Assembly: GCA_937958265.1 (NCBI GenBank)
Contig: CALGNX010000008.1
Span: forward strand, 1 to 64,000
Direction: 5' to 3'
DNA length: 64,000 nt
Source of the DNA: an uncultured Algibacter sp.
GTDB lineage: Bacteria; Bacteroidota; Bacteroidia; Flavobacteriales; Flavobacteriaceae
Shown: positions 1-64,000 of the stretch, piece by piece
Layout of the letters: each line of letters opens with the position of its first letter
Numbering within the stretch: the first letter of the stretch is position 1
Notes under the pieces: generated by a model
The model's input: the letters and a program-made list of their open reading frames with translations, nothing else
What the model was told of the DNA's origin: nothing
Database searches by the model: none
Translations under genes and position numbers: made by a program

Positions 1-126
1 AGACATAGAAGCTTTACTAACTTCTTATCAAATATCGTGGCAGGTCTTATTGCTTATAGCTTTTTGCCTAAAAAACCATCTATAAAATATCGAACCGTTA
101 ATAAAAACCAACTTACTTTGTATTAA
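1..126 (+). pseudogene. C-terminal end of an IS982-like transposase (cut by window edge)
   Basis: The first 41 codons read open from the window edge to TAA at 124-126. They contain RHRSFTNFLSN and GLIAYSFLPKKPSI, a tail I recognise from IS982-family (DDE_Tnp_1_3) transposases of Bacteroidota, where the RHRS motif follows the catalytic core. The rest lies left of the window, so I cannot tell whether the gene is intact. The bases just after the stop (about 127-140, with ACTCAGGTT) may be the start of the terminal inverted repeat, but the other end is not visible. It is the only mobile-element protein trace seen in the window. Confidence 0.55.
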
Positions 127-793
127 TCGAACTCAGGTTAATACAAAATGGATTACAAAAATTACCATCAAAGAAAAACCCTTATGTTATGCATTGCGTT
201 GAAATGATAAAAGCAACTTTTAACAAAAAAAACTACTGTATACCGACACAAAACTTCACCTACGTTAAAAGATATACTAATGGAACTGCTTAAACTAATT
301 AATACTATTGAAAACTGCCAACTATTTGAAAGTAGCTCTTAAAACAATAATTTAGATTTTTTTTAGAGAAGAAAAAACTGTGCTTTTATAGCGTTTAAAT
401 TTTTTTTGGGAGTTGGTGCAAATGAACTTTAAGGTACACTAATCTAATTCTCTTAATAAATGAGAATTACGTGTTTTTTTTGAAGCATAATGCTGTTTTC
501 GCGAAATACCGCATTATCTATCAAGATATCATTCACACCTCTGCGTATAAATAACGACAACATAACAGCTTAAAGCAACGAACGTGTATTTTTATTGGGA
601 TATAAAACAAAGTCGTTAAGTTCGGTAGCTGCCTTACAGGATAATAAACCTGCATTTTAGCATAACGAACTAACGACTAGTTTGAATATTGTTTTACATT
701 ACCGACTATTCAATTAAAAAGGTGTTTTACTCTTATGGTGAAATAAATACGGCACACTTTTAATAATGACATAAACAAGTAAAACAAATTTAA
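127..793. other. Gene-free stretch downstream of the transposase end
   Basis: I see no convincing reading frame on either strand. The longest starts with ATG give under 20 codons, for example near 150. A short inverted repeat ATAATGC/GCATTAT lies near 488-518. The stretch lies between the insertion-sequence end and the stop of the first lyase gene, and may be sequence disrupted when the element inserted. Confidence 0.5.
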
Positions 794-1873
794 TTATTTA
801 ACCAATATTTTTTTGTACTCCGTTTTGTTTGAAGATTTCACTTTAAGAACATATAAACCAGAATTTAAGTTCAATTTGTTTAACTTAATAACTCGACTTG
901 ACGCAGTTTGAACATGTATACTTTTACCCGTTACAGTAAATAACTCCAATGTTAATACTGTAGCTTTGGTATTTACTATATTAATATCCCCATTAATTGA
1001 TGGATTAGGATATACCTTAAAAGATTCAACTGAATTTTTATTAGCCTTATTTAGCGATAATGTTGGGGTAAAACCTATGCGAGTTTTAGAAACTTTAAAA
1101 TCATCAAAATAAGCATAGTTATCCTGTGTTGGTTCGTGTAACTCGTTACCCCCAAAAAAGGTAGAGAAAAACATTTCTGTAATTCCAACTCTAGCATTGT
1201 CTCTAAAGGGCACATCATCATAGCGGCTTATAAACTCACCATCCAACCAAGCTTCCATGATACCATTATTTATGCCCGGTGTATTCATTTTATAATGCAA
1301 CTCTATATGGTACCACTGTTCCTTTTTCGATTCGAACGTTCTTGGCCAATCGAACTGCTTTTGGTTTGTAAGCGGTTGTTTTAAATAAAACTGTAACCTA
1401 CCCCCTTCACGCCACATGAGTTTGCCACTCCACTCCGTACTATTATTAGAATCGTTATATTCTATACCACCACCAAAACCAGGTAGTTTACCAATTTTAT
1501 CAAGACCAAAATTTTCGCCAAATTTAACATAATAGCTCATATACAGTTCATTGTACACACCACCTAAATTGGTTTTCCATTGCGCGCCATTCGCTTTACT
1601 GTCATGCGTATTAACAGGGTATTTAACTTTTAAGCAACGATCTTGTGCCAAGCCTGTTGCGCCATACTTTACAATTGTAACACGATTTTCGCCTACACCT
1701 CTTCTTGCAAAACCGTTACCACTAGTAGTATTCCACTCAGGTATTAACTCTTCTCTCGTATACACACCCAATTGGGCCTCATCTACAGAATTTTCAAAAA
1801 GCATTTGAGCATTAATACTTGTACTAAGTACCATACAAATAATTAAAAAATATTGAGTAATGTTATTTTTCAT
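794..1873 (-). CDS. Secreted PL14-like polysaccharide lyase with T9SS sorting domain (copy A)
   Basis: Predicted secreted lyase acting on an acidic polysaccharide (PL14 members act on alginate or glucuronan; the substrate here is unknown). Residues 1-22 are a signal peptide. The lyase domain spans about 24-270, with KLPGFGGG at 129-136, MWREGG at 153-158, the strand HIELHYKMNTPG at 189-200, AWLDGE at 208-213 and YFDDFKVSK at 255-263. These resemble the jelly-roll signature of PL14 (KLPG.., WR.G.., LN.PG..DG..E.W.DG). Residues 284-359 form a type A T9SS sorting domain (VYPNPS ... GLYVLKV ... KKILVK). It is a tandem paralogue of the next gene, of the same length. The alternative is a lyase-like carbohydrate-binding protein; catalytic residues were not verified. 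Confidence 0.75.
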   Translation of the reverse strand: MKNNITQYFLIICMVLSTSINAQMLFENSVDEAQLGVYTREELIPEWNTTSGNGFARRGVGENRVTIVKYGATGLAQDRCLKVKYPVNTHDSKANGAQWKTNLGGVYNELYMSYYVKFGENFGLDKIGKLPGFGGGIEYNDSNNSTEWSGKLMWREGGRLQFYLKQPLTNQKQFDWPRTFESKKEQWYHIELHYKMNTPGINNGIMEAWLDGEFISRYDDVPFRDNARVGITEMFFSTFFGGNELHEPTQDNYAYFDDFKVSKTRIGFTPTLSLNKANKNSVESFKVYPNPSINGDINIVNTKATVLTLELFTVTGKSIHVQTASSRVIKLNKLNLNSGLYVLKVKSSNKTEYKKILVK

Positions 1874-2045
1874 AGGTTTATTTTTAGTTTAATGTTAATA
1901 TAGTCTGTTTTTTTTAAAAATGTTTAATATATTTCATGTTTTAGCCTAAATGCAACTTTAAACAACCTAAAACACTGTATATCTTATAATTACACTTTAA
2001 TATCATTGCATCTTATGTACTGTACTGCTCTAATTAGTAATGAAA

Positions 2046-3125
2046 TTACTTAACCAATATTTTTTTATACTCGGTTTTATTCGCAGATTTTATCTTTAAC
2101 ACATACAAACCAGCCTTTAAATTAAACTTACTTAGTTTAATAACACGGCTTGCTGCGGTTTGCACATGTATACTTTTGCCCGTTACTGTAAACAATTCCA
2201 ACGTTAATGTCGTAGATTTGGCATTTAGTATATTAATATTACCGTTAACTGATGGATTAGGATATATTTTAAAAGCTTCGCTTGAATTACGACTAGAGTC
2301 GTTAATAGATAGTGTTGGAGTAAAACCTATACGGCTTTTAGAAATTTTAAAATCATCAAAATAAGCATAGTTATCTCGTGTTGGTTCGTGTATAGCGTTA
2401 CCTCCAAAAAAGGTAGAGAAAAACATTTCTGTAATACCAACTTTTGGGTTGTTTCTAAAAAGGATATCATCATACCGGCTAATAAATTCACCATCTAGCC
2501 AAGCCTCCATAACGCCATTTTTCACACCTGGCGTATTCATTATATAATGCAATTCTATATGGTACCACTGCTCCTTTTTTGATATATGGGTTCTTGGCCA
2601 ATCGAATTGATTTTCGGTTGTAATGGGCTGGTTTAAATAAAATTGTAACCTACCACCTTCGCGCCACATAAGCCTACCTGTCCATTCTGTGTTGCTATTT
2701 TTGTCGTTATACACTAAACCCCCAGCAAATCCCGGTAGCTTACCAATTTTATCAAGACCGAAATTAGCTCCAAATTTAACATAATAGCTCATATATAGCT
2801 CATTATAAACACCATCCAGATTAGTTCTCCATTGCGCGCCATTATTTTTACTATCGTGTGTATTAACAGGGTACTTAACTTTTAAGCAGCGATCTTCTTT
2901 TAATCCTGTTACGCCGTACTCCACAATTGCAACACGGTTTTCGCCTACGCCTCTTTTTGCAAAACCATTACCAAAAGTAGTCTTCCACTCTGGCAACAAT
3001 TGCTCTCTGGTATAAATACCTAATAATGCACTATCTACAGAGTTTTCAAAAAGCATTTGCGCGTAAACACCGCCATTTATCATTAAAAATAAAAGAAACA
3101 AGTATTGTGTAATGTTATTTTTCAT
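2046..3125 (-). CDS. Secreted PL14-like polysaccharide lyase with T9SS sorting domain (copy B)
   Basis: This is a 359-residue paralogue of the gene at 794-1873, in the same orientation and separated by 172 nt. By eye the two proteins are about three-quarters identical along their whole length, with no length difference. All landmarks recur at the same positions: signal peptide (1-22), KLPGFAGG at 129-136, MWREGG, NTPG..NG..EAWLDGE and YFDDFKISK, then the C-terminal sorting domain from about 284. The arrangement is a simple tandem duplication. Export would be by Sec, then the type IX system across the outer membrane, with release or attachment at the surface. No SusC/SusD or sulfatase genes lie nearby, so this is not a full polysaccharide utilisation locus. 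Confidence 0.75.
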   Translation of the reverse strand: MKNNITQYLFLLFLMINGGVYAQMLFENSVDSALLGIYTREQLLPEWKTTFGNGFAKRGVGENRVAIVEYGVTGLKEDRCLKVKYPVNTHDSKNNGAQWRTNLDGVYNELYMSYYVKFGANFGLDKIGKLPGFAGGLVYNDKNSNTEWTGRLMWREGGRLQFYLNQPITTENQFDWPRTHISKKEQWYHIELHYIMNTPGVKNGVMEAWLDGEFISRYDDILFRNNPKVGITEMFFSTFFGGNAIHEPTRDNYAYFDDFKISKSRIGFTPTLSINDSSRNSSEAFKIYPNPSVNGNINILNAKSTTLTLELFTVTGKSIHVQTAASRVIKLSKFNLKAGLYVLKIKSANKTEYKKILVK

Positions 3126-3502
3126 GACTTTGGCTTTAATTCATCTTTAATATATACTATTTTTCTTTCGAAATAATATTAAACCTACCTTTTTAGCTCA
3201 AATACAACTTTTACAAGATAAAAGGATAGTTTTCTTTTAACTGAAACAAAAAGCAATACTTAACACAGGGGCTTTTATTTTTTTTTTTAAAAGTTATTTT
3301 AAAAAAAATAGTTTACAAAATATAAAAAAAAGCCTTAATCTTCATTATAAATAACATTACCTCTTCTACTAAATTATCCCTATAAAACTAAAGTAAAAAC
3401 CTAGGTGATTTCGTTGTTATCAACTTCATACCAAAATAATATTCTCTTCATAAGCTTACATAATCAATAAACCACAAAAAGCGCTTTATAAACAGACTAA
3501 AT
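3126..3502. other. Intergenic stretch, AT-rich with homopolymers
   Basis: No gene is supported here. It contains runs of T and A (around 3277-3310) and many stops in all frames. A 16-codon ATG frame on the minus strand near 3420-3470 is too short to support. Confidence 0.4.
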
Positions 3503-3628
3503 TTATTTATCTGTAATTATATCATCTGTAAGTTTTGAAATAGTTTTAAATGAAACTAATTTTATGCCAAATTCCGAAAATTCTGGAGTACTATCAACAA
3601 CTACACAGCCAAAGGGTGATTTAAGATT
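3503..3628 (-). pseudogene. Possible C-terminal gene remnant, family unknown
   Basis: On the minus strand a 41-codon frame ends at the TAA complementary to 3503-3505. It reads like protein (contains SPFGCVVVDSTPEFSEFG and KTISKLTDDIITDK) but has no start codon and is closed upstream by TGA at 3629-3631. The amino acid make-up, with balanced D/E/K and hydrophobic spacing, is unlike random AT-rich translation. It may be the tail of a decayed gene. I do not recognise the family, and chance is a real alternative. Confidence 0.25.
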
Positions 3629-3763
3629 TCAGCTTAAATTACAACCCAAACTTTTGTTTTAACTCAAAAAGCAATAATAATGGCAAACTATATTGTTTCT
3701 ATAGGCTTTTTTGATGCTACAAAAAATAGACCTTAATTTTATTAATATATGGGGTTACGTATA

Positions 3764-3922
3764 TTATTTATCACCTAGTGCATTTTTAGTTATGTAAGCA
3801 CGCCAGCCAATAATTAGAATCTGCATTTTTGTAGCGTTAGATAAATTCAATTGTTTTTTTGAATAACTAGGTAGTATCGCTTTATTAATTTTTGCTAAAA
3901 TTTTAAAGAGCTGTTTTTTCAC
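3764..3922 (-). CDS. Small conserved-looking 52-aa protein with GTG start
   Basis: This short gene starts with GTG at 3922-3920 and ends with TAA at 3766-3764. The 52-residue product is basic at the N-terminus (MKKQLFKILAKINKAILPSY) and carries a hydrophobic/aromatic C-terminal patch (QILIIGWRAYITKNALGDK). I recall small flavobacterial proteins of this type (MKK.LFK.LAKINKAILPS ... AIIGWR..VTKNAL), sometimes mislabelled as SsrA-binding protein; the function is unknown. A -7 box TATTTTTG lies on the minus strand at 3948-3941, ending 18 nt before the GTG. An in-frame TTG at 3943 overlaps that box, which argues for the GTG. The frame is continuous through 53 codons of AT-rich DNA. Confidence 0.7.
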   Translation of the reverse strand: MKKQLFKILAKINKAILPSYSKKQLNLSNATKMQILIIGWRAYITKNALGDK

Positions 3923-3940
3923 TTTTTCTATTTTTAGTTG

Positions 3941-3948
3941 CAAAAATA
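3941..3948 (-). promoter_or_regulatory. Bacteroidota -7 element for the 52-aa gene
   Basis: The minus strand reads TATTTTTG, matching TAnnTTTG, followed by a C as is common. It sits 18 nt upstream of the GTG start at 3922 and supports both the gene and that start. Confidence 0.5.
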
Positions 3949-4080
3949 CTTAAAAGATACAACTACACATTTTTACCTGTATTTTTAAAAAATACCCATT
4001 CCAATTAATGCTAATTTTATAACAGGAGTGCAATTAACAAATAAGACTATTTGAAAACTGCAAATCGTAAAATCTTATAT

Positions 4081-4088
4081 TATATTTG
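4081..4088 (+). promoter_or_regulatory. -7 element TATATTTG of the Ca/Na antiporter gene
   Basis: TATATTTG followed by C matches the Bacteroidota -7 consensus, 13 nt before the ATG at 4102. Its position inside the longer TTG-initiated frame (from 4051) shows that the frame's first 17 codons are promoter rather than protein. Confidence 0.6.
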
Positions 4089-4101
4089 CAAAAATTTTTT
4101 T

Positions 4102-5046
4102 ATGAGTATTATTTGGGTCTTTCTAGGTTTTGTTTTGTTAGTTGTTGGAGGCGAATTTTTAGTACGCTCATCTGTTGCCTTATCTTTTAAATTTAATATT
4201 TCTAAAATGGTTATTGGAATGACAGTGGTTTCCTTTGCAACCTCTGCACCAGAACTATTAGTAAGCTTACAAGCAGCACTTTCTGGATCTCCTGCCATAG
4301 CTATAAACAATGTTGTAGGCTCTAACATTGCAAACATTGCATTAGTTTTAGGAGTAACCGCCATGGTTGGTGCTATTGCGGTAGATCAATCATTCTACAA
4401 ATTGAATTGGCCGGTTTTGATGTTTTTTTCAATACTATTATATTTCTTTTTAAAAAACGATAATATATTAAACGCTATTGAAGGTGCTATTTTATTTATT
4501 GGTCTAATTATATTTTTAATATATCTAATTAAAACAACAAAAAATGATACCGTTGTAGAAGATGTGGATGATACACTCTCCAAGGTTTCCAATTTTAAAA
4601 TTAGTTTATGGTTGTTAGTTGGCGCTGCTTCACTTTACTTTGGCAGCGAATGGCTTGTTATTGGAGCTAAAGATATAGCAACCTCAGTAGGTGTTAGTGA
4701 GGCGGTTATTGGGGTATCGTTAATAGCAATTGGCACAAGTGTACCAGAACTTGCAGCATCCATTATTGCAGCTGCAAAGCAAGAAAAGGCTATCTCCTTG
4801 GGTAATTTAATAGGTTCCAATATTTTTAATATCGCTTCTGTTCTTGGTCTTACAGCAATAATTAAGCCCATTCCTGTAACCGAGCCTCAAATATTATCGA
4901 GTGATATATTTTGGATGCTAGGTTTCTCTGCAATTTTAATTCCACTTATTTTTATTCCAAAACGATTACAAATAAGCAGACTAAAAGGTTTCTTTTTAGT
5001 TATTGGCTATGGTGTGTTTATGTTTTTAGTGTTTACACGTGGGTAA
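4102..5046 (+). CDS. Calcium/sodium antiporter, CaCA family (YrbG-like)
   Basis: Inner-membrane cation/Ca exchanger that uses the Na+ or H+ gradient to expel Ca2+. The 314-residue protein has about ten hydrophobic segments in two homologous halves. Each half carries an alpha-repeat: TSAPELLVS with NNVVGSNIANI in the first, and GTSVPELAAS with GNLIGSNIFNI in the second. The acidic residue in each PEL motif is the conserved ion ligand. A short hydrophilic loop (about 145-160, rich in D/E/K) joins the halves. The length is normal for the YrbG type. ATG 4102 is chosen because the -7 promoter box at 4081-4088 lies inside the upstream extension. It stands alone, divergent from the 52-aa gene. Confidence 0.9.
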   Translation: MSIIWVFLGFVLLVVGGEFLVRSSVALSFKFNISKMVIGMTVVSFATSAPELLVSLQAALSGSPAIAINNVVGSNIANIALVLGVTAMVGAIAVDQSFYKLNWPVLMFFSILLYFFLKNDNILNAIEGAILFIGLIIFLIYLIKTTKNDTVVEDVDDTLSKVSNFKISLWLLVGAASLYFGSEWLVIGAKDIATSVGVSEAVIGVSLIAIGTSVPELAASIIAAAKQEKAISLGNLIGSNIFNIASVLGLTAIIKPIPVTEPQILSSDIFWMLGFSAILIPLIFIPKRLQISRLKGFFLVIGYGVFMFLVFTRG

Positions 5047-5146
5047 AACAACTTAAAGCGATTTAATTGGTAAAAAAAAAGCAAAAGCACATTAGTAATG
5101 CATCCCCTATAAAAATGACGAAAACAAACAAAATATTAAATTAAAA

Positions 5147-6049
5147 TTACAGTAAATTTTCAAGGGCTAAATACAAACAATTAAACTCAAAATAAAACCC
5201 TTTATCCACTATTCGTTTTGAGCTTACACGCTGACTTTCAAACAGAATAATATGCATTTCCCCTAAAACCAACTTCATTGCAAACTTTGGTATATTAGGC
5301 ATAAACAAGGGTTTTTTCAATACCGTTGCAGCGGTTTTTGTTAGCTCATTATTAGATACAGGATTTGGTGCTACTCCATTAAAAACACCTTCTATTTTAT
5401 TTTGTAGCACGAAAACAAACATATTTCCCAAATCGCGAATATGTATCCAAGATTGCCATTGCTCACCTGTACCAAACGCAGACCCCAAACCAAGTTTTAT
5501 AGGCTTTATAATCTCTTTTAAAGCCCCGCCTTTATCAGATAAAACTAAACCTATTCTAATTTTTGAAACTGCGATATTCAAAGTTTCAAATTGATCGACC
5601 GCTTGTTCCCAAACCGAAACAACTTGACCTAAAAAAGACCCATTTATTTCATTGTGTTCTTGATCATAATAATTTGTTACAGAATCCGGATAAACCCCTA
5701 TAGCACTTGCAGAAATTACATGTTTTACAGTATGTGTAATACCCTTTAAAGCTTGAATAAGCAACGCTGTTGTTTGCGTTCGGCTTGCTATTATTTCTTT
5801 CTTATAACTAGCTGTCCAACGGTTAGAGACTGTTGCTCCTGCCAAATGTATAATAGCTACAACATCTTTAAAACATTTTACATCAATCTGGTTATTTGTA
5901 GGATCCCAAAAAAATCCTTTATAATCTTCATTTATTTTAATTTTGGATTTACTTGTTGTTAAATAGTTAACCGAAATGTTTTTCTTATGACAAATTTGAA
6001 CAATTTCTTGCCCTATTAAACCTGTAGCTCCTGTAATTAAAACACGCAT
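5147..6049 (-). CDS. TIGR01777-family NAD(P)-dependent epimerase (YfcH/SDR39U1-like)
   Basis: Extended short-chain dehydrogenase-like protein of about 300 residues. The N-terminus has a Rossmann glycine motif (ITGATGLIGQEIV, about 4-16). The middle has HLAGATV (about 68-74) and SASAIGVYPD (about 112-121). The C-terminal third (from about 245: KPLFMPNIPKFAMKLVLGEM) matches the DUF1731 tail that defines the YfcH/TIGR01777 group. The substrate of this family is not known. It is transcribed alone on the minus strand, convergent with the antiporter. Length and domain order are normal. Confidence 0.88.
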   Translation of the reverse strand: MRVLITGATGLIGQEIVQICHKKNISVNYLTTSKSKIKINEDYKGFFWDPTNNQIDVKCFKDVVAIIHLAGATVSNRWTASYKKEIIASRTQTTALLIQALKGITHTVKHVISASAIGVYPDSVTNYYDQEHNEINGSFLGQVVSVWEQAVDQFETLNIAVSKIRIGLVLSDKGGALKEIIKPIKLGLGSAFGTGEQWQSWIHIRDLGNMFVFVLQNKIEGVFNGVAPNPVSNNELTKTAATVLKKPLFMPNIPKFAMKLVLGEMHIILFESQRVSSKRIVDKGFYFEFNCLYLALENLL

Positions 6050-6385
6050 TTTCTTTTTTCCTTAAAAATACAACATACCCAAGGGTTTTACTAGTGTTTT
6101 ATACTAGGTTTAACAAAAAGATGTAAGAATATTATTTTAACAAATTATAATTCTGTGTGCTAGCTTAAGATACTGCAACCCCTTAGTTTGATGTATATAT
6201 GTTTAATTAAAAAAATAAAACATTAATACTATCTTAATTTAGTTATTATTAAAATAAATATGCTTGCTCTTAGTGAGCAAAAAAAGTTTAAAAAAAATCG
6301 CAACACGCCTCAAAAAAGCCAATATTTAATAGCCACTAAATTTATATCTTAAAAATATTAAAGCCACAGTTAAAACTAGTACATT
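6050..6385. other. Intergenic stretch without a gene
   Basis: I see no open frame of interest. A short perfect hairpin, TTGCTC-TTAGT-GAGCAA, lies at 6264-6280. It is not followed by a T-run in either direction, so I do not call it a terminator. Confidence 0.4.
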
Positions 6386-7069
6386 TTATTTGGTCGCCCT
6401 AAGCATTTCTCTTTTTCCTGGAGGCCCTGGCAGCCTTTCTACAACAAAACCTACAGCTTGCATGGCTCTGCGAACACTACCTTTTGCAGAATAAGTAACT
6501 AAAACACCTTTAGGTTTCAATGCTTTGTACATAAGTATAAATATCGATTCGGTCCATAATTCTGGCTGTACTCTAGCTCCAAAAGCATCGAAGTAAATTA
6601 TGTTATACAAACTATCATCATTAATTTCTGAAAAGCCTTTTTCTTGTTTTGTTAAATTAAAAGAGTCCGTTATTTTACATTTCTCTTCCCAAGGTGTAGC
6701 GTGTAGTTTTTTAAAAAGCACATCACTGTTTTGCGACTTTAAGATTGAACTATAATTTAACACTTCCAGTTCTTCTTGTAAAACAGGGTATGCCTCCACT
6801 CCGTTATAATCAATATTTAAATTCAGTTTTATGGCCTCAATTAATGTTATAAAAGCATTTAATCCTGTTCCAAAACCAATCTCTAAAATAGCAATATCAT
6901 CCGGTAAAACACTATCTTGGGCCAAACCACAAAAATGATGTAAACCATGCTTTAAAAAAACGTGGTACGCCTCTTGAACAGCTCCATGCTTTGAATGATA
7001 CTGCTCATTCCACTCCGGAATATGAATGGTTGATGAACCATCTGCTGTGATAATAATTTCGCGTTTCAT
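6386..7069 (-). CDS. mnmD: tRNA 5-methylaminomethyl-2-thiouridine methyltransferase, MnmD-type
   Basis: SAM-dependent methyltransferase predicted to finish the wobble-uridine modification, converting nm5(s2)U34 to mnm5(s2)U34 in tRNA. It is a stand-alone 227-residue version of the methyltransferase half of E. coli MnmC (former DUF752). The SAM-binding glycine motif is ILEIGFGTGLNA (about 61-72). The acidic loop YFDAFGARVQPELW (about 159-172) and the tail GFVVERLPGPPGKREMLRA are family signatures. The FAD-oxidase half of MnmC is absent, as usual in Bacteroidota and Firmicutes. It stands alone on the minus strand. Confidence 0.88.
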   Translation of the reverse strand: MKREIIITADGSSTIHIPEWNEQYHSKHGAVQEAYHVFLKHGLHHFCGLAQDSVLPDDIAILEIGFGTGLNAFITLIEAIKLNLNIDYNGVEAYPVLQEELEVLNYSSILKSQNSDVLFKKLHATPWEEKCKITDSFNLTKQEKGFSEINDDSLYNIIYFDAFGARVQPELWTESIFILMYKALKPKGVLVTYSAKGSVRRAMQAVGFVVERLPGPPGKREMLRATK

Positions 7070-7523
7070 GTATTAAATTTTAAGTATTTTAGTATTAAAA
7101 AATTTTAATATCAAAAAGACTTGTTGTTTTGTTTATGCTTAATTTCCTGTAATTAATACTTCTTTTATCCATTGCTAAATAAACTTATAAATTATGTTTC
7201 AATATTAATGTACTACCAGATAAAGGTTACCTAGCCTTCTTTTATCCAAAGAAAAACAACACTTTACAAGTAGGGACTAAAAAAAACATGTCTTAATTAA
7301 AATCGATATTAAACTAAAAAATATTAATCCAAGTTAAGTTTTAAATTTAAATCAAAGTCCTTACCCATTGTTTTTATTATATTTATTTATTAACTGACAC
7401 GTTTACAAACACTTAACAGATGTTTCAAGTACTGTTTTTTTTAATCTTAGTGGATTTATAACAATATACAGCTTTTTTAAAAACGTTTTTCTTTAAATTT
7501 GTATTTCAATAATAAATAGAATT
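7070..7523. other. Intergenic region between divergent mnmD and ilvE
   Basis: About 450 nt with stops in all frames and no repeat seen. The only clear element is the ilvE -7 box at 7494-7501. I see no leader peptide rich in Ile, Leu or Val, and no obvious attenuator hairpin. Confidence 0.4.
7494..7501 (+). promoter_or_regulatory. -7 element TAAATTTG of ilvE
   Basis: TAAATTTG matches TAnnTTTG and ends 22 nt before the ilvE ATG, giving a short leader. Upstream T-rich sequence may supply the -33 region. Confidence 0.5.
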
Positions 7524-8591
7524 ATGAATACTATAATCAACGATGTTGAAATAATAAAAGCGGAAACATCGAAAATTAACGACGTAGATTTTGATAATTT
7601 AAAGTTTGGACATGTTTTTTCCGATCACATGTTAGAGTGTAATTTTATTAACGGTAAATGGGAAGCTCCACAAGTAAAACCTTACCAACCTATTGTCTTA
7701 GATCCTTCTGCAAAAATATTTCACTATGGCCAATCTATCTTTGAAGGTATGAAGGCTTATAAAGATGAAAATGATAACGTACTATTATTTCGTCCTTTAG
7801 ATAATTTTAAGCGATTAAACATTTCGGCTAAACGATTAGCTATACCCGAAGTTCCTGAAGATTATTTTATGAATGGCCTTAAAGCCTTGTTAGAAGTGGA
7901 CAAAGATTGGATTCCTAAAAACGAAGGAAGTTCTTTGTACATCAGGCCATTTATATTAGCATCTGGAAATGGCTTTCATGCCTCTCCTGCAGATGCCTAT
8001 AAATTTATTATTTGTACGGCGCCTTCAGGTGCTTATTTCGCTGGTGAAATAAAAGTTTTAATTGAAGAAAAATATTCACGTTCTGCTAATGGAGGTGTTG
8101 GCTTTGCTAAAGCCGGTGGCAACTATGCTGGGCAATTTTACCCAACACAATTAGCCATTGAAAAAGGCTACCAGCAGGTTATTTGGACAGATGATAATAC
8201 GCACGAGTATATTGAAGAGGCTGGTGCAATGAATATTTTTGTACGTATTAACGATACCTTAATTACGGGACCAACTAGCGATAGAATTCTGGATGGCATT
8301 ACACGTAAAAGTATCATTGAACTAGCAAAAGCTGAAGGTATACCTGTAGAAGTTAGAAAAATATCTGTTTTGGAAGTCGTAGAGGCCGCTAAAAACGGAA
8401 CATTAAAAGAGATGTTTGGAGCAGGTACTGCTGCAGTAATATCACCAATTGCAGGTTTTGGATACCAAGATACAGATTACGAATTGCCTAAACTTGATGA
8501 AACGTATGCTAGTTTCTTAAAAAAGCGTATTACAGATATACAAACAAATAAAACAGCTGATCCTTTTGGATGGCGGTATAGTGTAAAATAA
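7524..8591 (+). CDS. ilvE: Branched-chain amino acid aminotransferase
   Basis: PLP enzyme (fold type IV) for the last step of Leu/Ile/Val synthesis and the first step of their breakdown, swapping the amino group with glutamate. The 355-residue length fits the group II BCAT type. Visible motifs are GQSIFEGMKAY (about 69-79, substrate loop), LFRPLDNFKRLN (about 92-103), AKAGGNYAG (about 195-203, with the PLP lysine), and EEAGAMNIFV and DGITRKSIIELA in the second domain. It stands alone with its own promoter at 7494 and a strong terminator at 8601-8639. Confidence 0.95.
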   Translation: MNTIINDVEIIKAETSKINDVDFDNLKFGHVFSDHMLECNFINGKWEAPQVKPYQPIVLDPSAKIFHYGQSIFEGMKAYKDENDNVLLFRPLDNFKRLNISAKRLAIPEVPEDYFMNGLKALLEVDKDWIPKNEGSSLYIRPFILASGNGFHASPADAYKFIICTAPSGAYFAGEIKVLIEEKYSRSANGGVGFAKAGGNYAGQFYPTQLAIEKGYQQVIWTDDNTHEYIEEAGAMNIFVRINDTLITGPTSDRILDGITRKSIIELAKAEGIPVEVRKISVLEVVEAAKNGTLKEMFGAGTAAVISPIAGFGYQDTDYELPKLDETYASFLKKRITDIQTNKTADPFGWRYSVK

Positions 8592-8600
8592 ATAATTACA

Positions 8601-8639
8601 AACTCAGACTTGTTTTAAAAAACAAGTCTGAGTTTTTTT
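8601..8639 (+). terminator. Rho-independent terminator of ilvE
   Basis: A perfect 15-bp inverted repeat (8601-8615 with 8620-8634) closes a 4-nt loop and runs into seven T from 8633. It starts 9 nt after the ilvE stop. Confidence 0.85.
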
Positions 8640-8659
8640 AAAAACAACTTAGTCTTAAA

Positions 8660-9046
8660 TTATTTATTCAAAACACCTGCAATATTAGGCTTAAAATAAT
8701 TAGGCCCCTTTAAAACTTTACCGTCTTCCCTATAAATAGGTTGCCCATCGCTGCCCAACTTACTCATATTACTACGTTGTATTTCCTCAAATACTTCTTC
8801 TATTTTATCCTGCATACCGTGCTCAATAATTGTACCGCACAAAATATATAACATATCGCCTAAAGCATCTGCTACCTCAACTAAATCGTTAGCCTTTGCA
8901 GCTTCCATATATTCCGCATTCTCCTCGTTCATTAAATTAAAACGCAGCATCTTTTTAGCTTCTCCTAAATCTGCTTTTGGTGTTTCTCTATACCCTATTT
9001 TAAAAGCTGTATGAAATGCTTTTACAGCCTCAATTTTATTTTTCAT
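8660..9046 (-). CDS. MazG-like nucleotide pyrophosphohydrolase (PRA-PH superfamily)
   Basis: Small all-alpha NTP pyrophosphohydrolase-like protein, 128 residues. The metal-binding pattern is present: EENAEY (about 41-46) followed by EVADALGDMLYI (about 57-68), that is, ExxE then ExxD. These proteins remove pyrophosphate from (d)NTPs or from phosphoribosyl-ATP. The His-pathway enzyme is less likely because no his genes are near and the tail (LGSDGQPIYREDGKVLKGPNY) resembles house-cleaning dNTPase members. It is convergent with ilvE and alone. Confidence 0.75.
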   Translation of the reverse strand: MKNKIEAVKAFHTAFKIGYRETPKADLGEAKKMLRFNLMNEENAEYMEAAKANDLVEVADALGDMLYILCGTIIEHGMQDKIEEVFEEIQRSNMSKLGSDGQPIYREDGKVLKGPNYFKPNIAGVLNK

Positions 9047-9096
9047 AATTACTGATTTTTTTATTTACCTAAAGAAGAAAATCTTTTCAAATTTTA

Positions 9097-9104
9097 TAAA
9101 TTTG
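9097..9104 (+). promoter_or_regulatory. -7 element TAAATTTG of the 61-aa membrane protein gene
   Basis: TAAATTTG followed by C matches the consensus and lies 15 nt before the ATG at 9120. It overlaps a TTG at 9102 that would otherwise extend the frame by six codons. Confidence 0.5.
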
Positions 9105-9119
9105 CATAAAAGTAGTTAT

Positions 9120-9305
9120 ATGTTTAGTAAGGGTCAAATCATTTTCGGAATTATATTCTTTATCGCTTTTTCTATAGTAATTACTTACGCATACCGTAAA
9201 GACTTAAAACTACATAAACACTTTTACAAAGGTAGCATTTGGGTATTGGTTGCCTTTATTGCCTTCATTATGTTTATTGCAGCTATAAAATTCTTCTTCA
9301 AATAA
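9120..9305 (+). CDS. Small two-helix membrane protein of unknown function (61 aa)
   Basis: The product has two hydrophobic segments: about 6-24 (IIFGIIFFIAFSIVITYAY) and about 39-60 (SIWVLVAFIAFIMFIAAIKFFF). They are separated by a basic loop, RKDLKLHKHFYKG, which should face the cytoplasm. I recall similar small proteins in other flavobacteria, but no function. ATG 9120 is chosen over the upstream TTG because the -7 box occupies 9097-9104. It is divergent from the MazG-like gene. Confidence 0.65.
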   Translation: MFSKGQIIFGIIFFIAFSIVITYAYRKDLKLHKHFYKGSIWVLVAFIAFIMFIAAIKFFFK

Positions 9306-9430
9306 ACAATAAAGCAGCTGCTATATTTCCTCAAAATTACTCCACGTTACACCTTTTCAAAAAAAAAAATAAAAAAACACGCAACCTTTTAACAACTCAT
9401 GCATCTTTTTAGTAAATAAACTAAATAACC

Positions 9431-9517
9431 ATGAATTTTATATTAATTATTAGTATTCTACTCATTATAAATGCGATATTATTAATTTTTAGTGTTAATA
9501 AGAAAACAGAGCCTTGA
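9431..9517 (+). CDS. Candidate 28-aa membrane peptide
   Basis: ATG at 9431 opens a 28-codon frame ending in TGA at 9515-9517. The peptide is almost one transmembrane helix (MNFILIISILLIINAILLIF) followed by a polar tail, SVNKKTEP, a pattern typical of real small membrane proteins. No clear promoter was identified, and AT-rich DNA easily encodes hydrophobic peptides, so this is tentative. Confidence 0.35.
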   Translation: MNFILIISILLIINAILLIFSVNKKTEP

Positions 9518-9665
9518 TTAAATTTTTTATAAAATTTACAAATGTAAATACAACCAAAAAGTTTACCTCTGTAAAACAACATTGAGAAATAAATATTTTA
9601 TCGCAATATTAAAATAATACAGCTTATTAAGGCACAATCGAGTTATTTTAAGATTTAAAAATCGT
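9518..9665. other. Remaining intergenic sequence before the SRPBCC gene
   Basis: This is AT-rich sequence without open frames. The gap 9306-9430 likewise shows nothing beyond A-runs near 9360-9377. Confidence 0.35.
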
Positions 9666-9673
9666 TATATTTG
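9666..9673 (+). promoter_or_regulatory. -7 element TATATTTG of the SRPBCC-GyrI-like gene
   Basis: TATATTTG lies 27 nt before the ATG at 9701 and probably drives the 9701 gene together with crcB. Confidence 0.55.
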
Positions 9674-9700
9674 ATTATTAAATTCTAGTAAAGTACCGCA

Positions 9701-10738
9701 ATGAAAGCTTTAAAATATCTTCTCTTTCTATTCCTCATTCTAATTATTGGTTTTTCAATTTACATTGCAATACAACCTAATACATTTGAAATTAGTAAAA
9801 CCAAAACAATAAAAGCTCCTGCTCCCGTAATTTATAATAATGTAATTAATTTTAAAACCTGGAAAAATTGGTGGTCTACTAGCTATATAGGTTTAAGCCC
9901 TGAAACCAAAATTACACTATCAAAACAAACGAAAGACATTGGTGCGTTATATTCTTGGAACACACCAAACGGCACAGGAATAATAGAAACAATTAAAACT
10001 CTACCCAATAATTTAATAGTACAAAAAATACAATTTACAAATAAACCAACAATGCTTATTAAATGGCAATTTAAAACAAATGACAACGGTACAACAAATG
10101 TAACATACTCGATTTCTAGTAAAAATCTACCTTTTAAATTTAAGGCCTTTAATATTTTTAAAAACAGTATTGAAAACCAAATATTACCTAGTATTGAGAA
10201 TAGCTTAAACCAACTAGAACATACTACAACTCAAAGTATGGCTGTTTATTCCATTAAAATTTACGGAGAAACGCAGTACGGTGGCGGTTTTTATATGTAT
10301 AACACAACTACTAGCACAGTAGATAATCGCTCTAATAAAAAGAAGAAACAGTTTTATAATGTTAGGAATTATATGAACGAAAATAATATTTATGCTAACG
10401 GAAGCCCTTTTACTATATATAACGAATTAAATATAGATAAGGATAGCATAATTATGAGCCAAGCCATACCGATTAGAGATAAAATAGAAACAAATACACA
10501 AATAATTGAAGCAGACGAGGTGTTATGTGGCTATATTCCTAAAACAAAAGCTATTAAATTAATTTTGAAAGGCAACTACAGTAACCTCCCAGAAGCTTGG
10601 AAGGCAGCAAAAACTTATATTACCACTAATAATTTTACACAAACGGATTTATACCCTTTTGAAATTTATAGTAACGACCCCAATAGCTTACCAAATCCAG
10701 CAGACTGGATTACTGAAATTTATATTCCTATAAAGTAA
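9701..10738 (+). CDS. Membrane-anchored SRPBCC plus GyrI-like (effector-binding) protein
   Basis: This 345-residue protein joins two ligand-binding folds. Residues 1-24 are a membrane helix or uncleaved signal (LKYLLFLFLILIIGFSIYIAI). Residues about 30-170 look like an SRPBCC/polyketide-cyclase domain (TKTIKAPAPVIYNNVINFKTWKNW). Residues about 180-345 resemble a GyrI-like small-molecule-binding domain as found in AraC/MerR regulators (YSIKIYGETQYGGGF near the start, IYNELNIDKDSI, LYPFEIYSNDP near the end). There is no DNA-binding domain. The function is unknown. The crcB start follows 3 nt after its stop, so they share a transcript. Confidence 0.7.
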   Translation: MKALKYLLFLFLILIIGFSIYIAIQPNTFEISKTKTIKAPAPVIYNNVINFKTWKNWWSTSYIGLSPETKITLSKQTKDIGALYSWNTPNGTGIIETIKTLPNNLIVQKIQFTNKPTMLIKWQFKTNDNGTTNVTYSISSKNLPFKFKAFNIFKNSIENQILPSIENSLNQLEHTTTQSMAVYSIKIYGETQYGGGFYMYNTTTSTVDNRSNKKKKQFYNVRNYMNENNIYANGSPFTIYNELNIDKDSIIMSQAIPIRDKIETNTQIIEADEVLCGYIPKTKAIKLILKGNYSNLPEAWKAAKTYITTNNFTQTDLYPFEIYSNDPNSLPNPADWITEIYIPIK

Positions 10739-10741
10739 GCT

Positions 10742-11107
10742 ATGAAAAATTTAATATTAGTTTTTTTGGGTGGCGGTTTTGGTAGTACTTTAAGATATCT
10801 ACTAGGTAAGTACTTAAATAATACGAATACAACCATTCCTTACGGTACCCTTACTGCAAACATCCTGGGGAGTTTAATAATTGGTATAATACTGGGCTTA
10901 GCTACTAAAAACAATACACTTTCACAAAGCCATACCATATTATTAGCAACTGGATTTTGCGGTGGCTTTACCACGTTTTCATCTTTTGCTTACGAGAACC
11001 ATTTATTTTTAAAATCTGGCGATTTTTTAAGTTTTGCAGCATATACTATCGCTAGTTTTGTATTTGGGTTTTTAGCTGTATTTACAGGAATTTATTTAGC
11101 TAAATAA
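10742..11107 (+). CDS. crcB: Fluoride ion channel CrcB/Fluc
   Basis: Small four-helix membrane protein (121 aa) that forms dual-topology dimers and lets fluoride leak out of the cell. The signatures are GGGFGSTLRYLLGKY (about 9-23), YGTLTANILGSLIIG (about 34-48, with the conserved Asn) and GFCGGFTTFSSFAYE (about 71-85, the phenylalanine/threonine track). It is translationally close to the upstream gene (3-nt gap). I see no fluoride riboswitch ahead of it. It converges with the DUF1684 gene only 1 nt away, with no visible terminator between them. Confidence 0.92.
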   Translation: MKNLILVFLGGGFGSTLRYLLGKYLNNTNTTIPYGTLTANILGSLIIGIILGLATKNNTLSQSHTILLATGFCGGFTTFSSFAYENHLFLKSGDFLSFAAYTIASFVFGFLAVFTGIYLAK

Positions 11108-11108
11108 T

Positions 11109-11714
11109 TTATTTATCAAAATTCTTAACACCTGCCTCTACTCTAACATTTAAAAAATTTACTCTAGGTACTATTGGGCAAGAATACTTAGGGTTATAAG
11201 CGCAATAAGGATTATAGGCCTTATTAAAATCGATAAACATAACGTTTCCTGTTACTATTTCTGCATCAATATAACGACCACCACCATAGGTTTCAAAACC
11301 ATTAGTTTTATCTAAAAAAGGCAAAAATAAATAATTTTCAAATCCTTCCTCTTGCATTAACGCCTTGCCTTGATAAACATTTAAATTAAAGGTAGTTCCC
11401 TTTAACTCGAAAGTTAACACTCCATAAATACGCTCTTCGGAAACTCTATCTGTGGTTGTTTTCATGCTAAACCAATCCGTATTTGGGGTTCGCTTTAAAA
11501 AGGCTTTTACAATGTATGCGGAGTCGAAATCGAAAAAATTTAAACCTTCAAAATGTTTTCTATCTTTTTCCTTTAATGGCGATTTACTGGCATCCTTAAA
11601 ATCGGCATTCATATTTTTTTGGAATTCGGTTTCACCTTTTAAAGCTCGTTTTTTTTTAACACAACTAAAAAAGCATGTAGAAATTAAGAATAAAATAATA
11701 ACATGTTTCATCAT
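11109..11714 (-). CDS. DUF1684 lipoprotein
   Basis: Predicted lipoprotein of 201 residues. The N-terminus (MMKHVIILFLISTCFFSC) ends in a lipobox cysteine at about 18. The body matches DUF1684: FEGLNFFDFDSAYIVKAFLKRT, then YGVLTFELKGTTFNLNVYQ, YLFLPFLDKTNGFETYGGGRYID and FIDFNKAYNPYCAYNPKYSCP..P..N. The family is widespread in Bacteroidota and actinobacteria and its role is unknown. Two adjacent ATG codons are possible starts, at 11714 and 11711. Confidence 0.85.
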   Translation of the reverse strand: MMKHVIILFLISTCFFSCVKKKRALKGETEFQKNMNADFKDASKSPLKEKDRKHFEGLNFFDFDSAYIVKAFLKRTPNTDWFSMKTTTDRVSEERIYGVLTFELKGTTFNLNVYQGKALMQEEGFENYLFLPFLDKTNGFETYGGGRYIDAEIVTGNVMFIDFNKAYNPYCAYNPKYSCPIVPRVNFLNVRVEAGVKNFDK

Positions 11715-11972
11715 AATTTAAGCTTAATCTTTAGTTTATAAATTAATACTATTTAAAATAGGTTTATCTGGCCTGTAATAATCTTTAATTTGGTGCTTTA
11801 AAAGCAAACAGAAAAACTTTAGGGTTACACATTTCAAAAATACTAATTAAACCTTGACAGATAAAATTAAGCTTTAATATATTGCTATTTGTCACAAAAA
11901 TAACGGCTGTGTTTTGTATTTTTAAATGCGCTAAAAAAATTTATAAATTAGAAAGCAAACACTACTAAAAAA

Positions 11973-12938
11973 ATGAGAGATGTTATTATTATTGGAGGCG
12001 GCCCTATAGGTATTGCTTGTGCTTTAGCATGTAAAAAACGAAATTGGAACTATCTTGTTATTGAAAAAGGCGCCTTAACAAACGCTATTTATAATTACCC
12101 GAAAAACATGACCTTTTTCTCAACTTCTGAAAAATTGGAGGTTGATAACGTTCCTTTTATAAGTAAAAACCCGAAACCTAGTAGAGATGAAGCCCTAGAG
12201 TATTACAGGCGTGTAGCTACATCAAATAAAATACAAATAAATTTATTTGAAACTGTTAAAAACATTACAAACAACAAGTCTTATTTTGAACTAGAGACTA
12301 ATAAAAATAAACACGAAACTAAGCATATTATTTTAGCTACTGGGTTTTATGACATTCCAAATTTATTAAATGTACCTGGCGAAAATTTGCCTAAAGTTAC
12401 ACATTATTATAAGGAAGCTCACCCCTATGCCATGCAGAATGTTGTAGTGGTTGGCGCAAGCAACTCATCTGTAGATGCTGCTTTGGAAATTTACAGAAAA
12501 GGTGGTAACGTACACATGATTATTCGTAGCCCAGAAATAGGTAAACGTGTAAAATATTGGGTTAGGCCAGATATTATTAATCGTATTGAAGAAGGTAGTA
12601 TTAAAGCCCATTTCAACTCTGAAATTACAGAAATAAAAAAACATTCTGTAACATTTAAAACACCGCATGGAAGCGAATCCATGGCAAATGATTTTATTGT
12701 TGCACTTACAGGCTATAAACCCGATTTTAATTTGTTAAACCAATTAGGCATTGTGCTTTCTAACGATAATAGAAAAATACCAATTTATAACCCCAACACT
12801 ATGGAGAGTAATATTAAAGGTGTTTATCTAGCCGGTGTTATTTGTGGAGGCATGGAAACCCATAAGTGGTTTATAGAAAACAGCAGAATTCATGCAGAAT
12901 TAATCGCTAACCATTTGGATAAAATCTTAAAGGCATGA
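11973..12938 (+). CDS. YpdA/Bdr-type bacillithiol disulfide reductase (FAD, NADPH)
   Basis: Flavoprotein of 321 residues similar to YpdA (Bdr), which reduces oxidised bacillithiol (BSSB) with NADPH. Residues 4-14 are an FAD-binding IIGGGPIGIAC. A second dinucleotide motif, VVVGASNSSVDAA, lies at about 157-169. NYPKNMTFFSTSEKLEV (about 44-60) and FIVALTGYKPDF with GVYLAGVICGG near the end are typical of this group. There is no CxxC active site, unlike thioredoxin reductase, as expected for YpdA. The call implies that the host makes bacillithiol, but no bsh genes are in the window. It is alone, with a hairpin overlapping its stop. Confidence 0.8.
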   Translation: MRDVIIIGGGPIGIACALACKKRNWNYLVIEKGALTNAIYNYPKNMTFFSTSEKLEVDNVPFISKNPKPSRDEALEYYRRVATSNKIQINLFETVKNITNNKSYFELETNKNKHETKHIILATGFYDIPNLLNVPGENLPKVTHYYKEAHPYAMQNVVVVGASNSSVDAALEIYRKGGNVHMIIRSPEIGKRVKYWVRPDIINRIEEGSIKAHFNSEITEIKKHSVTFKTPHGSESMANDFIVALTGYKPDFNLLNQLGIVLSNDNRKIPIYNPNTMESNIKGVYLAGVICGGMETHKWFIENSRIHAELIANHLDKILKA

Positions 12939-12948
12939 TAGCATGCCT
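12931..12948 (+). other. Short hairpin at the stop of the YpdA-like gene
   Basis: AGGCATG (12931-12937) pairs with CATGCCT (12942-12948) around a 4-nt loop and overlaps the TGA stop. No T-run follows, so it is either a weak terminator or a 3' stabilising hairpin. Confidence 0.4.
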
Positions 12949-13113
12949 CACATAAAATAAGTTAATAATTATGCGAGCTATTTTTTTTAAAATTACTAAA
13001 TAATCTTGGGTTAGTGTTTAAGTTTTAAGGCAAATAATAGCATAAAAATAAACAACACCAACAACACATATTCGTAAATCGCACAATCGCCATCTCATCT
13101 TTAATTTTCATTT
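12949..13113. other. Intergenic stretch before repeat copy 1
   Basis: No gene is seen. The following 89 nt are the first copy of the dispersed element, and from 13203 to 13623 the sequence is again featureless and AT-rich. Confidence 0.4.
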
Positions 13114-13202
13114 TGCGTTAAGGATTGAACGGTTTGTTTAAGCTCCCCGACTTTTTTGGAGGGAGCGCGTAGTGAAAGCCTGACCCTTTTCGGGTAACGC
13201 CC
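13114..13202 (+). repeat. Dispersed ~90-nt structured element, copy 1
   Basis: The element begins TGCGTTAAGGATTGAAC and ends with GACCCTTTTCGGGTAACGCCC. The ends GCGTTA and TAACGC pair. Inside, GCTCCC (from 13142) pairs with GGGAGC, and ACCC-TTTTC-GGGT forms a small terminal hairpin. Two relatives in the same orientation lie at 20209-20295 and 43642-43733. It is GC-rich against its surroundings. I remember similar elements scattered through flavobacterial intergenic regions; whether they act as RNA or as DNA repeats is unknown. Confidence 0.8.
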
Positions 13203-13626
13203 TAATTATAAAATTAATAGCATCGATAAATTAAAATACCAAAAATAAAAAATACTTTCACCTTTATACTTTCTCAGATTTTCCAAGTATACATCTAATA
13301 TTTTAATCTACTATATTTAAAAAGTATAGGTAAACTAATATGTTTTTATTTAGCATAGAGCATTATTCAGAAAAAAATATCCAAATCACTAAAATTTAAA
13401 TTATCTTCACATAACCACATTTAAGAGGCTTTTTGTTATTTTGCTAAAACAAAAGAAATAATTATAATCATTAGCATTTAATTATTGTACAATTCAAAAC
13501 TAATTAAAGCTTTACATTATTTTAAATTAACAGCAAGAAATGCGGTAAACATTAGGTTATTAATTAAATGAACCATCGCAGTAAACTAACTTTAAATGGC
13601 ATGTTAATTGCTATATACTGATCTTG

Positions 13627-14586
13627 ATGAAAAAAACTATATTAACATTACTTATTACTATTCCTTTTATCGCTTTTGGGCAAACAAAAAAAGTATTTAA
13701 AAAAGCACTTAAAACGGTTGATTTAAATGAAAAAATAGAACTTCTTAACCAAGTTATTATTAAAGAACCTAAAAATTTAGACGCTTACTTCTATAGAGCA
13801 ATGGCTAAAAATGATTTGGGTGATTATGGCGGCGCTATTGTAGACTACTCTAGGGTTATTGTTGAAGAACCTGGTGCAGACTCCTATTTTAATAGAGGAA
13901 ACTCCAAATACAGTAATAAGGATTTTGTTGGCGCTAAAGCGGATTACACAAAGGCATTTATGCTTGACGAAAATTTTATTGATGCATTATATAGTTTAGC
14001 TTGTGTTAAGTTTGATTTGGGTGAAAATGAACAAGCTATTAAAGATTTTACGCGTGTAATTAAAAAAGCACCTAACGGTGATGCTGCTTATACCTTAAGG
14101 GCTTTGGTGTACAAGACAATAAAACAAAATGAAAAAGCTTTAAAGGATTATTCTGCGGCCATAATTATTAACCCTAATGCGAATAACTTTTACAATAGAG
14201 GCGCTTTTTTAACCGATGTTGATTATTATAAAGAGGCTAATGGTGATTTAACCACTTCGCTAAAACTGAATAAAAACAATGCTTTTGCTTACTTTTATAG
14301 GGGGACTGCCAATTTATTTTTAGGTCATTTTAACGATGCTATTTCAGATTTTCAAGATGCTATTAAATTCGATTCTATTGATTTTGATGCCTACCTGGGG
14401 CTCGCTATGGCTTATGAAAAAATTAATAACAACACCCAAGCTAAAATAAATTTTAATCGAGCAAACGCTATTATAATGCCCAATAAAAACCGAAATTCTA
14501 TTGAGCAATACGCTAACACCTATTGGTTTCAAAACAAATATTACTATTTTAATAACGCCATAAATAAGCTTATAAAACTAAACTAA
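13627..14586 (+). CDS. Secreted or periplasmic tetratricopeptide-repeat protein
   Basis: This 319-residue protein has a signal peptide (KKTILTLLITIPFIAFGQ, cleaved near residue 19) followed by about seven TPR units filling residues 35-290. Typical repeats are DAYFYRAMAKNDLGDYGGAI, DSYFNRGNSKYSNKDFVGA and AYFYRGTANLFLGHFNDAI. TPRs are protein-binding scaffolds; the partner is unknown. The ATG at 13627 follows an in-frame TTG at 13624, and the ATG is preferred. It converges with rsmG, whose stop is directly adjacent. Confidence 0.82.
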   Translation: MKKTILTLLITIPFIAFGQTKKVFKKALKTVDLNEKIELLNQVIIKEPKNLDAYFYRAMAKNDLGDYGGAIVDYSRVIVEEPGADSYFNRGNSKYSNKDFVGAKADYTKAFMLDENFIDALYSLACVKFDLGENEQAIKDFTRVIKKAPNGDAAYTLRALVYKTIKQNEKALKDYSAAIIINPNANNFYNRGAFLTDVDYYKEANGDLTTSLKLNKNNAFAYFYRGTANLFLGHFNDAISDFQDAIKFDSIDFDAYLGLAMAYEKINNNTQAKINFNRANAIIMPNKNRNSIEQYANTYWFQNKYYYFNNAINKLIKLN

Positions 14587-15216
14587 TTAGCCTTTATACT
14601 TCATGGGTAAGTGGACTACTTTTTTGGTTTCGTAAAAATCTTCCTGAAAATAATCACTTAGGTTATAAATCTTGGTAGTTCTGTAATCCTTTAATTCCTC
14701 TGATAAATCACCGCCCTTTAAATACAAAATACCATTTTTAATATCGTGGTTTTGTGTTTTATCTATTTTACCCTTTACCCAATGTACAAATGTTGGCATT
14801 GCTGCTACAGCTCTACTTACTATAAAATCGTATTTACCCTTAGTTTCTTCTACCCTACTATGAGTTGTTTTCACATTAGTTAAATTTAAACCTGCAATAA
14901 CCTCATCCACCACTTTTAATTTCTTGGCGATACTGTCTACCAAATGAAACGAACATTCGGGAAACAATATAGCTAAAGGAATCCCTGGAAAACCACCACC
15001 TGTGCCAACATCTAAAATATTACTACCATCCTTAAACTGAATTACTTTTGCAATACCTAAGGAGTGAAGTACATGGCGTAAGTATAGCTCATCAATATCT
15101 TTTCTCGAAACCACATTAATTTTTAAATTCCAATCTTGATATAATGTTTCAAGTTTTTTGAATTTGTCTATTTGATCTTCCGTAAGTCCGGGAAAATACT
15201 TTAAAATAAGATCCAT
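14587..15216 (-). CDS. rsmG: 16S rRNA (guanine-527-N7)-methyltransferase
   Basis: SAM-dependent enzyme that methylates G527 in the 530 loop of 16S rRNA; its loss gives low-level streptomycin resistance in other bacteria. The 209-residue length is normal. Motifs: LYQDWNLKINVVSRKDIDELYLRHVLHS (about 24-51), the SAM loop LDVGTGGGFPGIPLAILFP (about 63-81) and SRAVAAMPTFVHW (about 128-140). ATG 15216 is chosen. A GTG six codons earlier (15234) overlaps the -7 box at 15234-15241 and cannot be translated from that promoter. Confidence 0.92.
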   Translation of the reverse strand: MDLILKYFPGLTEDQIDKFKKLETLYQDWNLKINVVSRKDIDELYLRHVLHSLGIAKVIQFKDGSNILDVGTGGGFPGIPLAILFPECSFHLVDSIAKKLKVVDEVIAGLNLTNVKTTHSRVEETKGKYDFIVSRAVAAMPTFVHWVKGKIDKTQNHDIKNGILYLKGGDLSEELKDYRTTKIYNLSDYFQEDFYETKKVVHLPMKYKG

Positions 15217-15233
15217 ATTTGATAAATTTTGCA

Positions 15234-15241
15234 CAAAAATA
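15234..15241 (-). promoter_or_regulatory. -7 element of rsmG
   Basis: The minus strand reads TATTTTTG, 17 nt before the ATG at 15216. It decides the rsmG start. Confidence 0.5.
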
Positions 15242-15298
15242 TGCTTTTTACACCCATTTTTTTACAAAAAATCGGTAATAGTTCAAACAGTTTATACT

Positions 15299-15306
15299 TA
15301 TCTTTG
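15299..15306 (+). promoter_or_regulatory. -7 element TATCTTTG of the desaturase gene
   Basis: TATCTTTG fits TAnnTTTG and lies 49 nt before the desaturase ATG. It is back-to-back with the rsmG promoter, 57 nt away. Confidence 0.5.
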
Positions 15307-15355
15307 TGAAAAGTGTGAGATATTTTTTTTTATTACGCACATTAAAACTTTTAAT

Positions 15356-16450
15356 ATGGCTAAACAAATAGTTTCATTTTCAAGAAAAGATCCTGCTAAA
15401 TTTTTTAAAACTTTAAACAAACGGGTTAACAATTATTTTAAAGAAAACAATTTAAAGCGCACAGGAAATTGGAGACTTTACCTTAAAGCTATGGTAATGT
15501 TTTCTTTACTTATAATTCCTGGTGTTTTAATTTTAACGGTTACATTACCAGGCTGGGCACAAATACTCTGTATGGTTATTGTTGGTGTAGGCATGGCAGG
15601 TGTAGGCATGAATGTAATGCACGATGCTAACCACGGCTCCTTTTCTAGCAAAAAATGGGTAAACAAATTAATGGGGAGTAGCATTTATATATTAGCAGGA
15701 AACGATTATAACTGGAAAGTACAACATAATGTACTACACCATACTTATACCAATATACAGGGACACGATGAAGATATTGATGCAGGTAGAATTATACGAT
15801 TTTCAAAACATTCAAAATGGTTCCGAATTCATAAATACCAGAAATACTACGCCTTTTTTCTTTACGGGCTACTAACTGCCAATTGGGCAATAACTACAGA
15901 TTTTATACAAACCTATAATTACTTAAAAAGAAAGTTAGCTTATGGTAAACTTCCTAACCCTGCAACACAATGGACTAAATTAATTATAGGCAAAATTGTT
16001 TATTACTCCTTATGGGTAGTACTTCCTTTATATCTGGGGTTTGCATGGTGGGAGGTTTTAATTGGTTTTATTGTTATGCATTACACAGCTGGAATTATAT
16101 TAAGTGTGGTATTTCAATTAGCGCATGTTATGCCCAATACAGAAATGCCAATGCCAAACAAGGAAGGAAACATGAAAAATACTTGGGCTATACACCAATT
16201 ATTTACAACCTCTAACTTTTCTCCCAAAAGCTGGTTGGTTAAGTTTTATACTGGCGGTTTAAATAGACAAGTTGAGCACCACTTATTTGCTAACATAAGC
16301 CACATCCATTATGATAAAATCGCAAAAATAGTTAAAGAAACAGCAAATGAATTTAGTCTGCCTTACAATGAGTATAACACCTTTTTTCAAGCTGTTGCAG
16401 AACACTACAACCAACTAAAAACGCTAGGAAAAAAACCTAATATAGCTTAA
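15356..16450 (+). CDS. Acyl-CoA/acyl-lipid fatty acid desaturase
   Basis: Membrane di-iron desaturase of 364 residues that introduces a double bond into fatty acyl chains, relevant to membrane fluidity. The three histidine boxes are visible: HDANHG (about 89-94), HNVLHHTY (about 123-130) and QVEHHLF (about 305-311). The third has the Q-x-x-H-H form seen in front-end and linoleoyl-CoA-type desaturases. Hydrophobic pairs at about 45-85, 165-180 and 215-260 give the usual four transmembrane helices. No cytochrome b5 domain is fused, so an external electron donor is needed. It is followed by the aminotransferase gene 42 nt later. Confidence 0.9.
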   Translation: MAKQIVSFSRKDPAKFFKTLNKRVNNYFKENNLKRTGNWRLYLKAMVMFSLLIIPGVLILTVTLPGWAQILCMVIVGVGMAGVGMNVMHDANHGSFSSKKWVNKLMGSSIYILAGNDYNWKVQHNVLHHTYTNIQGHDEDIDAGRIIRFSKHSKWFRIHKYQKYYAFFLYGLLTANWAITTDFIQTYNYLKRKLAYGKLPNPATQWTKLIIGKIVYYSLWVVLPLYLGFAWWEVLIGFIVMHYTAGIILSVVFQLAHVMPNTEMPMPNKEGNMKNTWAIHQLFTTSNFSPKSWLVKFYTGGLNRQVEHHLFANISHIHYDKIAKIVKETANEFSLPYNEYNTFFQAVAEHYNQLKTLGKKPNIA

Positions 16451-16475
16451 TAAATTAATTATTACGGACCCTAAC

Positions 16476-16493
16476 AAAAAAAAAAAAAAAAAA
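16476..16493 (+). repeat. Run of 18 A ending at the aminotransferase start codon
   Basis: An unbroken run of 18 A extends from 16476 into the first base of the ATG at 16493. It fills the place of the ribosome-binding region, so slippage would change its length without altering the protein. Confidence 0.9.
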
Positions 16494-17677
16494 TGCAATT
16501 ACTATCCGATAGAATATTAAATATGGCTACCTCTGCTACTTTAGCAATGGCAGCAAAAGCGAGAGAACTTAGAGGCGAAGGAAAAGATATTATAGGCCTA
16601 AGTTTAGGTGAACCTGATTTTAATACGCCCGATTTTATTAAAGAGGCTGCCATACAAGCTGTTAATGATAATTATAATTCCTATACACCTGTTGATGGTT
16701 ACGCCGAATTAAAAGATGCCATTATAACAAAGTTTAAACGCGATAACAACATTACGTACACAGCAGCTCAAATTGTAGTTTCCACAGGCGCTAAACAATC
16801 TTTAGCTAATATTGCCGGTGTGTTACTTAATGAGGGTGACGAAGTAATTCTACCTTGCCCATACTGGGTAAGTTATTCTGATATTGTTAAGCTTTATGAT
16901 GGTGTTCCTGTAGAAGTTAAAACATCAATCGATACAGATTTTAAAATGACGCCTAGCCAGCTTGAAGCTGCAATTACACCAAAAACAAAAATGATTTGGT
17001 TTAGCTCACCTTGTAACCCAAGTGGTTCGGTTTACAGTAAAGCTGAATTAAGAGGCTTAGCTGATGTTTTAGTGAAATACCCAAACGTTTATGTGGTTTC
17101 CGATGAAATTTACGAGCATATAAACTACGCTGAAGGGCATGCAAGTATGGCTGAGTTTGACGATATGTACAACAACACTATTACTGTTAACGGCGTTTCT
17201 AAAGCTTTTGCCATGACAGGATGGCGTATTGGATACATTGGTGGACCCGAAAAAATTGCTAGAGCTTGTAATAAAATGCAAGGTCAAATGACGAGTGGTG
17301 CCAATTGTATTGCACAACGAGCAGTAATTACAGCGCTTAACGAGCCACCTTCTCGTGTACAATTTATGATTGATGAGTTTAAAGAGCGTAGGGATTTAAT
17401 ATTAAAATTAGTTAATAACATTGATGGATTTAAGGCAAACACACCAGATGGTGCCTTTTATATATTCCCTGATGTTTCTCATTACTTCGGAACAACTTTA
17501 AAAGGGCACAAAATAAACAATGCGACAGATTTCTCTCTATTTTTATTAGAAGAAGCTTTAGTAGCAACTGTAACTGGGGAGGCCTTTGGAAACCCTAATT
17601 GTATTAGAATTTCTTATGCAGCGTCTCAAGAGCAAATTATTGAAGCTATTAAACGTATAGAAAAAGCCGTAAACTAA
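16493..17677 (+). CDS. Class I pyridoxal-phosphate aminotransferase, aspartate aminotransferase-like
   Basis: PLP-dependent aminotransferase (394 aa, fold type I, subgroup I-gamma) that probably interconverts aspartate and 2-oxoglutarate with oxaloacetate and glutamate. Motifs: IIGLSLGEPDFNTP (about 33-46), the PLP-phosphate loop STGAKQSL (about 98-105), NPSGSVYS (about 173-180), SDEIYEHI (about 203-210), the PLP-lysine stretch NGVSKAFAMTGWRIGYIG (about 233-250) and a C-terminal arginine in CIRISYAAS. The gene is terminated by a strong hairpin at 17701-17736. The 18-A tract directly before ATG is unusual for its position. Confidence 0.88.
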   Translation: MQLLSDRILNMATSATLAMAAKARELRGEGKDIIGLSLGEPDFNTPDFIKEAAIQAVNDNYNSYTPVDGYAELKDAIITKFKRDNNITYTAAQIVVSTGAKQSLANIAGVLLNEGDEVILPCPYWVSYSDIVKLYDGVPVEVKTSIDTDFKMTPSQLEAAITPKTKMIWFSSPCNPSGSVYSKAELRGLADVLVKYPNVYVVSDEIYEHINYAEGHASMAEFDDMYNNTITVNGVSKAFAMTGWRIGYIGGPEKIARACNKMQGQMTSGANCIAQRAVITALNEPPSRVQFMIDEFKERRDLILKLVNNIDGFKANTPDGAFYIFPDVSHYFGTTLKGHKINNATDFSLFLLEEALVATVTGEAFGNPNCIRISYAASQEQIIEAIKRIEKAVN

Positions 17678-17700
17678 ACAGCCTTTAAACATACCTATTA

Positions 17701-17736
17701 AAAAACCTCATAGCTTAAAAGCTATGAGGTTTTTTT
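17701..17736 (+). terminator. Rho-independent terminator of the aminotransferase gene
   Basis: AACCTCATAGCTT (17704-17716) pairs perfectly with 17719-17731, extendable with flanking A/T pairs, and is followed by a run of T. It lies 23 nt after the stop. Confidence 0.85.
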
Positions 17737-17842
17737 GTGTATTGCATCGCGTTAAAATAGAATATTTTGTATTTAAATTACTATAAAATATTCACACTTT
17801 ACCGCCAGTAAAATAAATACGCAACAATATTGAGAGTATATT

Positions 17843-17870
17843 TTTTCTAGTTTTCTAGTTTTCTAGTTTT
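17843..17870 (+). repeat. Three tandem copies of an 8-bp unit TTTTCTAG
   Basis: The octamer TTTTCTAG occurs three times without interruption (17843-17866) and a fourth begins (TTTT). It lies in the gap before argS, between the terminator at 17701 and the argS promoter. The rest of the gap 17737-18008 shows no gene. Confidence 0.85.
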
Positions 17871-17981
17871 TAAATGAATAAAAAAGTAACAATATTAAAA
17901 ACATTATTATTTTATTTTAACTCAAGTTAAAATGTATTATTTCAGTATTAAATTAAGAAATAAACTTGACTTAAAAAATTC

Positions 17982-17989
17982 TATATTTG
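17982..17989 (+). promoter_or_regulatory. -7 element TATATTTG of argS
   Basis: TATATTTG followed by C lies 19 nt before the argS ATG, giving a leader of roughly a dozen nucleotides. Confidence 0.6.
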
Positions 17990-18008
17990 CAGGGTTAAAA
18001 TTTATAAA

Positions 18009-19793
18009 ATGCGACTTCAAGACACCTTATCACATCACGTAAAACAAGCTGTGCAATCCGATTTTAAAATCGATTTAGAAACAGTAGAATTTCAAGCCAC
18101 AAGAAAAGAATTTGCTGGCGACATTACAGTTGTAATTTTTCCTATGCTGCGTTTTATAAAAGGAAACCCTGTACAAATTGGAGAAACTATTGGCAATTAC
18201 CTAGTAACTAATGTTACTGATGTTAAAGCTTTTAATGTAGTAAAAGGCTTTTTAAACATTGAAATAAGCGACACGTACTACACTAATTTTTTTAACAGTA
18301 TTAAAGCAGATAAAACATTTGGTTTTATAGCGCCTAAAGCGGAAGAAAAAGCTGTTATGGTAGAGTACTCGTCGCCAAATACAAACAAACCACTACATTT
18401 AGGCCATGTTAGAAATAATCTTTTAGGGTATAGCGTTGCTGAAATCTTAAAAGCTTCAGGCAAAAAGGTTTACAAAACACAAATTATTAACGACAGAGGC
18501 ATTCATATTTGTAAAAGTATGTTAGCTTGGGAGAAATTTGGAAACGGTGAAACGCCAGAAAGTACAGGTTTAAAAGGCGACAAGTTAGTAGGTAACTATT
18601 ATGTGAAATTCGATAAAGAATATAAAAAAGAAATACAAGATTTAATTTCTAAAGGCAGCTCTGAGGACGACGCAAAAAAACAAGCACCGCTTTTAATAGA
18701 AGCTCAAAACATGCTTTTAAAATGGGAAGCGGGAGACGAAACTGTTGTAGCCCTTTGGAAAAAAATGAACGGTTGGGTTTATGATGGTTTTGCGGAGTCT
18801 TATAAAAATTTAGGTGTAGATTTTGATACGTTATACTATGAAAGTAACACTTATTTACTAGGTAAGCAGCTTGTTGCAGAAGGTTTAAAATCTGCGGTGT
18901 TTCAAAAAGAGGAAGACGGCTCTGTTTGGTGCGATTTAACTGAAGATGGCCTAGATAAAAAAATTGTACAACGCGCTGATGGTACTGCTGTTTACATGAC
19001 TCAAGATATTGGAACAGCTATACAGCGAATAAAAGATTTTCCAGATGTTGGCGGTATGGTGTATACGGTTGGCAATGAACAGGATTATCATTTTCAAGTA
19101 TTATTTTTAATCTTGAAAAAACTAGGCTTCGATTGGGCTAAAAACTTATACCATTTAAGTTATGGAATGGTTGATTTGCCTAGCGGCAAAATGAAAAGTA
19201 GAGAAGGTACCGTAGTTGATGCAGATGATTTAATTGATGATATGGCAACTACCGCCGAAGAAATTTCAGAAGAATTAGGTAAGCTTGATGGCTATTCAGA
19301 TGAAGAAAAAAAAGCGCTTTACAAAACCATTGGTTTAGGCGCTTTAAAATATTATGTTTTAAAGGTAGATCCTAAAAAACGTATTTTATTCGACCCTAAG
19401 GAGTCTATCGATTTTCAAGGAAATACAGGTCCGTTTATCCAATACACCTATGCCAGAATACAATCTATTTTACGAAAGGCAGATTTAAGCGCTAATGTTA
19501 CTTTAAACGCAGATAATACAAAACTTCACTCAAAGGAAAAGGAACTTATTAAACAAATTCAGCTTTTTCCTGAAGTAATTCAAAATGCAGCTAACAACCA
19601 TAGCCCTGCGTTAATTGCAAATTATACATACGATTTAGTTAAGGAATTCAATTCCTTTTACCAAAACATCTCCATTTTAGGCGCCGATAATGCAAATGAA
19701 AAAGCGTTTAGAGTTCAAATATCACAAGTGGTTGCTAATACCATAAAAAATAGTTTTAGCTTATTAGGAATTTTTGTTCCGGAGCGTATGTAG
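18009..19793 (+). CDS. argS: Arginyl-tRNA synthetase
   Basis: Class I aminoacyl-tRNA synthetase (594 aa) charging tRNA-Arg. Residues 1-110 are the N-terminal ArgRS additional domain. The HIGH-type motif is in EYSSPNTNKPLHLGHVRNN (about 119-137). The KMSKS-type loop is KMKSREGTVVDADDL (about 395-409). The C-terminal DALR anticodon-binding domain contains FIQYTYARIQSILRKA (about 476-491) and ends with the usual hydrophobic GIFVPERM. The length is normal. It has its own promoter and a terminator at 19880. Confidence 0.96.
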   Translation: MRLQDTLSHHVKQAVQSDFKIDLETVEFQATRKEFAGDITVVIFPMLRFIKGNPVQIGETIGNYLVTNVTDVKAFNVVKGFLNIEISDTYYTNFFNSIKADKTFGFIAPKAEEKAVMVEYSSPNTNKPLHLGHVRNNLLGYSVAEILKASGKKVYKTQIINDRGIHICKSMLAWEKFGNGETPESTGLKGDKLVGNYYVKFDKEYKKEIQDLISKGSSEDDAKKQAPLLIEAQNMLLKWEAGDETVVALWKKMNGWVYDGFAESYKNLGVDFDTLYYESNTYLLGKQLVAEGLKSAVFQKEEDGSVWCDLTEDGLDKKIVQRADGTAVYMTQDIGTAIQRIKDFPDVGGMVYTVGNEQDYHFQVLFLILKKLGFDWAKNLYHLSYGMVDLPSGKMKSREGTVVDADDLIDDMATTAEEISEELGKLDGYSDEEKKALYKTIGLGALKYYVLKVDPKKRILFDPKESIDFQGNTGPFIQYTYARIQSILRKADLSANVTLNADNTKLHSKEKELIKQIQLFPEVIQNAANNHSPALIANYTYDLVKEFNSFYQNISILGADNANEKAFRVQISQVVANTIKNSFSLLGIFVPERM

Positions 19794-19879
19794 TTATCAA
19801 TTGCAAATGTATGCTGGGTTTTAATGTTTCTATTTTTAATGCAGCAGTTTATAAAAAACTAAAAACTCACTTTATATAA

Positions 19880-19913
19880 AAGCACTTTAAATTATTTTTA
19901 AGGTGCTTTTTTT
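19880..19913 (+). terminator. Rho-independent terminator of argS
   Basis: AAGCACTTTAA pairs with TTAAGGTGCTT (one G-U pair) around a loop of A/T and is followed by seven T to 19913. It lies 87 nt after the argS stop. Confidence 0.8.
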
Positions 19914-20208
19914 AGTGTTGTTTTTTCTGCTGTAAAGATGGGCTAAAGTTACTTTATTTAGTAAAACTTACTAAATAAAAATCGCTTAAACACCAGTAGT
20001 CTTTTTAATTATACCAAATATGATTTAAAATTAGGCTAAAGAACTTGAATTATATCGTGCCTATATGAGAAAGAAAATCAAAGCATAGCCTTAGCTACGG
20101 TTTTATTTTGAAATAGAGGTGTGCGATAGATACGCGTTATTAGCCTTCTTTTATATTTTAATTGATATAACATTAAACCGATTTACAAAAAACTACTTAT
20201 ATTAATAT
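19914..20208. other. Intergenic stretch between argS terminator and repeat copy 2
   Basis: No gene is seen. Around 20040-20150 is a stretch with short internal complementarity (TAGC-CTTA-GCTA near 20089-20100). It has the look of a second kind of dispersed flavobacterial repeat, but no second copy is in this window. Confidence 0.35.
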
Positions 20209-20295
20209 TGCGTTAGGGATAGAGCGGCCTGTTTGAGCTCCCCGACTTTTTAGGAGGGAGCGAGTAGCGAAAGCCCGACCCCTGTGGTAACGCCC
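20209..20295 (+). repeat. Dispersed ~90-nt structured element, copy 2
   Basis: It starts TGCGTTAGGGATAGAGCGG and ends GACCCCTGTGGTAACGCCC. Compared with copy 1 it keeps the outer pair GCGTTA/TAACGC and the GCTCCC/GGGAGC stem around CGACTTTTT. In the terminal hairpin ACCC/GGGT is replaced by ACC/GGT, so pairing is kept while sequence varies. It lies 416 nt after argS and 170 nt from the stop of the convergent DUF1501 gene. Confidence 0.8.
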
Positions 20296-20464
20296 AAATT
20301 ACTTTGTAAAAAACATCATATTTATTTGTACTCGCAACCGCATAACGGCATTCCATTTATTTACACCAATTATATGACTAATTTTTTAAAAAATGCATCT
20401 ATCATGAAGTTTTAAAGTCGCATATTATTAAACTTTTATTTAACACTTTTTACTTGTAATACCA

Positions 20465-22090
20465 TTAAACTTTTAGCACTTTATGACGCTCTTTTTTGCC
20501 TTCTGCTATAATTTCAAAAAAGTAAACGCCACTTGTTAAATAAGCCAAATCCAAACTTAATTTACCATTTAGTATCTGGCCTGAGCTATTTAAAATTAAT
20601 TTACCTGCACTATTATAAATATTGTATGTTATAATATTTATATTCTCTATTCCAGAAATATTAATAACCTTGCTAAACGGGTTTGGATATATTAGCCAAT
20701 TTTTAATTTCATTTGGTGTTTGTGTTGCCAATGTTCCGCCAAAGCAAGCACTACTAACTTTAAATTCGGATTTTAATAGCTCGTCTAGTTTTAGGTTTGT
20801 AAAACTATTGTTTATGGTGTGATTAAAAAATGTAGCATCAATTATTGCATTATCTGCTCCTAAAAAATTTTGTAATAAAGTTGCAAAAGTTTGCCTGTAA
20901 TCGTGTTGTACGGTTTGTATTTGCCAGTTATTAGTATTGCTAGCCTCTGTTAAATCTGGGTTTGTTCCAGAAACACCACCTGCAATGGGCTTACCAAAGA
21001 CAAACATGGGTGCTATTTCGCCATGATCGGTGCCAAAACTTCCATTTTCTCTAGCCTTTCTACCAAATTCTGAAAAGGTTATTCCTACAACGTCATCGGC
21101 TATGTTTTGGTTATTAATATCGCTCATAAAAGCCTCGATAGCTCCAGAAAGCTCTGTTAACAATTCGTAATGTTTTCCTAACACCTCCCCTGCGCCTTGT
21201 ACCTGGCTGTTATGCGTATCGAACCCTGAAATACGAACCATATAAATTTTGGACCCCAAATCGCCACTAATTAAACGCGCCACCGTTTTTAATTGATTTG
21301 CCAAATCTGTGTCTGGGTAAGTAGCGTTATTTTGGCCGCTATTAAAAGCACTAGAAACAGATTCTGCATAGGTATTAGATACCATACCTGTACCATTTAT
21401 AAATGCCAATTGCTTACCATAATCTGAATTTGGAATATTTGTAGGTACTGCGCCACCTAAGCCATTTAAAACAGAATAAAAACCCGATGGGTCTTGCCCT
21501 GTTATGTTTAGGGATAAACCTACAGCTTCTTCTGTATGAAACCCTAAAGAGGTTTTGTTTGATCCAATTTCAACCGCTAAAGGAAAAGTTTCGTCAACTA
21601 AGCCAGCATAATACGACTCCATAAAGCGGCCTATCCAACCTGTATCTTCTCCATTTAACCTGCTATTACCGTCGTTTCCTGTTAAATACAAATCTGTGGA
21701 TTTAAAATGACTTTTATTTTGTGAAGGATACCCCACGGATTGTAAAATACGCAACCAACCTTTATCGTAAAGCGATTTAAAACTAGCAAGCCCCGGATTT
21801 AAACCTATTTGTTGGTTTTCTGGTAATGTATTATCTAACGTGATATATTTAGCACTAGAAACCTTAATGGTTGGCCTTAAATTACTATAAGTATCGTACT
21901 GATTTATTGGAATAATAGAATTTAATCCATCATTAGCACCTGCAAGATTTATTAACACCAATTTTCTATTTGAAACATCGGCACATGAGAGATAAGAGGT
22001 TAGTGTTTTTAAGGCAGCCTGTAATTCAAAAGGTGTTAAACTTAATACAGAAGCGGAGGCAGATAGTTTTAAAAAATTTCTTCTTTTCAT
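20465..22090 (-). CDS. DUF1501 secreted protein with Tat-like signal and T9SS sorting domain
   Basis: Predicted exported protein of 541 residues. The N-terminus has a twin-arginine-type signal (KRRNFLKLSASASVLSLTP). The body (about 40-440) is the DUF1501 domain, which is distantly related to the alkaline-phosphatase/sulfatase superfamily: VLINLAGANDGLNSIIPINQYD, MVRISGFDTHNSQ (about 281-293), FSEFGRKARENGSFGTDHGEIAPMFVFG (about 337-364). Residues about 463-541 form a C-terminal sorting domain (WLIYPNPFSKVINI ... SGVYFFEI..). The activity is not established. It is the second gene of an operon with the DUF1800 gene (95-nt gap), a very common pairing. Tat export combined with a T9SS signal is worth noting. 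Confidence 0.88.
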   Translation of the reverse strand: MKRRNFLKLSASASVLSLTPFELQAALKTLTSYLSCADVSNRKLVLINLAGANDGLNSIIPINQYDTYSNLRPTIKVSSAKYITLDNTLPENQQIGLNPGLASFKSLYDKGWLRILQSVGYPSQNKSHFKSTDLYLTGNDGNSRLNGEDTGWIGRFMESYYAGLVDETFPLAVEIGSNKTSLGFHTEEAVGLSLNITGQDPSGFYSVLNGLGGAVPTNIPNSDYGKQLAFINGTGMVSNTYAESVSSAFNSGQNNATYPDTDLANQLKTVARLISGDLGSKIYMVRISGFDTHNSQVQGAGEVLGKHYELLTELSGAIEAFMSDINNQNIADDVVGITFSEFGRKARENGSFGTDHGEIAPMFVFGKPIAGGVSGTNPDLTEASNTNNWQIQTVQHDYRQTFATLLQNFLGADNAIIDATFFNHTINNSFTNLKLDELLKSEFKVSSACFGGTLATQTPNEIKNWLIYPNPFSKVINISGIENINIITYNIYNSAGKLILNSSGQILNGKLSLDLAYLTSGVYFFEIIAEGKKERHKVLKV

Positions 22091-22185
22091 GTGTCTGTGC
22101 TTTTTATTTTATTAGAATATCGTGCAACATCGATTTTACAATTACATTTTAAAATTAAAATGCAGCGTGTGTGTTTATCATAATT

Positions 22186-23835
22186 TTACATTAATTGAAA
22201 TTCAGAAGCATTTACCATGGCTATAATTAGAGCGTCTAATCTTACTTTAACAAATACAGCATCGCCATCATTAACATATTGGCTCCATAAATCTGTCCAA
22301 TAATAGTCGGGGAAGCCTTCATCTACCAAAAACGTTTTAAAATAATTTACCCTATCTGTGTTTATCGCCTCCGGGTATAAAAAGCCTGTAATTTCTGTTA
22401 TTAAACGTACTGGGTTTTCCGGGTTACTAAGTTTGTTTTTAATAAAACCAACACTATCAAAATCAGTATATATTCTAGCATTTGGGTTAATGGTATTTCT
22501 TCCAATAATTAGGCTTTCTATAAGCTTATAACGCCCTATTAAGGTATTTGATGAAAACCAATTCCTATCGAAACCAGGTTCTTGATGGTATGCTGGATAC
22601 CCGGCTACAGAATCTGGATTAAACAATGCCATACCAGCGGCTTTGAAATAGGTGTTATGAATAAATTTTAGAAAAAAATTATTGTAATATCTCAACAAGT
22701 TACTGCTATTGGTTGGTTTAGGAAAAGACACATTAAACATGGAGCATACTTCTGATAGTTGTTGTAGCGGACTTTTTATTATAGCTCCAATAATATTATC
22801 GGTAGGGTTTGTATCATCGGCATCATAAAAATGCTCACTTGCTAGTAATGTGGTTACTGCAGGTAAAATTTCAAAATCATTATCGATTAAAATTTCAGAC
22901 AATGGTGTAATAATGTCAACCTCAACCGTATCGTTCCAATCGCTTTTAACAAAATATCTATATAATTTCCTAGCGTAAGCCTTTGCGGTTTCTTGTTGTG
23001 CAAAAACCATATCTACAAAATCATTTAACTCCCTAGTCATATCATCTTTACTGATGGCCCCTATTATAACGTGGTTTCCAAAAGCACTACTAAATGTTTT
23101 ATCTTCATTATTATGCTGAAAAAAATTAGAGTAACCTCGAGGTATTCCCGTATCGTTATCAATTTCAGAACGATCGTTTTTTGTTTTAAATCCGGAAAAA
23201 ATTTTGGCCGCTTGTTGAATATCCAACTCGGTATAGTTGGTATAATTACCGTCTCCAATTTGTTCTCCTTTTAAAATAGTAAAAAGTTCTAGGTATTCTC
23301 TAGCATAATTTTCATTTGGGTTATTCTTATTGTTTTGAGTATTGTTTAAGTAAGTTAGCATAGCGTTATCCAACGTAATTTTTTTTGCTAAAGTTTTAAT
23401 ATTTCCTAATGCATAAAAGTCTAATAAATTAATATGATCAAAAAAAATAGTAGCAGGACCGGTACCCAAATCTTTACCTACAGTAAAGGTTGTATGAAGA
23501 AAAAAAGATAATTTGTGCTTTAAGCTTATTTCATTCATGGCATTATACCACCACCATCCAGTTACAAAAGCACGTTTTCTATTATGACCGCCGAATGATT
23601 GTGGTAACTTTATTGATGATGTCCAATATCCATCTGGATTATCTGCAGGAAATGGATCATAAGGTTCAGGCAGGGTATTTACAAAGGCTACAGTTAACAT
23701 ATCGAGCGCATTGGCGGGCGTTATACCAACCAAAGCATCCAATTGTGACTTGGTATAATTAAAAGTAGCACGCCTTAATAAATGCTTAGCTTTTCTTAAA
23801 TCTAAAGTACCTTTAAATGAGTTGAGTGATGCCAT
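22186..23835 (-). CDS. DUF1800 family protein, partner of DUF1501
   Basis: This 549-residue protein belongs to DUF1800, which almost always sits next to DUF1501 in Bacteroidota and Planctomycetota; the function is unknown. Recognisable parts: KAKHLLRRATFNYTKSQLDAL (about 15-35), GWWWYNAMNEISLKHKLSFFLHTTFTV (about 93-119), NENYAREYLELFTI (about 175-188), QAAKIFSGFKT (about 207-217) and the C-terminal W..DLW..YVND. No N-terminal signal peptide is visible, in contrast to its partner. It is first in the two-gene minus-strand operon and divergent from the carH-crt operon. Confidence 0.87.
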   Translation of the reverse strand: MASLNSFKGTLDLRKAKHLLRRATFNYTKSQLDALVGITPANALDMLTVAFVNTLPEPYDPFPADNPDGYWTSSIKLPQSFGGHNRKRAFVTGWWWYNAMNEISLKHKLSFFLHTTFTVGKDLGTGPATIFFDHINLLDFYALGNIKTLAKKITLDNAMLTYLNNTQNNKNNPNENYAREYLELFTILKGEQIGDGNYTNYTELDIQQAAKIFSGFKTKNDRSEIDNDTGIPRGYSNFFQHNNEDKTFSSAFGNHVIIGAISKDDMTRELNDFVDMVFAQQETAKAYARKLYRYFVKSDWNDTVEVDIITPLSEILIDNDFEILPAVTTLLASEHFYDADDTNPTDNIIGAIIKSPLQQLSEVCSMFNVSFPKPTNSSNLLRYYNNFFLKFIHNTYFKAAGMALFNPDSVAGYPAYHQEPGFDRNWFSSNTLIGRYKLIESLIIGRNTINPNARIYTDFDSVGFIKNKLSNPENPVRLITEITGFLYPEAINTDRVNYFKTFLVDEGFPDYYWTDLWSQYVNDGDAVFVKVRLDALIIAMVNASEFQLM

Positions 23836-24080
23836 TACTTATTTTTTTATTAATATAAACAAAATTTAATTAACAGCACGATTATAAACAATTTTACCAA
23901 CTGATTTACAAATACTTAAAACTAAAACTAAGATAAATTAACTTCAAATTATTAGTCTTGACTTTACGGTTAGCACTAAAGATATATGGGTTAAGTTACT
24001 AGTTTATCACACACCAAAAAAAAACCTAAACGGAACAAGCCCTTTAAAGAAACATAATTGCTCAGTAGATAAAAAAAGCG

Positions 24081-24088
24081 TAATTTTG
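24081..24088 (+). promoter_or_regulatory. -7 element TAATTTTG of the CarH-like regulator gene
   Basis: TAATTTTG matches TAnnTTTG, 21 nt before the regulator ATG at 24110. No TGTAAA-type repeats like those at the crtI promoter were seen around it. Confidence 0.55.
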
Positions 24089-24109
24089 TTTAACTTAATT
24101 TAAATTTTA

Positions 24110-25009
24110 ATGAACAATATAAAGGTGGCTTTTAGTATCAAAGATTTAGAAAACCTTACTGGTATTAAAGCACATACCATCCGTATTTGGGAAAAACGTT
24201 ATAACCTATTAACACCAAACCGGTCTGATACAAATATTAGAAATTACAATTTAACTAGTTTTCAAAAATTATTAAACATTTCTTACTTAAACAAGAGCGG
24301 TTTAAAAATTTCCAAAATTGCTGAATTTAATGAAGATGAAATAGCCAATAAAGTAACCGAAATAGCTGCCAAAGAAAAAGTAGAAGATCATGCTATTAAT
24401 GCCCTTAAAGTGGCCATGCTTAATTTTGATCAGGTTTTGTTTTACACGACCTATAACGATTTATTAAAGCATAAATCTTTTAGCGAAATATTTTACTCGG
24501 TATTTATACCCATTCTAAATGATATAGGTTTATTGTGGCAAACTAACACCATTACACCAGCACATGAGCACTTTTTATCTGTTCATATTAAACAAAAAAT
24601 ACTTCTAAATACAGAACGTATTCAGCTATTAGAGCCTAAACCTGTATCCAAAACATTTGTACTTTTTTTACCTGATGATGAAATTCATGACATTGGCCTT
24701 CTATTTGTTAACTATCAATTACGTAGTAAGGGTTACCACACCATATTTTTAGGCGAAAGCATACCCATGGATAGCTTAACAGATCTGTTAACTTTTTTTG
24801 ATGACATAAGCTTTATTTCCTATTTTACGGTATACCCAAGAGAAAAAGACATACCAAGCTACCTTAAGAAATTTAACAAATTACTGCTTAAAAAGGATAC
24901 TACCGAATTGTTATTATTGGGCATGAAATTAAAAGATATAGACACTAAAAGTCTGCCCAAAAACATTTCTATATTTAGTTCAATTGAAAACCTTGTAAAA
25001 GACATGTAA
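24110..25009 (+). CDS. CarH-like MerR regulator with cobalamin-binding photoreceptor domain
   Basis: Transcription factor of 299 residues. Residues 6-75 are a MerR winged helix (HTIRIWEKRYNLLTPNR, TNIRNYN). Residues about 95-175 form the helical bundle and 180-290 the Rossmann-like B12 fold. The CarH/CarA adenosylcobalamin signature is complete: W143-x9-E153-H154 (LLWQTNTITPAHEHF) in the bundle, and E191-x-H193-x-x-G196 (EIHDIG), whose His is the expected lower cobalt ligand. In Thermus and Myxococcus such proteins repress carotenoid genes in the dark as AdoCbl-bound tetramers, and light destroys the complex. The gene lies directly before crtI-crtB-crtZ-crtY. The light role here is inference; the domain call is strong. 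Confidence 0.85.
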   Translation: MNNIKVAFSIKDLENLTGIKAHTIRIWEKRYNLLTPNRSDTNIRNYNLTSFQKLLNISYLNKSGLKISKIAEFNEDEIANKVTEIAAKEKVEDHAINALKVAMLNFDQVLFYTTYNDLLKHKSFSEIFYSVFIPILNDIGLLWQTNTITPAHEHFLSVHIKQKILLNTERIQLLEPKPVSKTFVLFLPDDEIHDIGLLFVNYQLRSKGYHTIFLGESIPMDSLTDLLTFFDDISFISYFTVYPREKDIPSYLKKFNKLLLKKDTTELLLLGMKLKDIDTKSLPKNISIFSSIENLVKDM

Positions 25010-25030
25010 AGGTTATATTTTTGTACAAAA
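24993..25030 (+). promoter_or_regulatory. crtI promoter with candidate CarH operator
   Basis: TTG at 24993-24995 and TATTTTTG at 25016-25023 are separated by 20 nt, a good Bacteroidota promoter. It lies across the end of the regulator gene and 28 nt before the crtI ATG. Between the two boxes are two direct repeats, TGTAAA at 24994-24999 and 25005-25010, exactly 11 bp apart. A perfect palindrome TTTTGTACAAAA covers 25019-25030, overlapping the -7 box. Read on the other strand each repeat is TnnACA, the core known from the 11-bp-spaced CarH operator of Thermus. The second repeat overlaps the regulator stop codon. Confidence 0.5.
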
Positions 25031-25051
25031 TCTAATAATTTCCCGTAAGTC

Positions 25052-26521
25052 ATGAGTGCAGTAATAAATATAATTGGTTCGGGATTTTCTTCCCTTTCAG
25101 CGTCATGCTATCTTGCAAAAGCAGGTTACGACGTTACAGTTTATGAAAAAAACGACACTGTAGGTGGTAGAGCAAGACAACTTAAAAAAGACGGTTTTAC
25201 TTTTGATATTGGTCCTAGCTGGTATTGGATGCCAGATATTTTCGAGAAATTTTTTAACGATTTTGGCAAAAAAACTTCAGACTATTACCACTTAGACAAA
25301 TTAGGTCCTGCTTATAAAATATTTTTTAAAGACGAAGTCATTACTATTGGCGACACGCTAGACAAAATATGTAAAGAATTTGACCGTATAGAACCTGGAA
25401 GCGCTATACCCCTTAAAAAATTTATAGAAAAAGCAGCTACCAACTACGATATTGCAATAAATAAAGTAGTTTTAAAGCCAGGACTTTCCCCGTTTGAGTT
25501 AATAACTCCGGAAACAGCCATGCGGGTCGATCAATTTTTTAAAACAATTAGTGGCGAGGTTAGAAAACAATTTAATAATCCAAAACTAATTTCAACGCTT
25601 GAATTTCCGGTACTCTTTTTAGGCGCAAAACCAAGCAATACTCCATCGTTTTATAGTTTTATGAATTATGCAGATTTTGGTTTGGGCACATGGCACCCTA
25701 AAGGCGGCATGTATGAAGTTATAAAGGCCATGGAAACCCTAGCTAAAAGTCTTGGTGTTAAAATTATTACACAAAGCGTGGTTAAAAAAATTAACGTTAG
25801 CGGAAAAACAGCGTCCTCAATAGAAATTAATGGCGAAAAAAAATCTTTCGATATTTTATTAAGTGGCGCAGACTACCACCATTCCGAAACGTTGTTGGAC
25901 GAAAAATATAGACAATATTCAGAAACTTATTGGTCTAAAAAAACATTCGCACCATCATCGCTACTATTTTATGTTGGCTTTAACAAAAAACTTAAAAACG
26001 TTGAGCACCATAATTTATTTTTTGACACGAGTTTTGAAACCCATGCAGAAGAAATTTATGATAACCCGAAATGGCCAAAAGACCCTCTATTTTACGCTAA
26101 TTTCCCATCGAAAACAGATGCCACAATGGCGCCAGAAAACGCTGAAACCGGTTTTTTCCTGATACCAATAGCACCAGGAATAGAAGATACAGAAGCCCTT
26201 AGAGCCCAGTACTTCGATATTATAATTTCTCGCTTTGAAAAATTAACAAAACAAGAGGTGAAAAATAGCATTTTGTTTAAAGACTCCTTTTGTGTTAAAG
26301 ATTTTATAAAAGATTATAACTCCTACAAAGGCAACGCATACGGTATGGCCAATACATTATCGCAAACCGCTTTTTTAAGACCTAAATTAAAAAGTAAAAA
26401 AGTAAATAATCTTTATTTTACAGGTCAGTTAACGGTTCCTGGCCCTGGTGTACCTCCAGCCCTAATTTCTGGAAAATTAGTAGCAGATTTAATAATTAAA
26501 CACCATAACACAGCCGTATGA
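25052..26521 (+). CDS. crtI: Phytoene desaturase
   Basis: FAD-dependent desaturase (489 aa) that converts 15-cis-phytoene to lycopene in four steps at the membrane. The N-terminus carries the dinucleotide fold (INIIGSGFSSLSASCYLAKAG, then VYEKNDTVGGRARQ). Residues 45-56 read FDIGPSWYWMPD, typical of CrtI. The C-terminal bacterial phytoene dehydrogenase signature is NNLYFTGQLTVPGPGVPPALISGKLVAD (about 452-479). Length is normal. Its ATG follows the regulator stop by 42 nt, with a promoter between them. Its last four bases overlap the crtB start (ATGA), so the two are translationally coupled. Confidence 0.95.
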   Translation: MSAVINIIGSGFSSLSASCYLAKAGYDVTVYEKNDTVGGRARQLKKDGFTFDIGPSWYWMPDIFEKFFNDFGKKTSDYYHLDKLGPAYKIFFKDEVITIGDTLDKICKEFDRIEPGSAIPLKKFIEKAATNYDIAINKVVLKPGLSPFELITPETAMRVDQFFKTISGEVRKQFNNPKLISTLEFPVLFLGAKPSNTPSFYSFMNYADFGLGTWHPKGGMYEVIKAMETLAKSLGVKIITQSVVKKINVSGKTASSIEINGEKKSFDILLSGADYHHSETLLDEKYRQYSETYWSKKTFAPSSLLFYVGFNKKLKNVEHHNLFFDTSFETHAEEIYDNPKWPKDPLFYANFPSKTDATMAPENAETGFFLIPIAPGIEDTEALRAQYFDIIISRFEKLTKQEVKNSILFKDSFCVKDFIKDYNSYKGNAYGMANTLSQTAFLRPKLKSKKVNNLYFTGQLTVPGPGVPPALISGKLVADLIIKHHNTAV

Positions 26522-27357
26522 AGTCTTTATTCGATACTGTTTCTTTTAACAGCAGTAAACTGGTAACAAAAACATATAGCACATCATTCTCGTTAGCTAC
26601 TAAAATGTTGTACGAGTCAATTCGTGGTGATATTTATAATATTTATGGTTTTGTAAGGTTTGCAGATGAAATAGTAGATTCCTTTCATACCTTTAATAAA
26701 GTTGAATTATTTAATCGCTTTACCGAAGATTTAGAATTGGCGCTTCAGAATAAAATAAGTCTTAACCCCATTTTAAACTCATTTCAACATACCTACCATA
26801 AATATAACATCGATAAAGATCTGGTAGATGCCTTTATGAGTAGCATGCGCTTAGATTTACATAAGACTACCTACTTAACAGAAGAAGAATACAAGGCCTA
26901 TATTTATGGCTCTGCAGATGTTGTTGGGCTAATGTGCCTTCAAGTATTTGTTAGCGGTAACCATACCAAATATAACGAACTTAAAGACACCGCCATGTCC
27001 CTGGGATCTGCTTTTCAAAAAGTTAACTTCTTAAGAGATTTAAAAGCAGATTTTGAAGGCTTAGATAGAACTTATTTTCCTAATACGGATTTAAAAAACT
27101 TAAATGAAACTTCAAAACAAGAGATAATTAACGACATTGAAGCCGATTTTGAAAAGGGTTTAAGCGGTATAAAACAATTACCTATCGAGGCTAAATTTGG
27201 AGTATTTATGGCTTACCGATATTATAGCCAGTTACTTAAAAAACTAAAAAAAACACCCGCATTAAAAATTAAAGATTCGAGGATACGTGTTTCCAATCCA
27301 AAAAAAATCGAACTTTTAATGCGCAGCTATGTAAAATATCAACTAAATCTAATTTAA
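26518..27357 (+). CDS. crtB: Phytoene synthase
   Basis: Squalene/phytoene synthase family enzyme (279 aa) that condenses two geranylgeranyl diphosphates into phytoene. Both aspartate-rich metal sites are visible: RFADEIVDSF (about 56-65, D-x-x-x-D) and NFLRDLKADFEGLDRTYFP (about 175-193). SFSLATKMLYESIRGDIYNIYGFVR near the N-terminus fits the family start. The start codon overlaps crtI by 4 nt. No GGPP synthase gene is in the cluster, so the precursor must come from elsewhere in the genome. Confidence 0.95.
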   Translation: MKSLFDTVSFNSSKLVTKTYSTSFSLATKMLYESIRGDIYNIYGFVRFADEIVDSFHTFNKVELFNRFTEDLELALQNKISLNPILNSFQHTYHKYNIDKDLVDAFMSSMRLDLHKTTYLTEEEYKAYIYGSADVVGLMCLQVFVSGNHTKYNELKDTAMSLGSAFQKVNFLRDLKADFEGLDRTYFPNTDLKNLNETSKQEIINDIEADFEKGLSGIKQLPIEAKFGVFMAYRYYSQLLKKLKKTPALKIKDSRIRVSNPKKIELLMRSYVKYQLNLI

Positions 27358-27369
27358 AACTTCTTCGTT

Positions 27370-27819
27370 ATGCAAACTTTATACGGGATACTTATTTTTT
27401 TAGCAACATATATCGCTATGGAATTTATGGCTTGGTTTACACACAAATATATTATGCACGGCTTTTTATGGAGCTTACATAAGGACCATCACCATAAAGA
27501 TCATGATAGTTGGTTTGAGCGTAACGACGCCTTTTTTATTTTTTATGCGATAGTTAGTATCGTATGTTTTATTTTATGGGAAACCACTTCGTTTTGGCAG
27601 GGTTTACCAATAGGTTTAGGTATTTTCGCCTATGGATTATCTTACTTTATAGTGCATGATATTTTTATACACCAACGTTTTAAGCTCTTTAGAAATGCTA
27701 ATAACTGGTATGCTAAAGGCGTAAGACGTGCACACAAAATGCACCATAAACACTTAGGCAAAGAGGATAGCGAATGTTTTGGTATGTTATTTGTACCTTT
27801 TAAATACTTTAAGAAATAG
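27370..27819 (+). CDS. crtZ: Beta-carotene 3-hydroxylase
   Basis: Membrane di-iron hydroxylase (149 aa) that adds 3-hydroxyl groups to beta-carotene, giving zeaxanthin through cryptoxanthin. The four histidine clusters are complete: HKYIMH (about 25-30), HKDHHH (about 37-42), HDIFIH (about 96-101) and HKMHHKH (about 121-127). Four hydrophobic helices are apparent. It lies 12 nt after crtB and 18 nt before crtY, inside the operon. No ketolase gene (crtW) is present, so zeaxanthin is the likely end product encoded here. Confidence 0.94.
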   Translation: MQTLYGILIFLATYIAMEFMAWFTHKYIMHGFLWSLHKDHHHKDHDSWFERNDAFFIFYAIVSIVCFILWETTSFWQGLPIGLGIFAYGLSYFIVHDIFIHQRFKLFRNANNWYAKGVRRAHKMHHKHLGKEDSECFGMLFVPFKYFKK

Positions 27820-27837
27820 TTATTTATACTACTTGAA

Positions 27838-28983
27838 ATGACAAAAAACACCCATTTCGATTATATTATTATTGGAAATGGTCTAGCTGGTTTACAACTT
27901 GCTCTTAAAATGAATTCCGATACTTTTTTTAGCGATAAGCGTATTGGACTTATTGATGCTTCTAAAAAAAACGAAAACGACAAAACCTGGAGTTTTTGGG
28001 AAAAAGGGCCATCTAAATGGGATAATATTTGTTATAAATCATGGCAAAAAGCCTCTGTAATAACATCTAGAAATAAAATTAACTTACAACTTAGCCCATA
28101 CGCCTATAAAACCATTAAATCTCTAGATTTTTATAACCATGCAAAACAAGCATTAGATAAAAATGATAATTTTAATTTTATAATTGAGCACGTAAATATT
28201 GTCGATGATAATACATTAGTAAGCATTACCACCAATAAAAATAAATATACCGCTAACCATGTTTTTGATAGCAGAATACCCAAAACATTTAAAAAAGAAT
28301 CGCTAAATAACATTTCTATTATTCAACATTTTAAAGGATGGGTTATTAAAACTGACGCTAACAGTTTTGATGAGAAAACCATAACCATGATGGATTATAG
28401 ATTAAAAGACGGTTCGCAAACCTCATTTACTTACGTATTACCCTATTCTGAAACTGAGGCGCTAGTGGAGTTCACCTACTTTACATCGGCAGTGGTTAAC
28501 GAGGCAGTTTATGATGATTACCTTAAGAATTACATAAAGACTTTTTTAAAAATAGAACGCTATACTATTCTTGAAACTGAAAAAGGCCAAATACCAATGA
28601 CGAGTTTTACTTTTGAAAAATTCAACACTAAAAACGTTACTAAAATAGGAACAGGTGGCGGTTGGGTAAAAGCCTCTACAGGCTATTCGTTTAAAAATAC
28701 CGAGAAAAAAATAACCCGCATTATAAAAAACATAAAAGCACATAAACTGCCATCGCAAAATTTATTTAAAACACGATTTAAGTTTTACGATAAAGTATTC
28801 CTTAAAGTTTTAAAAGATGAAAACGAAAAAGGCGAATGGATTTTTGAGCAATTTTACAACAAAAACTCAATTCAAACCATGTTTCGTTTTTTAGATGAAG
28901 AATCTACTATTTTTGAAGAGCTAAAAATTATGGGATCACTTTTTTCTTGGAGCTTTATAAAAGCTTTTTTTAAAACATTATAA
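27838..28983 (+). CDS. crtY: Lycopene beta-cyclase, CrtY type
   Basis: FAD-containing cyclase (381 aa) that closes beta-rings at both ends of lycopene. The N-terminal motif is DYIIIGNGLAGLQLALKM (about 7-24). The conserved central YVLPYSETEALVEFTYF (about 199-215) contains the acidic residues needed for cyclisation, and GTGGGWVKASTGYSF (about 270-284) is typical of CrtY. It ends the crt operon and overlaps the convergent thioredoxin-like gene by 6 nt, so no terminator separates them. Confidence 0.93.
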   Translation: MTKNTHFDYIIIGNGLAGLQLALKMNSDTFFSDKRIGLIDASKKNENDKTWSFWEKGPSKWDNICYKSWQKASVITSRNKINLQLSPYAYKTIKSLDFYNHAKQALDKNDNFNFIIEHVNIVDDNTLVSITTNKNKYTANHVFDSRIPKTFKKESLNNISIIQHFKGWVIKTDANSFDEKTITMMDYRLKDGSQTSFTYVLPYSETEALVEFTYFTSAVVNEAVYDDYLKNYIKTFLKIERYTILETEKGQIPMTSFTFEKFNTKNVTKIGTGGGWVKASTGYSFKNTEKKITRIIKNIKAHKLPSQNLFKTRFKFYDKVFLKVLKDENEKGEWIFEQFYNKNSIQTMFRFLDEESTIFEELKIMGSLFSWSFIKAFFKTL

Positions 28984-29538
28984 AAGCAATGTATCAATAA
29001 CAGATCTAACGACTTCACTGTTCCAGTTAGCCGCGCCAGATTTATCTATAACCACATAACCTTCCTTATCTATTAAAAAGGTTCGCGGAATGGTTTTTAC
29101 ATTAAAAAATTCTGGATATTCTGTTACTGCGCTGTAAATCTTAAAAGTATAGCTGTTTTTAGCTTTAAAAGCATTAATAACAGACGATTTCTCGTTTGAC
29201 ACAAATACAAATTCAATTTTGTTTTTATAATCGTTATGCAACAATTGCATACTAGGCATTTCTGCTATGCAAGGCGGACACCAAGTAGCCCAAAAACTAA
29301 CTAAAACCACCTTTCCTTTTGTACTTTTAAAGTCAAACAATTGATTATCCATCGTTTTTAAGCTCCAATTGTAATCCTTAAAACGTTTTTGTTCAGATTT
29401 ATTTTTTATTCCAGGACTAAAAAGCGCTAATCCTTTTTGAAGCGTTACTTGAATGGGTTTTCTTGTTTGGGGGATAAACAACAATACAATAACTATAAAG
29501 AAAATGATGTTCGATATTTTACCTTTAGATATTTTCAT
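28978..29538 (-). CDS. TlpA-family thioredoxin-like thiol-disulfide protein
   Basis: Membrane-anchored thioredoxin-fold protein of about 186 residues. The N-terminal helix NIIFFIVIVLLFIPQT anchors it, with the domain in the periplasm. The redox site is WCPPC in VSFWATWCPPCIAEMPSM, and PRTFLIDKEGYVV holds the cis-proline region. TlpA/ResA proteins reduce disulfides in envelope proteins such as apocytochromes. I choose the ATG at 29538 (MKISKGKI). A further in-frame ATG at 29559 lies inside the terminator hairpin of the upstream lipoprotein gene and is an unlikely start. It overlaps the crtY end by 6 nt. Confidence 0.88.
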   Translation of the reverse strand: MKISKGKISNIIFFIVIVLLFIPQTRKPIQVTLQKGLALFSPGIKNKSEQKRFKDYNWSLKTMDNQLFDFKSTKGKVVLVSFWATWCPPCIAEMPSMQLLHNDYKNKIEFVFVSNEKSSVINAFKAKNSYTFKIYSAVTEYPEFFNVKTIPRTFLIDKEGYVVIDKSGAANWNSEVVRSVIDTLLL

Positions 29539-29552
29539 TTCAAACAAATTAA

Positions 29553-29583
29553 AAGGCATGACTCCTAAAAGAAATCATGCCTT
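29553..29583 (-). terminator. Terminator of the two-repeat lipoprotein gene
   Basis: AAGGCATGA (29553-29561) pairs perfectly with TCATGCCTT (29575-29583). On the minus strand the stem is followed by TTTTAATTTG. It lies 22 nt after the lipoprotein stop and covers a spurious upstream ATG of the TlpA gene. Confidence 0.65.
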
Positions 29584-29605
29584 AAAATTAACAAAATTAT
29601 TTTAA

Positions 29606-30490
29606 CTATCTAGTTACTACACCAGAAGGTAAAGATTCTAAATTTTGTGAAAAATCGTGTGTTGCTGGCGCTGTTTCTTGTCCAGCTTTTCCAACTAAAG
29701 GCTTCATTACGTAAGGCGCAGGAGAATCATCTGGCACAGGCTCTACAGAAATAACAACTGTTTTTCCTCTAACATCTAAAGGAAACATTTCTCCCTCTGG
29801 TGCGTTTAAAAAGAAATCTTCTCCAGGAACAGGAGGTCCCATTTTAAACTCTTCACCACTAAACATATTAAAATCATCACGACCATCAAAATCAGTGAAA
29901 ACACCTGTTGAAATTGGTCCTGTTTCTCCAACAACCCAACCTTCATAAGCCCAACCTGGAGCAAGTGTAGGTAACACAAAATTTGAGGTTGGAGGCGCTC
30001 CAGGAGTACCAAACCACACACCGTATTCATCGTTTCCGTTATTTCCTGAACCAGGAACCTCATCGGTTGGTGTTCTCATAAAGAACGCGCCTGCTGCATT
30101 TGAAAAATCTCCAACAACTCCGCCTGTGGTTAATGCAGCTGTATCACCAGAAAAATCACCTACTAATACTTTGGTTGCAGCAGGTGCAGGATCAGGATCG
30201 TCTGCTGGTTCAATAGATAGTACAAAACGTGTTGCTTGACTTAACATATCGGCATTAACTGAAAATGTTTGAGGAAAATCTACAGATGTAAAAGTTCCTG
30301 TTGAAACTGGTGCTCCATCAACAATAATCCATCCTTCATAAACGTACTCGGCTCCTAAAGGACTTAAAGTTCTTCCTTCATTTAAATCCAAGGTAAATTT
30401 ACTATTTACCGATTTATCGTCATCATCGCTACTACAAGATGTAGCCATAGCTCCTGCGGCAATTACTGCCAAAAACATTTGTTTAATCAT
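29606..30490 (-). CDS. Lipoprotein with two RskA C-terminal-like repeats
   Basis: Predicted lipoprotein of 294 residues. The signal peptide ends in a lipobox (MATSC at about 15-19), followed by a run of acidic residues (SSDDDDK). Two homologous halves follow. Each has a YEGW motif (about 50-53 and 183-186), a following ST(G)xF segment (VDGAPVSTGTF; TGPISTGVF) and a later V(L)SIEP/VISVEP strand followed by PAP. This pattern recalls the C-terminal domain of anti-sigma-K factors, but no sigma factor or anti-sigma N-terminus is present. The function is unknown. The acidic tether suggests surface or periplasmic display. Confidence 0.6.
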   Translation of the reverse strand: MIKQMFLAVIAAGAMATSCSSDDDDKSVNSKFTLDLNEGRTLSPLGAEYVYEGWIIVDGAPVSTGTFTSVDFPQTFSVNADMLSQATRFVLSIEPADDPDPAPAATKVLVGDFSGDTAALTTGGVVGDFSNAAGAFFMRTPTDEVPGSGNNGNDEYGVWFGTPGAPPTSNFVLPTLAPGWAYEGWVVGETGPISTGVFTDFDGRDDFNMFSGEEFKMGPPVPGEDFFLNAPEGEMFPLDVRGKTVVISVEPVPDDSPAPYVMKPLVGKAGQETAPATHDFSQNLESLPSGVVTR

Positions 30491-30664
30491 ATTCTAATTG
30501 ATATTAATTATTAAATTATTTGTTAAATGTAATTATTTTATTCAAAAAAAATAGTTTTTTACTTACAAATAAGTAACTTTTATTTTTATTCATTTTAAAG
30601 TATATTTAATGTAACTCTAAAAGACGCCATACAAGAAATTATATACTTATTAAGCGTAAAAGTG

Positions 30665-31189
30665 TTATACTATTTTATAATCTACTATTTTATAGACATA
30701 ACCATAGTGAAAACAGCGCTCTTGTAAAAAAAACTTCAGCCTTTTTTGAGTATCTTTAAAAAGAAATAAGGACAACAAGTTTTGGACCTCTTGCAAATTA
30801 AAAGCTGTAGCTTTATATATTCTTATGCTAAAAGTTTGGTTACTATGTATTAATTTGTAGTTAGTATTTACGCCTACAAGGCAAGAAAAAGTAGTTTTAG
30901 GCGTGGATAAAGTAAACTTTTCTACTTTAGTTTCTATAGAAATTATGTTTCCTATAACTGTTGTTACCGGGTTAAGAAGCTCTTGTACACCCCTATAGCA
31001 TCCCTTTTTAAAACGCTTTATTTCCTGTTTTGCAACACAACAGACACGCTGTACCCCCTCCACTATGGAGTATATATAGCCTTGCTTGTTATAAGAATCC
31101 AATTGGTAATTAGTCCTATAATTCCCAAGTCTATGTGGAGGGGAACCTTTAAATATATTGATATTATTAAAAAACCAAAGAGATTTCAT
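30665..31189 (-). CDS. Orphan ORF of 174 codons, no recognised family
   Basis: I do not recognise this protein. It is basic, with unusually many cysteines for this genome (VCCVAKQE, KKGCYRG, FSCLVG, ERCFHYG), and no signal peptide or clear membrane helix. An uninterrupted frame of this length is very unlikely by chance in such AT-rich DNA. However, codon use (many CTT, AGG, GGG) differs from neighbours and I see no -7 box. It could be a foreign or young gene, or a shadow of decayed sequence. It stands alone between the lipoprotein and DUF5606 genes. The flanks 30491-30664 and 31190-31311 hold nothing I can name. Confidence 0.35.
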   Translation of the reverse strand: MKSLWFFNNINIFKGSPPHRLGNYRTNYQLDSYNKQGYIYSIVEGVQRVCCVAKQEIKRFKKGCYRGVQELLNPVTTVIGNIISIETKVEKFTLSTPKTTFSCLVGVNTNYKLIHSNQTFSIRIYKATAFNLQEVQNLLSLFLFKDTQKRLKFFLQERCFHYGYVYKIVDYKIV

Positions 31190-31311
31190 TTGCCTTAAAT
31201 ATTAATTACAAATACTTAGACGACCAAAACTCTAAAGCTTACAAAAAAACATTATTAATAACTAATTATTAAAAAAAAGAAGAAATTAATTATGGTTATG
31301 AGTTTTAACAA

Positions 31312-31740
31312 CTACTCACTTTCTTCCTTTTTATTTTCTTCTTTCATGCTAACTAAGTCCTCAAGTAAATTGTTTTCATGTAGTAAGTTATACCACTGCA
31401 CAATTTTTTTAATATCACTAGCATATACCCTATCCTCATCATAATTTGGTAAAACCTCAAAGAAATACTCTTCTAGTTTATCCTTTCCATCCTTGGGCTT
31501 AACACTTGTTTTAGCACCATTTTCCTTATCTTTAATTTTCTGAAACACTTGCCCTAAGGGCACTTCTTCTGATAAGGTGTAAATTGCAATTTCACTTAAA
31601 ACACTTACATTATTCTGGACACTTACAGAAATTCGCTTGTTATCCATTAAAGATTCAGCTACAAAACCACCGCGTGTTTGAGTTACTAACTTATATAAAC
31701 CTGGTTTACCTGAAATTGAAATTACTTTTTCTAAACTCAT
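31312..31740 (-). CDS. DUF5606 family protein
   Basis: A 142-residue protein of a Bacteroidota-specific family with no assigned role. The start MSLEKVISISGKPGLYKLVTQTRGGFVAESL and the middle VSVLSEIAIYTL are characteristic of the group. The C-terminal half (YDEDRVYASDIKKIVQWYNLL) is helical and ends in a charged tail (KEENKKEESE). The conserved neighbourhood is ruvX-def-DUF5606, all on the minus strand. It starts 54 nt after the def stop, so is probably cotranscribed. Confidence 0.82.
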   Translation of the reverse strand: MSLEKVISISGKPGLYKLVTQTRGGFVAESLMDNKRISVSVQNNVSVLSEIAIYTLSEEVPLGQVFQKIKDKENGAKTSVKPKDGKDKLEEYFFEVLPNYDEDRVYASDIKKIVQWYNLLHENNLLEDLVSMKEENKKEESE

Positions 31741-31794
31741 AAATTAATTTTTGAAGTTAACAAATATCAAATGTTTATTAATGCCTTGCAAATA

Positions 31795-32385
31795 TTATCG
31801 TTTCTTTTTTTGTGCTGGAAAACGCATTCTATAATCTGTATCTATTTTTCCTTTTGATATGTTGGTAAGTTTACCTTTTATTAAACGCTTTTTTAAGCTA
31901 GATAGCTTATCTGTAAACAACACACCTTCAATATGGTCATATTCGTGCTGAATTACTCGCGCAATTAACCCAGTAAAAGACTCTGTATGCTTATCAAAGT
32001 TTTCATCGTAATACTCCACCTTTATATTTGGTTTCCTAAACACATCTTCTCTTACATCTGGGATACTCAAACAACCTTCGTTAAAAGCCCATTCGTTGCC
32101 CTCCTCTTCTATTATTTTTGGATTTACAAACACACGCTTAAAACCATTTAAAGCTTTTTGCTCTTGCTCACTTAAATCCTCATCATCGCCAAAGGGTGTT
32201 GTATCAACCAAAAACAACCTAATAGGTAAACCAATTTGAGGGGCTGCTAAACCTACGCCAGAAGCATTATACATGGTTTCAAACATATTTTCTAAAAGCA
32301 CATCGAAGTTAGGATAACTTTCTGAAATGTCTTTAGCTTTCTTTTTTAAAACGGGGTCGCCGTAGGCCACAATTGGTAAAATCAT
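31795..32385 (-). CDS. def: Peptide deformylase
   Basis: Metalloenzyme (196 aa) removing the formyl group from the N-terminal methionine of new proteins. The three motifs are complete: GVGLAAPQIG (about 43-52), EGCLSIP (about 104-110) with the metal cysteine, and QHEYDHIEGVLF (about 146-157) with the two metal histidines. The length is typical of the Bacteroidota form, with a short basic C-terminal tail. A -7 box lies at 32406-32413. Confidence 0.95.
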   Translation of the reverse strand: MILPIVAYGDPVLKKKAKDISESYPNFDVLLENMFETMYNASGVGLAAPQIGLPIRLFLVDTTPFGDDEDLSEQEQKALNGFKRVFVNPKIIEEEGNEWAFNEGCLSIPDVREDVFRKPNIKVEYYDENFDKHTESFTGLIARVIQHEYDHIEGVLFTDKLSSLKKRLIKGKLTNISKGKIDTDYRMRFPAQKKKR

Positions 32386-32405
32386 ACTTTAATTTATTAA
32401 GAGAA

Positions 32406-32413
32406 CAAAAGTA
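32406..32413 (-). promoter_or_regulatory. -7 element of def
   Basis: The minus strand reads TACTTTTG, 20 nt before the def ATG at 32385. It suggests that def and DUF5606 can be transcribed separately from ruvX. Confidence 0.45.
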
Positions 32414-32618
32414 CAATACTTATAACGTAGTGCAAACGTATGCCCTAAATCTTTTTTTACAACATAATATAAAAATCTATTTAAGATGAAAAAAAATCAC
32501 TTTACAACTATTAGGCAGACTAATGCAAAAAGCATCAAATGTATTAAACCTAGCAAAGTGTTTATTGTTTGAGTGATAAAAAAATAAAAAAAGCCAAAAT
32601 AAAGCGTTACATACTCAT

Positions 32619-33029
32619 CTATTTGGAATATAAATAACTTTGCAAAATTAACGTAGCGCTAATCTCATCAACTAATGCTTTATTTTTTCTTTGCTTTTTA
32701 TTTAAGCCACTATCAATCATGGTTTGAAATGCCATTTTAGAAGTAAACCGTTCATCCACACGCTTAATTGGAATATTGGGTATGGTATTTTTAAGCTTCA
32801 CTATAAACTTAGCAATATGCTGCTCACTTTCCGATGCAGAATTATCCATTTGTTTAGGTTCTCCTACTAAAAACAATTCCACCGGTTCTGTTTCTATATA
32901 TGTTTTTAAAAATGATAATAATTCCTTTGTATTAACCGTAGTGAGTCCTGAAGCAATTATTTGTAATACATCGCTAACTGCTATACCCGTTCTTTTTTCC
33001 CCAAAATCAATTGCTAAAATTCTTGCCAT
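32619..33029 (-). CDS. ruvX: Putative pre-16S rRNA nuclease / Holliday junction resolvase RuvX (YqgF)
   Basis: RNase H-fold nuclease of 136 residues. YqgF proteins mature the 5' end of 16S rRNA and have also been described as Holliday-junction resolvases. Conserved parts: RILAIDFGEKRTGIAVSD (about 3-20, first catalytic Asp), LFLVGEPKQMDNSASE (about 51-66), VDERFTSKMA (about 96-105) and DEISATLILQSYL (about 122-134, last catalytic Asp). It is normal in length and leads the ruvX-def-DUF5606 block, 233 nt before def. Confidence 0.92.
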   Translation of the reverse strand: MARILAIDFGEKRTGIAVSDVLQIIASGLTTVNTKELLSFLKTYIETEPVELFLVGEPKQMDNSASESEQHIAKFIVKLKNTIPNIPIKRVDERFTSKMAFQTMIDSGLNKKQRKNKALVDEISATLILQSYLYSK

Positions 33030-33042
33030 AATGTATTTTCAT

Positions 33043-33050
33043 CAAAAATA
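33043..33050 (-). promoter_or_regulatory. -7 element of ruvX
   Basis: The minus strand reads TATTTTTG, 13 nt before the ATG at 33029. Confidence 0.5.
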
Positions 33051-33105
33051 TTATAATTAAACGGTTTAAGGCAAAAACAACATGGTATATATTAGTTTGT
33101 TGGAT

Positions 33106-33134
33106 AAAAAAAAGACTGCCCTTACAGACAGCCT
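33106..33134 (-). terminator. Terminator of the 85-aa secreted protein gene
   Basis: On the minus strand AGGCTGTC pairs with GGCAGTCT (8 bp with two G-U pairs) around a 6-nt loop, and eight T follow. It lies 32 nt after the stop at 33167. Confidence 0.7.
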
Positions 33135-33166
33135 CTAGTCATCAACACTAAATTAAACTAAACTTA

Positions 33167-33424
33167 TTAAACTGTCCTGTTTCTATATCTATTGTAAAAT
33201 AATAAATTGAAGTTACTAATTTTTCTTTTCTGATTAAAATAAACCCTAATATCACTTCGGCTACGCGCCACAATTTGTTCAACCTCAACAACTTTTACGC
33301 GTGATTTACTTTTCTCAACCGTTACAATCTCTATTTTATTCTTAGCTTCTAAAAATTCAGGCTCATTTTGTGAAAAACCAATAGAAAATATAAATAAAAA
33401 TACTAAAAGGATATAAGGCTTCAT
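33167..33424 (-). CDS. Small secreted protein of unknown function (85 aa)
   Basis: The N-terminus is a clear signal peptide (MKPYILLVFLFIFSIGFSQ, cleavage near residue 18-19). The mature part of about 66 residues is very basic (KSKSRVKVVEVEQIVARSRSDIRVYFNQKRK) and ends in NLLFYNRYRNRTV. I know no named family. Its own terminator at 33106-33134 argues for a real gene. The gap 33425-33728 upstream shows no other gene. Confidence 0.6.
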   Translation of the reverse strand: MKPYILLVFLFIFSIGFSQNEPEFLEAKNKIEIVTVEKSKSRVKVVEVEQIVARSRSDIRVYFNQKRKISNFNLLFYNRYRNRTV

Positions 33425-33728
33425 GTTCGTGTGTTTATTACTGTTCTACATTATAAATGTAAAAACAAACCTTCGTTAACAGCAATAAAATAGACCAATC
33501 CCGATAATTTTCGTTTACAAGTTGACTGTATATTTTTTAACGTTTAAACGATAAAAAACCAAATAAATCGGCAAACCCCTGGTTTAATTCTATTAATTTT
33601 AATACAAAATCCTTTTATAGATTAAAAAGACCTTTTAGCTCTTGTGTAAATATCATAAAACAAAATAATACTTTGAAGCTCTTTAATTATATTACTTTCA
33701 TTTTTATGTAATTTTAAAGGATAGCCTT

Positions 33729-33736
33729 TATATTTG
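33729..33736 (+). promoter_or_regulatory. -7 element TATATTTG of dapD
   Basis: TATATTTG lies 15 nt before the dapD ATG at 33752. Confidence 0.6.
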
Positions 33737-33751
33737 TGAAAATTTAAAATT

Positions 33752-34567
33752 ATGACGGAACTACAACAAATCATAGAAAAGGCTTGGGATAATAGAGATC
33801 TTTTAAAAGAAGAGCAAACAACTACAGCTATAAAACAAGTTATAGACTTGTTAGACAAAGGTGAATTAAGAGTTGCTCAACCTGTTAGCGATGGTTGGCA
33901 AGTTAATGAATGGGTAAAAAAAGCAGTAGTTTTATATTTCCCAATTCAGAAAATGGACACCTTAGAGGCTGGTATTTTTGAATACCACGATAAAATGCCT
34001 TTAAAAACCAATTACAAAGCGCAAGGCGTGCGCGTTGTACCTGGTGCTTCTGCTAGAAAAGGCTCTTATTTATCTGCCGGAACTATTTTAATGCCTAGTT
34101 ATGTAAACATTGGAGCTTATGTAGATGAAGGCACTATGGTGGATACTTGGGCTACTGTTGGTAGCTGTGCACAAATTGGCAAAAACGTACATTTATCGGG
34201 CGGTGTTGGTATTGGTGGCGTTTTGGAGCCTCTACAAGCTGCTCCTGTAATTATAGAAGATAATGTTTTTATTGGAAGCCGTTGCATTGTTGTTGAAGGT
34301 GTTCGTGTACAAACAGAAGCTGTTTTAGGTGCCGGAGTAACCCTTACCATGAGTACAAAAATAATTGATGTAACTGGAGATAAGCCCGTTGAGTATAAAG
34401 GTATTGTACCTCCAAGATCTGTAGTTATTCCTGGTAGCTATGCTAAAGAATTTCCTTCAGGGAGCTATAATGTACCTTGCGCACTAATTATTGGAAAGCG
34501 TAAAGAGAGTACTAATAAAAAAACATCGCTTAACGATGCGCTAAGAGACCACAGCGTGGCGGTATAG
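33752..34567 (+). CDS. dapD: 2,3,4,5-tetrahydropyridine-2,6-dicarboxylate N-succinyltransferase
   Basis: Trimeric left-handed beta-helix acyltransferase (271 aa) in the succinylase branch of lysine/diaminopimelate synthesis, using succinyl-CoA. The N-terminal helical domain is about 1-100. The hexapeptide repeats start around 105 (PGASARKGSYLSAGTILMP, YVNIGAYVDEGTMVDTWATVGSCAQIGKNVHLS) and include the loop GGVLEPLQAAPVIIEDNVFIGSRC (about 152-175). The C-terminus GSYNVPCALIIGKR is typical. It stands alone with its own promoter. Diaminopimelate is needed for peptidoglycan cross-links. Confidence 0.95.
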   Translation: MTELQQIIEKAWDNRDLLKEEQTTTAIKQVIDLLDKGELRVAQPVSDGWQVNEWVKKAVVLYFPIQKMDTLEAGIFEYHDKMPLKTNYKAQGVRVVPGASARKGSYLSAGTILMPSYVNIGAYVDEGTMVDTWATVGSCAQIGKNVHLSGGVGIGGVLEPLQAAPVIIEDNVFIGSRCIVVEGVRVQTEAVLGAGVTLTMSTKIIDVTGDKPVEYKGIVPPRSVVIPGSYAKEFPSGSYNVPCALIIGKRKESTNKKTSLNDALRDHSVAV

Positions 34568-34626
34568 TTTTAACAACCTCATATATTTATATATAAAATT
34601 AAAGTTTAGACGAAAGTTAAAAACAG

Positions 34627-35610
34627 ATGCAAGATTTAAAAGAAAACACCCAAGTTGATGCTGTTATCACTTGGGTGGATGGAAGTGATAAGAATTGGCA
34701 AGAAAAAATAAATAAATACTCTAAAACAAAAATAAATTTCTCATCCAAAAAACATCTTAAACGTTACAATTCTATAGGGGAAATTGATATCGCCATTAAA
34801 TCAATAATTAAATTTGCTCCATTTATAAGAACTATTTATTTAGTAACGGATAACCAAATACCAAAATCTTTTGAAAGTTTAAAAAAACTAGGATTAAATA
34901 AAAATATCAATTTAGAAATTATAGATCACACAATAATTTTTAAAGAATACGAAACGTTTTTACCTTGCTTCAATTCGTGCTCAATAGGTAGTGTACTATT
35001 TAGAATACCCAAATTATCTGAGCATTTCATTATTTTTAACGATGACACTTTTTTAATGCGAAAAACGTCTATAACAGACTTTTTCATTAACGGAAAACCC
35101 ATCATAAGGGGTACGTGGCAACATTTTAATGAAAATAGATGGATAAGAAAGATATACCATAAGGGTTTGACTATATTAGGTAAACCGGTTAAAACAGACA
35201 AAATAAGCTTTAAAAAATTTCAACAAAACAGCGCTAAATTAGCTGACACAGAAAATTATTTACGACGATTTCATACGCCTGTGTGCTTAAGAAAATCAAC
35301 TTTAGTCAATTTTTTTGATAAAAACGAAATCCTCGAAGAAAACATAAAGCACAGGTTCCGAAATGAAAATCAATTTATAATCTCATCATTATCTGAACAT
35401 TTAGAAATTAAGAAAAAGACATTTCATTATAGAAATAACGCTCAACTAACTTATTTTAGGTCCTATAAAAAATTATGGATTACAAAATTAAAGTTGAATT
35501 GGTTTGAGAGAAATAAGAAAAAAATTTTTGTAACATTTCAAAGCCTAGATATGGCCGATAAAACGACTTTAAACTATATTCTAAATTGGATAGATAATAA
35601 AATCACATAA
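34627..35610 (+). CDS. Stealth-family sugar-phosphate transferase
   Basis: Protein of 327 residues with the four conserved Stealth regions: CR1 VDAVITWVDGSDKNWQ (about 11-26), CR2 IGEIDIAIKSIIKFAPFIRTIYLVTDNQ (about 51-78) plus HFIIFNDDTFLM (about 132-143), CR3 around FHTPVCLRKS (about 217-226), and CR4 RFRNENQF (about 245-252). Stealth enzymes transfer hexose-1-phosphate from UDP-sugars to build phosphodiester-linked surface polysaccharides. It opens a surface-glycan island (34.6-39.2 kb) whose members face both ways. The acceptor is unknown. Confidence 0.88.
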   Translation: MQDLKENTQVDAVITWVDGSDKNWQEKINKYSKTKINFSSKKHLKRYNSIGEIDIAIKSIIKFAPFIRTIYLVTDNQIPKSFESLKKLGLNKNINLEIIDHTIIFKEYETFLPCFNSCSIGSVLFRIPKLSEHFIIFNDDTFLMRKTSITDFFINGKPIIRGTWQHFNENRWIRKIYHKGLTILGKPVKTDKISFKKFQQNSAKLADTENYLRRFHTPVCLRKSTLVNFFDKNEILEENIKHRFRNENQFIISSLSEHLEIKKKTFHYRNNAQLTYFRSYKKLWITKLKLNWFERNKKKIFVTFQSLDMADKTTLNYILNWIDNKIT

Positions 35611-35734
35611 AATCTTATTGATTCATTTAGTTTTTATTTTAATCAAAACCAATTTATTTGAAATGAGTATAAACAAAAGCAAACTACTTTGATTTTCATG
35701 AGTTATTTATTAATTATAAAGAAAATTAAAATTC

Positions 35735-36355
35735 CTAGACTATAGTTTCACCTGCAGCACGCATGCGCTTTATTAAGTCTCTTTGAGCAGATAACGAGTG
35801 CATATTAGCTCTCAAAAATCTCCGTTCTACTTTCTTTTTTGCAAAAAAATGAAACCAATCTGCAAATGGCAAAAAATCTCTGTGACCTATTCCGTCTACA
35901 ACAATAAATTGTAAAGTATTATTTTCTAAAATTTTGCAGCAAATATTTCTAGCTCTTAAATCACCTACAAATATTTTATGAGTAATCATCTGTGATTTTA
36001 ATCTTCCTAAGGCCTTAAAAAGCACCTCATCCGTATAAGGTCCATTTTCCATTTCCAAATAGTGTCGCAAGGTTAAAGATATATTTTGTGAAACTTCATC
36101 CTTAATTAAATTATAAACAAAACCAGTTCCTAAATTAGTTTCTATTTCGCCATAGTAAGCTGCATAAAACTGATAGTCGAACTTTGAAGAATCTTTATTT
36201 TCTATTTTTTTAAAATAATTAATTTCCTTGTATAAATGTGATTTTTCTATTTTTGGTTTACCAATCTTAATGCATAAACTGTCATTTTCAGGATGTCTAT
36301 AACATGTTCTAGCTAATCCTTCAGCAATATAATGTTCCTTTTTAATCTCAATCAT
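35735..36355 (-). CDS. YrbL-like small kinase-fold protein
   Basis: Protein of 206 residues with a minimal kinase-like fold of the YrbL (PhoP-network) family, related to the LPS kinases WaaP/KdkA. It has the N-lobe lysine stretch ARTCYRHPENDSLCIKIGKP (about 15-34), the catalytic-loop equivalent VGDLRARNICCK (about 126-137, D and N placed as D-x4-N) and a DFG-like VVDGIG (about 146-151). YrbL's function is not firmly known. The location beside phospho-glycan transferases suggests a sugar or lipid-A phosphorylation step. It is on the opposite strand to its neighbours. Confidence 0.78.
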   Translation of the reverse strand: MIEIKKEHYIAEGLARTCYRHPENDSLCIKIGKPKIEKSHLYKEINYFKKIENKDSSKFDYQFYAAYYGEIETNLGTGFVYNLIKDEVSQNISLTLRHYLEMENGPYTDEVLFKALGRLKSQMITHKIFVGDLRARNICCKILENNTLQFIVVDGIGHRDFLPFADWFHFFAKKKVERRFLRANMHSLSAQRDLIKRMRAAGETIV

Positions 36356-36535
36356 TTATGTTTTTCATTTTTAAAATTACTTTTATAATGCATTAAGTTT
36401 CGTTACTCTATTAAAAAAGCCAACAGCAGAAGTCTCATTATAAAAACACATCAAAAATAATAAAAAATGAATCGTCATTATTAAAGGAAACATTCTTTTA
36501 GCAAAAAAAAACAACTATAATTACAAATCTAAATT

Positions 36536-36543
36536 TATCTTTG
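36536..36543 (+). promoter_or_regulatory. -7 element TATCTTTG before the CDP-glycerol-type transferase
   Basis: TATCTTTG followed by TG lies 83 nt before the ATG at 36627, a longer leader than most in the window. Confidence 0.4.
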
Positions 36544-36626
36544 TGAACTAGAAGAAAGTAAATATTCATTTCATCGAATCTTTACAGCAAAACATATTTT
36601 AATTTTTCAAGCTCAATTACAACTTA

Positions 36627-37697
36627 ATGCAATTAAAATTTTTAATATATATATCTTACAGTTATGCGCTACCAATAGGCATGCCTTTAGAAACTGAAAT
36701 TTTAAAACGTAGTTATAACGTAAAATGGTTTTCAGATTTAGACGAAGGCTACAAGGCTATCTCTAAAAAAAACAATATACTTAAAAATATACACGAAGTA
36801 ATAAATTACAAACCGCATATCATATTAACCATTACAGATAGTGTACCAGATTTTATAAATGCACTAAAAGTACAAGTGTTTCATGGCTTTCCTGCAAATA
36901 AAAGGAAAGCAACCGATCAGTTCAAAATACGAGGACTATTTGATTTGTATTGCACGCAAGGCGCATCCTCAACACTTGTATTTGAAGAAATTAGTAAAAA
37001 GAATAAAACTTTTGATGTTATAGAAACTGGATGGTCTAAAATGGACGCCTTATTTCCTTTAGAAAGCCGCCCTACCCTAAGTACCCCAAATATTTTAGTG
37101 GCTTCTACATTTACTAAACAATACAGTTTAGCTCTAAACTCTAAAGTTATAGATGAAATTGAGCGTATTGCTAAATTACAAAAATGGCATTTCATGATTG
37201 TTTTACACCCAAAATTACCAAATAGTGTAAAGGAAAAAATTAAAAATATTCAAAACAAATTTATAACCTATTACGACACTACAGATTTAGTTCCATTATT
37301 TAAAAAAGCAGATCTTATGTTTTCGGACACTACATCTGCCATTATAGAATTTATTCTTCAAAACAAACCCGTTGTAACTTTTAATAATAATATGCCTGAT
37401 AAATACATGATTAATATTTCTGAAACAGAAAATATTGAAGAGGCTATTCAAAAAGGTTTAGAAAAACCTAAACAACTAATTTTAGAAATAGAAAAATTCG
37501 CTAAATTTTCTCATACATTTAACGATGGTAAATCGAGTGAGCGGGTTATTGATGCCACTATTTCATTTTTATACAAGGACAAAAGTTACTTAAAAAAAAA
37601 GCCTCTTAATTTAATTAGAAAATACAAAATAAGAAAACGCCTAAGTTATTTTACTTTAAAAAGCTACAATAAACCTTTCACTCTATCAAATCATTAA
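36627..37697 (+). CDS. CDP-glycerol glycerophosphotransferase-like protein
   Basis: Protein of 356 residues resembling the C-terminal GT-B part of TagB/TagF teichoic-acid polymerases. Visible features: VQVFHGFPANKRK (about 83-95; HG.. is the catalytic-histidine motif of the family), GWSKMDALFP (about 134-143), LVASTFTKQYSL (about 155-166), MIVLHPKLP (about 190-198) and the donor-binding DLMFSDTTSAIIEFILQNKPVV (about 230-251). Known relatives transfer glycerol- or ribitol-phosphate. In Gram-negatives they modify capsule or LPS. The following GT2 gene starts 2 nt after its stop. Confidence 0.8.
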   Translation: MQLKFLIYISYSYALPIGMPLETEILKRSYNVKWFSDLDEGYKAISKKNNILKNIHEVINYKPHIILTITDSVPDFINALKVQVFHGFPANKRKATDQFKIRGLFDLYCTQGASSTLVFEEISKKNKTFDVIETGWSKMDALFPLESRPTLSTPNILVASTFTKQYSLALNSKVIDEIERIAKLQKWHFMIVLHPKLPNSVKEKIKNIQNKFITYYDTTDLVPLFKKADLMFSDTTSAIIEFILQNKPVVTFNNNMPDKYMINISETENIEEAIQKGLEKPKQLILEIEKFAKFSHTFNDGKSSERVIDATISFLYKDKSYLKKKPLNLIRKYKIRKRLSYFTLKSYNKPFTLSNH

Positions 37698-37699
37698 AA

Positions 37700-38455
37700 A
37701 TGCAAAAGCTAACAGCAATAATTCCTGCAGGAAACGAAATTCATAATATAGAAGAAGTAATTGCTTCAGTAAGTTTTGCAGATGAAATACTAGTTGTAGA
37801 TAGCTTAAGTACAGATGGAACTTACGAAAAAGCATTAGCAACAAACGCCAAAGTTATAAGGCGAGATTATAAATACTCTGCTTCGCAAAAAAACTGGGCA
37901 ATCCCTCAAGCTAAACATGAATGGATTTTACTAGTTGATGCTGATGAACGAGTAACACCCGAGCTCAAAGAAGAAATTCTAGAAATTCTAAAAAATCCAA
38001 CAAAAAATATAGTTGCTTTTTGGATTGGCCGAAATAATCATTTTATGGGTGAACATGTAAAATATAGTGGTTGGAGAAATGATTCTGTAATTAGACTTTT
38101 TAAAAGAGACTTTTGCAAATACCAAGATAAACATGTACACGCAGAAATAATTGCTAACGGAAAAGTGGGTTACCTTAAAAACAAACTATATCATAACACT
38201 TATATCACTTTTGATAAGTATATAGAAAAAATGAACCGTTATGCTAATTGGCAAGCCAAAGATTATGATAAGAAAACAGGAAAATTAACACCTTATCATT
38301 TCATTTTAAAACCATTTTGGGGCTTTTTTAAACACTATATTATTCAAAGCGGTTTTAGAGATGGCGTTGTAGGATTAACAATAGGTTACATACAAAGTTA
38401 TGTGGTGTTTATGAGATATGTGAAACTTTGGCTACTACGCAAGAATAGAGTTTAA
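37700..38455 (+). CDS. Family 2 glycosyltransferase, WaaE/KdtX-like
   Basis: GT-A glycosyltransferase of 251 residues. The nucleotide-sugar site is LTAIIPAGNEIHNIEEVIASV (about 4-24), with EILVVDSLSTDGT (about 29-41). The metal-binding DxD is in WILLVDADERVTPEL (about 75-89). The second half (HFMGEHVKYSGWRNDSVIRLFKRD, HAEIIANGKVGYLKN) is the WaaE-like type, which adds glucose to the LPS inner core. It is coupled to the preceding phosphotransferase gene (2-nt gap) and convergent with the KdkA-like gene 1 nt away. Confidence 0.88.
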   Translation: MQKLTAIIPAGNEIHNIEEVIASVSFADEILVVDSLSTDGTYEKALATNAKVIRRDYKYSASQKNWAIPQAKHEWILLVDADERVTPELKEEILEILKNPTKNIVAFWIGRNNHFMGEHVKYSGWRNDSVIRLFKRDFCKYQDKHVHAEIIANGKVGYLKNKLYHNTYITFDKYIEKMNRYANWQAKDYDKKTGKLTPYHFILKPFWGFFKHYIIQSGFRDGVVGLTIGYIQSYVVFMRYVKLWLLRKNRV

Positions 38456-38456
38456 A

Positions 38457-39212
38457 TTACTTTATCCAAAATTTCAACTTTTTTTTGAGTCTCTTTTTTC
38501 TATTAAATTTATATTGAAATACCTCTGTAGCATTCCACATTTTCGTAAAAATATCAGTATATGAATTCCCAGAAATTTTAGCATACTCATCACTCATAAT
38601 TTCTACAATATGTTTGTGAGGCGTTAAACGTTCGAAATTACTAATTCTTTCATCCAAAGTCAAAGGCTTAAAAACCATTCTATTCAGATCCACCAATTTA
38701 AAATGGTATTCATTTTCTTTAACTGTAATTAAAGTATTTCCTGGGGAGTGATCTAAAAATAGAATATTATTATTATGGAGCTGGTGAGTAAACCTAGTGA
38801 ATGCTCTTAAAATACTTTCATGATTTGGATACTCTGTATTATTTGACAACTCACGAAAGGTTAAGTCATATTTGTGATGTTCACTTACATAATAACTATG
38901 CTTAAAGAAAAACACAGAAGGAAATTCGTAATACGCTATAGGCTGTGGTGTTCCTATGCCTAAATCCAAAAGTTTATTAGCATATTCAAAAGATCGTTGA
39001 GCCTTACTTTTTCTAAAAAACTTATAAAAAATTTTATTTAATAAGTTAGGCACTTTAAATGATTTAATATTAACAACCACTCCATTTAAATTAAACAACT
39101 TTAACTTATTCCTTTTTTCTTTTATGCATTTTCCCGAAGTTTCAAAAGACTCAATAAAAGCATCAATTTCTATACTATAATCTTTATAAATGGGATGAAA
39201 AATTTTATTCAT
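38457..39212 (-). CDS. KdkA/InaA-type LPS core kinase-like protein
   Basis: Kinase-fold protein (251 aa) of the lipopolysaccharide kinase group. The N-lobe contains GVVVNIKSFKVPN (about 45-57). The catalytic loop is FLDHSPGNTLI (about 151-161; D-x4-N) and the DFG equivalent KLVDLNRM (about 171-178). KdkA phosphorylates Kdo in single-Kdo LPS. The RKSKAQRSFEYANKLLDLGIGTPQPIAYYE stretch (about 67-96) is typical of that group. The C-terminus is strongly basic (RKKRLKKKLKFW). With the YrbL-like gene it gives two different small kinases in one glycan island. Confidence 0.8.
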   Translation of the reverse strand: MNKIFHPIYKDYSIEIDAFIESFETSGKCIKEKRNKLKLFNLNGVVVNIKSFKVPNLLNKIFYKFFRKSKAQRSFEYANKLLDLGIGTPQPIAYYEFPSVFFFKHSYYVSEHHKYDLTFRELSNNTEYPNHESILRAFTRFTHQLHNNNILFLDHSPGNTLITVKENEYHFKLVDLNRMVFKPLTLDERISNFERLTPHKHIVEIMSDEYAKISGNSYTDIFTKMWNATEVFQYKFNRKKRLKKKLKFWIK

Positions 39213-39411
39213 TTGACAATATTACAACGTTTTAAATAATTCTAAAAAATATATTAGCATTTGTAGTAAAAACAATAATAAAATATTTCACCAATCTACA
39301 TGACCGCTGGAGCACAAATAAAGTTTAATAGCTCAATTTAAAGCAAGACATCAACAGTAATACTTAAGAAATTTATACCATAAATTATTAAAAATTAAGT
39401 GGACTATTTCG

Positions 39412-39419
39412 TAAATTTG
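39412..39419 (+). promoter_or_regulatory. -7 element TAAATTTG of cca
   Basis: TAAATTTG followed by C lies 65 nt before the cca ATG at 39485, leaving a leader of about 60 nt. Confidence 0.45.
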
Positions 39420-39484
39420 CCAATATAAAACACAGCTGAAATTTAAGCTTATTATTTAGTAAATTTTAGCACCTTCAAACTATT

Positions 39485-40900
39485 ATGAACTACGAAAAAG
39501 CACTACAGCACCCTATATTTAAAGTTATCTCCAAATCTGCAGAAGAATTAAAAATAGATTCTTACGTGATAGGTGGTTTTGTGCGCGATTTTATTTTAAA
39601 CCGAGGTCTTGCTAAAGATATTGATGTAGTTGCTGTTGGAGACGGCATTAAGCTTGCTAAACAAGTTGCCAAAAACCTACCAAATAAGCCCAAAGTACAA
39701 GTTTTTAAAACCTACGGTACAGCCATGCTTATGTACAATGGTATTGAAGTTGAATTTGTTGGCGCTAGAAAAGAATCGTACACAGCCGATAGCAGAAACC
39801 CATCTGTTGAAAATGGAACTTTAGAAGACGACCAAAACCGTAGAGATTTTACCATAAACGCATTGGCTTTAAACTTAAATCGCAACGCATTTGGAGCGTT
39901 ATTAGACCCATTTAATGGCATTACAGATTTAAAGATTAAAACTATAAAAACACCTTTAAACCCAGATATTACATATAGTGATGATCCGCTACGTATGCTC
40001 CGTGCCATTAGGTTTGCAACGCAACTAAATTTTACTATTGATGCAGAATCCCTTAAATCTATTACAAGAAATTGTGATAGAATAAAGATAATAACTAATG
40101 AACGTATTGTAACCGAACTCCATAAAATTATAGAAAGTGATACCCCTTCTACAGGGTTTTTACTTTTAGAAAAAACAGGACTACTACACCACATTCTGCC
40201 AGAACTAACCGCTTTAAAAGGTATTGATGAAGTGGATGGGCAACGCCATAAAGACAACTTCTATCACACGCTTGAAGTTGTGGATAATATCTCGAAAAAC
40301 ACTACCGACCTTTGGTTACGATGGGCCGCATTACTGCATGACATAGGCAAAGCACCAACTAAAAAATTTAATAAAAAAGCGGGCTGGACATTTCACGCAC
40401 ATGAATTTGAAGGATCTAAAATGGTTTACAAACTATTTAAAAGACTAAAGATGCCTTTGAATGACAAAATGAAATTTGTTCAAAAACTCGTATTTATGAG
40501 CTCCCGTCCAATCGTACTTGCTGAAGATATTGCTACGGACTCTGCTGTACGACGCTTAATTTTTGATGCGGGCGATTACGTTGAAGATTTAATGACTTTA
40601 TGTGAGGCTGATATTACTACTAAAAACCCGAGAAAATTTGAGAAGTATCATAATAATTTTAAAATAGTTCGCAACAAAATTATTGAGGTTGAAGCTAGAG
40701 ATCAAGTCAGGAATTTTCAACCACCAATTTCTGGCGAAGATATTATAAAGGCTTTTAATTTAAAACCCTCGCGAGAAATAGGCATTATAAAAGAAGCTAT
40801 AAAAGAAGCTATTTTAGAAGGTGATATTCCTAACGATTTTAATGCCGCCTATGCATTAATGCTAAAAAAAGGCAGCGATTTAGGGTTAACAAAGCAGTAA
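39485..40900 (+). CDS. cca: CCA tRNA nucleotidyltransferase with HD domain
   Basis: Class II nucleotidyltransferase (471 aa) that builds or repairs the tRNA 3' CCA end. The active site is [23 protein letters not shown] (about 27-49). Motif [23 protein letters not shown] (about 112-133), includes RRDFTINAL, and the nucleotide-selecting segment is [16 protein letters not shown] (about 162-177). The C-terminal half holds a metal-dependent HD phosphohydrolase domain ([15 protein letters not shown] about 286-292). A poly(A) polymerase is the alternative, but most flavobacteria carry a single enzyme of this kind. ctaA follows after 28 nt. Confidence 0.9.
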
Positions 40901-40928
40901 TGAAGCAAAATTAAAAATTAGTGTAATT

Positions 40929-41954
40929 ATGGCAAATAGAATAAAAGACAACAAAAAAGTAGTTTATTGGTTATTAACGGGCTGCGCATTAATATTTGTA
41001 ATGGTTATTGTTGGTGGCATTACGCGTTTAACGCATTCTGGCCTATCTATTTCAAACTATAAATTAATTTCTGGAACCATACCACCATCAACAGATACGG
41101 AGTGGGATGCTGCTTTCGACTTGTACAAACAATACCCAGAATACCAAAAATTAAATAACCAATTTACCCTTGAGGATTTTAAAGATATCTATTTTTGGGA
41201 ATGGATACACCGCGTAATTGGTCGTTTTATTGGTTTAGTATTCCTAATTCCTTTTATATACTTTTTAGCAACTAAACAGTTTACTAAGCCAACCCTAAAA
41301 AAAGCATTTGTCCTTTTATGCATGGGCTCTCTACAAGGTTTTTTAGGCTGGTATATGGTTAAAAGTGGCTTAGTGGACAACCCTGATGTTAGCCATTATA
41401 GACTCGCTGCACACCTTACAACAGCATTTTTAACTTTCGCCTATACGTTTTGGGTGGCATTAGATTTAATATTTCCTGATAAAAAAACTGTAAATATACC
41501 CTACCGGAATTTAATTCGTTGTGGACTAATTATACTTATAGTACAAATTATTTATGGTGCTTTTGTTGCCGGCTTAGATGCTGGATGGATACACAACCAC
41601 TGGCCTATGATGAGCGAAGGCAAATTTATGCACGAAACCGTTTACCTAGAACAAACTCCTGTTTACAAAAACTTTATTGAAGGCAAAAGTGGTGTGCAAT
41701 TTGTACACAGAATTTTGGCTTTTATAGTTGTAGGCAGTATCATTTTAATATTTGTAAAGTCTAAAAAGCTTATTTTAAATACTTACCAAAAAACGGGTAT
41801 TAACGGACTTTTAATAATGGTTGGCATTCAATTTTTACTAGGTGTATTAACTATTGTATTGCAAGTTCCTGTTTGGCTTGGTGTAGCACATCAAGTAGGT
41901 GCTTTTTTTCTTTTAAGTATTATGACGTTTACTTTACATAGGTTTAGCAAGTAA
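40929..41954 (+). CDS. ctaA: Heme A synthase (COX15/CtaA family)
   Basis: Eight-helix membrane protein (341 aa) that oxidises heme O to heme A for cytochrome c oxidase. The N-terminal GGITRLTHSGLSI (about 28-40) holds the first conserved sequence. Histidine-bearing helices include WEWIHRVIGR (about 90-99), SHYRLAAHLTTAF (about 156-168), VQFVHRILAF (about 254-263) and LGVAHQVGAF (about 320-329), which ligate hemes. GAFVAGLDAGWIHNHWPMM (about 210-228) is diagnostic. The length fits the alpha-proteobacterial/mitochondrial type rather than the shorter Bacillus type. No ctaB or oxidase genes are adjacent. Confidence 0.93.
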   Translation: MANRIKDNKKVVYWLLTGCALIFVMVIVGGITRLTHSGLSISNYKLISGTIPPSTDTEWDAAFDLYKQYPEYQKLNNQFTLEDFKDIYFWEWIHRVIGRFIGLVFLIPFIYFLATKQFTKPTLKKAFVLLCMGSLQGFLGWYMVKSGLVDNPDVSHYRLAAHLTTAFLTFAYTFWVALDLIFPDKKTVNIPYRNLIRCGLIILIVQIIYGAFVAGLDAGWIHNHWPMMSEGKFMHETVYLEQTPVYKNFIEGKSGVQFVHRILAFIVVGSIILIFVKSKKLILNTYQKTGINGLLIMVGIQFLLGVLTIVLQVPVWLGVAHQVGAFFLLSIMTFTLHRFSK

Positions 41955-42198
41955 ACATGGTTTATAATTCTAAAAAACTATATTTTTTTACTCTAACGGT
42001 TTTTTATGGAAGTTTAAAATATAGATCTATTTTAATGTAACTTGAAGGTTTGTTTTCTGGTAAAATATATTGGTTTTAGCCAATTTCAGATTCAAATTAC
42101 TAGTAGTAACTAAACTTAAGCAAATACTTTTGAACATCGAGTAAGAGTAAAATAATTCAACATCTATTAGTGTTGGCAAAAATTAAGAACAAATCTTT

Positions 42199-42894
42199 AT
42201 GAAAAAGACATTATTGATAATTTTATTAATTTCAAATAAAATAATTGGACAAGAAACAAATACATTAAATTTAATTCATAAGAATAGTGATTTAACTGAA
42301 ATTATTCAATCTGACACATTATTCAAACCAAAATATCCGGATGGCATATATCTATCAAAAAAAGATTTTATAAGTAAGAAAGCCAATACTTCTAAAGCTG
42401 TTGAATTGAGAAATTTTAATAAAAAACCTATTGATAGTATAATTCATAACCCATATTTCTATTATAAAGAAAATAACAAAAAGGTGAACAACGTATTTGC
42501 TATTTCATATAAAGGTCATTTATACTTCCAAATAAAAGCTATCTTGAAAAATAGGAATAAGACAGACAGAGCTCAAAGCACAAATTTTTATAATACTTTT
42601 GTAAGAGTAATTATTGGTGGAAACAATTATTTATATACCGAAGCTGAATTAGTAAATCAGTGGGCAATGGGAACGGCTGTAAATTTCGGAATTATTGGAG
42701 GAATAATCGCAAATAATTTAATTAAAGGGAAAGGAATAGTTTGGGACTTTAAAAATGAAGAGTTTAATATTTTTAAATCTTGTAAAGACTACAACAAATT
42801 TATAAGCACAAAGATTAAAGATGATATTCAAGAATGTAAAAATCATCAACCAAATATGCTTGAAGTTCGAGAAACAATCAATAAAATAAAATAA
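42199..42894 (+). CDS. Secreted protein of unknown function (231 aa)
   Basis: The N-terminus is a short signal peptide (MKKTLLIILLISNKIIG, then QE). The mature part starts with a low-complexity stretch and then PKYPDGIYLSKKDFISKKANTS (about 49-70), a start I associate with the DUF6563-like secreted proteins of Bacteroidota; this is tentative. A hydrophobic Gly/Ile segment (NFGIIGGIIANNLI, about 160-173) could be a membrane hairpin or amyloid-like patch. The single late cysteine pair (SCKDYNK, QECKNH) is notable. It sits inside the accessory patch between inverted repeats, is lower in GC than its neighbours, and has no visible promoter. Confidence 0.6.
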   Translation: MKKTLLIILLISNKIIGQETNTLNLIHKNSDLTEIIQSDTLFKPKYPDGIYLSKKDFISKKANTSKAVELRNFNKKPIDSIIHNPYFYYKENNKKVNNVFAISYKGHLYFQIKAILKNRNKTDRAQSTNFYNTFVRVIIGGNNYLYTEAELVNQWAMGTAVNFGIIGGIIANNLIKGKGIVWDFKNEEFNIFKSCKDYNKFISTKIKDDIQECKNHQPNMLEVRETINKIK

Positions 42895-42900
42895 ACTTTT

Positions 42901-43033
42901 GCTAACACCTTATAAATTAATTGCTAATTTTAGCTCACTTGGGAAATTCCTTTGGAAGTTTGTAGTTCGTGATTAACCTAGTAAATTAGTTGCTTAAAGC
43001 GCGTAACAAACCGTATACAAAAACGCTAACACC
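42901..43033. repeat. 124-nt segment between GCTAACACC direct repeats
   Basis: GCTAACACC occurs at 42901-42909 and 43025-43033, exactly 124 nt apart. The segment contains a GCTAA-TT-TTAGC hairpin and GGAAATTCC, and ends with ACAAACCGTATAC. I remember very similar non-coding segments behind accessory genes in many Bacteroidota, suggesting a conserved mobile or structural element. Confidence 0.5.
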
Positions 43034-43042
43034 AATATCTGA

Positions 43043-43447
43043 GTAAAACTCAAAACAAATGAAAAACTTAGTACTTCTGACTATATATTGACTTTCGCAT
43101 CTCTAATGAAAGCTAAAAATTATGATTTATCTCCAAACCTGAAAGATTGAAAATACTATGAAAGATGCTTTGATTATGGAAAGAAATTTAAATGGAAAGA
43201 AGTTGATTGCGAAAAACTCAAGTCTGAAAAAAATAAAGAAAAATCTCAAGAAGAATTAATAAAATGTGAGCAACAGGTTTTAAAAATGAGTAAGTATTAA
43301 GAACATTAAATACTCTTGAATATAAAATTGATATAACCAGAGTTGCCGATAACAAAACAATTATTACTCATCATAAATATTTGAAAAAAAAAAAAAAAAG
43401 ACGAGAACGAAGCGTTGAAAAACGAAAAGCAAAATCGGAATAAATAA
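43043..43447 (+). pseudogene. Decayed gene with stop codon and frameshifts
   Basis: Coding-like sequence runs from 43043 to a TAA at 43445-43447 but in broken frames. The first part (LTFASLMKAKNYDLSPNLKD) is cut by TGA at 43148-43150, where a W may have stood. The same frame continues with KYYERCFDYGKKFKWKEVDC and CEQQVLKMSKY to TAA at 43298. Coding sense resumes in the +1 frame (LNTLEYKIDITRVADNKTII). After a run of about 16 A near 43384-43399 it shifts again to KDENEALKNEKQNRNK. The lysine/glutamate-rich tail suggests a coiled coil. The family is unknown. Confidence 0.6.
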
Positions 43448-43463
43448 AATACTGTTGCCAACA

Positions 43464-43641
43464 TCGTGTATGCCTTATTGCTGCCTCCTTGCCTATTTAC
43501 AAAAACACTTTCGAGTTTTATATTCGGTTTTTATTTTCTAGCTTTATTACTTAATCACTCAACAAACCACACACAGAAATGTTATTAACATATTAAATTA
43601 ATAAACGCCTGTGTAAATACAATAATGGATATCTGCAACAC
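43464..43641. other. Intergenic stretch between accessory patch and repeat copy 3
   Basis: No gene is seen. The first bases continue the TTGCCAACATCGTGTATGCC end motif. The remainder is AT-rich. Confidence 0.35.
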
Positions 43642-43733
43642 TGCGTTAGGGATTGCAGTGAAAAGCCCACAGCCCGACTTTTGGAGGTGCGCGGACTTGT
43701 AACGTAAAGCCCGACCCTTTTCGGGTAACGCCC
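43642..43733 (+). repeat. Dispersed ~90-nt structured element, copy 3
   Basis: It starts TGCGTTAGGGATTGCAGTG and ends CCGACCCTTTTCGGGTAACGCCC, sharing both ends, the internal CCGACTTTT and the ACCC-TTTTC-GGGT hairpin with copy 1. The middle differs from copies 1 and 2, with the GCTCCC/GGGAGC stem replaced by other sequence, so the ends are the conserved part. It lies 143 nt from the stop of the convergent SulP gene. Confidence 0.78.
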
Positions 43734-43876
43734 AAATAATTTAGCAAAAAGGGCGTACAGTAATTTATTTTTACAAACTAAAATTAAAACAAATACCGTA
43801 AATGGTTTTACTTGAGGTTAATTAAAAGCGTAGCAAAACCACTTACAACATTTCTTAATTTTAATAAGTAACCGTG

Positions 43877-45541
43877 TTAAAAATTATATTCTGACAATGC
43901 TTTTGGGAAAGCTTCTGGATCTGCTGCTAAATGGTAACGCGGATCATCCACATCTTCTACAATAACTTCTCTAAACTTCGGGTTGGATTTGTAGAGTAAA
44001 ACCTTACAGTCTTTACTTAAATGTTTTAATTTAATGGTTTTCCCTTCGGCTTCATATTTGTTTACTATATTAAAAATAGCTTCTAGCGCAGAATGGTCAC
44101 TTACACGAGATTCAATAAAATCTATTTCAACATGTTCCGGATCGTTTTTCACATCAAACTTATCGTTAAAAGCCAATATAGAACCAAAGAATAAAGGCCC
44201 CCAAATTTCGTAAGTTTTTGTTTTACCATCTGCTGAAATACGTTTTCTAGACCTAATTTTTTTTGCATTCTCCCAAGAGAATACTAGGGCAGAAATAATT
44301 ACGCCCACAAATACGGCTACCGCTAAATCGACAAACACAGTTACTAAAGATACTGTAATAAGAACAACAGCATCTGACATTGGAATTTTCTTTAAAATAC
44401 GGAAACTAGACCATGCAAAGGTTTCAATAACCATCATGAACATAACACCCACTAAAGCTGCTATTGGCACCATTTCTATTAATTTGTCTGCGAATAAGAT
44501 AAAGGATAATAAGGTAACGGCCATCATAACTCCAGATAACCTACCGCGACCACCAGAATTAATATTAATTACCGTTTGCCCAATCATACCGCAACCACCG
44601 GTACCGCCAAATAAACCAGAGACTATATTCCCTGCGCCTTGCGCCACACATTCCCTATTTCCGTTACCTCTAGTATTTGTAACTTCATCTACCAAATTCA
44701 TGGTCATTAAAGATTCAATTAAACCAACAGAGGCTGCTAAAAACGCAGGTAATGCTATAAATTTTAAAGTATCTAAATTAAATGGCAAGTTTTGCCAAAG
44801 CTCCAAATTAGGTGTTGGGAATTCTCCCTTTAAACCTGTGCCGCCACCCTCTATAATGTATGAACCTACTGTAGAAACATCTATATTAAATCCAACAACT
44901 ATTAAGCTAGTAACCAAAATAGCTGTAAGTGCAGCTGGTAGTTTTTTTGTTAATTTTGGTAAACCCCAAATAATACCCATGGTTAATAAAACCAAACCAA
45001 TCATTATATACAACTCCGTGCCTTGCATATAAGTGCTTACATACGCGTTTACACCTTCCGGCGACACCTTTAGGGATTTATGGGAAAACATTTTTACCTG
45101 TGCCATAAAAATAACGATAGACAAACCGTTTACAAAACCCATCATTACAGGATGTGGAATTAAGCGCACAAAACGGCCTAATTTAAAAACACCTGCTAGA
45201 ATTTGAATACACCCCATTAACACAACACAGGCCATGAGGTAGAAAAAGCCCATATTATCAACAGGGACATCAAAAAGCATCCCTTTTGTATGACCTTCCT
45301 GAATCATGCTAACAAAAATAACCGCAACTGCGCCTGCTGCACCAGAAATCAATCCTGGACGCCCACCAAAAATAGCTGTAATTAAACCTATAATAAAGGC
45401 TCCAGACAATGCCATTAATGGGTCTATTTGTGCAACAAAGGCAAAGGCAACAACCTCGGGAATCATGGCTAAAGACACCGTAATACCACTTAAAATATCA
45501 TTTTTTGCGTTTTTAGTGCTCTTCGTAAAGAAATTCGTCAT
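43877..45541 (-). CDS. SulP-family anion transporter with STAS domain
   Basis: Inner-membrane anion transporter (554 aa; sulfate, bicarbonate or another anion). About twelve hydrophobic segments cover residues 15-420, with the family stretches GITVSLAMIPEVVAFAFVAQIDPLMALSG, IFGGRPGLISGAAGAVAVIF and RGNGNRECVAQGAGNIVSGLFGGTGGCGMIGQ. A cytoplasmic STAS domain follows (about 450-554, GPLFFGSILAFNDKFD, IDFIESRVSDHSALEAI). This shorter two-domain type is common in marine bacteria, where bicarbonate is often the substrate; here it cannot be decided. It stands alone with a -7 box at 45562-45569. Confidence 0.88.
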   Translation of the reverse strand: MTNFFTKSTKNAKNDILSGITVSLAMIPEVVAFAFVAQIDPLMALSGAFIIGLITAIFGGRPGLISGAAGAVAVIFVSMIQEGHTKGMLFDVPVDNMGFFYLMACVVLMGCIQILAGVFKLGRFVRLIPHPVMMGFVNGLSIVIFMAQVKMFSHKSLKVSPEGVNAYVSTYMQGTELYIMIGLVLLTMGIIWGLPKLTKKLPAALTAILVTSLIVVGFNIDVSTVGSYIIEGGGTGLKGEFPTPNLELWQNLPFNLDTLKFIALPAFLAASVGLIESLMTMNLVDEVTNTRGNGNRECVAQGAGNIVSGLFGGTGGCGMIGQTVININSGGRGRLSGVMMAVTLLSFILFADKLIEMVPIAALVGVMFMMVIETFAWSSFRILKKIPMSDAVVLITVSLVTVFVDLAVAVFVGVIISALVFSWENAKKIRSRKRISADGKTKTYEIWGPLFFGSILAFNDKFDVKNDPEHVEIDFIESRVSDHSALEAIFNIVNKYEAEGKTIKLKHLSKDCKVLLYKSNPKFREVIVEDVDDPRYHLAADPEAFPKALSEYNF

Positions 45542-45850
45542 AGTTATTTTTTTTCAAGGTGCAAATTTACACTTAAAAAATTGCCACACAAACTAGACAG
45601 ATTATAATTTATTTTATAAATACGGTAGTATTAATTTGATTTTTAAAACTTTATCCTTTTTCAATTATAAAATACCATTAAGCTTTCTTTAATTTAAGAT
45701 ATTTAAAGCCTGAAATAAATTTAGATAATGTTATACCTGCTTTCAACAAACATTAAGCTATTTTTTTATGTTGAACACAATAAAATAATAGAGGTGATAA
45801 GGCGTAAAACCCTTTAATAATTTATTTTTTATGCCGCATAAAAGATAAAA
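45542..45850. other. Intergenic region upstream of sulP
   Basis: About 300 nt with stops in all frames. The only element seen is the sulP promoter box at 45562-45569. Confidence 0.4.
45562..45569 (-). promoter_or_regulatory. -7 element of the SulP gene
   Basis: The minus strand reads TAAATTTG followed by C, 20 nt before the ATG at 45541. Confidence 0.5.
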
Positions 45851-46432
45851 TTACACTAACAACCTTATATTGGGGTACGAATTATTAAGTGCCTCTTGAG
45901 ATTCATTCTTGCCTAACCACGCAACTTTAGTAATCCCCTCGTTTGCCTGCGCCAACAATTCGCCTGCGTAAGCGGTTTGCATTTCAAACCAATAGGTTAC
46001 TTTTATCCTGTAAGTTCCGTTTCGCTTAAACACATGGTAAGTAGTATCCAAAGCCTTAATTATTTCCAAACCGTTAACCCCTGTTTCTTCTTCTACTTCT
46101 CGCAATGCAGTTTGCTCAATAGTTTCTTTTTTTTCAGCCTTACCTTTAGGCAAATCCCACTTATCGTTTCTGTATATAAAAAGTATATCGCCGTTGGTAT
46201 TATAAACCTTACCACCTCCAGCAACAACATTTGGAAGTTTTTTTAAAAATTTTTTTAAAAGTTTTTTCGGATTTTTATGAATTAGTCGTACTTCTCTTAT
46301 CGACTTTTTTCTTAACTTCCTAATTACTTTTGCCATATTCGCTTTTTTAAGCGAGTAGTTTTTAAAGTCCGTTTCAGCTTCCACTAGAGTCGTTAAAACT
46401 ATCGGCTTATCTCCAACAAAAATTTTATACAT
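45851..46432 (-). CDS. NUDIX hydrolase
   Basis: Protein of 193 residues with a complete Nudix box, GKAEKKETIEQTALREVEEETG (about 116-137; G-x5-E-x7-R-E-x2-E-E-x-G pattern). NDKWDLPKGKAE precedes it. It hydrolyses a nucleoside diphosphate linked to another moiety; the substrate cannot be read from the sequence. An N-terminal extension of about 70 residues is rich in lysine (IRKLRKKSIREVRLIHKNPKKLLKKFLKK) and is shared with flavobacterial orthologues that sit divergent to pyrE, as here. Confidence 0.88.
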   Translation of the reverse strand: MYKIFVGDKPIVLTTLVEAETDFKNYSLKKANMAKVIRKLRKKSIREVRLIHKNPKKLLKKFLKKLPNVVAGGGKVYNTNGDILFIYRNDKWDLPKGKAEKKETIEQTALREVEEETGVNGLEIIKALDTTYHVFKRNGTYRIKVTYWFEMQTAYAGELLAQANEGITKVAWLGKNESQEALNNSYPNIRLLV

Positions 46433-46756
46433 TACACATAAGTATTAACAAGTTTATTATGGTAAAAATATGATTTTTAGTTAAGTGCAATACATTGTTG
46501 ATAAGAAAATTAAAAAAAATATTAGCCAGTACTTTACTACGGGGTAAAAAGGTTTTTACATGGAAAAAACAATTACTTTTTAAGCTACCAAAAAAAATTA
46601 CAAACTTTTTATTAATATGAAAACAATGCTTTGTGTAAAAACTACAAAGACTTTATTATTACTAATTAGCTGTAGAAAAAGTTTTAACGTGGAAAACATT
46701 ACAACTGTTGATAATTAAAATTATGTGTGAGCACTAAAAGATTTTAAATTTATATG
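46433..46756. other. Intergenic region between divergent nudix and pyrE
   Basis: No gene is seen, and no clear attenuator or PyrR-type structure. The pyrE promoter box at 46757 abuts the start codon. Confidence 0.4.
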
Positions 46757-46764
46757 TAATTTTG
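46757..46764 (+). promoter_or_regulatory. -7 element TAATTTTG of pyrE, next to the start codon
   Basis: TAATTTTG followed by C ends only 4 nt before the pyrE ATG at 46769. If transcription starts the usual few bases after the box, the message has almost no leader. Confidence 0.5.
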
Positions 46765-46768
46765 CGTT

Positions 46769-47416
46769 ATGATTTTTAACAAAGATACTGCTAAAAGAAC
46801 GGCCGAAGTTTTATTACAAATTAATGCCATAAAACTCAACGCAAAAACACCTTTTACTTGGGCTTCCGGATGGAAATCGCCTATTTACTGCGACAACCGT
46901 GTTATATTATCCTTTCCAGCCACCCGTAATTATGTACGGGAAGAAATGGCAAATTATATTGAAAAGGAATACGGTAAACCTGATGTTATTGCAGGTGTGG
47001 CTACAGGAGCGATAGGCATAGGCATGCTCGTAGCCGAATATTTAAATTTACCTTTTATTTATGTAAGGCCCACAGCAAAAGGGCATGGCCGTAAAAATCA
47101 AATTGAAGGTTTTATTGAAGCCGGACAAAATGTGGTTGTTATAGAAGATTTAATAAGTACAGGCCAAAGTAGTTTAAATGCTGTAACTGCCTTAAAAGAT
47201 GCAGGCATAACAGTTAAGGGTATGGTTGCCATTTTTACTTATGATTTTGAAATTGCAAAAGAAAATTTCCAAAAACACAATATTCGATTAAATACCCTTA
47301 GCGATTACAACAACCTACTAGAACAGGCCTTGGATACTAACTATATTACAGCCAAAGAATCCCAGACTTTATCTGAATGGAATACAAATCCTTCGGAATG
47401 GAATCCACACAACTAA
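46769..47416 (+). CDS. pyrE: Orotate phosphoribosyltransferase
   Basis: Enzyme of pyrimidine synthesis (215 aa) joining orotate to PRPP to make OMP. The PRPP-binding motif is NVVVIEDLISTGQSS (about 117-131). FTWASGWKSPIYCDNRVILSFP (about 30-51) and AGVATGAIGIGMLVAEYL (about 75-92) are typical. The NUDIX gene is divergent and the SRPBCC gene follows after 52 nt, the usual flavobacterial order. The start codon is 4 nt from the promoter box, which suggests near-leaderless translation. Confidence 0.94.
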   Translation: MIFNKDTAKRTAEVLLQINAIKLNAKTPFTWASGWKSPIYCDNRVILSFPATRNYVREEMANYIEKEYGKPDVIAGVATGAIGIGMLVAEYLNLPFIYVRPTAKGHGRKNQIEGFIEAGQNVVVIEDLISTGQSSLNAVTALKDAGITVKGMVAIFTYDFEIAKENFQKHNIRLNTLSDYNNLLEQALDTNYITAKESQTLSEWNTNPSEWNPHN

Positions 47417-47468
47417 ATTAAAAGGTAGCAAAACATAGTAATAAAACAGTTAAACAATATATCTTAGC

Positions 47469-47864
47469 ATGAACTTAGAGTCTCCAATAATTAACGTGAA
47501 TAAATCTCCTGAAGACGTATTTAATTTTTTAGCCGAAATAAAGAATTTTGAAGCCTTAATGCCAGAAAACATAAGCAAATTTGAAGTATTGGGGGAAGAT
47601 AAATTTCTTTTTGCTTTAAAAGGAATGCCTGAAATAATACTTAAAAAAAAGGAAGTAATACCCCCAAATAAAATTGTTTTAGGGGCTGCCGGAGGAAAAA
47701 TTGACTTCTCACTTATTGCTAATATTAAAAAAACAAACGAAACTTCTAGTGAAGTTAAGCTTGATTTTACGGGAGATTTTAACCCGATGATGGCTATGAT
47801 GATAAAAAAACCAATTAGTAAATTTATTGAAACTTTAGCCTCTAGTATTCCAAAAGCCATTTAA
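47469..47864 (+). CDS. Small SRPBCC-fold protein
   Basis: Single-domain START/SRPBCC-like protein (131 aa): INVNKSPEDVFNFLAEIKNFEALMPENISKFEV (about 8-40) is the typical opening helix-strand. The C-terminal helix is MMAMMIKKPISKFIETLASSIP. The fold binds a hydrophobic ligand in a cavity. No ligand is known for this conserved flavobacterial pyrE-linked member. It is probably cotranscribed with pyrE and converges with birA. Confidence 0.78.
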   Translation: MNLESPIINVNKSPEDVFNFLAEIKNFEALMPENISKFEVLGEDKFLFALKGMPEIILKKKEVIPPNKIVLGAAGGKIDFSLIANIKKTNETSSEVKLDFTGDFNPMMAMMIKKPISKFIETLASSIPKAI

Positions 47865-47969
47865 CAGAACATAACTTTATTTGCCATTCTTGCTTTTATT
47901 TTTTTGAACTATATTATAATGCTGTAATAAAGTTTAAAAAAATAAAAGTGAAAATAGTGGTTCTCGTAA

Positions 47970-48701
47970 TTAATACAGCAGCGTAACTTCCTTTAGGCTG
48001 AAGGACTTAATTATATTCCCTTCCAATAAAATTAAAAGCGCCCCGCACTTGGACACGCCTTTAATATAACCAGAAAACACAGCACCATTATAATGTTTAA
48101 AAGTAGAGGGTTTATTTCTTCTAAAAAGACGCAATTCATATTCAGATTTTATTATTTCAAACTTTTTATCGGCTAACAAATCAAAATAATACCTTAAATT
48201 ATTAATTGAAGTAACGGCTATTTCTTCAATATTAAAATTTTTGCCCATTATAATTTTTAACGAAGACGCTCTGGGCAAATAATCAAATTTAGTTTGGTTA
48301 ACATTCAAACCAATACCAATTACCGAAGCTCTAACACCTTGTTTTGACACCACATTCTCGATTAAAACACCACATATTTTTTTATCTCCTGCCAGAATGT
48401 CGTTAGGCCATTTTATACTAAGCTTTGGAATTTCGAGTGCATCTAATGTTTTAAATAGCGCTAAAGCAGTTACCATGCTTATATAAAAACTTAAGTCCAA
48501 ACTTAAAGCCGAAAAATTTTTAAACACACTACAAGTCAAATTCTTAGATGTTTCAGAATCCCAAACCGTGCCCATTTGCCCCCTACCAGAAAATTGTTTC
48601 TCTGCCATTACCATAGTATAATCAGTAATAGATTGTGCAACACTAAATTGTTTTAAATAAGTGTTAGTGGAATCGATGGCACCAAGTTTGATTATAGTCA
48701 T
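47970..48701 (-). CDS. birA: Biotin--[acetyl-CoA-carboxylase] ligase
   Basis: Biotin protein ligase (243 aa) that attaches biotin to the carboxyl-carrier protein of acetyl-CoA carboxylase through biotinyl-AMP. Visible motifs: IDSTNTYLKQF (about 8-18), AEKQFSGRGQMGTVWDS (about 33-49, the adenylate-binding GRGQ..G.W) and LSIKWPNDILAGDKKICGVLIEN (about 98-120, KWPND). The N-terminal DNA-binding domain of E. coli BirA is missing, so this is the enzyme-only group I type. It is divergent from rsfS. Confidence 0.93.
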   Translation of the reverse strand: MTIIKLGAIDSTNTYLKQFSVAQSITDYTMVMAEKQFSGRGQMGTVWDSETSKNLTCSVFKNFSALSLDLSFYISMVTALALFKTLDALEIPKLSIKWPNDILAGDKKICGVLIENVVSKQGVRASVIGIGLNVNQTKFDYLPRASSLKIIMGKNFNIEEIAVTSINNLRYYFDLLADKKFEIIKSEYELRLFRRNKPSTFKHYNGAVFSGYIKGVSKCGALLILLEGNIIKSFSLKEVTLLY

Positions 48702-48767
48702 TGTAGGAATAAGTAAAATACTCTAAATCTTATGATTAATTTAGACTATAAAGAACTAAAAAAATAA

Positions 48768-48775
48768 TAACTTTG
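48768..48775 (+). promoter_or_regulatory. -7 element TAACTTTG of the rsfS-ftsH operon
   Basis: TAACTTTG followed by C lies 19 nt before the rsfS ATG at 48795. Confidence 0.5.
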
Positions 48776-48794
48776 CATAAAATTTATTTAATTA

Positions 48795-49166
48795 ATGGCG
48801 AAAGCAGAAACAACCGCAGACCAATTAATATCTGTAATAATCCAAGGGATTGAAGATGTTAAAGGAAAAGATATAAACATTTTAGATTTACGAGACATTG
48901 AAAATACCGTTTGTGATTACTTCATAATCTGTGAAGGAACTTCAAACACGCAAGTAAATGCTATAGTTAACTCCATACAAAAAAAAGTAAGCAAAACATT
49001 AAAAGACAACCCTTGGCACACCGAGGGTGCAGATAATGCAGAATGGGTTTTAATTGATTATGTAAATGTTGTAGTACATGTTTTCCAGAAACACATTAGG
49101 GAGTATTACGATATTGAAAGCCTTTGGGGCGATGCAAAAACAACTGTTATAGAAACGAGTTACTAA
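48795..49166 (+). CDS. rsfS: Ribosomal silencing factor RsfS
   Basis: Small factor (123 aa) that binds ribosomal protein uL14 and prevents subunit joining when nutrients are short. The family core is visible: DINILDLRDIENTVCDYFIICEGTSNTQVNAIVNSI (about 25-60) and WHTEGADNAEWVLIDYVNVVVHVFQKHIREYYDIESLWGDA (about 75-115). ftsH follows after 9 nt, the conserved arrangement in flavobacteria, so they form one transcript. Confidence 0.93.
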   Translation: MAKAETTADQLISVIIQGIEDVKGKDINILDLRDIENTVCDYFIICEGTSNTQVNAIVNSIQKKVSKTLKDNPWHTEGADNAEWVLIDYVNVVVHVFQKHIREYYDIESLWGDAKTTVIETSY

Positions 49167-49175
49167 AATTATAAT

Positions 49176-51140
49176 ATGGCAAACGAAAAGAAAAATAAAA
49201 ATATTAAGGATAAAAAACCCAAATTTAGTCCTTATTGGATTTACGGCATAGTATTAGTACTTTTCTTAGGCTACCAAGTATTTAGTGGTAGTAACTATGA
49301 AAACGCAAACAAAACAACACCATCAGACTTTTTTAGTTATTTAGAAGCAGGAGATGTTGAGCGTATTAATATTATAAAAAACACGCGCGTAGCTAAAATT
49401 TATTTAACGCGTGAAGCACAAGAAAAGGAAATTCATAAGGGATCGAAGCCCCAAACTTTTATTCCATCATCTACAGCGCTGCCTAACTATAAATTCGAAT
49501 TCGGAGATCTTCAAAACTTTGAAAATCAATTAAAAGAAAACACAAGCAACTTAGCCGAGAAACCAGTTATAACGTTTGATACAGAAACTAACGATTGGGG
49601 GAATTTACTAATGAGTATTCTTCCGTTCATCTTACTAATAGGAGTTTGGGTATTTATAATGCGTCGTATGTCTGGCGGTGGCGGTGGCGGTGCTGGCGGT
49701 CAAATTTTTAACATAGGAAAATCTAAAGCTAAACTTTTTGATGAAAACACAGAAGTAAAAACAAGCTTTAAAGATGTTGCTGGGCTTGAAGGTGCGAAAG
49801 AGGAAGTACAAGAAATTGTAGACTTTTTAAAATTCCCAGAAAAATACACAGCTTTAGGAGGTAAAATACCTAAAGGCGCTTTGCTAGTTGGCCCTCCTGG
49901 AACAGGAAAAACTTTATTAGCAAGAGCTGTTGCCGGTGAAGCTAAAGTACCATTCTTCTCTTTATCGGGATCCGATTTTGTAGAAATGTTTGTAGGTGTT
50001 GGCGCATCAAGAGTGCGAGATTTATTTAAACAAGCTAAAGAAAAATCGCCATCGATAATATTTATAGATGAAATTGATGCTATTGGTCGAGCAAGAGGCA
50101 AAAATGCGATGTCCGGAAGTAATGATGAGCGTGAAAACACCCTTAATCAATTACTAACGGAAATGGATGGTTTTGGTACAGATGCTAATGTAATTGTTAT
50201 TGCAGCAACCAACAGAGCAGATATTTTAGACAAGGCACTTATGCGAGCAGGACGTTTCGATAGACAAATTTATGTCGATTTACCAGACGTTCGAGAACGT
50301 AAAGAAATTTTTGAAGTGCATTTAAGACCACTAAAAAAAGCAGAAAATCTAGATTTAGATTTTCTTTCTAAACAAACACCAGGATTCTCTGGAGCAGATA
50401 TAGCTAATGTTTGTAATGAAGCTGCATTAATAGCCGCTAGAAACGGTAAAAAAGCAGTTGATAAACAAGATTTTCTCGATGCCGTAGATCGTATTATAGG
50501 TGGTTTAGAGAAGAAAAACAAAATTGTTACAACTAGCGAAAAAAGAGCAATTGCTTTCCATGAAGCTGGTCATGCGGTAACAAGTTGGATGTTACAACAC
50601 GCTGCACCATTAGTTAAAGTAACTATTGTACCACGTGGTCGCTCCTTAGGTGCAGCTTGGTATTTACCAGAAGAAAGACTTATTGTTCGCCCAGAACAAA
50701 TGCTTGACGAAATGTGCGCAGCCTTAGGTGGTCGTGCTGCTGAAAAGGTTATTTTTAATAAGATTTCTACAGGTGCGTTAAGTGATTTAGAAAAAGTTAC
50801 TAAACAAGCCAGAGCCATGGTAACAATTTATGGCCTTAGCGATAAAATAGGAAATTTAACGTATTACGATTCTGGCCAAAGCGAACATGGTTTTACAAAA
50901 CCATATAGCGAACAAACAGCAGAATTAATAGATAAAGAAATATCGAATATAATAGAAAAGCAATATCAACGTGCCATAGCATTACTAGAATTGCACAAAG
51001 ATAAATTAACAGAACTAGCAGAAGTTTTACTAGAAAAAGAAGTTATTTTTAAAGATAATCTTGAGAAAATATTTGGAAAAAGACCTTTTGAAAAAGAACT
51101 TCCATTTGTTGATAAAGAAGCTATTGAAGGAAACGAATAA
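49176..51140 (+). CDS. ftsH: ATP-dependent zinc metalloprotease FtsH
   Basis: Membrane-anchored AAA+ protease (654 aa) that degrades misfolded membrane proteins and regulators. Residues about 17-37 and 138-160 are the two membrane helices, with a periplasmic loop between. A glycine-rich linker follows ([11 protein letters not shown], about 165-175). The AAA domain has Walker A GPPGTGKT (about 238-245), Walker [10 protein letters not shown] (about 292-300) and the SRH region RPGRFDRQ-like [11 protein letters not shown]. The zinc site is HEAGH (about 463-467). Length is normal. A 17-bp terminator follows. Confidence 0.96.
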
Positions 51141-51174
51141 AAATAAATAACACATATTTCGTTAGCCTTTTGGT

Positions 51175-51214
51175 AAAAATCTTAAATTAACTATATGGTT
51201 AATTTAAGATTTTT
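51175..51214 (+). terminator. Long perfect terminator hairpin after ftsH
   Basis: A perfect 17-bp stem (51175-51191 with 51198-51214) encloses the 6-nt loop TATATG. The 3' arm itself ends in five T. The next promoter box starts right at its end (51215). Confidence 0.8.
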
Positions 51215-51222
51215 TATCTTTG
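51215..51222 (+). promoter_or_regulatory. -7 element TATCTTTG of the LUD-cdsA-psd-ACBP operon
   Basis: TATCTTTG lies 41 nt before the ATG at 51264 and abuts the 3' end of the ftsH terminator, so terminator and promoter are packed together. Confidence 0.55.
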
Positions 51223-51263
51223 ATAATTATCGTAGCTAAATTAGGTTAATCGCAATTCAATAC

Positions 51264-51872
51264 ATGAGTCTTTTTAAAAAAATTTTTGGTTCAAAATCTG
51301 TTCGAACAGAAGAAAACCTAAAATCTGATGACAGGGGTAAATACATGCCTGAAGTTAAACTACCAATAGATGAAAAGTTTACAATAAACTTTAAAGCTAA
51401 TGGCGGTAAATTCTTGTATTGCGAAGATTTAAATGAAATTTATAAAAATTTAAAGCTTATAATTAGTGAAAATAATTGGGAAAAAGATTTAGCTTTATTA
51501 TTAGATGAAAACCTGAAAGACAAATTTAAAAATACAATTTCACAAACCACAAAAATCCCTACAAACGCCACTTATTTTCTAACTACTTGCGAAAACTTAA
51601 TAGCCAACGATGGTTCTTTATTAATTTCTTCAAAACAAATATTCGAAAAAAAACTCATTGAATTACCATCCAATTTAATCGTTTTTGCAACAACAAGCCA
51701 AATGGTTGAAAATATAGGAGAGGGTTTACGAGGTATTAAAACTAAAAACCAACAAAGCATTCCTACGAACATTACAACTATAAAGCATTTTAATTCTACA
51801 GAAGACAAAGATTTTTTAAATTATGGTAGTAGTGCAAAAAATTTATACCTCTTACTTTTAGAGGACTTATAG
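51264..51872 (+). CDS. LUD-domain (LutC/YkgG-like) protein
   Basis: Protein of 202 residues with the LUD fold: the core has NATYFLTTCENLIANDGSLLISSKQ (about 103-127) and LIVFATTSQMVENIGEGL (about 139-156). LutC takes part in lactate utilisation together with LutA/LutB, which are absent here. In flavobacteria this gene is instead fixed ahead of cdsA, so a lactate role is doubtful. It starts a four-gene operon: cdsA begins 1 nt after its stop. Confidence 0.8.
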   Translation: MSLFKKIFGSKSVRTEENLKSDDRGKYMPEVKLPIDEKFTINFKANGGKFLYCEDLNEIYKNLKLIISENNWEKDLALLLDENLKDKFKNTISQTTKIPTNATYFLTTCENLIANDGSLLISSKQIFEKKLIELPSNLIVFATTSQMVENIGEGLRGIKTKNQQSIPTNITTIKHFNSTEDKDFLNYGSSAKNLYLLLLEDL

Positions 51873-51873
51873 C

Positions 51874-52695
51874 ATGAAAGAAACCCTAATACGTTCGTTA
51901 TCTGGCTTGGTTTATGTTTTACTATTGCTAATTTGTGTTTGCTTTGAACAGGCCTTAATAGCTCTTTTTTTTGCATTTGGATTAATTTGTTTAAGCGAAT
52001 TCAAAAAATTAATACAGTTAAAAAGCTATATCCCCAATATAATCTTCTTATTACTATATGCTATTTTTGGTTATTGGCAGGCAGTTTTAAAAACAGAGAA
52101 CGGCTTAACCGAAGCCACTCAAATTCTTACTGTTCTATCTATATTTGTTGTTCTATTTTTAATAAAAGATTTATTTTCAAAAAAAACTATTCCACTTTTT
52201 AAAACTAAGCGCTTTCTGCTTACCACTTTTTACATCTCAAGTGCTTTTGTTTTTTTAATATTAATTGCAAACCATTATGAAACCTATAACCCAAGAATTT
52301 TATTAGGATCATTTCTTTTAATTTGGATTAACGATTCATTTGCTTACTTAGTAGGTAAAAACATTGGTAAGCAAAAACTTTTTGAAGCAATATCACCAAA
52401 AAAAACAGTAGAAGGTTTTCTTGGAGGTGTGTTTTTTTCGTGTATTGCAAGTTATTTTATTGCTACCTTTACCGAAACTTTAAATTTTACTTACTGGCTA
52501 ATACTAGCGGTTATAATAAGTGTTTTTGGAACACTAGGAGACTTAATTGAATCCAAATTTAAACGACAAGCTAAAGTAAAAGATAGTGGTATAATTATGC
52601 CTGGCCATGGTGGCCTTTTAGATAGACTAGATAGCATTATTTTTGCTGCTCCATTTATATATTTATTTTTAAGAATTTTGAATTATGTTTCATAA
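51874..52695 (+). CDS. cdsA: Phosphatidate cytidylyltransferase
   Basis: Inner-membrane enzyme (273 aa) making CDP-diacylglycerol from phosphatidate and CTP, the branch point for phospholipids. It has about seven hydrophobic helices. The CdsA signature is complete near the C-terminus: SKFKRQAKVKDSGIIMPGHGG (about 226-246) then LLDRLDS. Its end overlaps the psd start by 11 nt, consistent with coupling of CDP-DAG production to phosphatidylethanolamine synthesis. Confidence 0.94.
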   Translation: MKETLIRSLSGLVYVLLLLICVCFEQALIALFFAFGLICLSEFKKLIQLKSYIPNIIFLLLYAIFGYWQAVLKTENGLTEATQILTVLSIFVVLFLIKDLFSKKTIPLFKTKRFLLTTFYISSAFVFLILIANHYETYNPRILLGSFLLIWINDSFAYLVGKNIGKQKLFEAISPKKTVEGFLGGVFFSCIASYFIATFTETLNFTYWLILAVIISVFGTLGDLIESKFKRQAKVKDSGIIMPGHGGLLDRLDSIIFAAPFIYLFLRILNYVS

Positions 52696-53344
52696 AGAAG
52701 GTCATAAAATTATAATTATAACACTTACTATTGTTGTTGGGTGCTTTTTATTAGTCGATAATTTTTTTGCAGATAGCGTATGGCTAAGAACAACTCTTAT
52801 GATTGTTTTATTAGCCTTCTTAATATTAATACTCCAATTTTTTAGAAATCCAAAACGTCATACTATAACAAACGACAGCCAAGTAATTTCTCCTGTAGAT
52901 GGAAAAGTAGTTGTAATTGAAGAGGTTTTTGAAAAAGAATACTTTAAAGAAAAACGCTTGCAAGTAAGTGTTTTTATGTCTCCAATTAATGTGCATGTAA
53001 CACGCTACCCAATTGCTGGCAAAGTAATATATAGTAAATACCATCCTGGAAAATATTTAGTGGCGTGGCACCCTAAAGCTAGTGAGGAAAATGAGCGTAC
53101 AACAGTTGTTGTAGAAAATGCTAAATATGGCAAAGTTTTACACAGACAAATCGCTGGAGCCCTTGCCAAACGTATTGTTAATTATGCTAAGCTAAATAGC
53201 AGTGCTACCCAAGGTGGAGAATCTGGATTTATTAAGTTTGGATCTCGTGTAGACCTATATTTACCACTAGACACGAAAATTAAAGTTTCCTTAAATCAAA
53301 AAGTTAAAGGTGGTGAAAGCGTTATTGCCGAAGCTCATGCATAG
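52685..53344 (+). CDS. psd: Phosphatidylserine decarboxylase (short type)
   Basis: Pyruvoyl enzyme (219 aa) converting phosphatidylserine to phosphatidylethanolamine. Two N-terminal hydrophobic helices (about 10-55) anchor it. The catalytic region contains ISPVDGKVVVIEEV (about 67-80) and SVFMSPINVHVTRYP (about 98-112). The self-cleavage site is Gly-Ser in GFIKFGSRVDLYLP (about 180-193), the short-type Psd motif that replaces LGST. It overlaps cdsA (11 nt) and the acyl-CoA-binding protein gene (8 nt). Confidence 0.94.
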   Translation: MFHKEGHKIIIITLTIVVGCFLLVDNFFADSVWLRTTLMIVLLAFLILILQFFRNPKRHTITNDSQVISPVDGKVVVIEEVFEKEYFKEKRLQVSVFMSPINVHVTRYPIAGKVIYSKYHPGKYLVAWHPKASEENERTTVVVENAKYGKVLHRQIAGALAKRIVNYAKLNSSATQGGESGFIKFGSRVDLYLPLDTKIKVSLNQKVKGGESVIAEAHA

Positions 53345-53603
53345 TACACCATTAAATATAGAATTCCAAGAAGCTGTAGATCGTGTAAACAGCCATTGTG
53401 AGCCGTTTCCTGCAGATATTTTATTAAAACTATATGCGTATTACAAAAAAGCAACTAATGATTACGGCAAACCTAAAAGTAAAAAAAAGATAATTAATGC
53501 TTTTAAAACAAATGCATTATTTCAAGCCAAAGAACTAACGGAAGACGAGGCAAAACAAGCATATATTACGCTTGTTAATAATTACTTTTTATGTGGTAAA
53601 TAA
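53337..53603 (+). CDS. Acyl-CoA-binding protein
   Basis: Small four-helix ACBP (88 aa) that binds long-chain acyl-CoA in the cytosol. Visible motifs: FQEAVDRVNSH (about 9-19), LLKLYAYYKKATNDYGKPK (about 27-45; the YxxYKxAT-like ligand patch) and the terminal ITLVNNYF. I choose ATG 53337, which overlaps the psd stop by 8 nt. A longer frame from a GTG at 53310 would lie entirely within psd. It is last in the LUD-cdsA-psd operon, matching a lipid-metabolism role. Confidence 0.9.
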   Translation: MHSTPLNIEFQEAVDRVNSHCEPFPADILLKLYAYYKKATNDYGKPKSKKKIINAFKTNALFQAKELTEDEAKQAYITLVNNYFLCGK

Positions 53604-53659
53604 TTAAAAAACAGTTTACCTTTTTTAAAAAATTAGACATAATCAACATATAAAAGGAG

Positions 53660-53832
53660 ATTATGTATAATTTAAATACAACTCATATAAAAACAAAATA
53701 TTAAGTTTACCTTAATTAATTTAATGGTAGCTACTACTAGTGTGTGTGTAAGTCTCAAAACGCACAAAAACTTTGTAAAATTCAAGAATACAGAACAGGA
53801 GTTAAAAAAACTTTCTGTAATTTATACTCATA
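53660..53832 (+). pseudogene. Small secreted-protein gene broken by single-base losses
   Basis: An ATG at 53660, with an unusual AGGAG eight bases upstream, opens a frame that stops after 13 codons. Inserting one base at the A-run near 53696 continues the frame, which then needs at least one more single-base correction near 53708 and another near 53754. The corrected sense would include INLMVATTSVCVS, then QNAQKLCKIQEYRTGVKKTF and NLYSY before TAA at 53832-53834. The result looks like a signal peptide and a short cysteine-containing protein. The frame restoration is my inference. Confidence 0.4.
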
Positions 53833-53849
53833 CTAAAAAGACACTAAAC

Positions 53850-54391
53850 ATGAAAAAATTAATAGTAGTAAAATACTAACTATTGTAATTATACTGTTAA
53901 TATCTTTAACATCAAATGCTCAAAAATTTAAAGGATTAGATAAAAGTCCTATGGATGCTGCAGCATTTCCAATAAGTTATAAAAATGCAGAAAAACTAAT
54001 TAAAATTATTTACAGTAGACCACAATTAAAAGGCAGAGCTGTATCTAAATTAGCTCCAAATGGAAAAGTATGGCGAACAGGAGCTAATGAAGCACCCGAG
54101 CTAACCTTATTTACCGACATGAAATTTGGAACCAAAACAATTAAAGCAGGAACTTATAGCTTCTATGTTATTCCTAACGAAAAAGAATGGACTGCTATAA
54201 TTAGTACGGATATAAATGTATGGGGGAGTTATTTTTATAATGAAAAAAATGATGTTGCTAGACTAAAAATTCCTGTAAACAAAGGTGAGTTTTTAGAGAA
54301 CTTCTCTATTGCTTTTGAAAAATCTGACAATGGTGTACACATGCATATGGGTTGGGGCACTATTAGAATCGCAGTGCCTTTTACAGAATAA
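53850..54391 (+). pseudogene. DUF2911 protein gene with a frameshift in its signal peptide
   Basis: ATG 53850 (MKKLIVVK) is followed by TAA at 53877-53879. Adding one A to the four-A run at 53870-53873 joins it to ILTIVIILLISLTSNAQ, completing a normal signal peptide that runs into a long open frame to 54391. That frame contains the DUF2911 domain: MDAAAFPISYKNAEKLIKIIYSRPQLKGR, GKVWRTGANEAPELTLFTDMKFG, AGTYSFYVIPNEKEW and HMHMGWGTIRIAVP. Without the correction, translation could only start at the ATG at 53951, giving 146 residues without export. It is either a true inactivating deletion, a phase-variable A-run, or a sequencing error. Confidence 0.75.
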
Positions 54392-54398
54392 ACACCAC

Positions 54399-54460
54399 TT
54401 ATAATTACAATAAAAGCTTTTGGTGATTATTAAAAACCAAAAGCTCTTATTGTAATTATA
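54399..54460. terminator. Long bidirectional terminator between DUF2911 and DUF202 genes
   Basis: Two arms of about 24 nt (54401-54424 and 54435-54458) pair with a single mismatch around a loop of about 10 nt. The genes on both sides converge on it (stops at 54391 and 54479), so it can serve both strands. Confidence 0.65.
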
Positions 54461-54478
54461 ATATAAAACTAAGTGAAA

Positions 54479-54796
54479 TTAAGACTGCTTTTTTTCAGAC
54501 ATATAGTACAAACGTTTTAGACTTTTTTTTAATAATCTAAATCTAAAAATACCAACTAAAATAAAAATAACAGAAAACACAAGGGATACTAGAGCTAAAT
54601 ATCGAAAATTAGGAAAATCTTTTAATTGAAAAAACCCTATACTTCCCAGTAGCAAATACAGAGAAGACCTTATATACGATAACAAGGTACGCTCATTTGC
54701 TAAACGCGTGCGCTCGATCGCAAGATAGTCTCGTAAAATTATTTTCTCATCTGGATTAAAATCTCGTCCAAATCTTAAAAGTTTAATTTTAGCCAT
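54479..54796 (-). CDS. DUF202 membrane protein (YidH-like)
   Basis: Inner-membrane protein of 105 residues: FNPDEKIILRDYLAIERTRLANERTLLSYIRSSL (about 13-46) is the DUF202 opening. It is followed by two membrane helices (LYLLLGSIGFFQL about 46-58; LALVSLVFSVIFILVGIFRF about 67-86) and a basic tail. The family function is unknown. It stands alone on the minus strand. Confidence 0.87.
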   Translation of the reverse strand: MAKIKLLRFGRDFNPDEKIILRDYLAIERTRLANERTLLSYIRSSLYLLLGSIGFFQLKDFPNFRYLALVSLVFSVIFILVGIFRFRLLKKSLKRLYYMSEKKQS

Positions 54797-54959
54797 TGCT
54801 AATTCTAAAAATTATTCAAAAAGAAATTAATAAAAAAAATCTTTATCAAAATACACAACATAATACTATAATCCTACTGCTCAATTAATCAAAAAATCTC
54901 AGATTAACTTTTTAACCTAAGATTTTAAAACTTACACAGATTTTAGGATAGTGTCATAT

Positions 54960-55589
54960 TTAAGGAATATTAAGGTATTTATGTGTTTGTAGTGAAACCT
55001 TCCACTTCGGGTTTTTCATTACAAAATCTACAATTTCAGGAACTACAATATCACGTTTACTCCATTCTGGTTGTAAATATAATATACAATCTTTATTCAC
55101 TTTAGCTGCCTGCTCTTCTGCAAAACGAAAATCATCTTTATTATAAACTATAACCTTTAACTCATGCGCTTTATTATATACCTCTCTGGTAGGTAATTTC
55201 ATTTTTTTTGGAGATAAACAAATCCAATCCCAAACACCTGTTAAATTGTAAGCTCCCGAAGTTTCGATATGCACTTGTAAACCTTCGGCCTTTAATTGTG
55301 TGGTTAATGCTGTCATGTCCCAAGTTAATGGTTCTCCACCCGTTATAACAATAGTATCACTATACTTTTTTGCGTTTTCAACAATTTGAGACGTTTTAGT
55401 TGGCGGATGTAAATTGGCATTCCAACTTTCTTTAACATCGCACCAATGGCAACCAACGTCACAACCACCAATACGCACAAAATATGCTGCAGTTCCTTTA
55501 TGGAATCCCTCACCTTGAATAGTGTAAAATTCTTCCATTAATGGCAACATTTCACCTTTTTTAACTAGTAACTCTATTTCATCTTTCAT
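54960..55589 (-). CDS. queE: 7-carboxy-7-deazaguanine synthase
   Basis: Radical-SAM enzyme (209 aa) of queuosine synthesis that contracts CPH4 to CDG. The cluster-binding motif is GCDVGCHWCDVKESWN (C-x3-C-x2-C), with EEFYTIQGEGFHKGTAAYFVRIGG just before it and VITGGEP after. The W-rich WICLSPKKMKLP is typical of the Bacteroidota form. ATG 55589 is chosen. An in-frame ATG at 55607 reads straight through a TATATTTG promoter box, so it cannot be the start. The message would be nearly leaderless. No other que genes are adjacent. Confidence 0.93.
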   Translation of the reverse strand: MKDEIELLVKKGEMLPLMEEFYTIQGEGFHKGTAAYFVRIGGCDVGCHWCDVKESWNANLHPPTKTSQIVENAKKYSDTIVITGGEPLTWDMTALTTQLKAEGLQVHIETSGAYNLTGVWDWICLSPKKMKLPTREVYNKAHELKVIVYNKDDFRFAEEQAAKVNKDCILYLQPEWSKRDIVVPEIVDFVMKNPKWKVSLQTHKYLNIP

Positions 55590-55596
55590 AAGCCTG

Positions 55597-55604
55597 CAAA
55601 TATA
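55597..55604 (-). promoter_or_regulatory. -7 element TATATTTG of queE, close to the start codon
   Basis: The minus strand reads TATATTTG followed by C, with only 7 nt between the box and the ATG at 55589. It decides the start and implies a very short or absent leader. Confidence 0.6.
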
Positions 55605-55761
55605 CATAATTAGAACTTTTTTTACAGATGTTTTAATTTCCCTTCATTTTATTATCTTAAAATTGAAATACTGCTCTGTATAAGTTTAAGATAAATTTAA
55701 GACTAGTCGTTTTATAAAGTTCAATTTTCATTTTATCTTTAAATAAATTAAAATATAAAAT

Positions 55762-56190
55762 ATGACAACACTATATGAAGCTGCTACAACCGCTACAGGC
55801 GGACGCAAAGGCAAAGTAAAATCTGAAGACGGACCGATAGATTTTAATTTATCTGTACCAACATCTATGGGAGGCGAAGGTGGTAATGGTACCAACCCGG
55901 AACAACTATTTGGTGCTGCATATGCTGCATGTTTTGGAGGTGCTTTACAGGCTGTAGCAGATAAAGAAGGTATTAAAATTGATAAAGAAGCTTTAAGTGT
56001 AACTGCAATAATTGGTTTTTGTAAGGAAGACGATGGCTTTTGCTTGGAAGCAACCTTAGATTGTTTTATACCAGGAGTAGATATTGAAACGGGGGAAGAT
56101 TTAGTAGAAAAAGCGCACGATATGTGCCCATTTAGCAAAGCAACTCGAGATAATATTACAGTTACTTTAAACTTGTTACTAGATGAGTAA
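55762..56190 (+). CDS. Organic hydroperoxide reductase, Ohr/OsmC family
   Basis: Thiol peroxidase of 142 residues, active on organic hydroperoxides. The start TLYEAATTATGGRKGKVKSEDG and the segment LSVPTSMGGEGGNGTNPEQLFGAAYAACFGGAL (about 31-63) are Ohr-type; the peroxidatic cysteine is in AACFGG (about 58). The second cysteine is in MCPFSKATRDN (about 126-136). Ohr genes are often controlled by OhrR, but no MarR regulator is nearby. It is followed by a 61-nt palindromic terminator. Confidence 0.9.
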   Translation: MTTLYEAATTATGGRKGKVKSEDGPIDFNLSVPTSMGGEGGNGTNPEQLFGAAYAACFGGALQAVADKEGIKIDKEALSVTAIIGFCKEDDGFCLEATLDCFIPGVDIETGEDLVEKAHDMCPFSKATRDNITVTLNLLLDE

Positions 56191-56196
56191 TTTAGT

Positions 56197-56257
56197 ATAA
56201 CATTTAATAAAAAAAAGCCACCTCAATTTGAGGTGGCTTTTTTTTATTAAATGTTAT
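56197..56257. terminator. Perfect 61-nt palindrome, bidirectional terminator
   Basis: Bases 56197-56226 are the exact reverse complement of 56228-56257, with a single T between them. The GC-rich core GCCACCTC/GAGGTGGC is flanked by eight A and eight T, then by ATAACATTTAAT and its complement. The Ohr gene (stop 56190) and the response regulator gene (stop 56395) converge on it. It can end transcription in both directions. Confidence 0.8.
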
Positions 56258-56394
56258 TTTGAAACAGAAATACAGTATGAAAGCAATATTTATAAAAATT
56301 AATTAGCAAATTTAAATATGGTAACTCTTATAAACAAAAGCCTATATTCTATTACAATTACCTCTTGTTTTAAATAAAAAAGAGAACCAAAGGC

Positions 56395-57558
56395 TTACTT
56401 ACTTGCAAATAATTTTACATCTTGCTCACTTATTTCCTCACCACCTAAAATAATTAAGCGCTCCACAACGTTTCTAAGTTCTCTAATATTACCTGTCCAA
56501 TCGTATTCCTGCAATAGTTTAATAGCTTTATCTGAAAATAACTTTTTAGTACTCCCCTGGTCATTTGCAATTTTTGTACAAAAATGTTTTACTAATAGTG
56601 GAATATCTTCTCGCCTATCGTTTAATGCTGGTACTTTAATAAGTATAACTGCTAGTCTGTGATATAAATCTTCTCGAAATCTGCCCGCTTCAATTTCCTC
56701 TTTTAAGTTTTTATTTGTTGCAGCCACAACACGAACATCTACTTTAATATCTTTATCTGTGCCTACACGTTGTACTTTGCTTTCCTGTAAAGCTCGTAAA
56801 ACTTTGGCTTGTGCAGATAGACTCATATCTCCTATTTCATCTAAAAATATGGTACCACCGTTGGCCGCTTCAAACTTTCCTGCACGGTCTTTATTGGCAC
56901 TTGTAAAAGCCCCTTTTACATGCCCAAACAACTCACTCTCTATCAACTCACTAGGTATTGCAGCACAATTCACTTCTACTAAATTTCCTTTAGCACGTGC
57001 ACTTTTTTCGTGTAACCAATGGGCTACTAATTCTTTTCCTGTTCCATTGGGTCCGGTAACTAATACGCGAGCATCTGTTGCCGCCACTTTATCAATAATA
57101 TCTTTTATTTGAGAAATAGCATCGCTTGTGCCTACCATCTCATACTTCTTACTTACCTTTCGCTTTAAAATTTTGTTTTCTACAACCAACTCTTTTCTAT
57201 CTAAAGCATTACGTACAGTGTTTAATAGCCTATTTAAATCTGGTGGTTTTGATATGTAATCGAATGCGCCTAAACGCATGGTGTTAACAGCAGTATCTAA
57301 ATCACCATGTCCCGAAATCATGATTATTGGTATTTCTGGTTTTATTTTTTTTAAAGCCTCTAAAACCTCAACACCATCCATTTTCGGCATTTTAATATCA
57401 CAGAGTATTAAATCGAAGTCCTCATTTTTTATTTTTTCAATGCCCAATAATCCATCTTCGGCTTGATCTACTTTATAAGCATCATTTTCTTCTGAAAGAA
57501 TTTTAACAAGCACACGTCTTATTGCCGCTTCGTCTTCTATTACTAGTATTTTTGACAT
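56395..57558 (-). CDS. Sigma-54-type response regulator lacking a DNA-binding domain
   Basis: Response regulator of 387 residues. The receiver domain (1-120) has VIEDEA, the phosphorylated Asp in LILCDIKMPKMDG (about 49-61) and the Lys in YISKPPDL. The AAA+ domain (about 140-365) has Walker A GPNGTGKE, the sigma-54 loop region FGHVKGAFTSANKDRAGKFEAANGG, Walker B GTIFLDEIGDM, and VVAATNK..EEIEAGRFREDLYHRL. The loop is GAFTSA rather than GAFTGA. The protein ends right after ISEQDVKLFASK, so the Fis-type helix-turn-helix of NtrC is absent. It starts 2 nt after the upstream DUF6268 gene. Confidence 0.9.
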   Translation of the reverse strand: MSKILVIEDEAAIRRVLVKILSEENDAYKVDQAEDGLLGIEKIKNEDFDLILCDIKMPKMDGVEVLEALKKIKPEIPIIMISGHGDLDTAVNTMRLGAFDYISKPPDLNRLLNTVRNALDRKELVVENKILKRKVSKKYEMVGTSDAISQIKDIIDKVAATDARVLVTGPNGTGKELVAHWLHEKSARAKGNLVEVNCAAIPSELIESELFGHVKGAFTSANKDRAGKFEAANGGTIFLDEIGDMSLSAQAKVLRALQESKVQRVGTDKDIKVDVRVVAATNKNLKEEIEAGRFREDLYHRLAVILIKVPALNDRREDIPLLVKHFCTKIANDQGSTKKLFSDKAIKLLQEYDWTGNIRELRNVVERLIILGGEEISEQDVKLFASK

Positions 57559-57560
57559 AT

Positions 57561-58442
57561 CTAAATTTTAAATTTGAAACCTGTTCTTAAATAAAAAGCA
57601 TTTAAATTATTTAACCGAAACACTTCATCTCTATTTTTTGTTCGCAACACATTATTTAATCTTAAAGTAAACCCCGAGTACATATACCAAACAAGATGTT
57701 TTGTAAACAAATAATCGTAACCTAAACCCGCAACTGCAACCGATAGAGAAACATTATCTACACGCGCTCCATTTACCATATTAGGTTCTTGTAGGTTTGC
57801 CAAATACCCATCTAAACCAAGAAATGCTTGTATCGCATTTTTAGTATTGATAGTATATTTTATATTAGACTTAGGCACGCCCGCACTAAAACTCCAAGAC
57901 GGATTAATAGCCCTAAAATAGCTAATAAAAGGCAACGGAAAAGGAAGTCCTGTTGTTGCATTATAAGTTAAGCCTAAAATTAGGCGATAGGGGTGTTTTA
58001 AGCTAAAATTTTTACGTTTATCTAAAATATAAAAAACACCACCATTTATAAAATAATCATCTGATGACACTGATTTTTTGAGTGTTGATGCAATTCTTGG
58101 ATTTATTTTAAACCCTAATCTTTTATTCTCACCAATTTTAAAAGTATAACCTAAATTAAAGTCAATAATATGAATATTACTTAACGCAGAAGTGTTAAAA
58201 GGGTAATCTTCTTCAAGTTTTAATAAAACTCTATTATATTCACCTCCTACAATTAAATAGCTTTTATTTTTAAGTGCTAAAGGGTAATTTAACAATAAGC
58301 GAAATCTTGTGTATTGGTCTTCGGATTTTGTTTGAGGTATAAAAGAATATTCTAAACGTGCCAAGTCTGTAAGCTGCGCAAAATTTGTTTGGCAAACAAA
58401 CAACACCAGTAAAAAGACTAAGCTCCCATTATTTTTTTTCAT
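57561..58442 (-). CDS. DUF6268-like outer-membrane beta-barrel protein
   Basis: Predicted outer-membrane protein (293 aa). A signal peptide (KKNNGSLVFLLVLFVCQTNFAQ) is followed by alternating amphipathic strands, and it ends in an aromatic-rich strand (LNAFYLRTGFKFKI), as barrels do. YTRFRLLLNYPLALKNKSYLIVGGEYNRV and GLGYDYLFTKHLVWYMYSGFTLRLNNV suggest a small porin-like barrel. I place it in DUF6268 with moderate confidence. It is tightly coupled (2 nt) to the response regulator gene that follows. Confidence 0.7.
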   Translation of the reverse strand: MKKNNGSLVFLLVLFVCQTNFAQLTDLARLEYSFIPQTKSEDQYTRFRLLLNYPLALKNKSYLIVGGEYNRVLLKLEEDYPFNTSALSNIHIIDFNLGYTFKIGENKRLGFKINPRIASTLKKSVSSDDYFINGGVFYILDKRKNFSLKHPYRLILGLTYNATTGLPFPLPFISYFRAINPSWSFSAGVPKSNIKYTINTKNAIQAFLGLDGYLANLQEPNMVNGARVDNVSLSVAVAGLGYDYLFTKHLVWYMYSGFTLRLNNVLRTKNRDEVFRLNNLNAFYLRTGFKFKI

Positions 58443-58531
58443 TCTTAAGTTTATTTAAACTGTAGTAAACAACTCTTTTTTACTACTAAAAATGAAATTC
58501 AAACTTAGTTTCTTTAATTGAATTTAGCATA

Positions 58532-59461
58532 TTAATTGTTAGCTTTATAAAAATGCACATCTCTTTGCGGAAAAGGTATTGATATTTTATGCTCTCTAAA
58601 TAGCCTATCAATTTCAAAACGCATATCGCTTTTTGGAAATTGTGCTTTAAAACTATCGTTTAATGTAAATGTTACTTTAAAATCTAAAGAACTTTCTCCA
58701 AAATCTGTAAAAACGACTGCCGGAGCAGGATCACTCATAACACTAGGGTGGCTAGCAGCAACTTCTAGTAATAATTTTTTAACCAACTGTACATCGCTAC
58801 CATATGCTACACCTACAAATACCGCTTCTCTGGTTTGTGTTCCATTTTGTGTCCAGTTAAATAAACTATTCTCTAAATACAAATGGTTTGGTATTACTAA
58901 AACCTTATTATCAATAGTTACAGCACGTGTTGTTCTTAGCTTTATTTCTTCTACACGCCCTACTTTTCCATCAATTTCTATAATATCACCAACATGCACA
59001 GATTGGTCTATTAAAATAAATATACCCGAAATAATATCTTGAAATAATGTTTGCAGCGCTAATCCAATACCTATTAACAAAGCAGCAGAAGCGGCAAAAA
59101 CTGCGGTTACATTAATTCCTATAGAATCAAAAACAATAAGCATAACTACAATATAAATAACCCAACGCGCAAAAGAGAAAACCGTGGAAAACTTTGCTTT
59201 ATCTACAAGTGGCATATTTTTAGTTAACAAATGCTTTACCCATCTTAAAAGGTAAGTGGTTGCAACTAAAACAAGGGCTACTAATAACAGATATTTTACT
59301 TTTAGAACAATGGCATGCGCGTCGTTACCTGTACCCGATGTAAAATCTAAAATTTTAAAATCTAGAATTTGCATGAATTTCTCCCATAATGTACTTTCTA
59401 TTATAGCCTGTTCCACTTGGCTAACTTTTTTTTCAATTTGGTTAGTAACTTGATCTTGCAT
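58532..59461 (-). CDS. Mechanosensitive channel, MscS family
   Basis: Small-conductance mechanosensitive channel (309 aa). Three N-terminal helices occupy about 48-155. The pore helix is AVFAASAALLIGIGLALQTLFQDIISGIFILIDQ (about 126-159), with the usual Gly/Ala packing. The beta domain follows: VHVGDIIEIDGKVGRVEEIKLRTTRAVTIDNKVLVIPNHL (about 161-200). The C-terminal part contains RFEIDRLFREHKISIPFPQRDVHF. It lies 2 nt after the ABC permease stop in the same operon. Confidence 0.92.
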   Translation of the reverse strand: MQDQVTNQIEKKVSQVEQAIIESTLWEKFMQILDFKILDFTSGTGNDAHAIVLKVKYLLLVALVLVATTYLLRWVKHLLTKNMPLVDKAKFSTVFSFARWVIYIVVMLIVFDSIGINVTAVFAASAALLIGIGLALQTLFQDIISGIFILIDQSVHVGDIIEIDGKVGRVEEIKLRTTRAVTIDNKVLVIPNHLYLENSLFNWTQNGTQTREAVFVGVAYGSDVQLVKKLLLEVAASHPSVMSDPAPAVVFTDFGESSLDFKVTFTLNDSFKAQFPKSDMRFEIDRLFREHKISIPFPQRDVHFYKANN

Positions 59462-59463
59462 GA

Positions 59464-60777
59464 TTAGTATTTAATCCATTTTATTAATTCTTTATAGCTT
59501 GGTTTTTTACCGTACATTAAAATACCTACACGGTATATTTTCGCAGCAAACCAGACTGTAAATGTAAATGAACTTAGCAAGATTAATAAAGATATAACCT
59601 GTTGCCAAACAGGAACACCAAACGGAATTCGCATAAGCATAACCACAGGAGATGTTAATGGTATAAACGAAAATACCGTTGAAACTGTACCATGAGGATC
59701 TTCTATAACTGTAAACACGCCTATATATACAGCTAGAATAAGCGGCATTATTATAGGAAGCATAAACTGCTGCGTATCTGTTTCATTATCTACAGCGGCA
59801 CCAATTGCGGCATAGAAGGAGCTGTATAATAAATAGCCTCCAATAAAAAATAATATAAAGGCAACAATCAAGTTGGTTAATGGCAAATTATAAAATGCTA
59901 AAGCTATGTTTTGAATTTGCAAATTAAATTCGGGGCTCTGCATCGCCTGAGCCACAACTTGCTGTTGTGGTGTTTGCATTTGCGCCACATCTATACCTAA
60001 AAATAACGATGCCAAGGTTATTAAAAGAGCGCCCAAAACAACCCAAATTACAAACTGTGTTATACCCGCTAATGAGGTCCCAATTATTTTGCCAAGCATG
60101 AGTTGAATAGGTTTTACAGAAGAAATAATAACCTCTATAATCCTACTTGTTTTTTCTTCTATAACGCTACGCATAATCATGTTTCCATATATGATGATAA
60201 ACATAAATAATAAATACCCTGCTGCACCGCCAAAAACAAGCTTAACAACATTGTCTACTTTTGATGTTTTTTTACCCTCAAAACTCTCTTGGTTAATCTC
60301 TACATTTACTTTTGAGGCCGCTAACTTATTAACATCAATACCTTGCTGTATTCTATTTTGCAAGGTTAATTCTGTTTGGATACGATTCTCCAAGCTTGAA
60401 ATTACCGCTAATGATGGGGAATCCTCCGAATAGAACGTTACGTTTTTATTTTTTTGCATACCATTAAAAACCGTATCGATGTGCAGTAATCCATAACCTG
60501 AGGCTTCCTTAGCAATTATTTTAGCATCGTTTAATGTTACCCCTTCTATTAAACTGTACGACGTATTTTCGGAATTTTGAAAAACCGAACTTAATAATCC
60601 AGATTCGTCTAGTACAAAAATAGACCTTACTTTATCCTTGTTTAACTGTGTTAGATAAGAAACAATTGCTATGAATGTAATGAATATTAAAGGACTTAGA
60701 AAAGTCATAATAATAAACGACTTGTTTTTAACTTTAGTTAAATATTCTCGCTTTATAATAAGTGGTAAATGATTCAT
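59464..60777 (-). CDS. ABC transporter permease, NatB/ABC-2 type
   Basis: Permease subunit of about 437 residues. The first helix (about 20-42, SFIIMTFLSPLIFITFIAIVSYL) is followed by a periplasmic domain of about 130 residues. Five more helices come between about 175 and 425 (LLFMFIIIYGNMIMRSVIEEKTSRIIEVIISSVKP is the ABC-2 signature region). The ATG at 60777 (MNHLPLIIKREYL) is preferred to a TTG at 60795. The partner ATPase lies 76 nt upstream. The substrate is unknown; NatAB relatives export sodium. Confidence 0.87.
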   Translation of the reverse strand: MNHLPLIIKREYLTKVKNKSFIIMTFLSPLIFITFIAIVSYLTQLNKDKVRSIFVLDESGLLSSVFQNSENTSYSLIEGVTLNDAKIIAKEASGYGLLHIDTVFNGMQKNKNVTFYSEDSPSLAVISSLENRIQTELTLQNRIQQGIDVNKLAASKVNVEINQESFEGKKTSKVDNVVKLVFGGAAGYLLFMFIIIYGNMIMRSVIEEKTSRIIEVIISSVKPIQLMLGKIIGTSLAGITQFVIWVVLGALLITLASLFLGIDVAQMQTPQQQVVAQAMQSPEFNLQIQNIALAFYNLPLTNLIVAFILFFIGGYLLYSSFYAAIGAAVDNETDTQQFMLPIIMPLILAVYIGVFTVIEDPHGTVSTVFSFIPLTSPVVMLMRIPFGVPVWQQVISLLILLSSFTFTVWFAAKIYRVGILMYGKKPSYKELIKWIKY

Positions 60778-60853
60778 AAAATATTTATTTTTCAAAACTT
60801 AAAACCCTGTTTTTATTTTAATAATACGAGTTTTAAGAGTGCTATAACAGTAT

Positions 60854-61795
60854 TTAAATGTTTTGTAAATTATTATGCTTTACAGCCTGAATAAAAATAT
60901 CATTTACGCTAGGTATTAATTCTACGAAATGGGATAGCTGTCCTTTTCTAATTAAATAACTCAGCAAATCGTTTGGTTTTTCATCTTGCTGCAGTTTAAT
61001 GTTTAGTTTTAAGTCGTCGTCTAACGTTTTAAAATTAGCTTTGGAAACAATAAATTTTGAAGCCAATTCTTTTTCCAAAAGGTTATGGTCGTTACATTTA
61101 ATACCAATTTCATAAGTATTCGTTTTATATTGACGCTTTACGTCTGCCAATTTACCATCTAATATTTTATTTGATTTATGAATTAATGCAATATCATCAC
61201 ATAGCTCTTCAACAGATTCCATTCTATGGGTAGAAAATATTACAGTTGCTCCGTTTTCGCGTAACCTTAAAATTTCGTCTTTTATTAAATTGGCGTTTAT
61301 GGGATCGAAACCAGAAAAAGGTTCGTCGAAAATTAATAGCTTTGGCTCATGGAGTACAGTTACAACAAATTGAATTTTCTGAGCCATCCCTTTTGATAGT
61401 TCTTGAATTTTTTTGTTCCACCAATCGCCAATTTCTAAACGCTCAAACCAATACTTTAAACGCTTTTTTGCTTCAGCCTTACTTAAACCTTTTAATTGCG
61501 CTAAGTATAAGGCTTGCTCACCTACCTTCATAGACTTGTATAAACCACGTTCCTCTGGCAAGTAACCTATATCCATAATATGCTTTTGCCCTAAAGGCTC
61601 TCCATCCAAACTTATAATACCGGTATCTGGCATTGTTATTTGATTAACCACGCGTATAAGTGTTGTTTTCCCTGCACCGTTTGGACCTAATAATCCAAAA
61701 ATACTACCCTTCGGTATTTCTATGGAAACATTGTTTAAAGCTTTAAAGTCTCCAAAATGTTTAGAAACATTTTGTACTTCTAACAGATTACTCAT
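60854..61795 (-). CDS. ABC transporter ATP-binding protein, NatA type
   Basis: ATPase subunit (313 aa) with Walker A GPNGAGKTT (about 35-43), the Q-loop region, the ABC signature LSKGMAQKIQF (about 138-148), Walker B LLIFDEPFSG (about 158-167) and the H-loop STHRME (about 190-195). The C-terminal 90 residues form the accessory domain seen in ABC-2-type exporters. It is first in a five-gene minus-strand operon: ATPase, permease, MscS, DUF6268, response regulator. That order recurs in flavobacteria and suggests an envelope-stress or osmotic role. Confidence 0.9.
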   Translation of the reverse strand: MSNLLEVQNVSKHFGDFKALNNVSIEIPKGSIFGLLGPNGAGKTTLIRVVNQITMPDTGIISLDGEPLGQKHIMDIGYLPEERGLYKSMKVGEQALYLAQLKGLSKAEAKKRLKYWFERLEIGDWWNKKIQELSKGMAQKIQFVVTVLHEPKLLIFDEPFSGFDPINANLIKDEILRLRENGATVIFSTHRMESVEELCDDIALIHKSNKILDGKLADVKRQYKTNTYEIGIKCNDHNLLEKELASKFIVSKANFKTLDDDLKLNIKLQQDEKPNDLLSYLIRKGQLSHFVELIPSVNDIFIQAVKHNNLQNI

Positions 61796-61977
61796 ACTAC
61801 ATTTTAATTTTACCTTATGTTGGTAAATATATTAAATGTTTGGCCCTAAAAGTTATTGCTTTTAATAAAATTTATATAAGCACTTTTAATAGCACAACAC
61901 ATATTGTAGCTATTGGTAGCTTTTTAGTTTTGATTAACGCTAAGGTTTTAATTTATAATTTCAACAAAAGGAAAACA
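61796..61977. other. Short intergenic region before cydB
   Basis: This contains the promoter region of the ABC operon. A 62-codon plus-strand frame at 61840-62028 overlaps the cydB end and is not supported. Confidence 0.4.
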
Positions 61978-63015
61978 CTAATAACTCGTATCATCCAATT
62001 GTACAAGCCCCTTAAAAGTTCTGTATAAAAACGCAAAATAAAAAGCTAATAGCGGCGCACCTAAACAAACAATAATAAGCATAATACCAAGTGATTTTTG
62101 AGATGAAGCTGCATTATAAATAGTAATACTGTAAGCTGGGTTTATGGTTGATGGTAATAAAACTGGGTACAATTGAAATGCCACTAGCATAAGTAAAAAA
62201 GCCATAGTTAATGAAGAAAAAATTAATGCCTGGCCATATTTCTTTTTAGACACCAATCGCGGCACATTTGCAACAGCCAAAAACGCTAATATTGGAATAA
62301 CAAAAAATGCGGGATATTCCTTAAATTTATCTGTAACACCTAGTAAAAAAACTAATGTATATAAAGAGGTTGCTGCAAAACTTATTATAAAAAAAATCAT
62401 ACTTTTTTTAAGTAAAAAAGTTAATCTAGCATGCAAGCGCCCTTCTGTTTTTAATAGTAAAAATATAGCGCCCTGCATCATAAATAAAAACACGGTAGTA
62501 AGCCCAACCATTATTGCATAAGGATTTAAAAACGAGAAGAACAAACCACCAGTGTAAGTTAAGTTTTCTCCTATTTGCAAGCCTTGTAACAAATTTGCTA
62601 AGACAACACCCAACAAAAATGAAATTAAAATATTAGACGTAAAATAAACAATATCCCAAGTTTTACGCCACCACAACATTTTTTCTGCACTCCTAAATTT
62701 TATTGCAGAAGACCGTAACACTAACAGCATTAAAAATAACATAAAAGGAATATACATGGATGATAGCATTGTAGCATACATAACCGGGAAACCTGCAAAT
62801 AAAGCACCACCACCTATTACCAACCATACTTGGTTAGCATCCCATAAAGGACCTATGGCATTAATAGCAATTCGCCTACTTAAATCTTTTTTAAAAAACA
62901 AATGCCATGAACCAGCACCATAATCGAAACCCTCTAAAATAGCATAACCAGAAAATAACAAACCAACAACTAAAAACCAAAGCGTTGGGTAATCTAGACC
63001 TAAAAATGTTTCCAT
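61978..63015 (-). CDS. cydB: Cytochrome bd ubiquinol oxidase subunit II
   Basis: Membrane subunit (345 aa) of the high-affinity bd-type terminal oxidase. The opening DYPTLWFLVVGLLFSGYAILEGFDYGAGSWHLF (about 8-40; GFDYGAG signature) and GPLWDANQVWLVIGGGALFAGFPVMYAT (about 55-82) are diagnostic. Eight to nine hydrophobic helices are apparent. It follows cydA by 4 nt. No cydX-like micropeptide is seen after it, and the cydDC exporter is not in the window. Confidence 0.95.
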   Translation of the reverse strand: METFLGLDYPTLWFLVVGLLFSGYAILEGFDYGAGSWHLFFKKDLSRRIAINAIGPLWDANQVWLVIGGGALFAGFPVMYATMLSSMYIPFMLFLMLLVLRSSAIKFRSAEKMLWWRKTWDIVYFTSNILISFLLGVVLANLLQGLQIGENLTYTGGLFFSFLNPYAIMVGLTTVFLFMMQGAIFLLLKTEGRLHARLTFLLKKSMIFFIISFAATSLYTLVFLLGVTDKFKEYPAFFVIPILAFLAVANVPRLVSKKKYGQALIFSSLTMAFLLMLVAFQLYPVLLPSTINPAYSITIYNAASSQKSLGIMLIIVCLGAPLLAFYFAFLYRTFKGLVQLDDTSY

Positions 63016-63019
63016 AAAA

Positions 63020-64000
63020 TTAAACGCGTTTTAAAAATGAATCTGGATTCTTGGCCTCATCAAAAGGGCCATTTTTTATTTTTTTATTTACTGAATAAAT
63101 GAATAAAACAAAAAGGATAGCGTACACCACTAAAAATAAGATTAACGAAAATAGAATTTGATTTGAGGATACCGCTTGGGAAAAACCCTCGCTAGTTCTT
63201 AAGTGACCATAAACAATCCATGGCTGCCTTCCCATTTCTGCTGCAAACCACCCCACCTGATTGGCTATTTGAGGCAGAAGTACAGAGAAAGCAAAAACCT
63301 TAAGCAACCATTTTTTATTAAACAAGGTGCCGCGCCACCATAAAAAACTAGCATAAAGCGTAAGCCCAATAAGAAACATGCCTATAGAAATCATTATATG
63401 ATAAAACTGAAAAACCGCATTTACTTGTCCTGGTCTATCGGCCTTACGGAAAGCATTTAACCCTGTAATAGGCGCATTAAAGTCTTGGTGTACCAAAAAA
63501 GATAAACCGCCTGGTAGTTTTACGCCTGTAACCTCTTGGGTTTCATTATTCACCCAACCAAATAGATATAGATCGGCTGCTGCAGATTTTTCGTAATGCC
63601 CCTCCATAGCTGCTAATTTAGCTGGTTGGTTAACCGCCACACCATCTGCTGAACTATGACCTGAAATTAATTGAGTTAGAGATACAATTGTAGCTATACC
63701 TAAAGCAATTTTAAATGCCTTTTTTGAAATTTCTATATACCTCCCTTTCAATAAGTAATAAGCATGTACACTAAGTACTAAAAAAGAACCGGCTAAAATA
63801 GCGCCCTGCCATACATGCATAATTCTATCCAGGCTAGATGGGTTAAAAACCATAGCCCAAAAATCGGTAACCTCAGCCCTGGCATTAAAACCCTCGCCCA
63901 CAATATGATAACCAGCAGGTGTTTGCTGCCAACTATTTGCTACAACTATCCAAACGGCTGAAAACATAGAGCCTAAAAACACACCTATAGTTGAGATAAA
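63020..64000 (-). CDS. cydA: Cytochrome bd ubiquinol oxidase subunit I (5' end beyond window)
   Basis: The visible 326 codons are the C-terminal part of CydA, and the frame stays open to the window edge at 64000. A GTG at 63982 is internal: the upstream codons read FISTIG and join VFLGSMFSAVWIVVANSWQQTPAGY, the conserved CydA stretch. Family members are about 440-520 residues, so roughly 110 or more N-terminal residues lie outside. Visible are GHSSADGVAVNQPAKLAAMEGHYEK, where the Q-loop region begins, and GWFAAEMGRQPWIVYGHLRTSEG (the second-half GRQPW signature). The short Q-loop matches the CydA type of Bacteroidota. cydB follows after 4 nt. Confidence 0.95.
   Translation of the reverse strand, partial: FISTIGVFLGSMFSAVWIVVANSWQQTPAGYHIVGEGFNARAEVTDFWAMVFNPSSLDRIMHVWQGAILAGSFLVLSVHAYYLLKGRYIEISKKAFKIALGIATIVSLTQLISGHSSADGVAVNQPAKLAAMEGHYEKSAAADLYLFGWVNNETQEVTGVKLPGGLSFLVHQDFNAPITGLNAFRKADRPGQVNAVFQFYHIMISIGMFLIGLTLYASFLWWRGTLFNKKWLLKVFAFSVLLPQIANQVGWFAAEMGRQPWIVYGHLRTSEGFSQAVSSNQILFSLILFLVVYAILFVLFIYSVNKKIKNGPFDEAKNPDSFLKRV

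Follow-up and report, generated by a model that had tools for sequence, protein, structure and literature searches.

A CarH-like MerR protein as a candidate B12-dependent light regulator of a carotenoid operon and a wider gene set in Flavobacteriaceae

Background

In sunlit surface water flavobacteria are frequent, and rhodopsins occur in many of them. A 64,000-nucleotide stretch of an uncultured Algibacter sp. genome (contig CALGNX010000008.1, positions 1 to 64,000; here called the window) has a MerR-type regulator gene ahead of a carotenoid operon. This raises the question whether pigment synthesis is switched by light through adenosylcobalamin (AdoCbl), as the sequence-only reading of the window had proposed, and whether such a switch would serve this operon or more. 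CarH homologues are known in many bacterial taxa (PMC8156234). In the literature searched, with subscription papers mostly outside it, no flavobacterial CarH, operator, regulon or described light regulator is named, which is not proof of absence.

Results and discussion

The regulator gene carH (24110..25009, plus strand, 299 aa) shows Pfam matches to MerR_1 and B12-binding_2 and is followed on the same strand by crtI, the phytoene desaturase (25052..26521; NF058655 with 717 bits at a cut-off of 640, TIGR02734, crtI_fam, with 390 bits), crtB, the phytoene synthase (26518..27357; SQS_PSY, 164 bits; adjoining crtI in relatives), crtZ, the carotene hydroxylase (27370..27819; FA_hydroxylase, 45 bits, assigned also by position and conservation in relatives, the product having no match in the NCBIfam profile search), and crtY, the lycopene cyclase (27838..28983; Lycopene_cycl, 168 bits). 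The gene order and coordinates given by the sequence-only reading were confirmed, with the families backed by Pfam and NCBIfam. Zeaxanthin would be the product expected from this gene content. The NCBIfam name of CrtI, in the window as well as in the three relatives checked, is bifunctional phytoene desaturase/3,4-desaturase; CrtID activity as a peculiarity of the window's CrtI was rejected, because the three relatives score similarly. Upstream of carH, on the minus strand (20465-23835), a DUF1501 gene with a Por_Secre_tail sorting domain adjoins a DUF1800 gene, and two genes downstream of crtY (29606-30490, minus strand) there is a lipoprotein-like gene with an anti-sigma-K domain (RskA_C, 50.8 bits).

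The genome comprises 2.89 Mb in 31 contigs, and its closest named relatives are Algibacter records, with a regulator identity of 79-82%. Algibacter is closest also for crtB (86-89%) and crtZ (87-89%), unlike for crtI, which is 84.9% identical to that of locus L026, 84.5% to that of Psychroserpens jangbogonensis (L220) and 69-70% to those of Algibacter; the operon is thus a mosaic, and it looks as if crtI has been replaced and its operator pair (see below) lost along with the replacement. At four other loci (L077, L089, L093, L101) crtB directly follows carH, and crtI was not found within the stretch retrieved. Comparable flavobacterial clusters have been described in Chryseobacterium lacus, where zeaxanthin is light-induced and the authors merely speculate on a CarA/LitR-like gene (PMC7064467), and in Nonlabens spongiae, where the listing of the crt cluster begins with a MerR gene (PMC11855829); the accessible parts of both reports describe no B12 test.

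The nearest solved relatives of the regulator, by sequence, are the Thermus CarH/LitR entries (E-values 4.9e-13 and 5.9e-13). The Pfam match covers the helical bundle (B12-binding_2), the Rossmann B12 domain PF02310 is unmatched in the Pfam search, and the NCBIfam CarH model yields 69 bits, far under its cut-off of 400. The predicted model exhibits the cobalamin-domain fold of CarH, including the Rossmann part, aligned through residue 299 and with H193 kept, which distinguishes the protein from the class II LitR of Pseudomonas, where the helical bundle alone is kept and which is thought not to bind B12 (PMC9758184). The recognition helix, R25-I-W27-E28-K29-R30-Y31, is of the RxWERRY type named for CarH in PMC9304148, with R25, W27, E28, R30 and Y31 invariant in 39 sequences. 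This separates it from CtMerR of Chloracidobacterium (PDB 8JBS), whose DNA-binding domain has diverged, and from the photocobilin SasPcob (PDB 8J2W), which has a bilin domain and for which the accessible part of PMC11796333 describes no DNA-binding domain (PMC11796333 for both). Myxococcus xanthus CarA shares the MerR plus B12-domain architecture and the carotenoid target (PMC8156234).

Conservation was assessed in 104 carH loci (110 minus six duplicates). About 57 of the 161 regulator-bearing genomes described below lie outside this set, including 11 (G007, G014, G025, G028, G032, G038, G040, G066, G098, G168, G184) with only a weaker homologue (E-values 1e-38 to 6e-48), probably of a different subfamily; the operator pair occurs in 2 of these 11. 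The Wx9EH motif, encoded at 24536..24541 (W143 with the adjacent Q144) and 24566..24571 (E153-H154), is present (W143 and E153 in 104/104 loci, H154 in 99/104), and so is the lower axial ligand half of the classic motif, E/DxHx2G, encoded as E191-I-H193-D-I-G196 at 24680..24697 (E191 and H193 in 104/104, G196 in 101/104). Invariant columns number only 10 across residues 91-299, and they include W143, E153, E191 and H193; judged from these alignments, the conservation of the six-residue set is not by chance. The alignment with CarH of Thermus thermophilus (class I LitR; PDB 5C8D/5C8E/5C8F) matches these residues to its W, E, H and H, i.e. W131, E141, H142 and H177 in the numbering of PMC11796333. 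The classic motif extends further, as x41-SxT/V-x22-27-GG (PMC8156234, PMC9304148), and CarH homologues are said to be defined by both motifs (PMC8156234). This remainder is missing here: residue 239 is Phe in 91/104 loci, and GG past residue 255 occurs in 1/104. Among the SignatureFinder elements, GxxW (G140, W143), EH and GxxxP (G215, P219) are present and GxxH is absent, residue 190 being Asp in the window's protein and Gly in 7/104 loci. The full CarH AdoCbl signature that had been claimed for the protein therefore holds for W143, E153, H154, E191, H193 and G196, and fails for PF02310, SxT/V, GG and the column of Thermus His132; since part of the defining motif is missing, we call the protein CarH-like and not CarH.

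The His132 column, placed with the wild-type and H132A chains of Thermus CarH, is the residue after the Trp; 99 of the 104 loci have Gln there, 3 have His and 2 have Leu. A compensating His at position 144 was sought in those of the 104 sequences that lose H152 or H154, and none was seen. The H132A variant of Thermus CarH largely remains tetrameric in the light (PMC10442372). On the other hand, CtMerR, with Arg in this column, passes from tetramer to monomer in the light, and SasPcob, with Gln, is light-responsive (PMC11796333), its end state being water- or hydroxide-ligated (PMC10979010). The substitution thus points to a different light state, and not against light sensing: with Gln144 in place of His132, the illuminated form should be water- or hydroxide-ligated instead of bis-His.

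The putative carH promoter (24058..24088, plus strand) consists of TTG (24058-24060), which we take to be the -33 element, a spacer of 20 nt and the -7 box TAATTTTG (24081-24088). An operator-like unit, TTTTGTTTAAC (24084..24094, plus strand), which matches the unit found in the two-unit sites of relatives, overlaps this box and is a candidate binding site of the regulator. TAnnTTTG is the -7 box of flavobacterial sigma-A, at -12 to -5 (PMC9723704). In 74/104 loci the combined pattern TAnnTTTGTTWA occurs in the 60 nt upstream of carH (0.55 in shuffled sequences), and in 63 of those 74 the box begins at a distance of exactly 29 nt from the carH start codon; between carH and crtI the pattern occurs in 51/104 loci (0.6 in shuffles). 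Two units are present upstream of crtI in many relatives, with a spacing of 21 bp in 49 of 55 cases. In the carH promoter, a second unit 21 bp downstream gave the top score among offsets other than 0; it is not claimed, because the start codon at a fixed distance explains part of the score. A sigma-70 scan gave no excess over shuffles.

In the window the carH element is kept (24081-24094) and there is no unit pair ahead of crtI, so that expression of crtI probably relies on the carH promoter together with a diverged site at 24993..25030 (plus strand). The latter is a weak, unconserved promoter candidate: TTG, 20 nt and TATTTTTG (25016-25023) over the palindrome TTTTGTACAAAA (25019-25030). As an operator this palindrome was set aside as at most a weak candidate, since it is not conserved (TGTACA lies near the carH-crtI junction in 4/104 loci); its two other exact matches in the genome are one inside a photolyase-like gene and one at window position 56572, seemingly coding.

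The two-unit element was then followed through 199 genomes of the family, 161 of them with the regulator (E-value 1e-15 or better). The strict pair TGTTTARY-N13-TGTTARAC gave 185 matches in 108/199 genomes against 21 for the reversed pattern, and it is present in 104/161 genomes with the regulator versus 4/38 without it (p 8e-10); the 38 regulator-less genomes have 5 matches in 4 genomes versus 3 control matches, which is near background. Outside crtI sites the pair was found in 66/104 sampled regulator-bearing genomes versus 4/38 without the regulator (p 1e-8). Per-genome counts are complete, and individual sites were drawn from among the matches listed. Each unit contains TnnACA, the core of CarH half-sites (PMC9304148). 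The units form an inverted pair 21 bp apart, and the operator inferred from them differs in this from the tandem 11-bp repeats nnnnTnnACAn of CarH operators, as in T. thermophilus (PMC9304148). In 102 distinct pairs the columns not forced by the pattern are conserved as well: A directly follows the second unit in 99%, and at the positions required for the -7 box T and A reach 78% and 74%.

The genes behind the pair were identified in 70 loci, of which 40 were hand-picked (non-crtI, mostly with a TAnnTTTG-like box) and 30 (L118-L147) chosen automatically, so that the gene counts do not come from random sampling. The 74 sites in these loci comprise 16 that lack an ORF within 200 bp, 6 at crtI, 11 with an ORF at 61-200 bp and 41 with a non-crtI ORF within 60 bp downstream. 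The last group, from partly hand-picked sites, encodes fasciclin (21), Porph_ging, which we take to be GLPGLI (8), TetR_C_23 (5) and fatty-acid desaturase (2), one each of bacterial rhodopsin, PTPS and flavin reductase, and in the remaining two cases a 142-aa protein, one of which, scanned alone, had no Pfam match. In one relative a pair lies 112 bp upstream of a photolyase gene. Light induction of fasciclin or TIGR03643 genes in flavobacteria was not described in the literature searched; in Pseudomonas, LitR controls light-inducible genes including photolyase and folE (PMC9758184).

With one mismatch at most allowed, the pair has four matches in the window's own genome. At C3:119960 the pair precedes a TetR_C_23 gene, which is followed by a UbiB-like gene. 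At C3:128743 (two mismatches when read on the strand of the gene, one on the other) it precedes the genes of the 142-aa protein and of a TIGR03643 protein and adjoins a photolyase/cryptochrome-like gene that scores under the NCBIfam cut-offs. C10:170338 and C1:28209 have no comparable gene adjoining; the latter (L122, C1:28209-28238) is the sole exact pair of the genome, is palindromic, lies more than 200 bp from any gene start and is possibly a remnant. With up to two mismatches 56 pairs were found, no excess over the 51 of the reversed-pattern control, and the own-genome evidence is therefore confined to the two sites with counterparts in relatives.

The window's genome has a PF01923 adenosyltransferase and one cobalamin riboswitch, between the genes of a periplasmic binding protein and a TonB receptor, near which an opposite-strand ORF presumably resembles cobU; CbiC was not found in this genome. 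The bacterium probably imports cobalamin and then adenosylates it. That the regulator might be the only AdoCbl user in this genome was considered and dropped, because matches to PF01642 and to class II ribonucleotide reductase (RNR) exist. PF02310 is confined to one 890-aa ORF (C25), although PF01642 matches twice, its best match (6.6e-187) being weaker than in most relatives; the mutase may be split or cut at a contig end. Among the 199 genomes PF01923 is present in 184, PF01642 in 178 and class II RNR above cut-off in 70, and none of the 21 genomes lacking PF01642 is among those 70 (for one, G192, the lack was deduced from its absence among the positives). In these 21, which lack methylmalonyl-CoA mutase and class II RNR, the adenosyltransferase accompanies the regulator in 11/12 genomes and occurs in 1/9 without it (Fisher p 0.0004; at completeness of at least 85%, 10/11 versus 1/6, p 0.005), p values that are optimistic because the genomes share ancestry; some of the genomes compared, which are phylogenetically non-independent, are also incomplete. 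The exceptions are G064, with the regulator and no transferase, and G180, the reverse. The regulator occurs without PF01923 in four of the 199 genomes (G008 and G064, 99% complete; G048 and G062, 82-84%), with its motifs intact; PF02572 is absent from these four and from all 21 genomes lacking PF01642. An order-wide extension was stopped, as among the genomes listed 18 of 20 without PF01642 belonged to one family (f15; 0.3-0.6 Mb), taken to be endosymbionts, with 45 further genomes beyond those 20.

From the conserved motifs, the fold, the adenosyltransferase co-occurrence and the element common to photolyase and rhodopsin genes in relatives we infer, with good support, that the regulator binds AdoCbl and mediates light control. 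The B12-based light control proposed for the crt operon is to this extent upheld, and it would probably reach beyond the operon. Imported cobalamin would be converted to AdoCbl by the cell's adenosyltransferase; in the dark the AdoCbl-bound regulator would repress, sitting over the -7 box; light would cleave the Co-C bond and release the regulator from DNA, and carH and the carotenoid genes would then be transcribed. The unit doubled at 21 bp ahead of fasciclin, GLPGLI, TetR-type, desaturase, photolyase and rhodopsin genes suggests a light regulon instead of a pigment switch alone, and probably a wider one than that of T. thermophilus CarH. We estimate a probability of about 70% that the protein is a CarH-like variant acting as AdoCbl-dependent dark repressor and photoreceptor of a family-wide light regulon. 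Against this reading stand the missing SxT/V and GG, the unmatched PF02310, Gln in the His132 column, the four regulator genomes without PF01923 and PF02572, the missing crtI pair and the control-level number of pairs in the own genome.

Or perhaps the two-unit element belongs to another light-response regulator or sigma factor, while the CarH-like protein controls its own carotenoid operon only? This proposal, partly compatible with the preferred one, is unlikely, and yet it is the strongest of the competitors: the link between element and regulator is deduced from sequence comparison, the inverted arrangement at 21 bp is unlike the tandem CarH repeats (PMC9304148), and a shared habitat could produce the co-occurrence. 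It has to reckon with the presence of the unit ahead of carH and crtI themselves, with the TnnACA core, and with the near-background frequency of the pair in regulator-less genomes (4/38); moreover, a special sigma factor is unnecessary, because there is an ordinary -7 box for sigma-A in the second unit.

Slightly less probable is a state like that of M. xanthus CarA, which binds B12 yet functions without it (PMC8156234), so that binding alone would not prove dependence. The fold and perhaps the cobalamin would be kept, repression would be independent of the cofactor, and light would act via another protein or singlet oxygen. The precedent of CarA, the loss of SxT/V and GG, the replacement of His132 and the four regulator genomes with no adenosyltransferase detected speak for it; but CarA is without the Trp of Wx9EH (PMC9304148), which is invariant here, and the adenosyltransferase is kept alongside the regulator in 11/12 genomes. 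The poorest prospects belong to a protein that binds cobalamin and reports the B12/AdoCbl supply with little or no response to light. Such a supply may vary, given the salvage genes and the lack of CbiC, and the position of the light-state ligand is taken by Gln; but the element is common to photolyase, rhodopsin and carotenoid genes in relatives, and light responses are known for proteins having Gln or Arg at that position (PMC11796333).

Conclusions

The broader proposal, for which we see about even chances, is that throughout Flavobacteriaceae a Gln-type CarH-like protein without GG is the master light switch, AdoCbl-bound in the dark and repressing carotenoid, rhodopsin, photolyase, desaturase, fasciclin and GLPGLI genes via TGTTTAA(C/T)-N13-TGTTAAAC over the sigma-A -7 box; the light programme would hence depend on the B12 supply in those members that import the vitamin. 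A natural Gln-type relative of CarH would allow a test of the extent to which the bis-His light state is required, and with a candidate sensor, operator and gene set the light regulation of flavobacteria becomes directly testable. If the bacterium of the window imports B12 and reads light via B12, its defence against light would be tied to a vitamin made by others.
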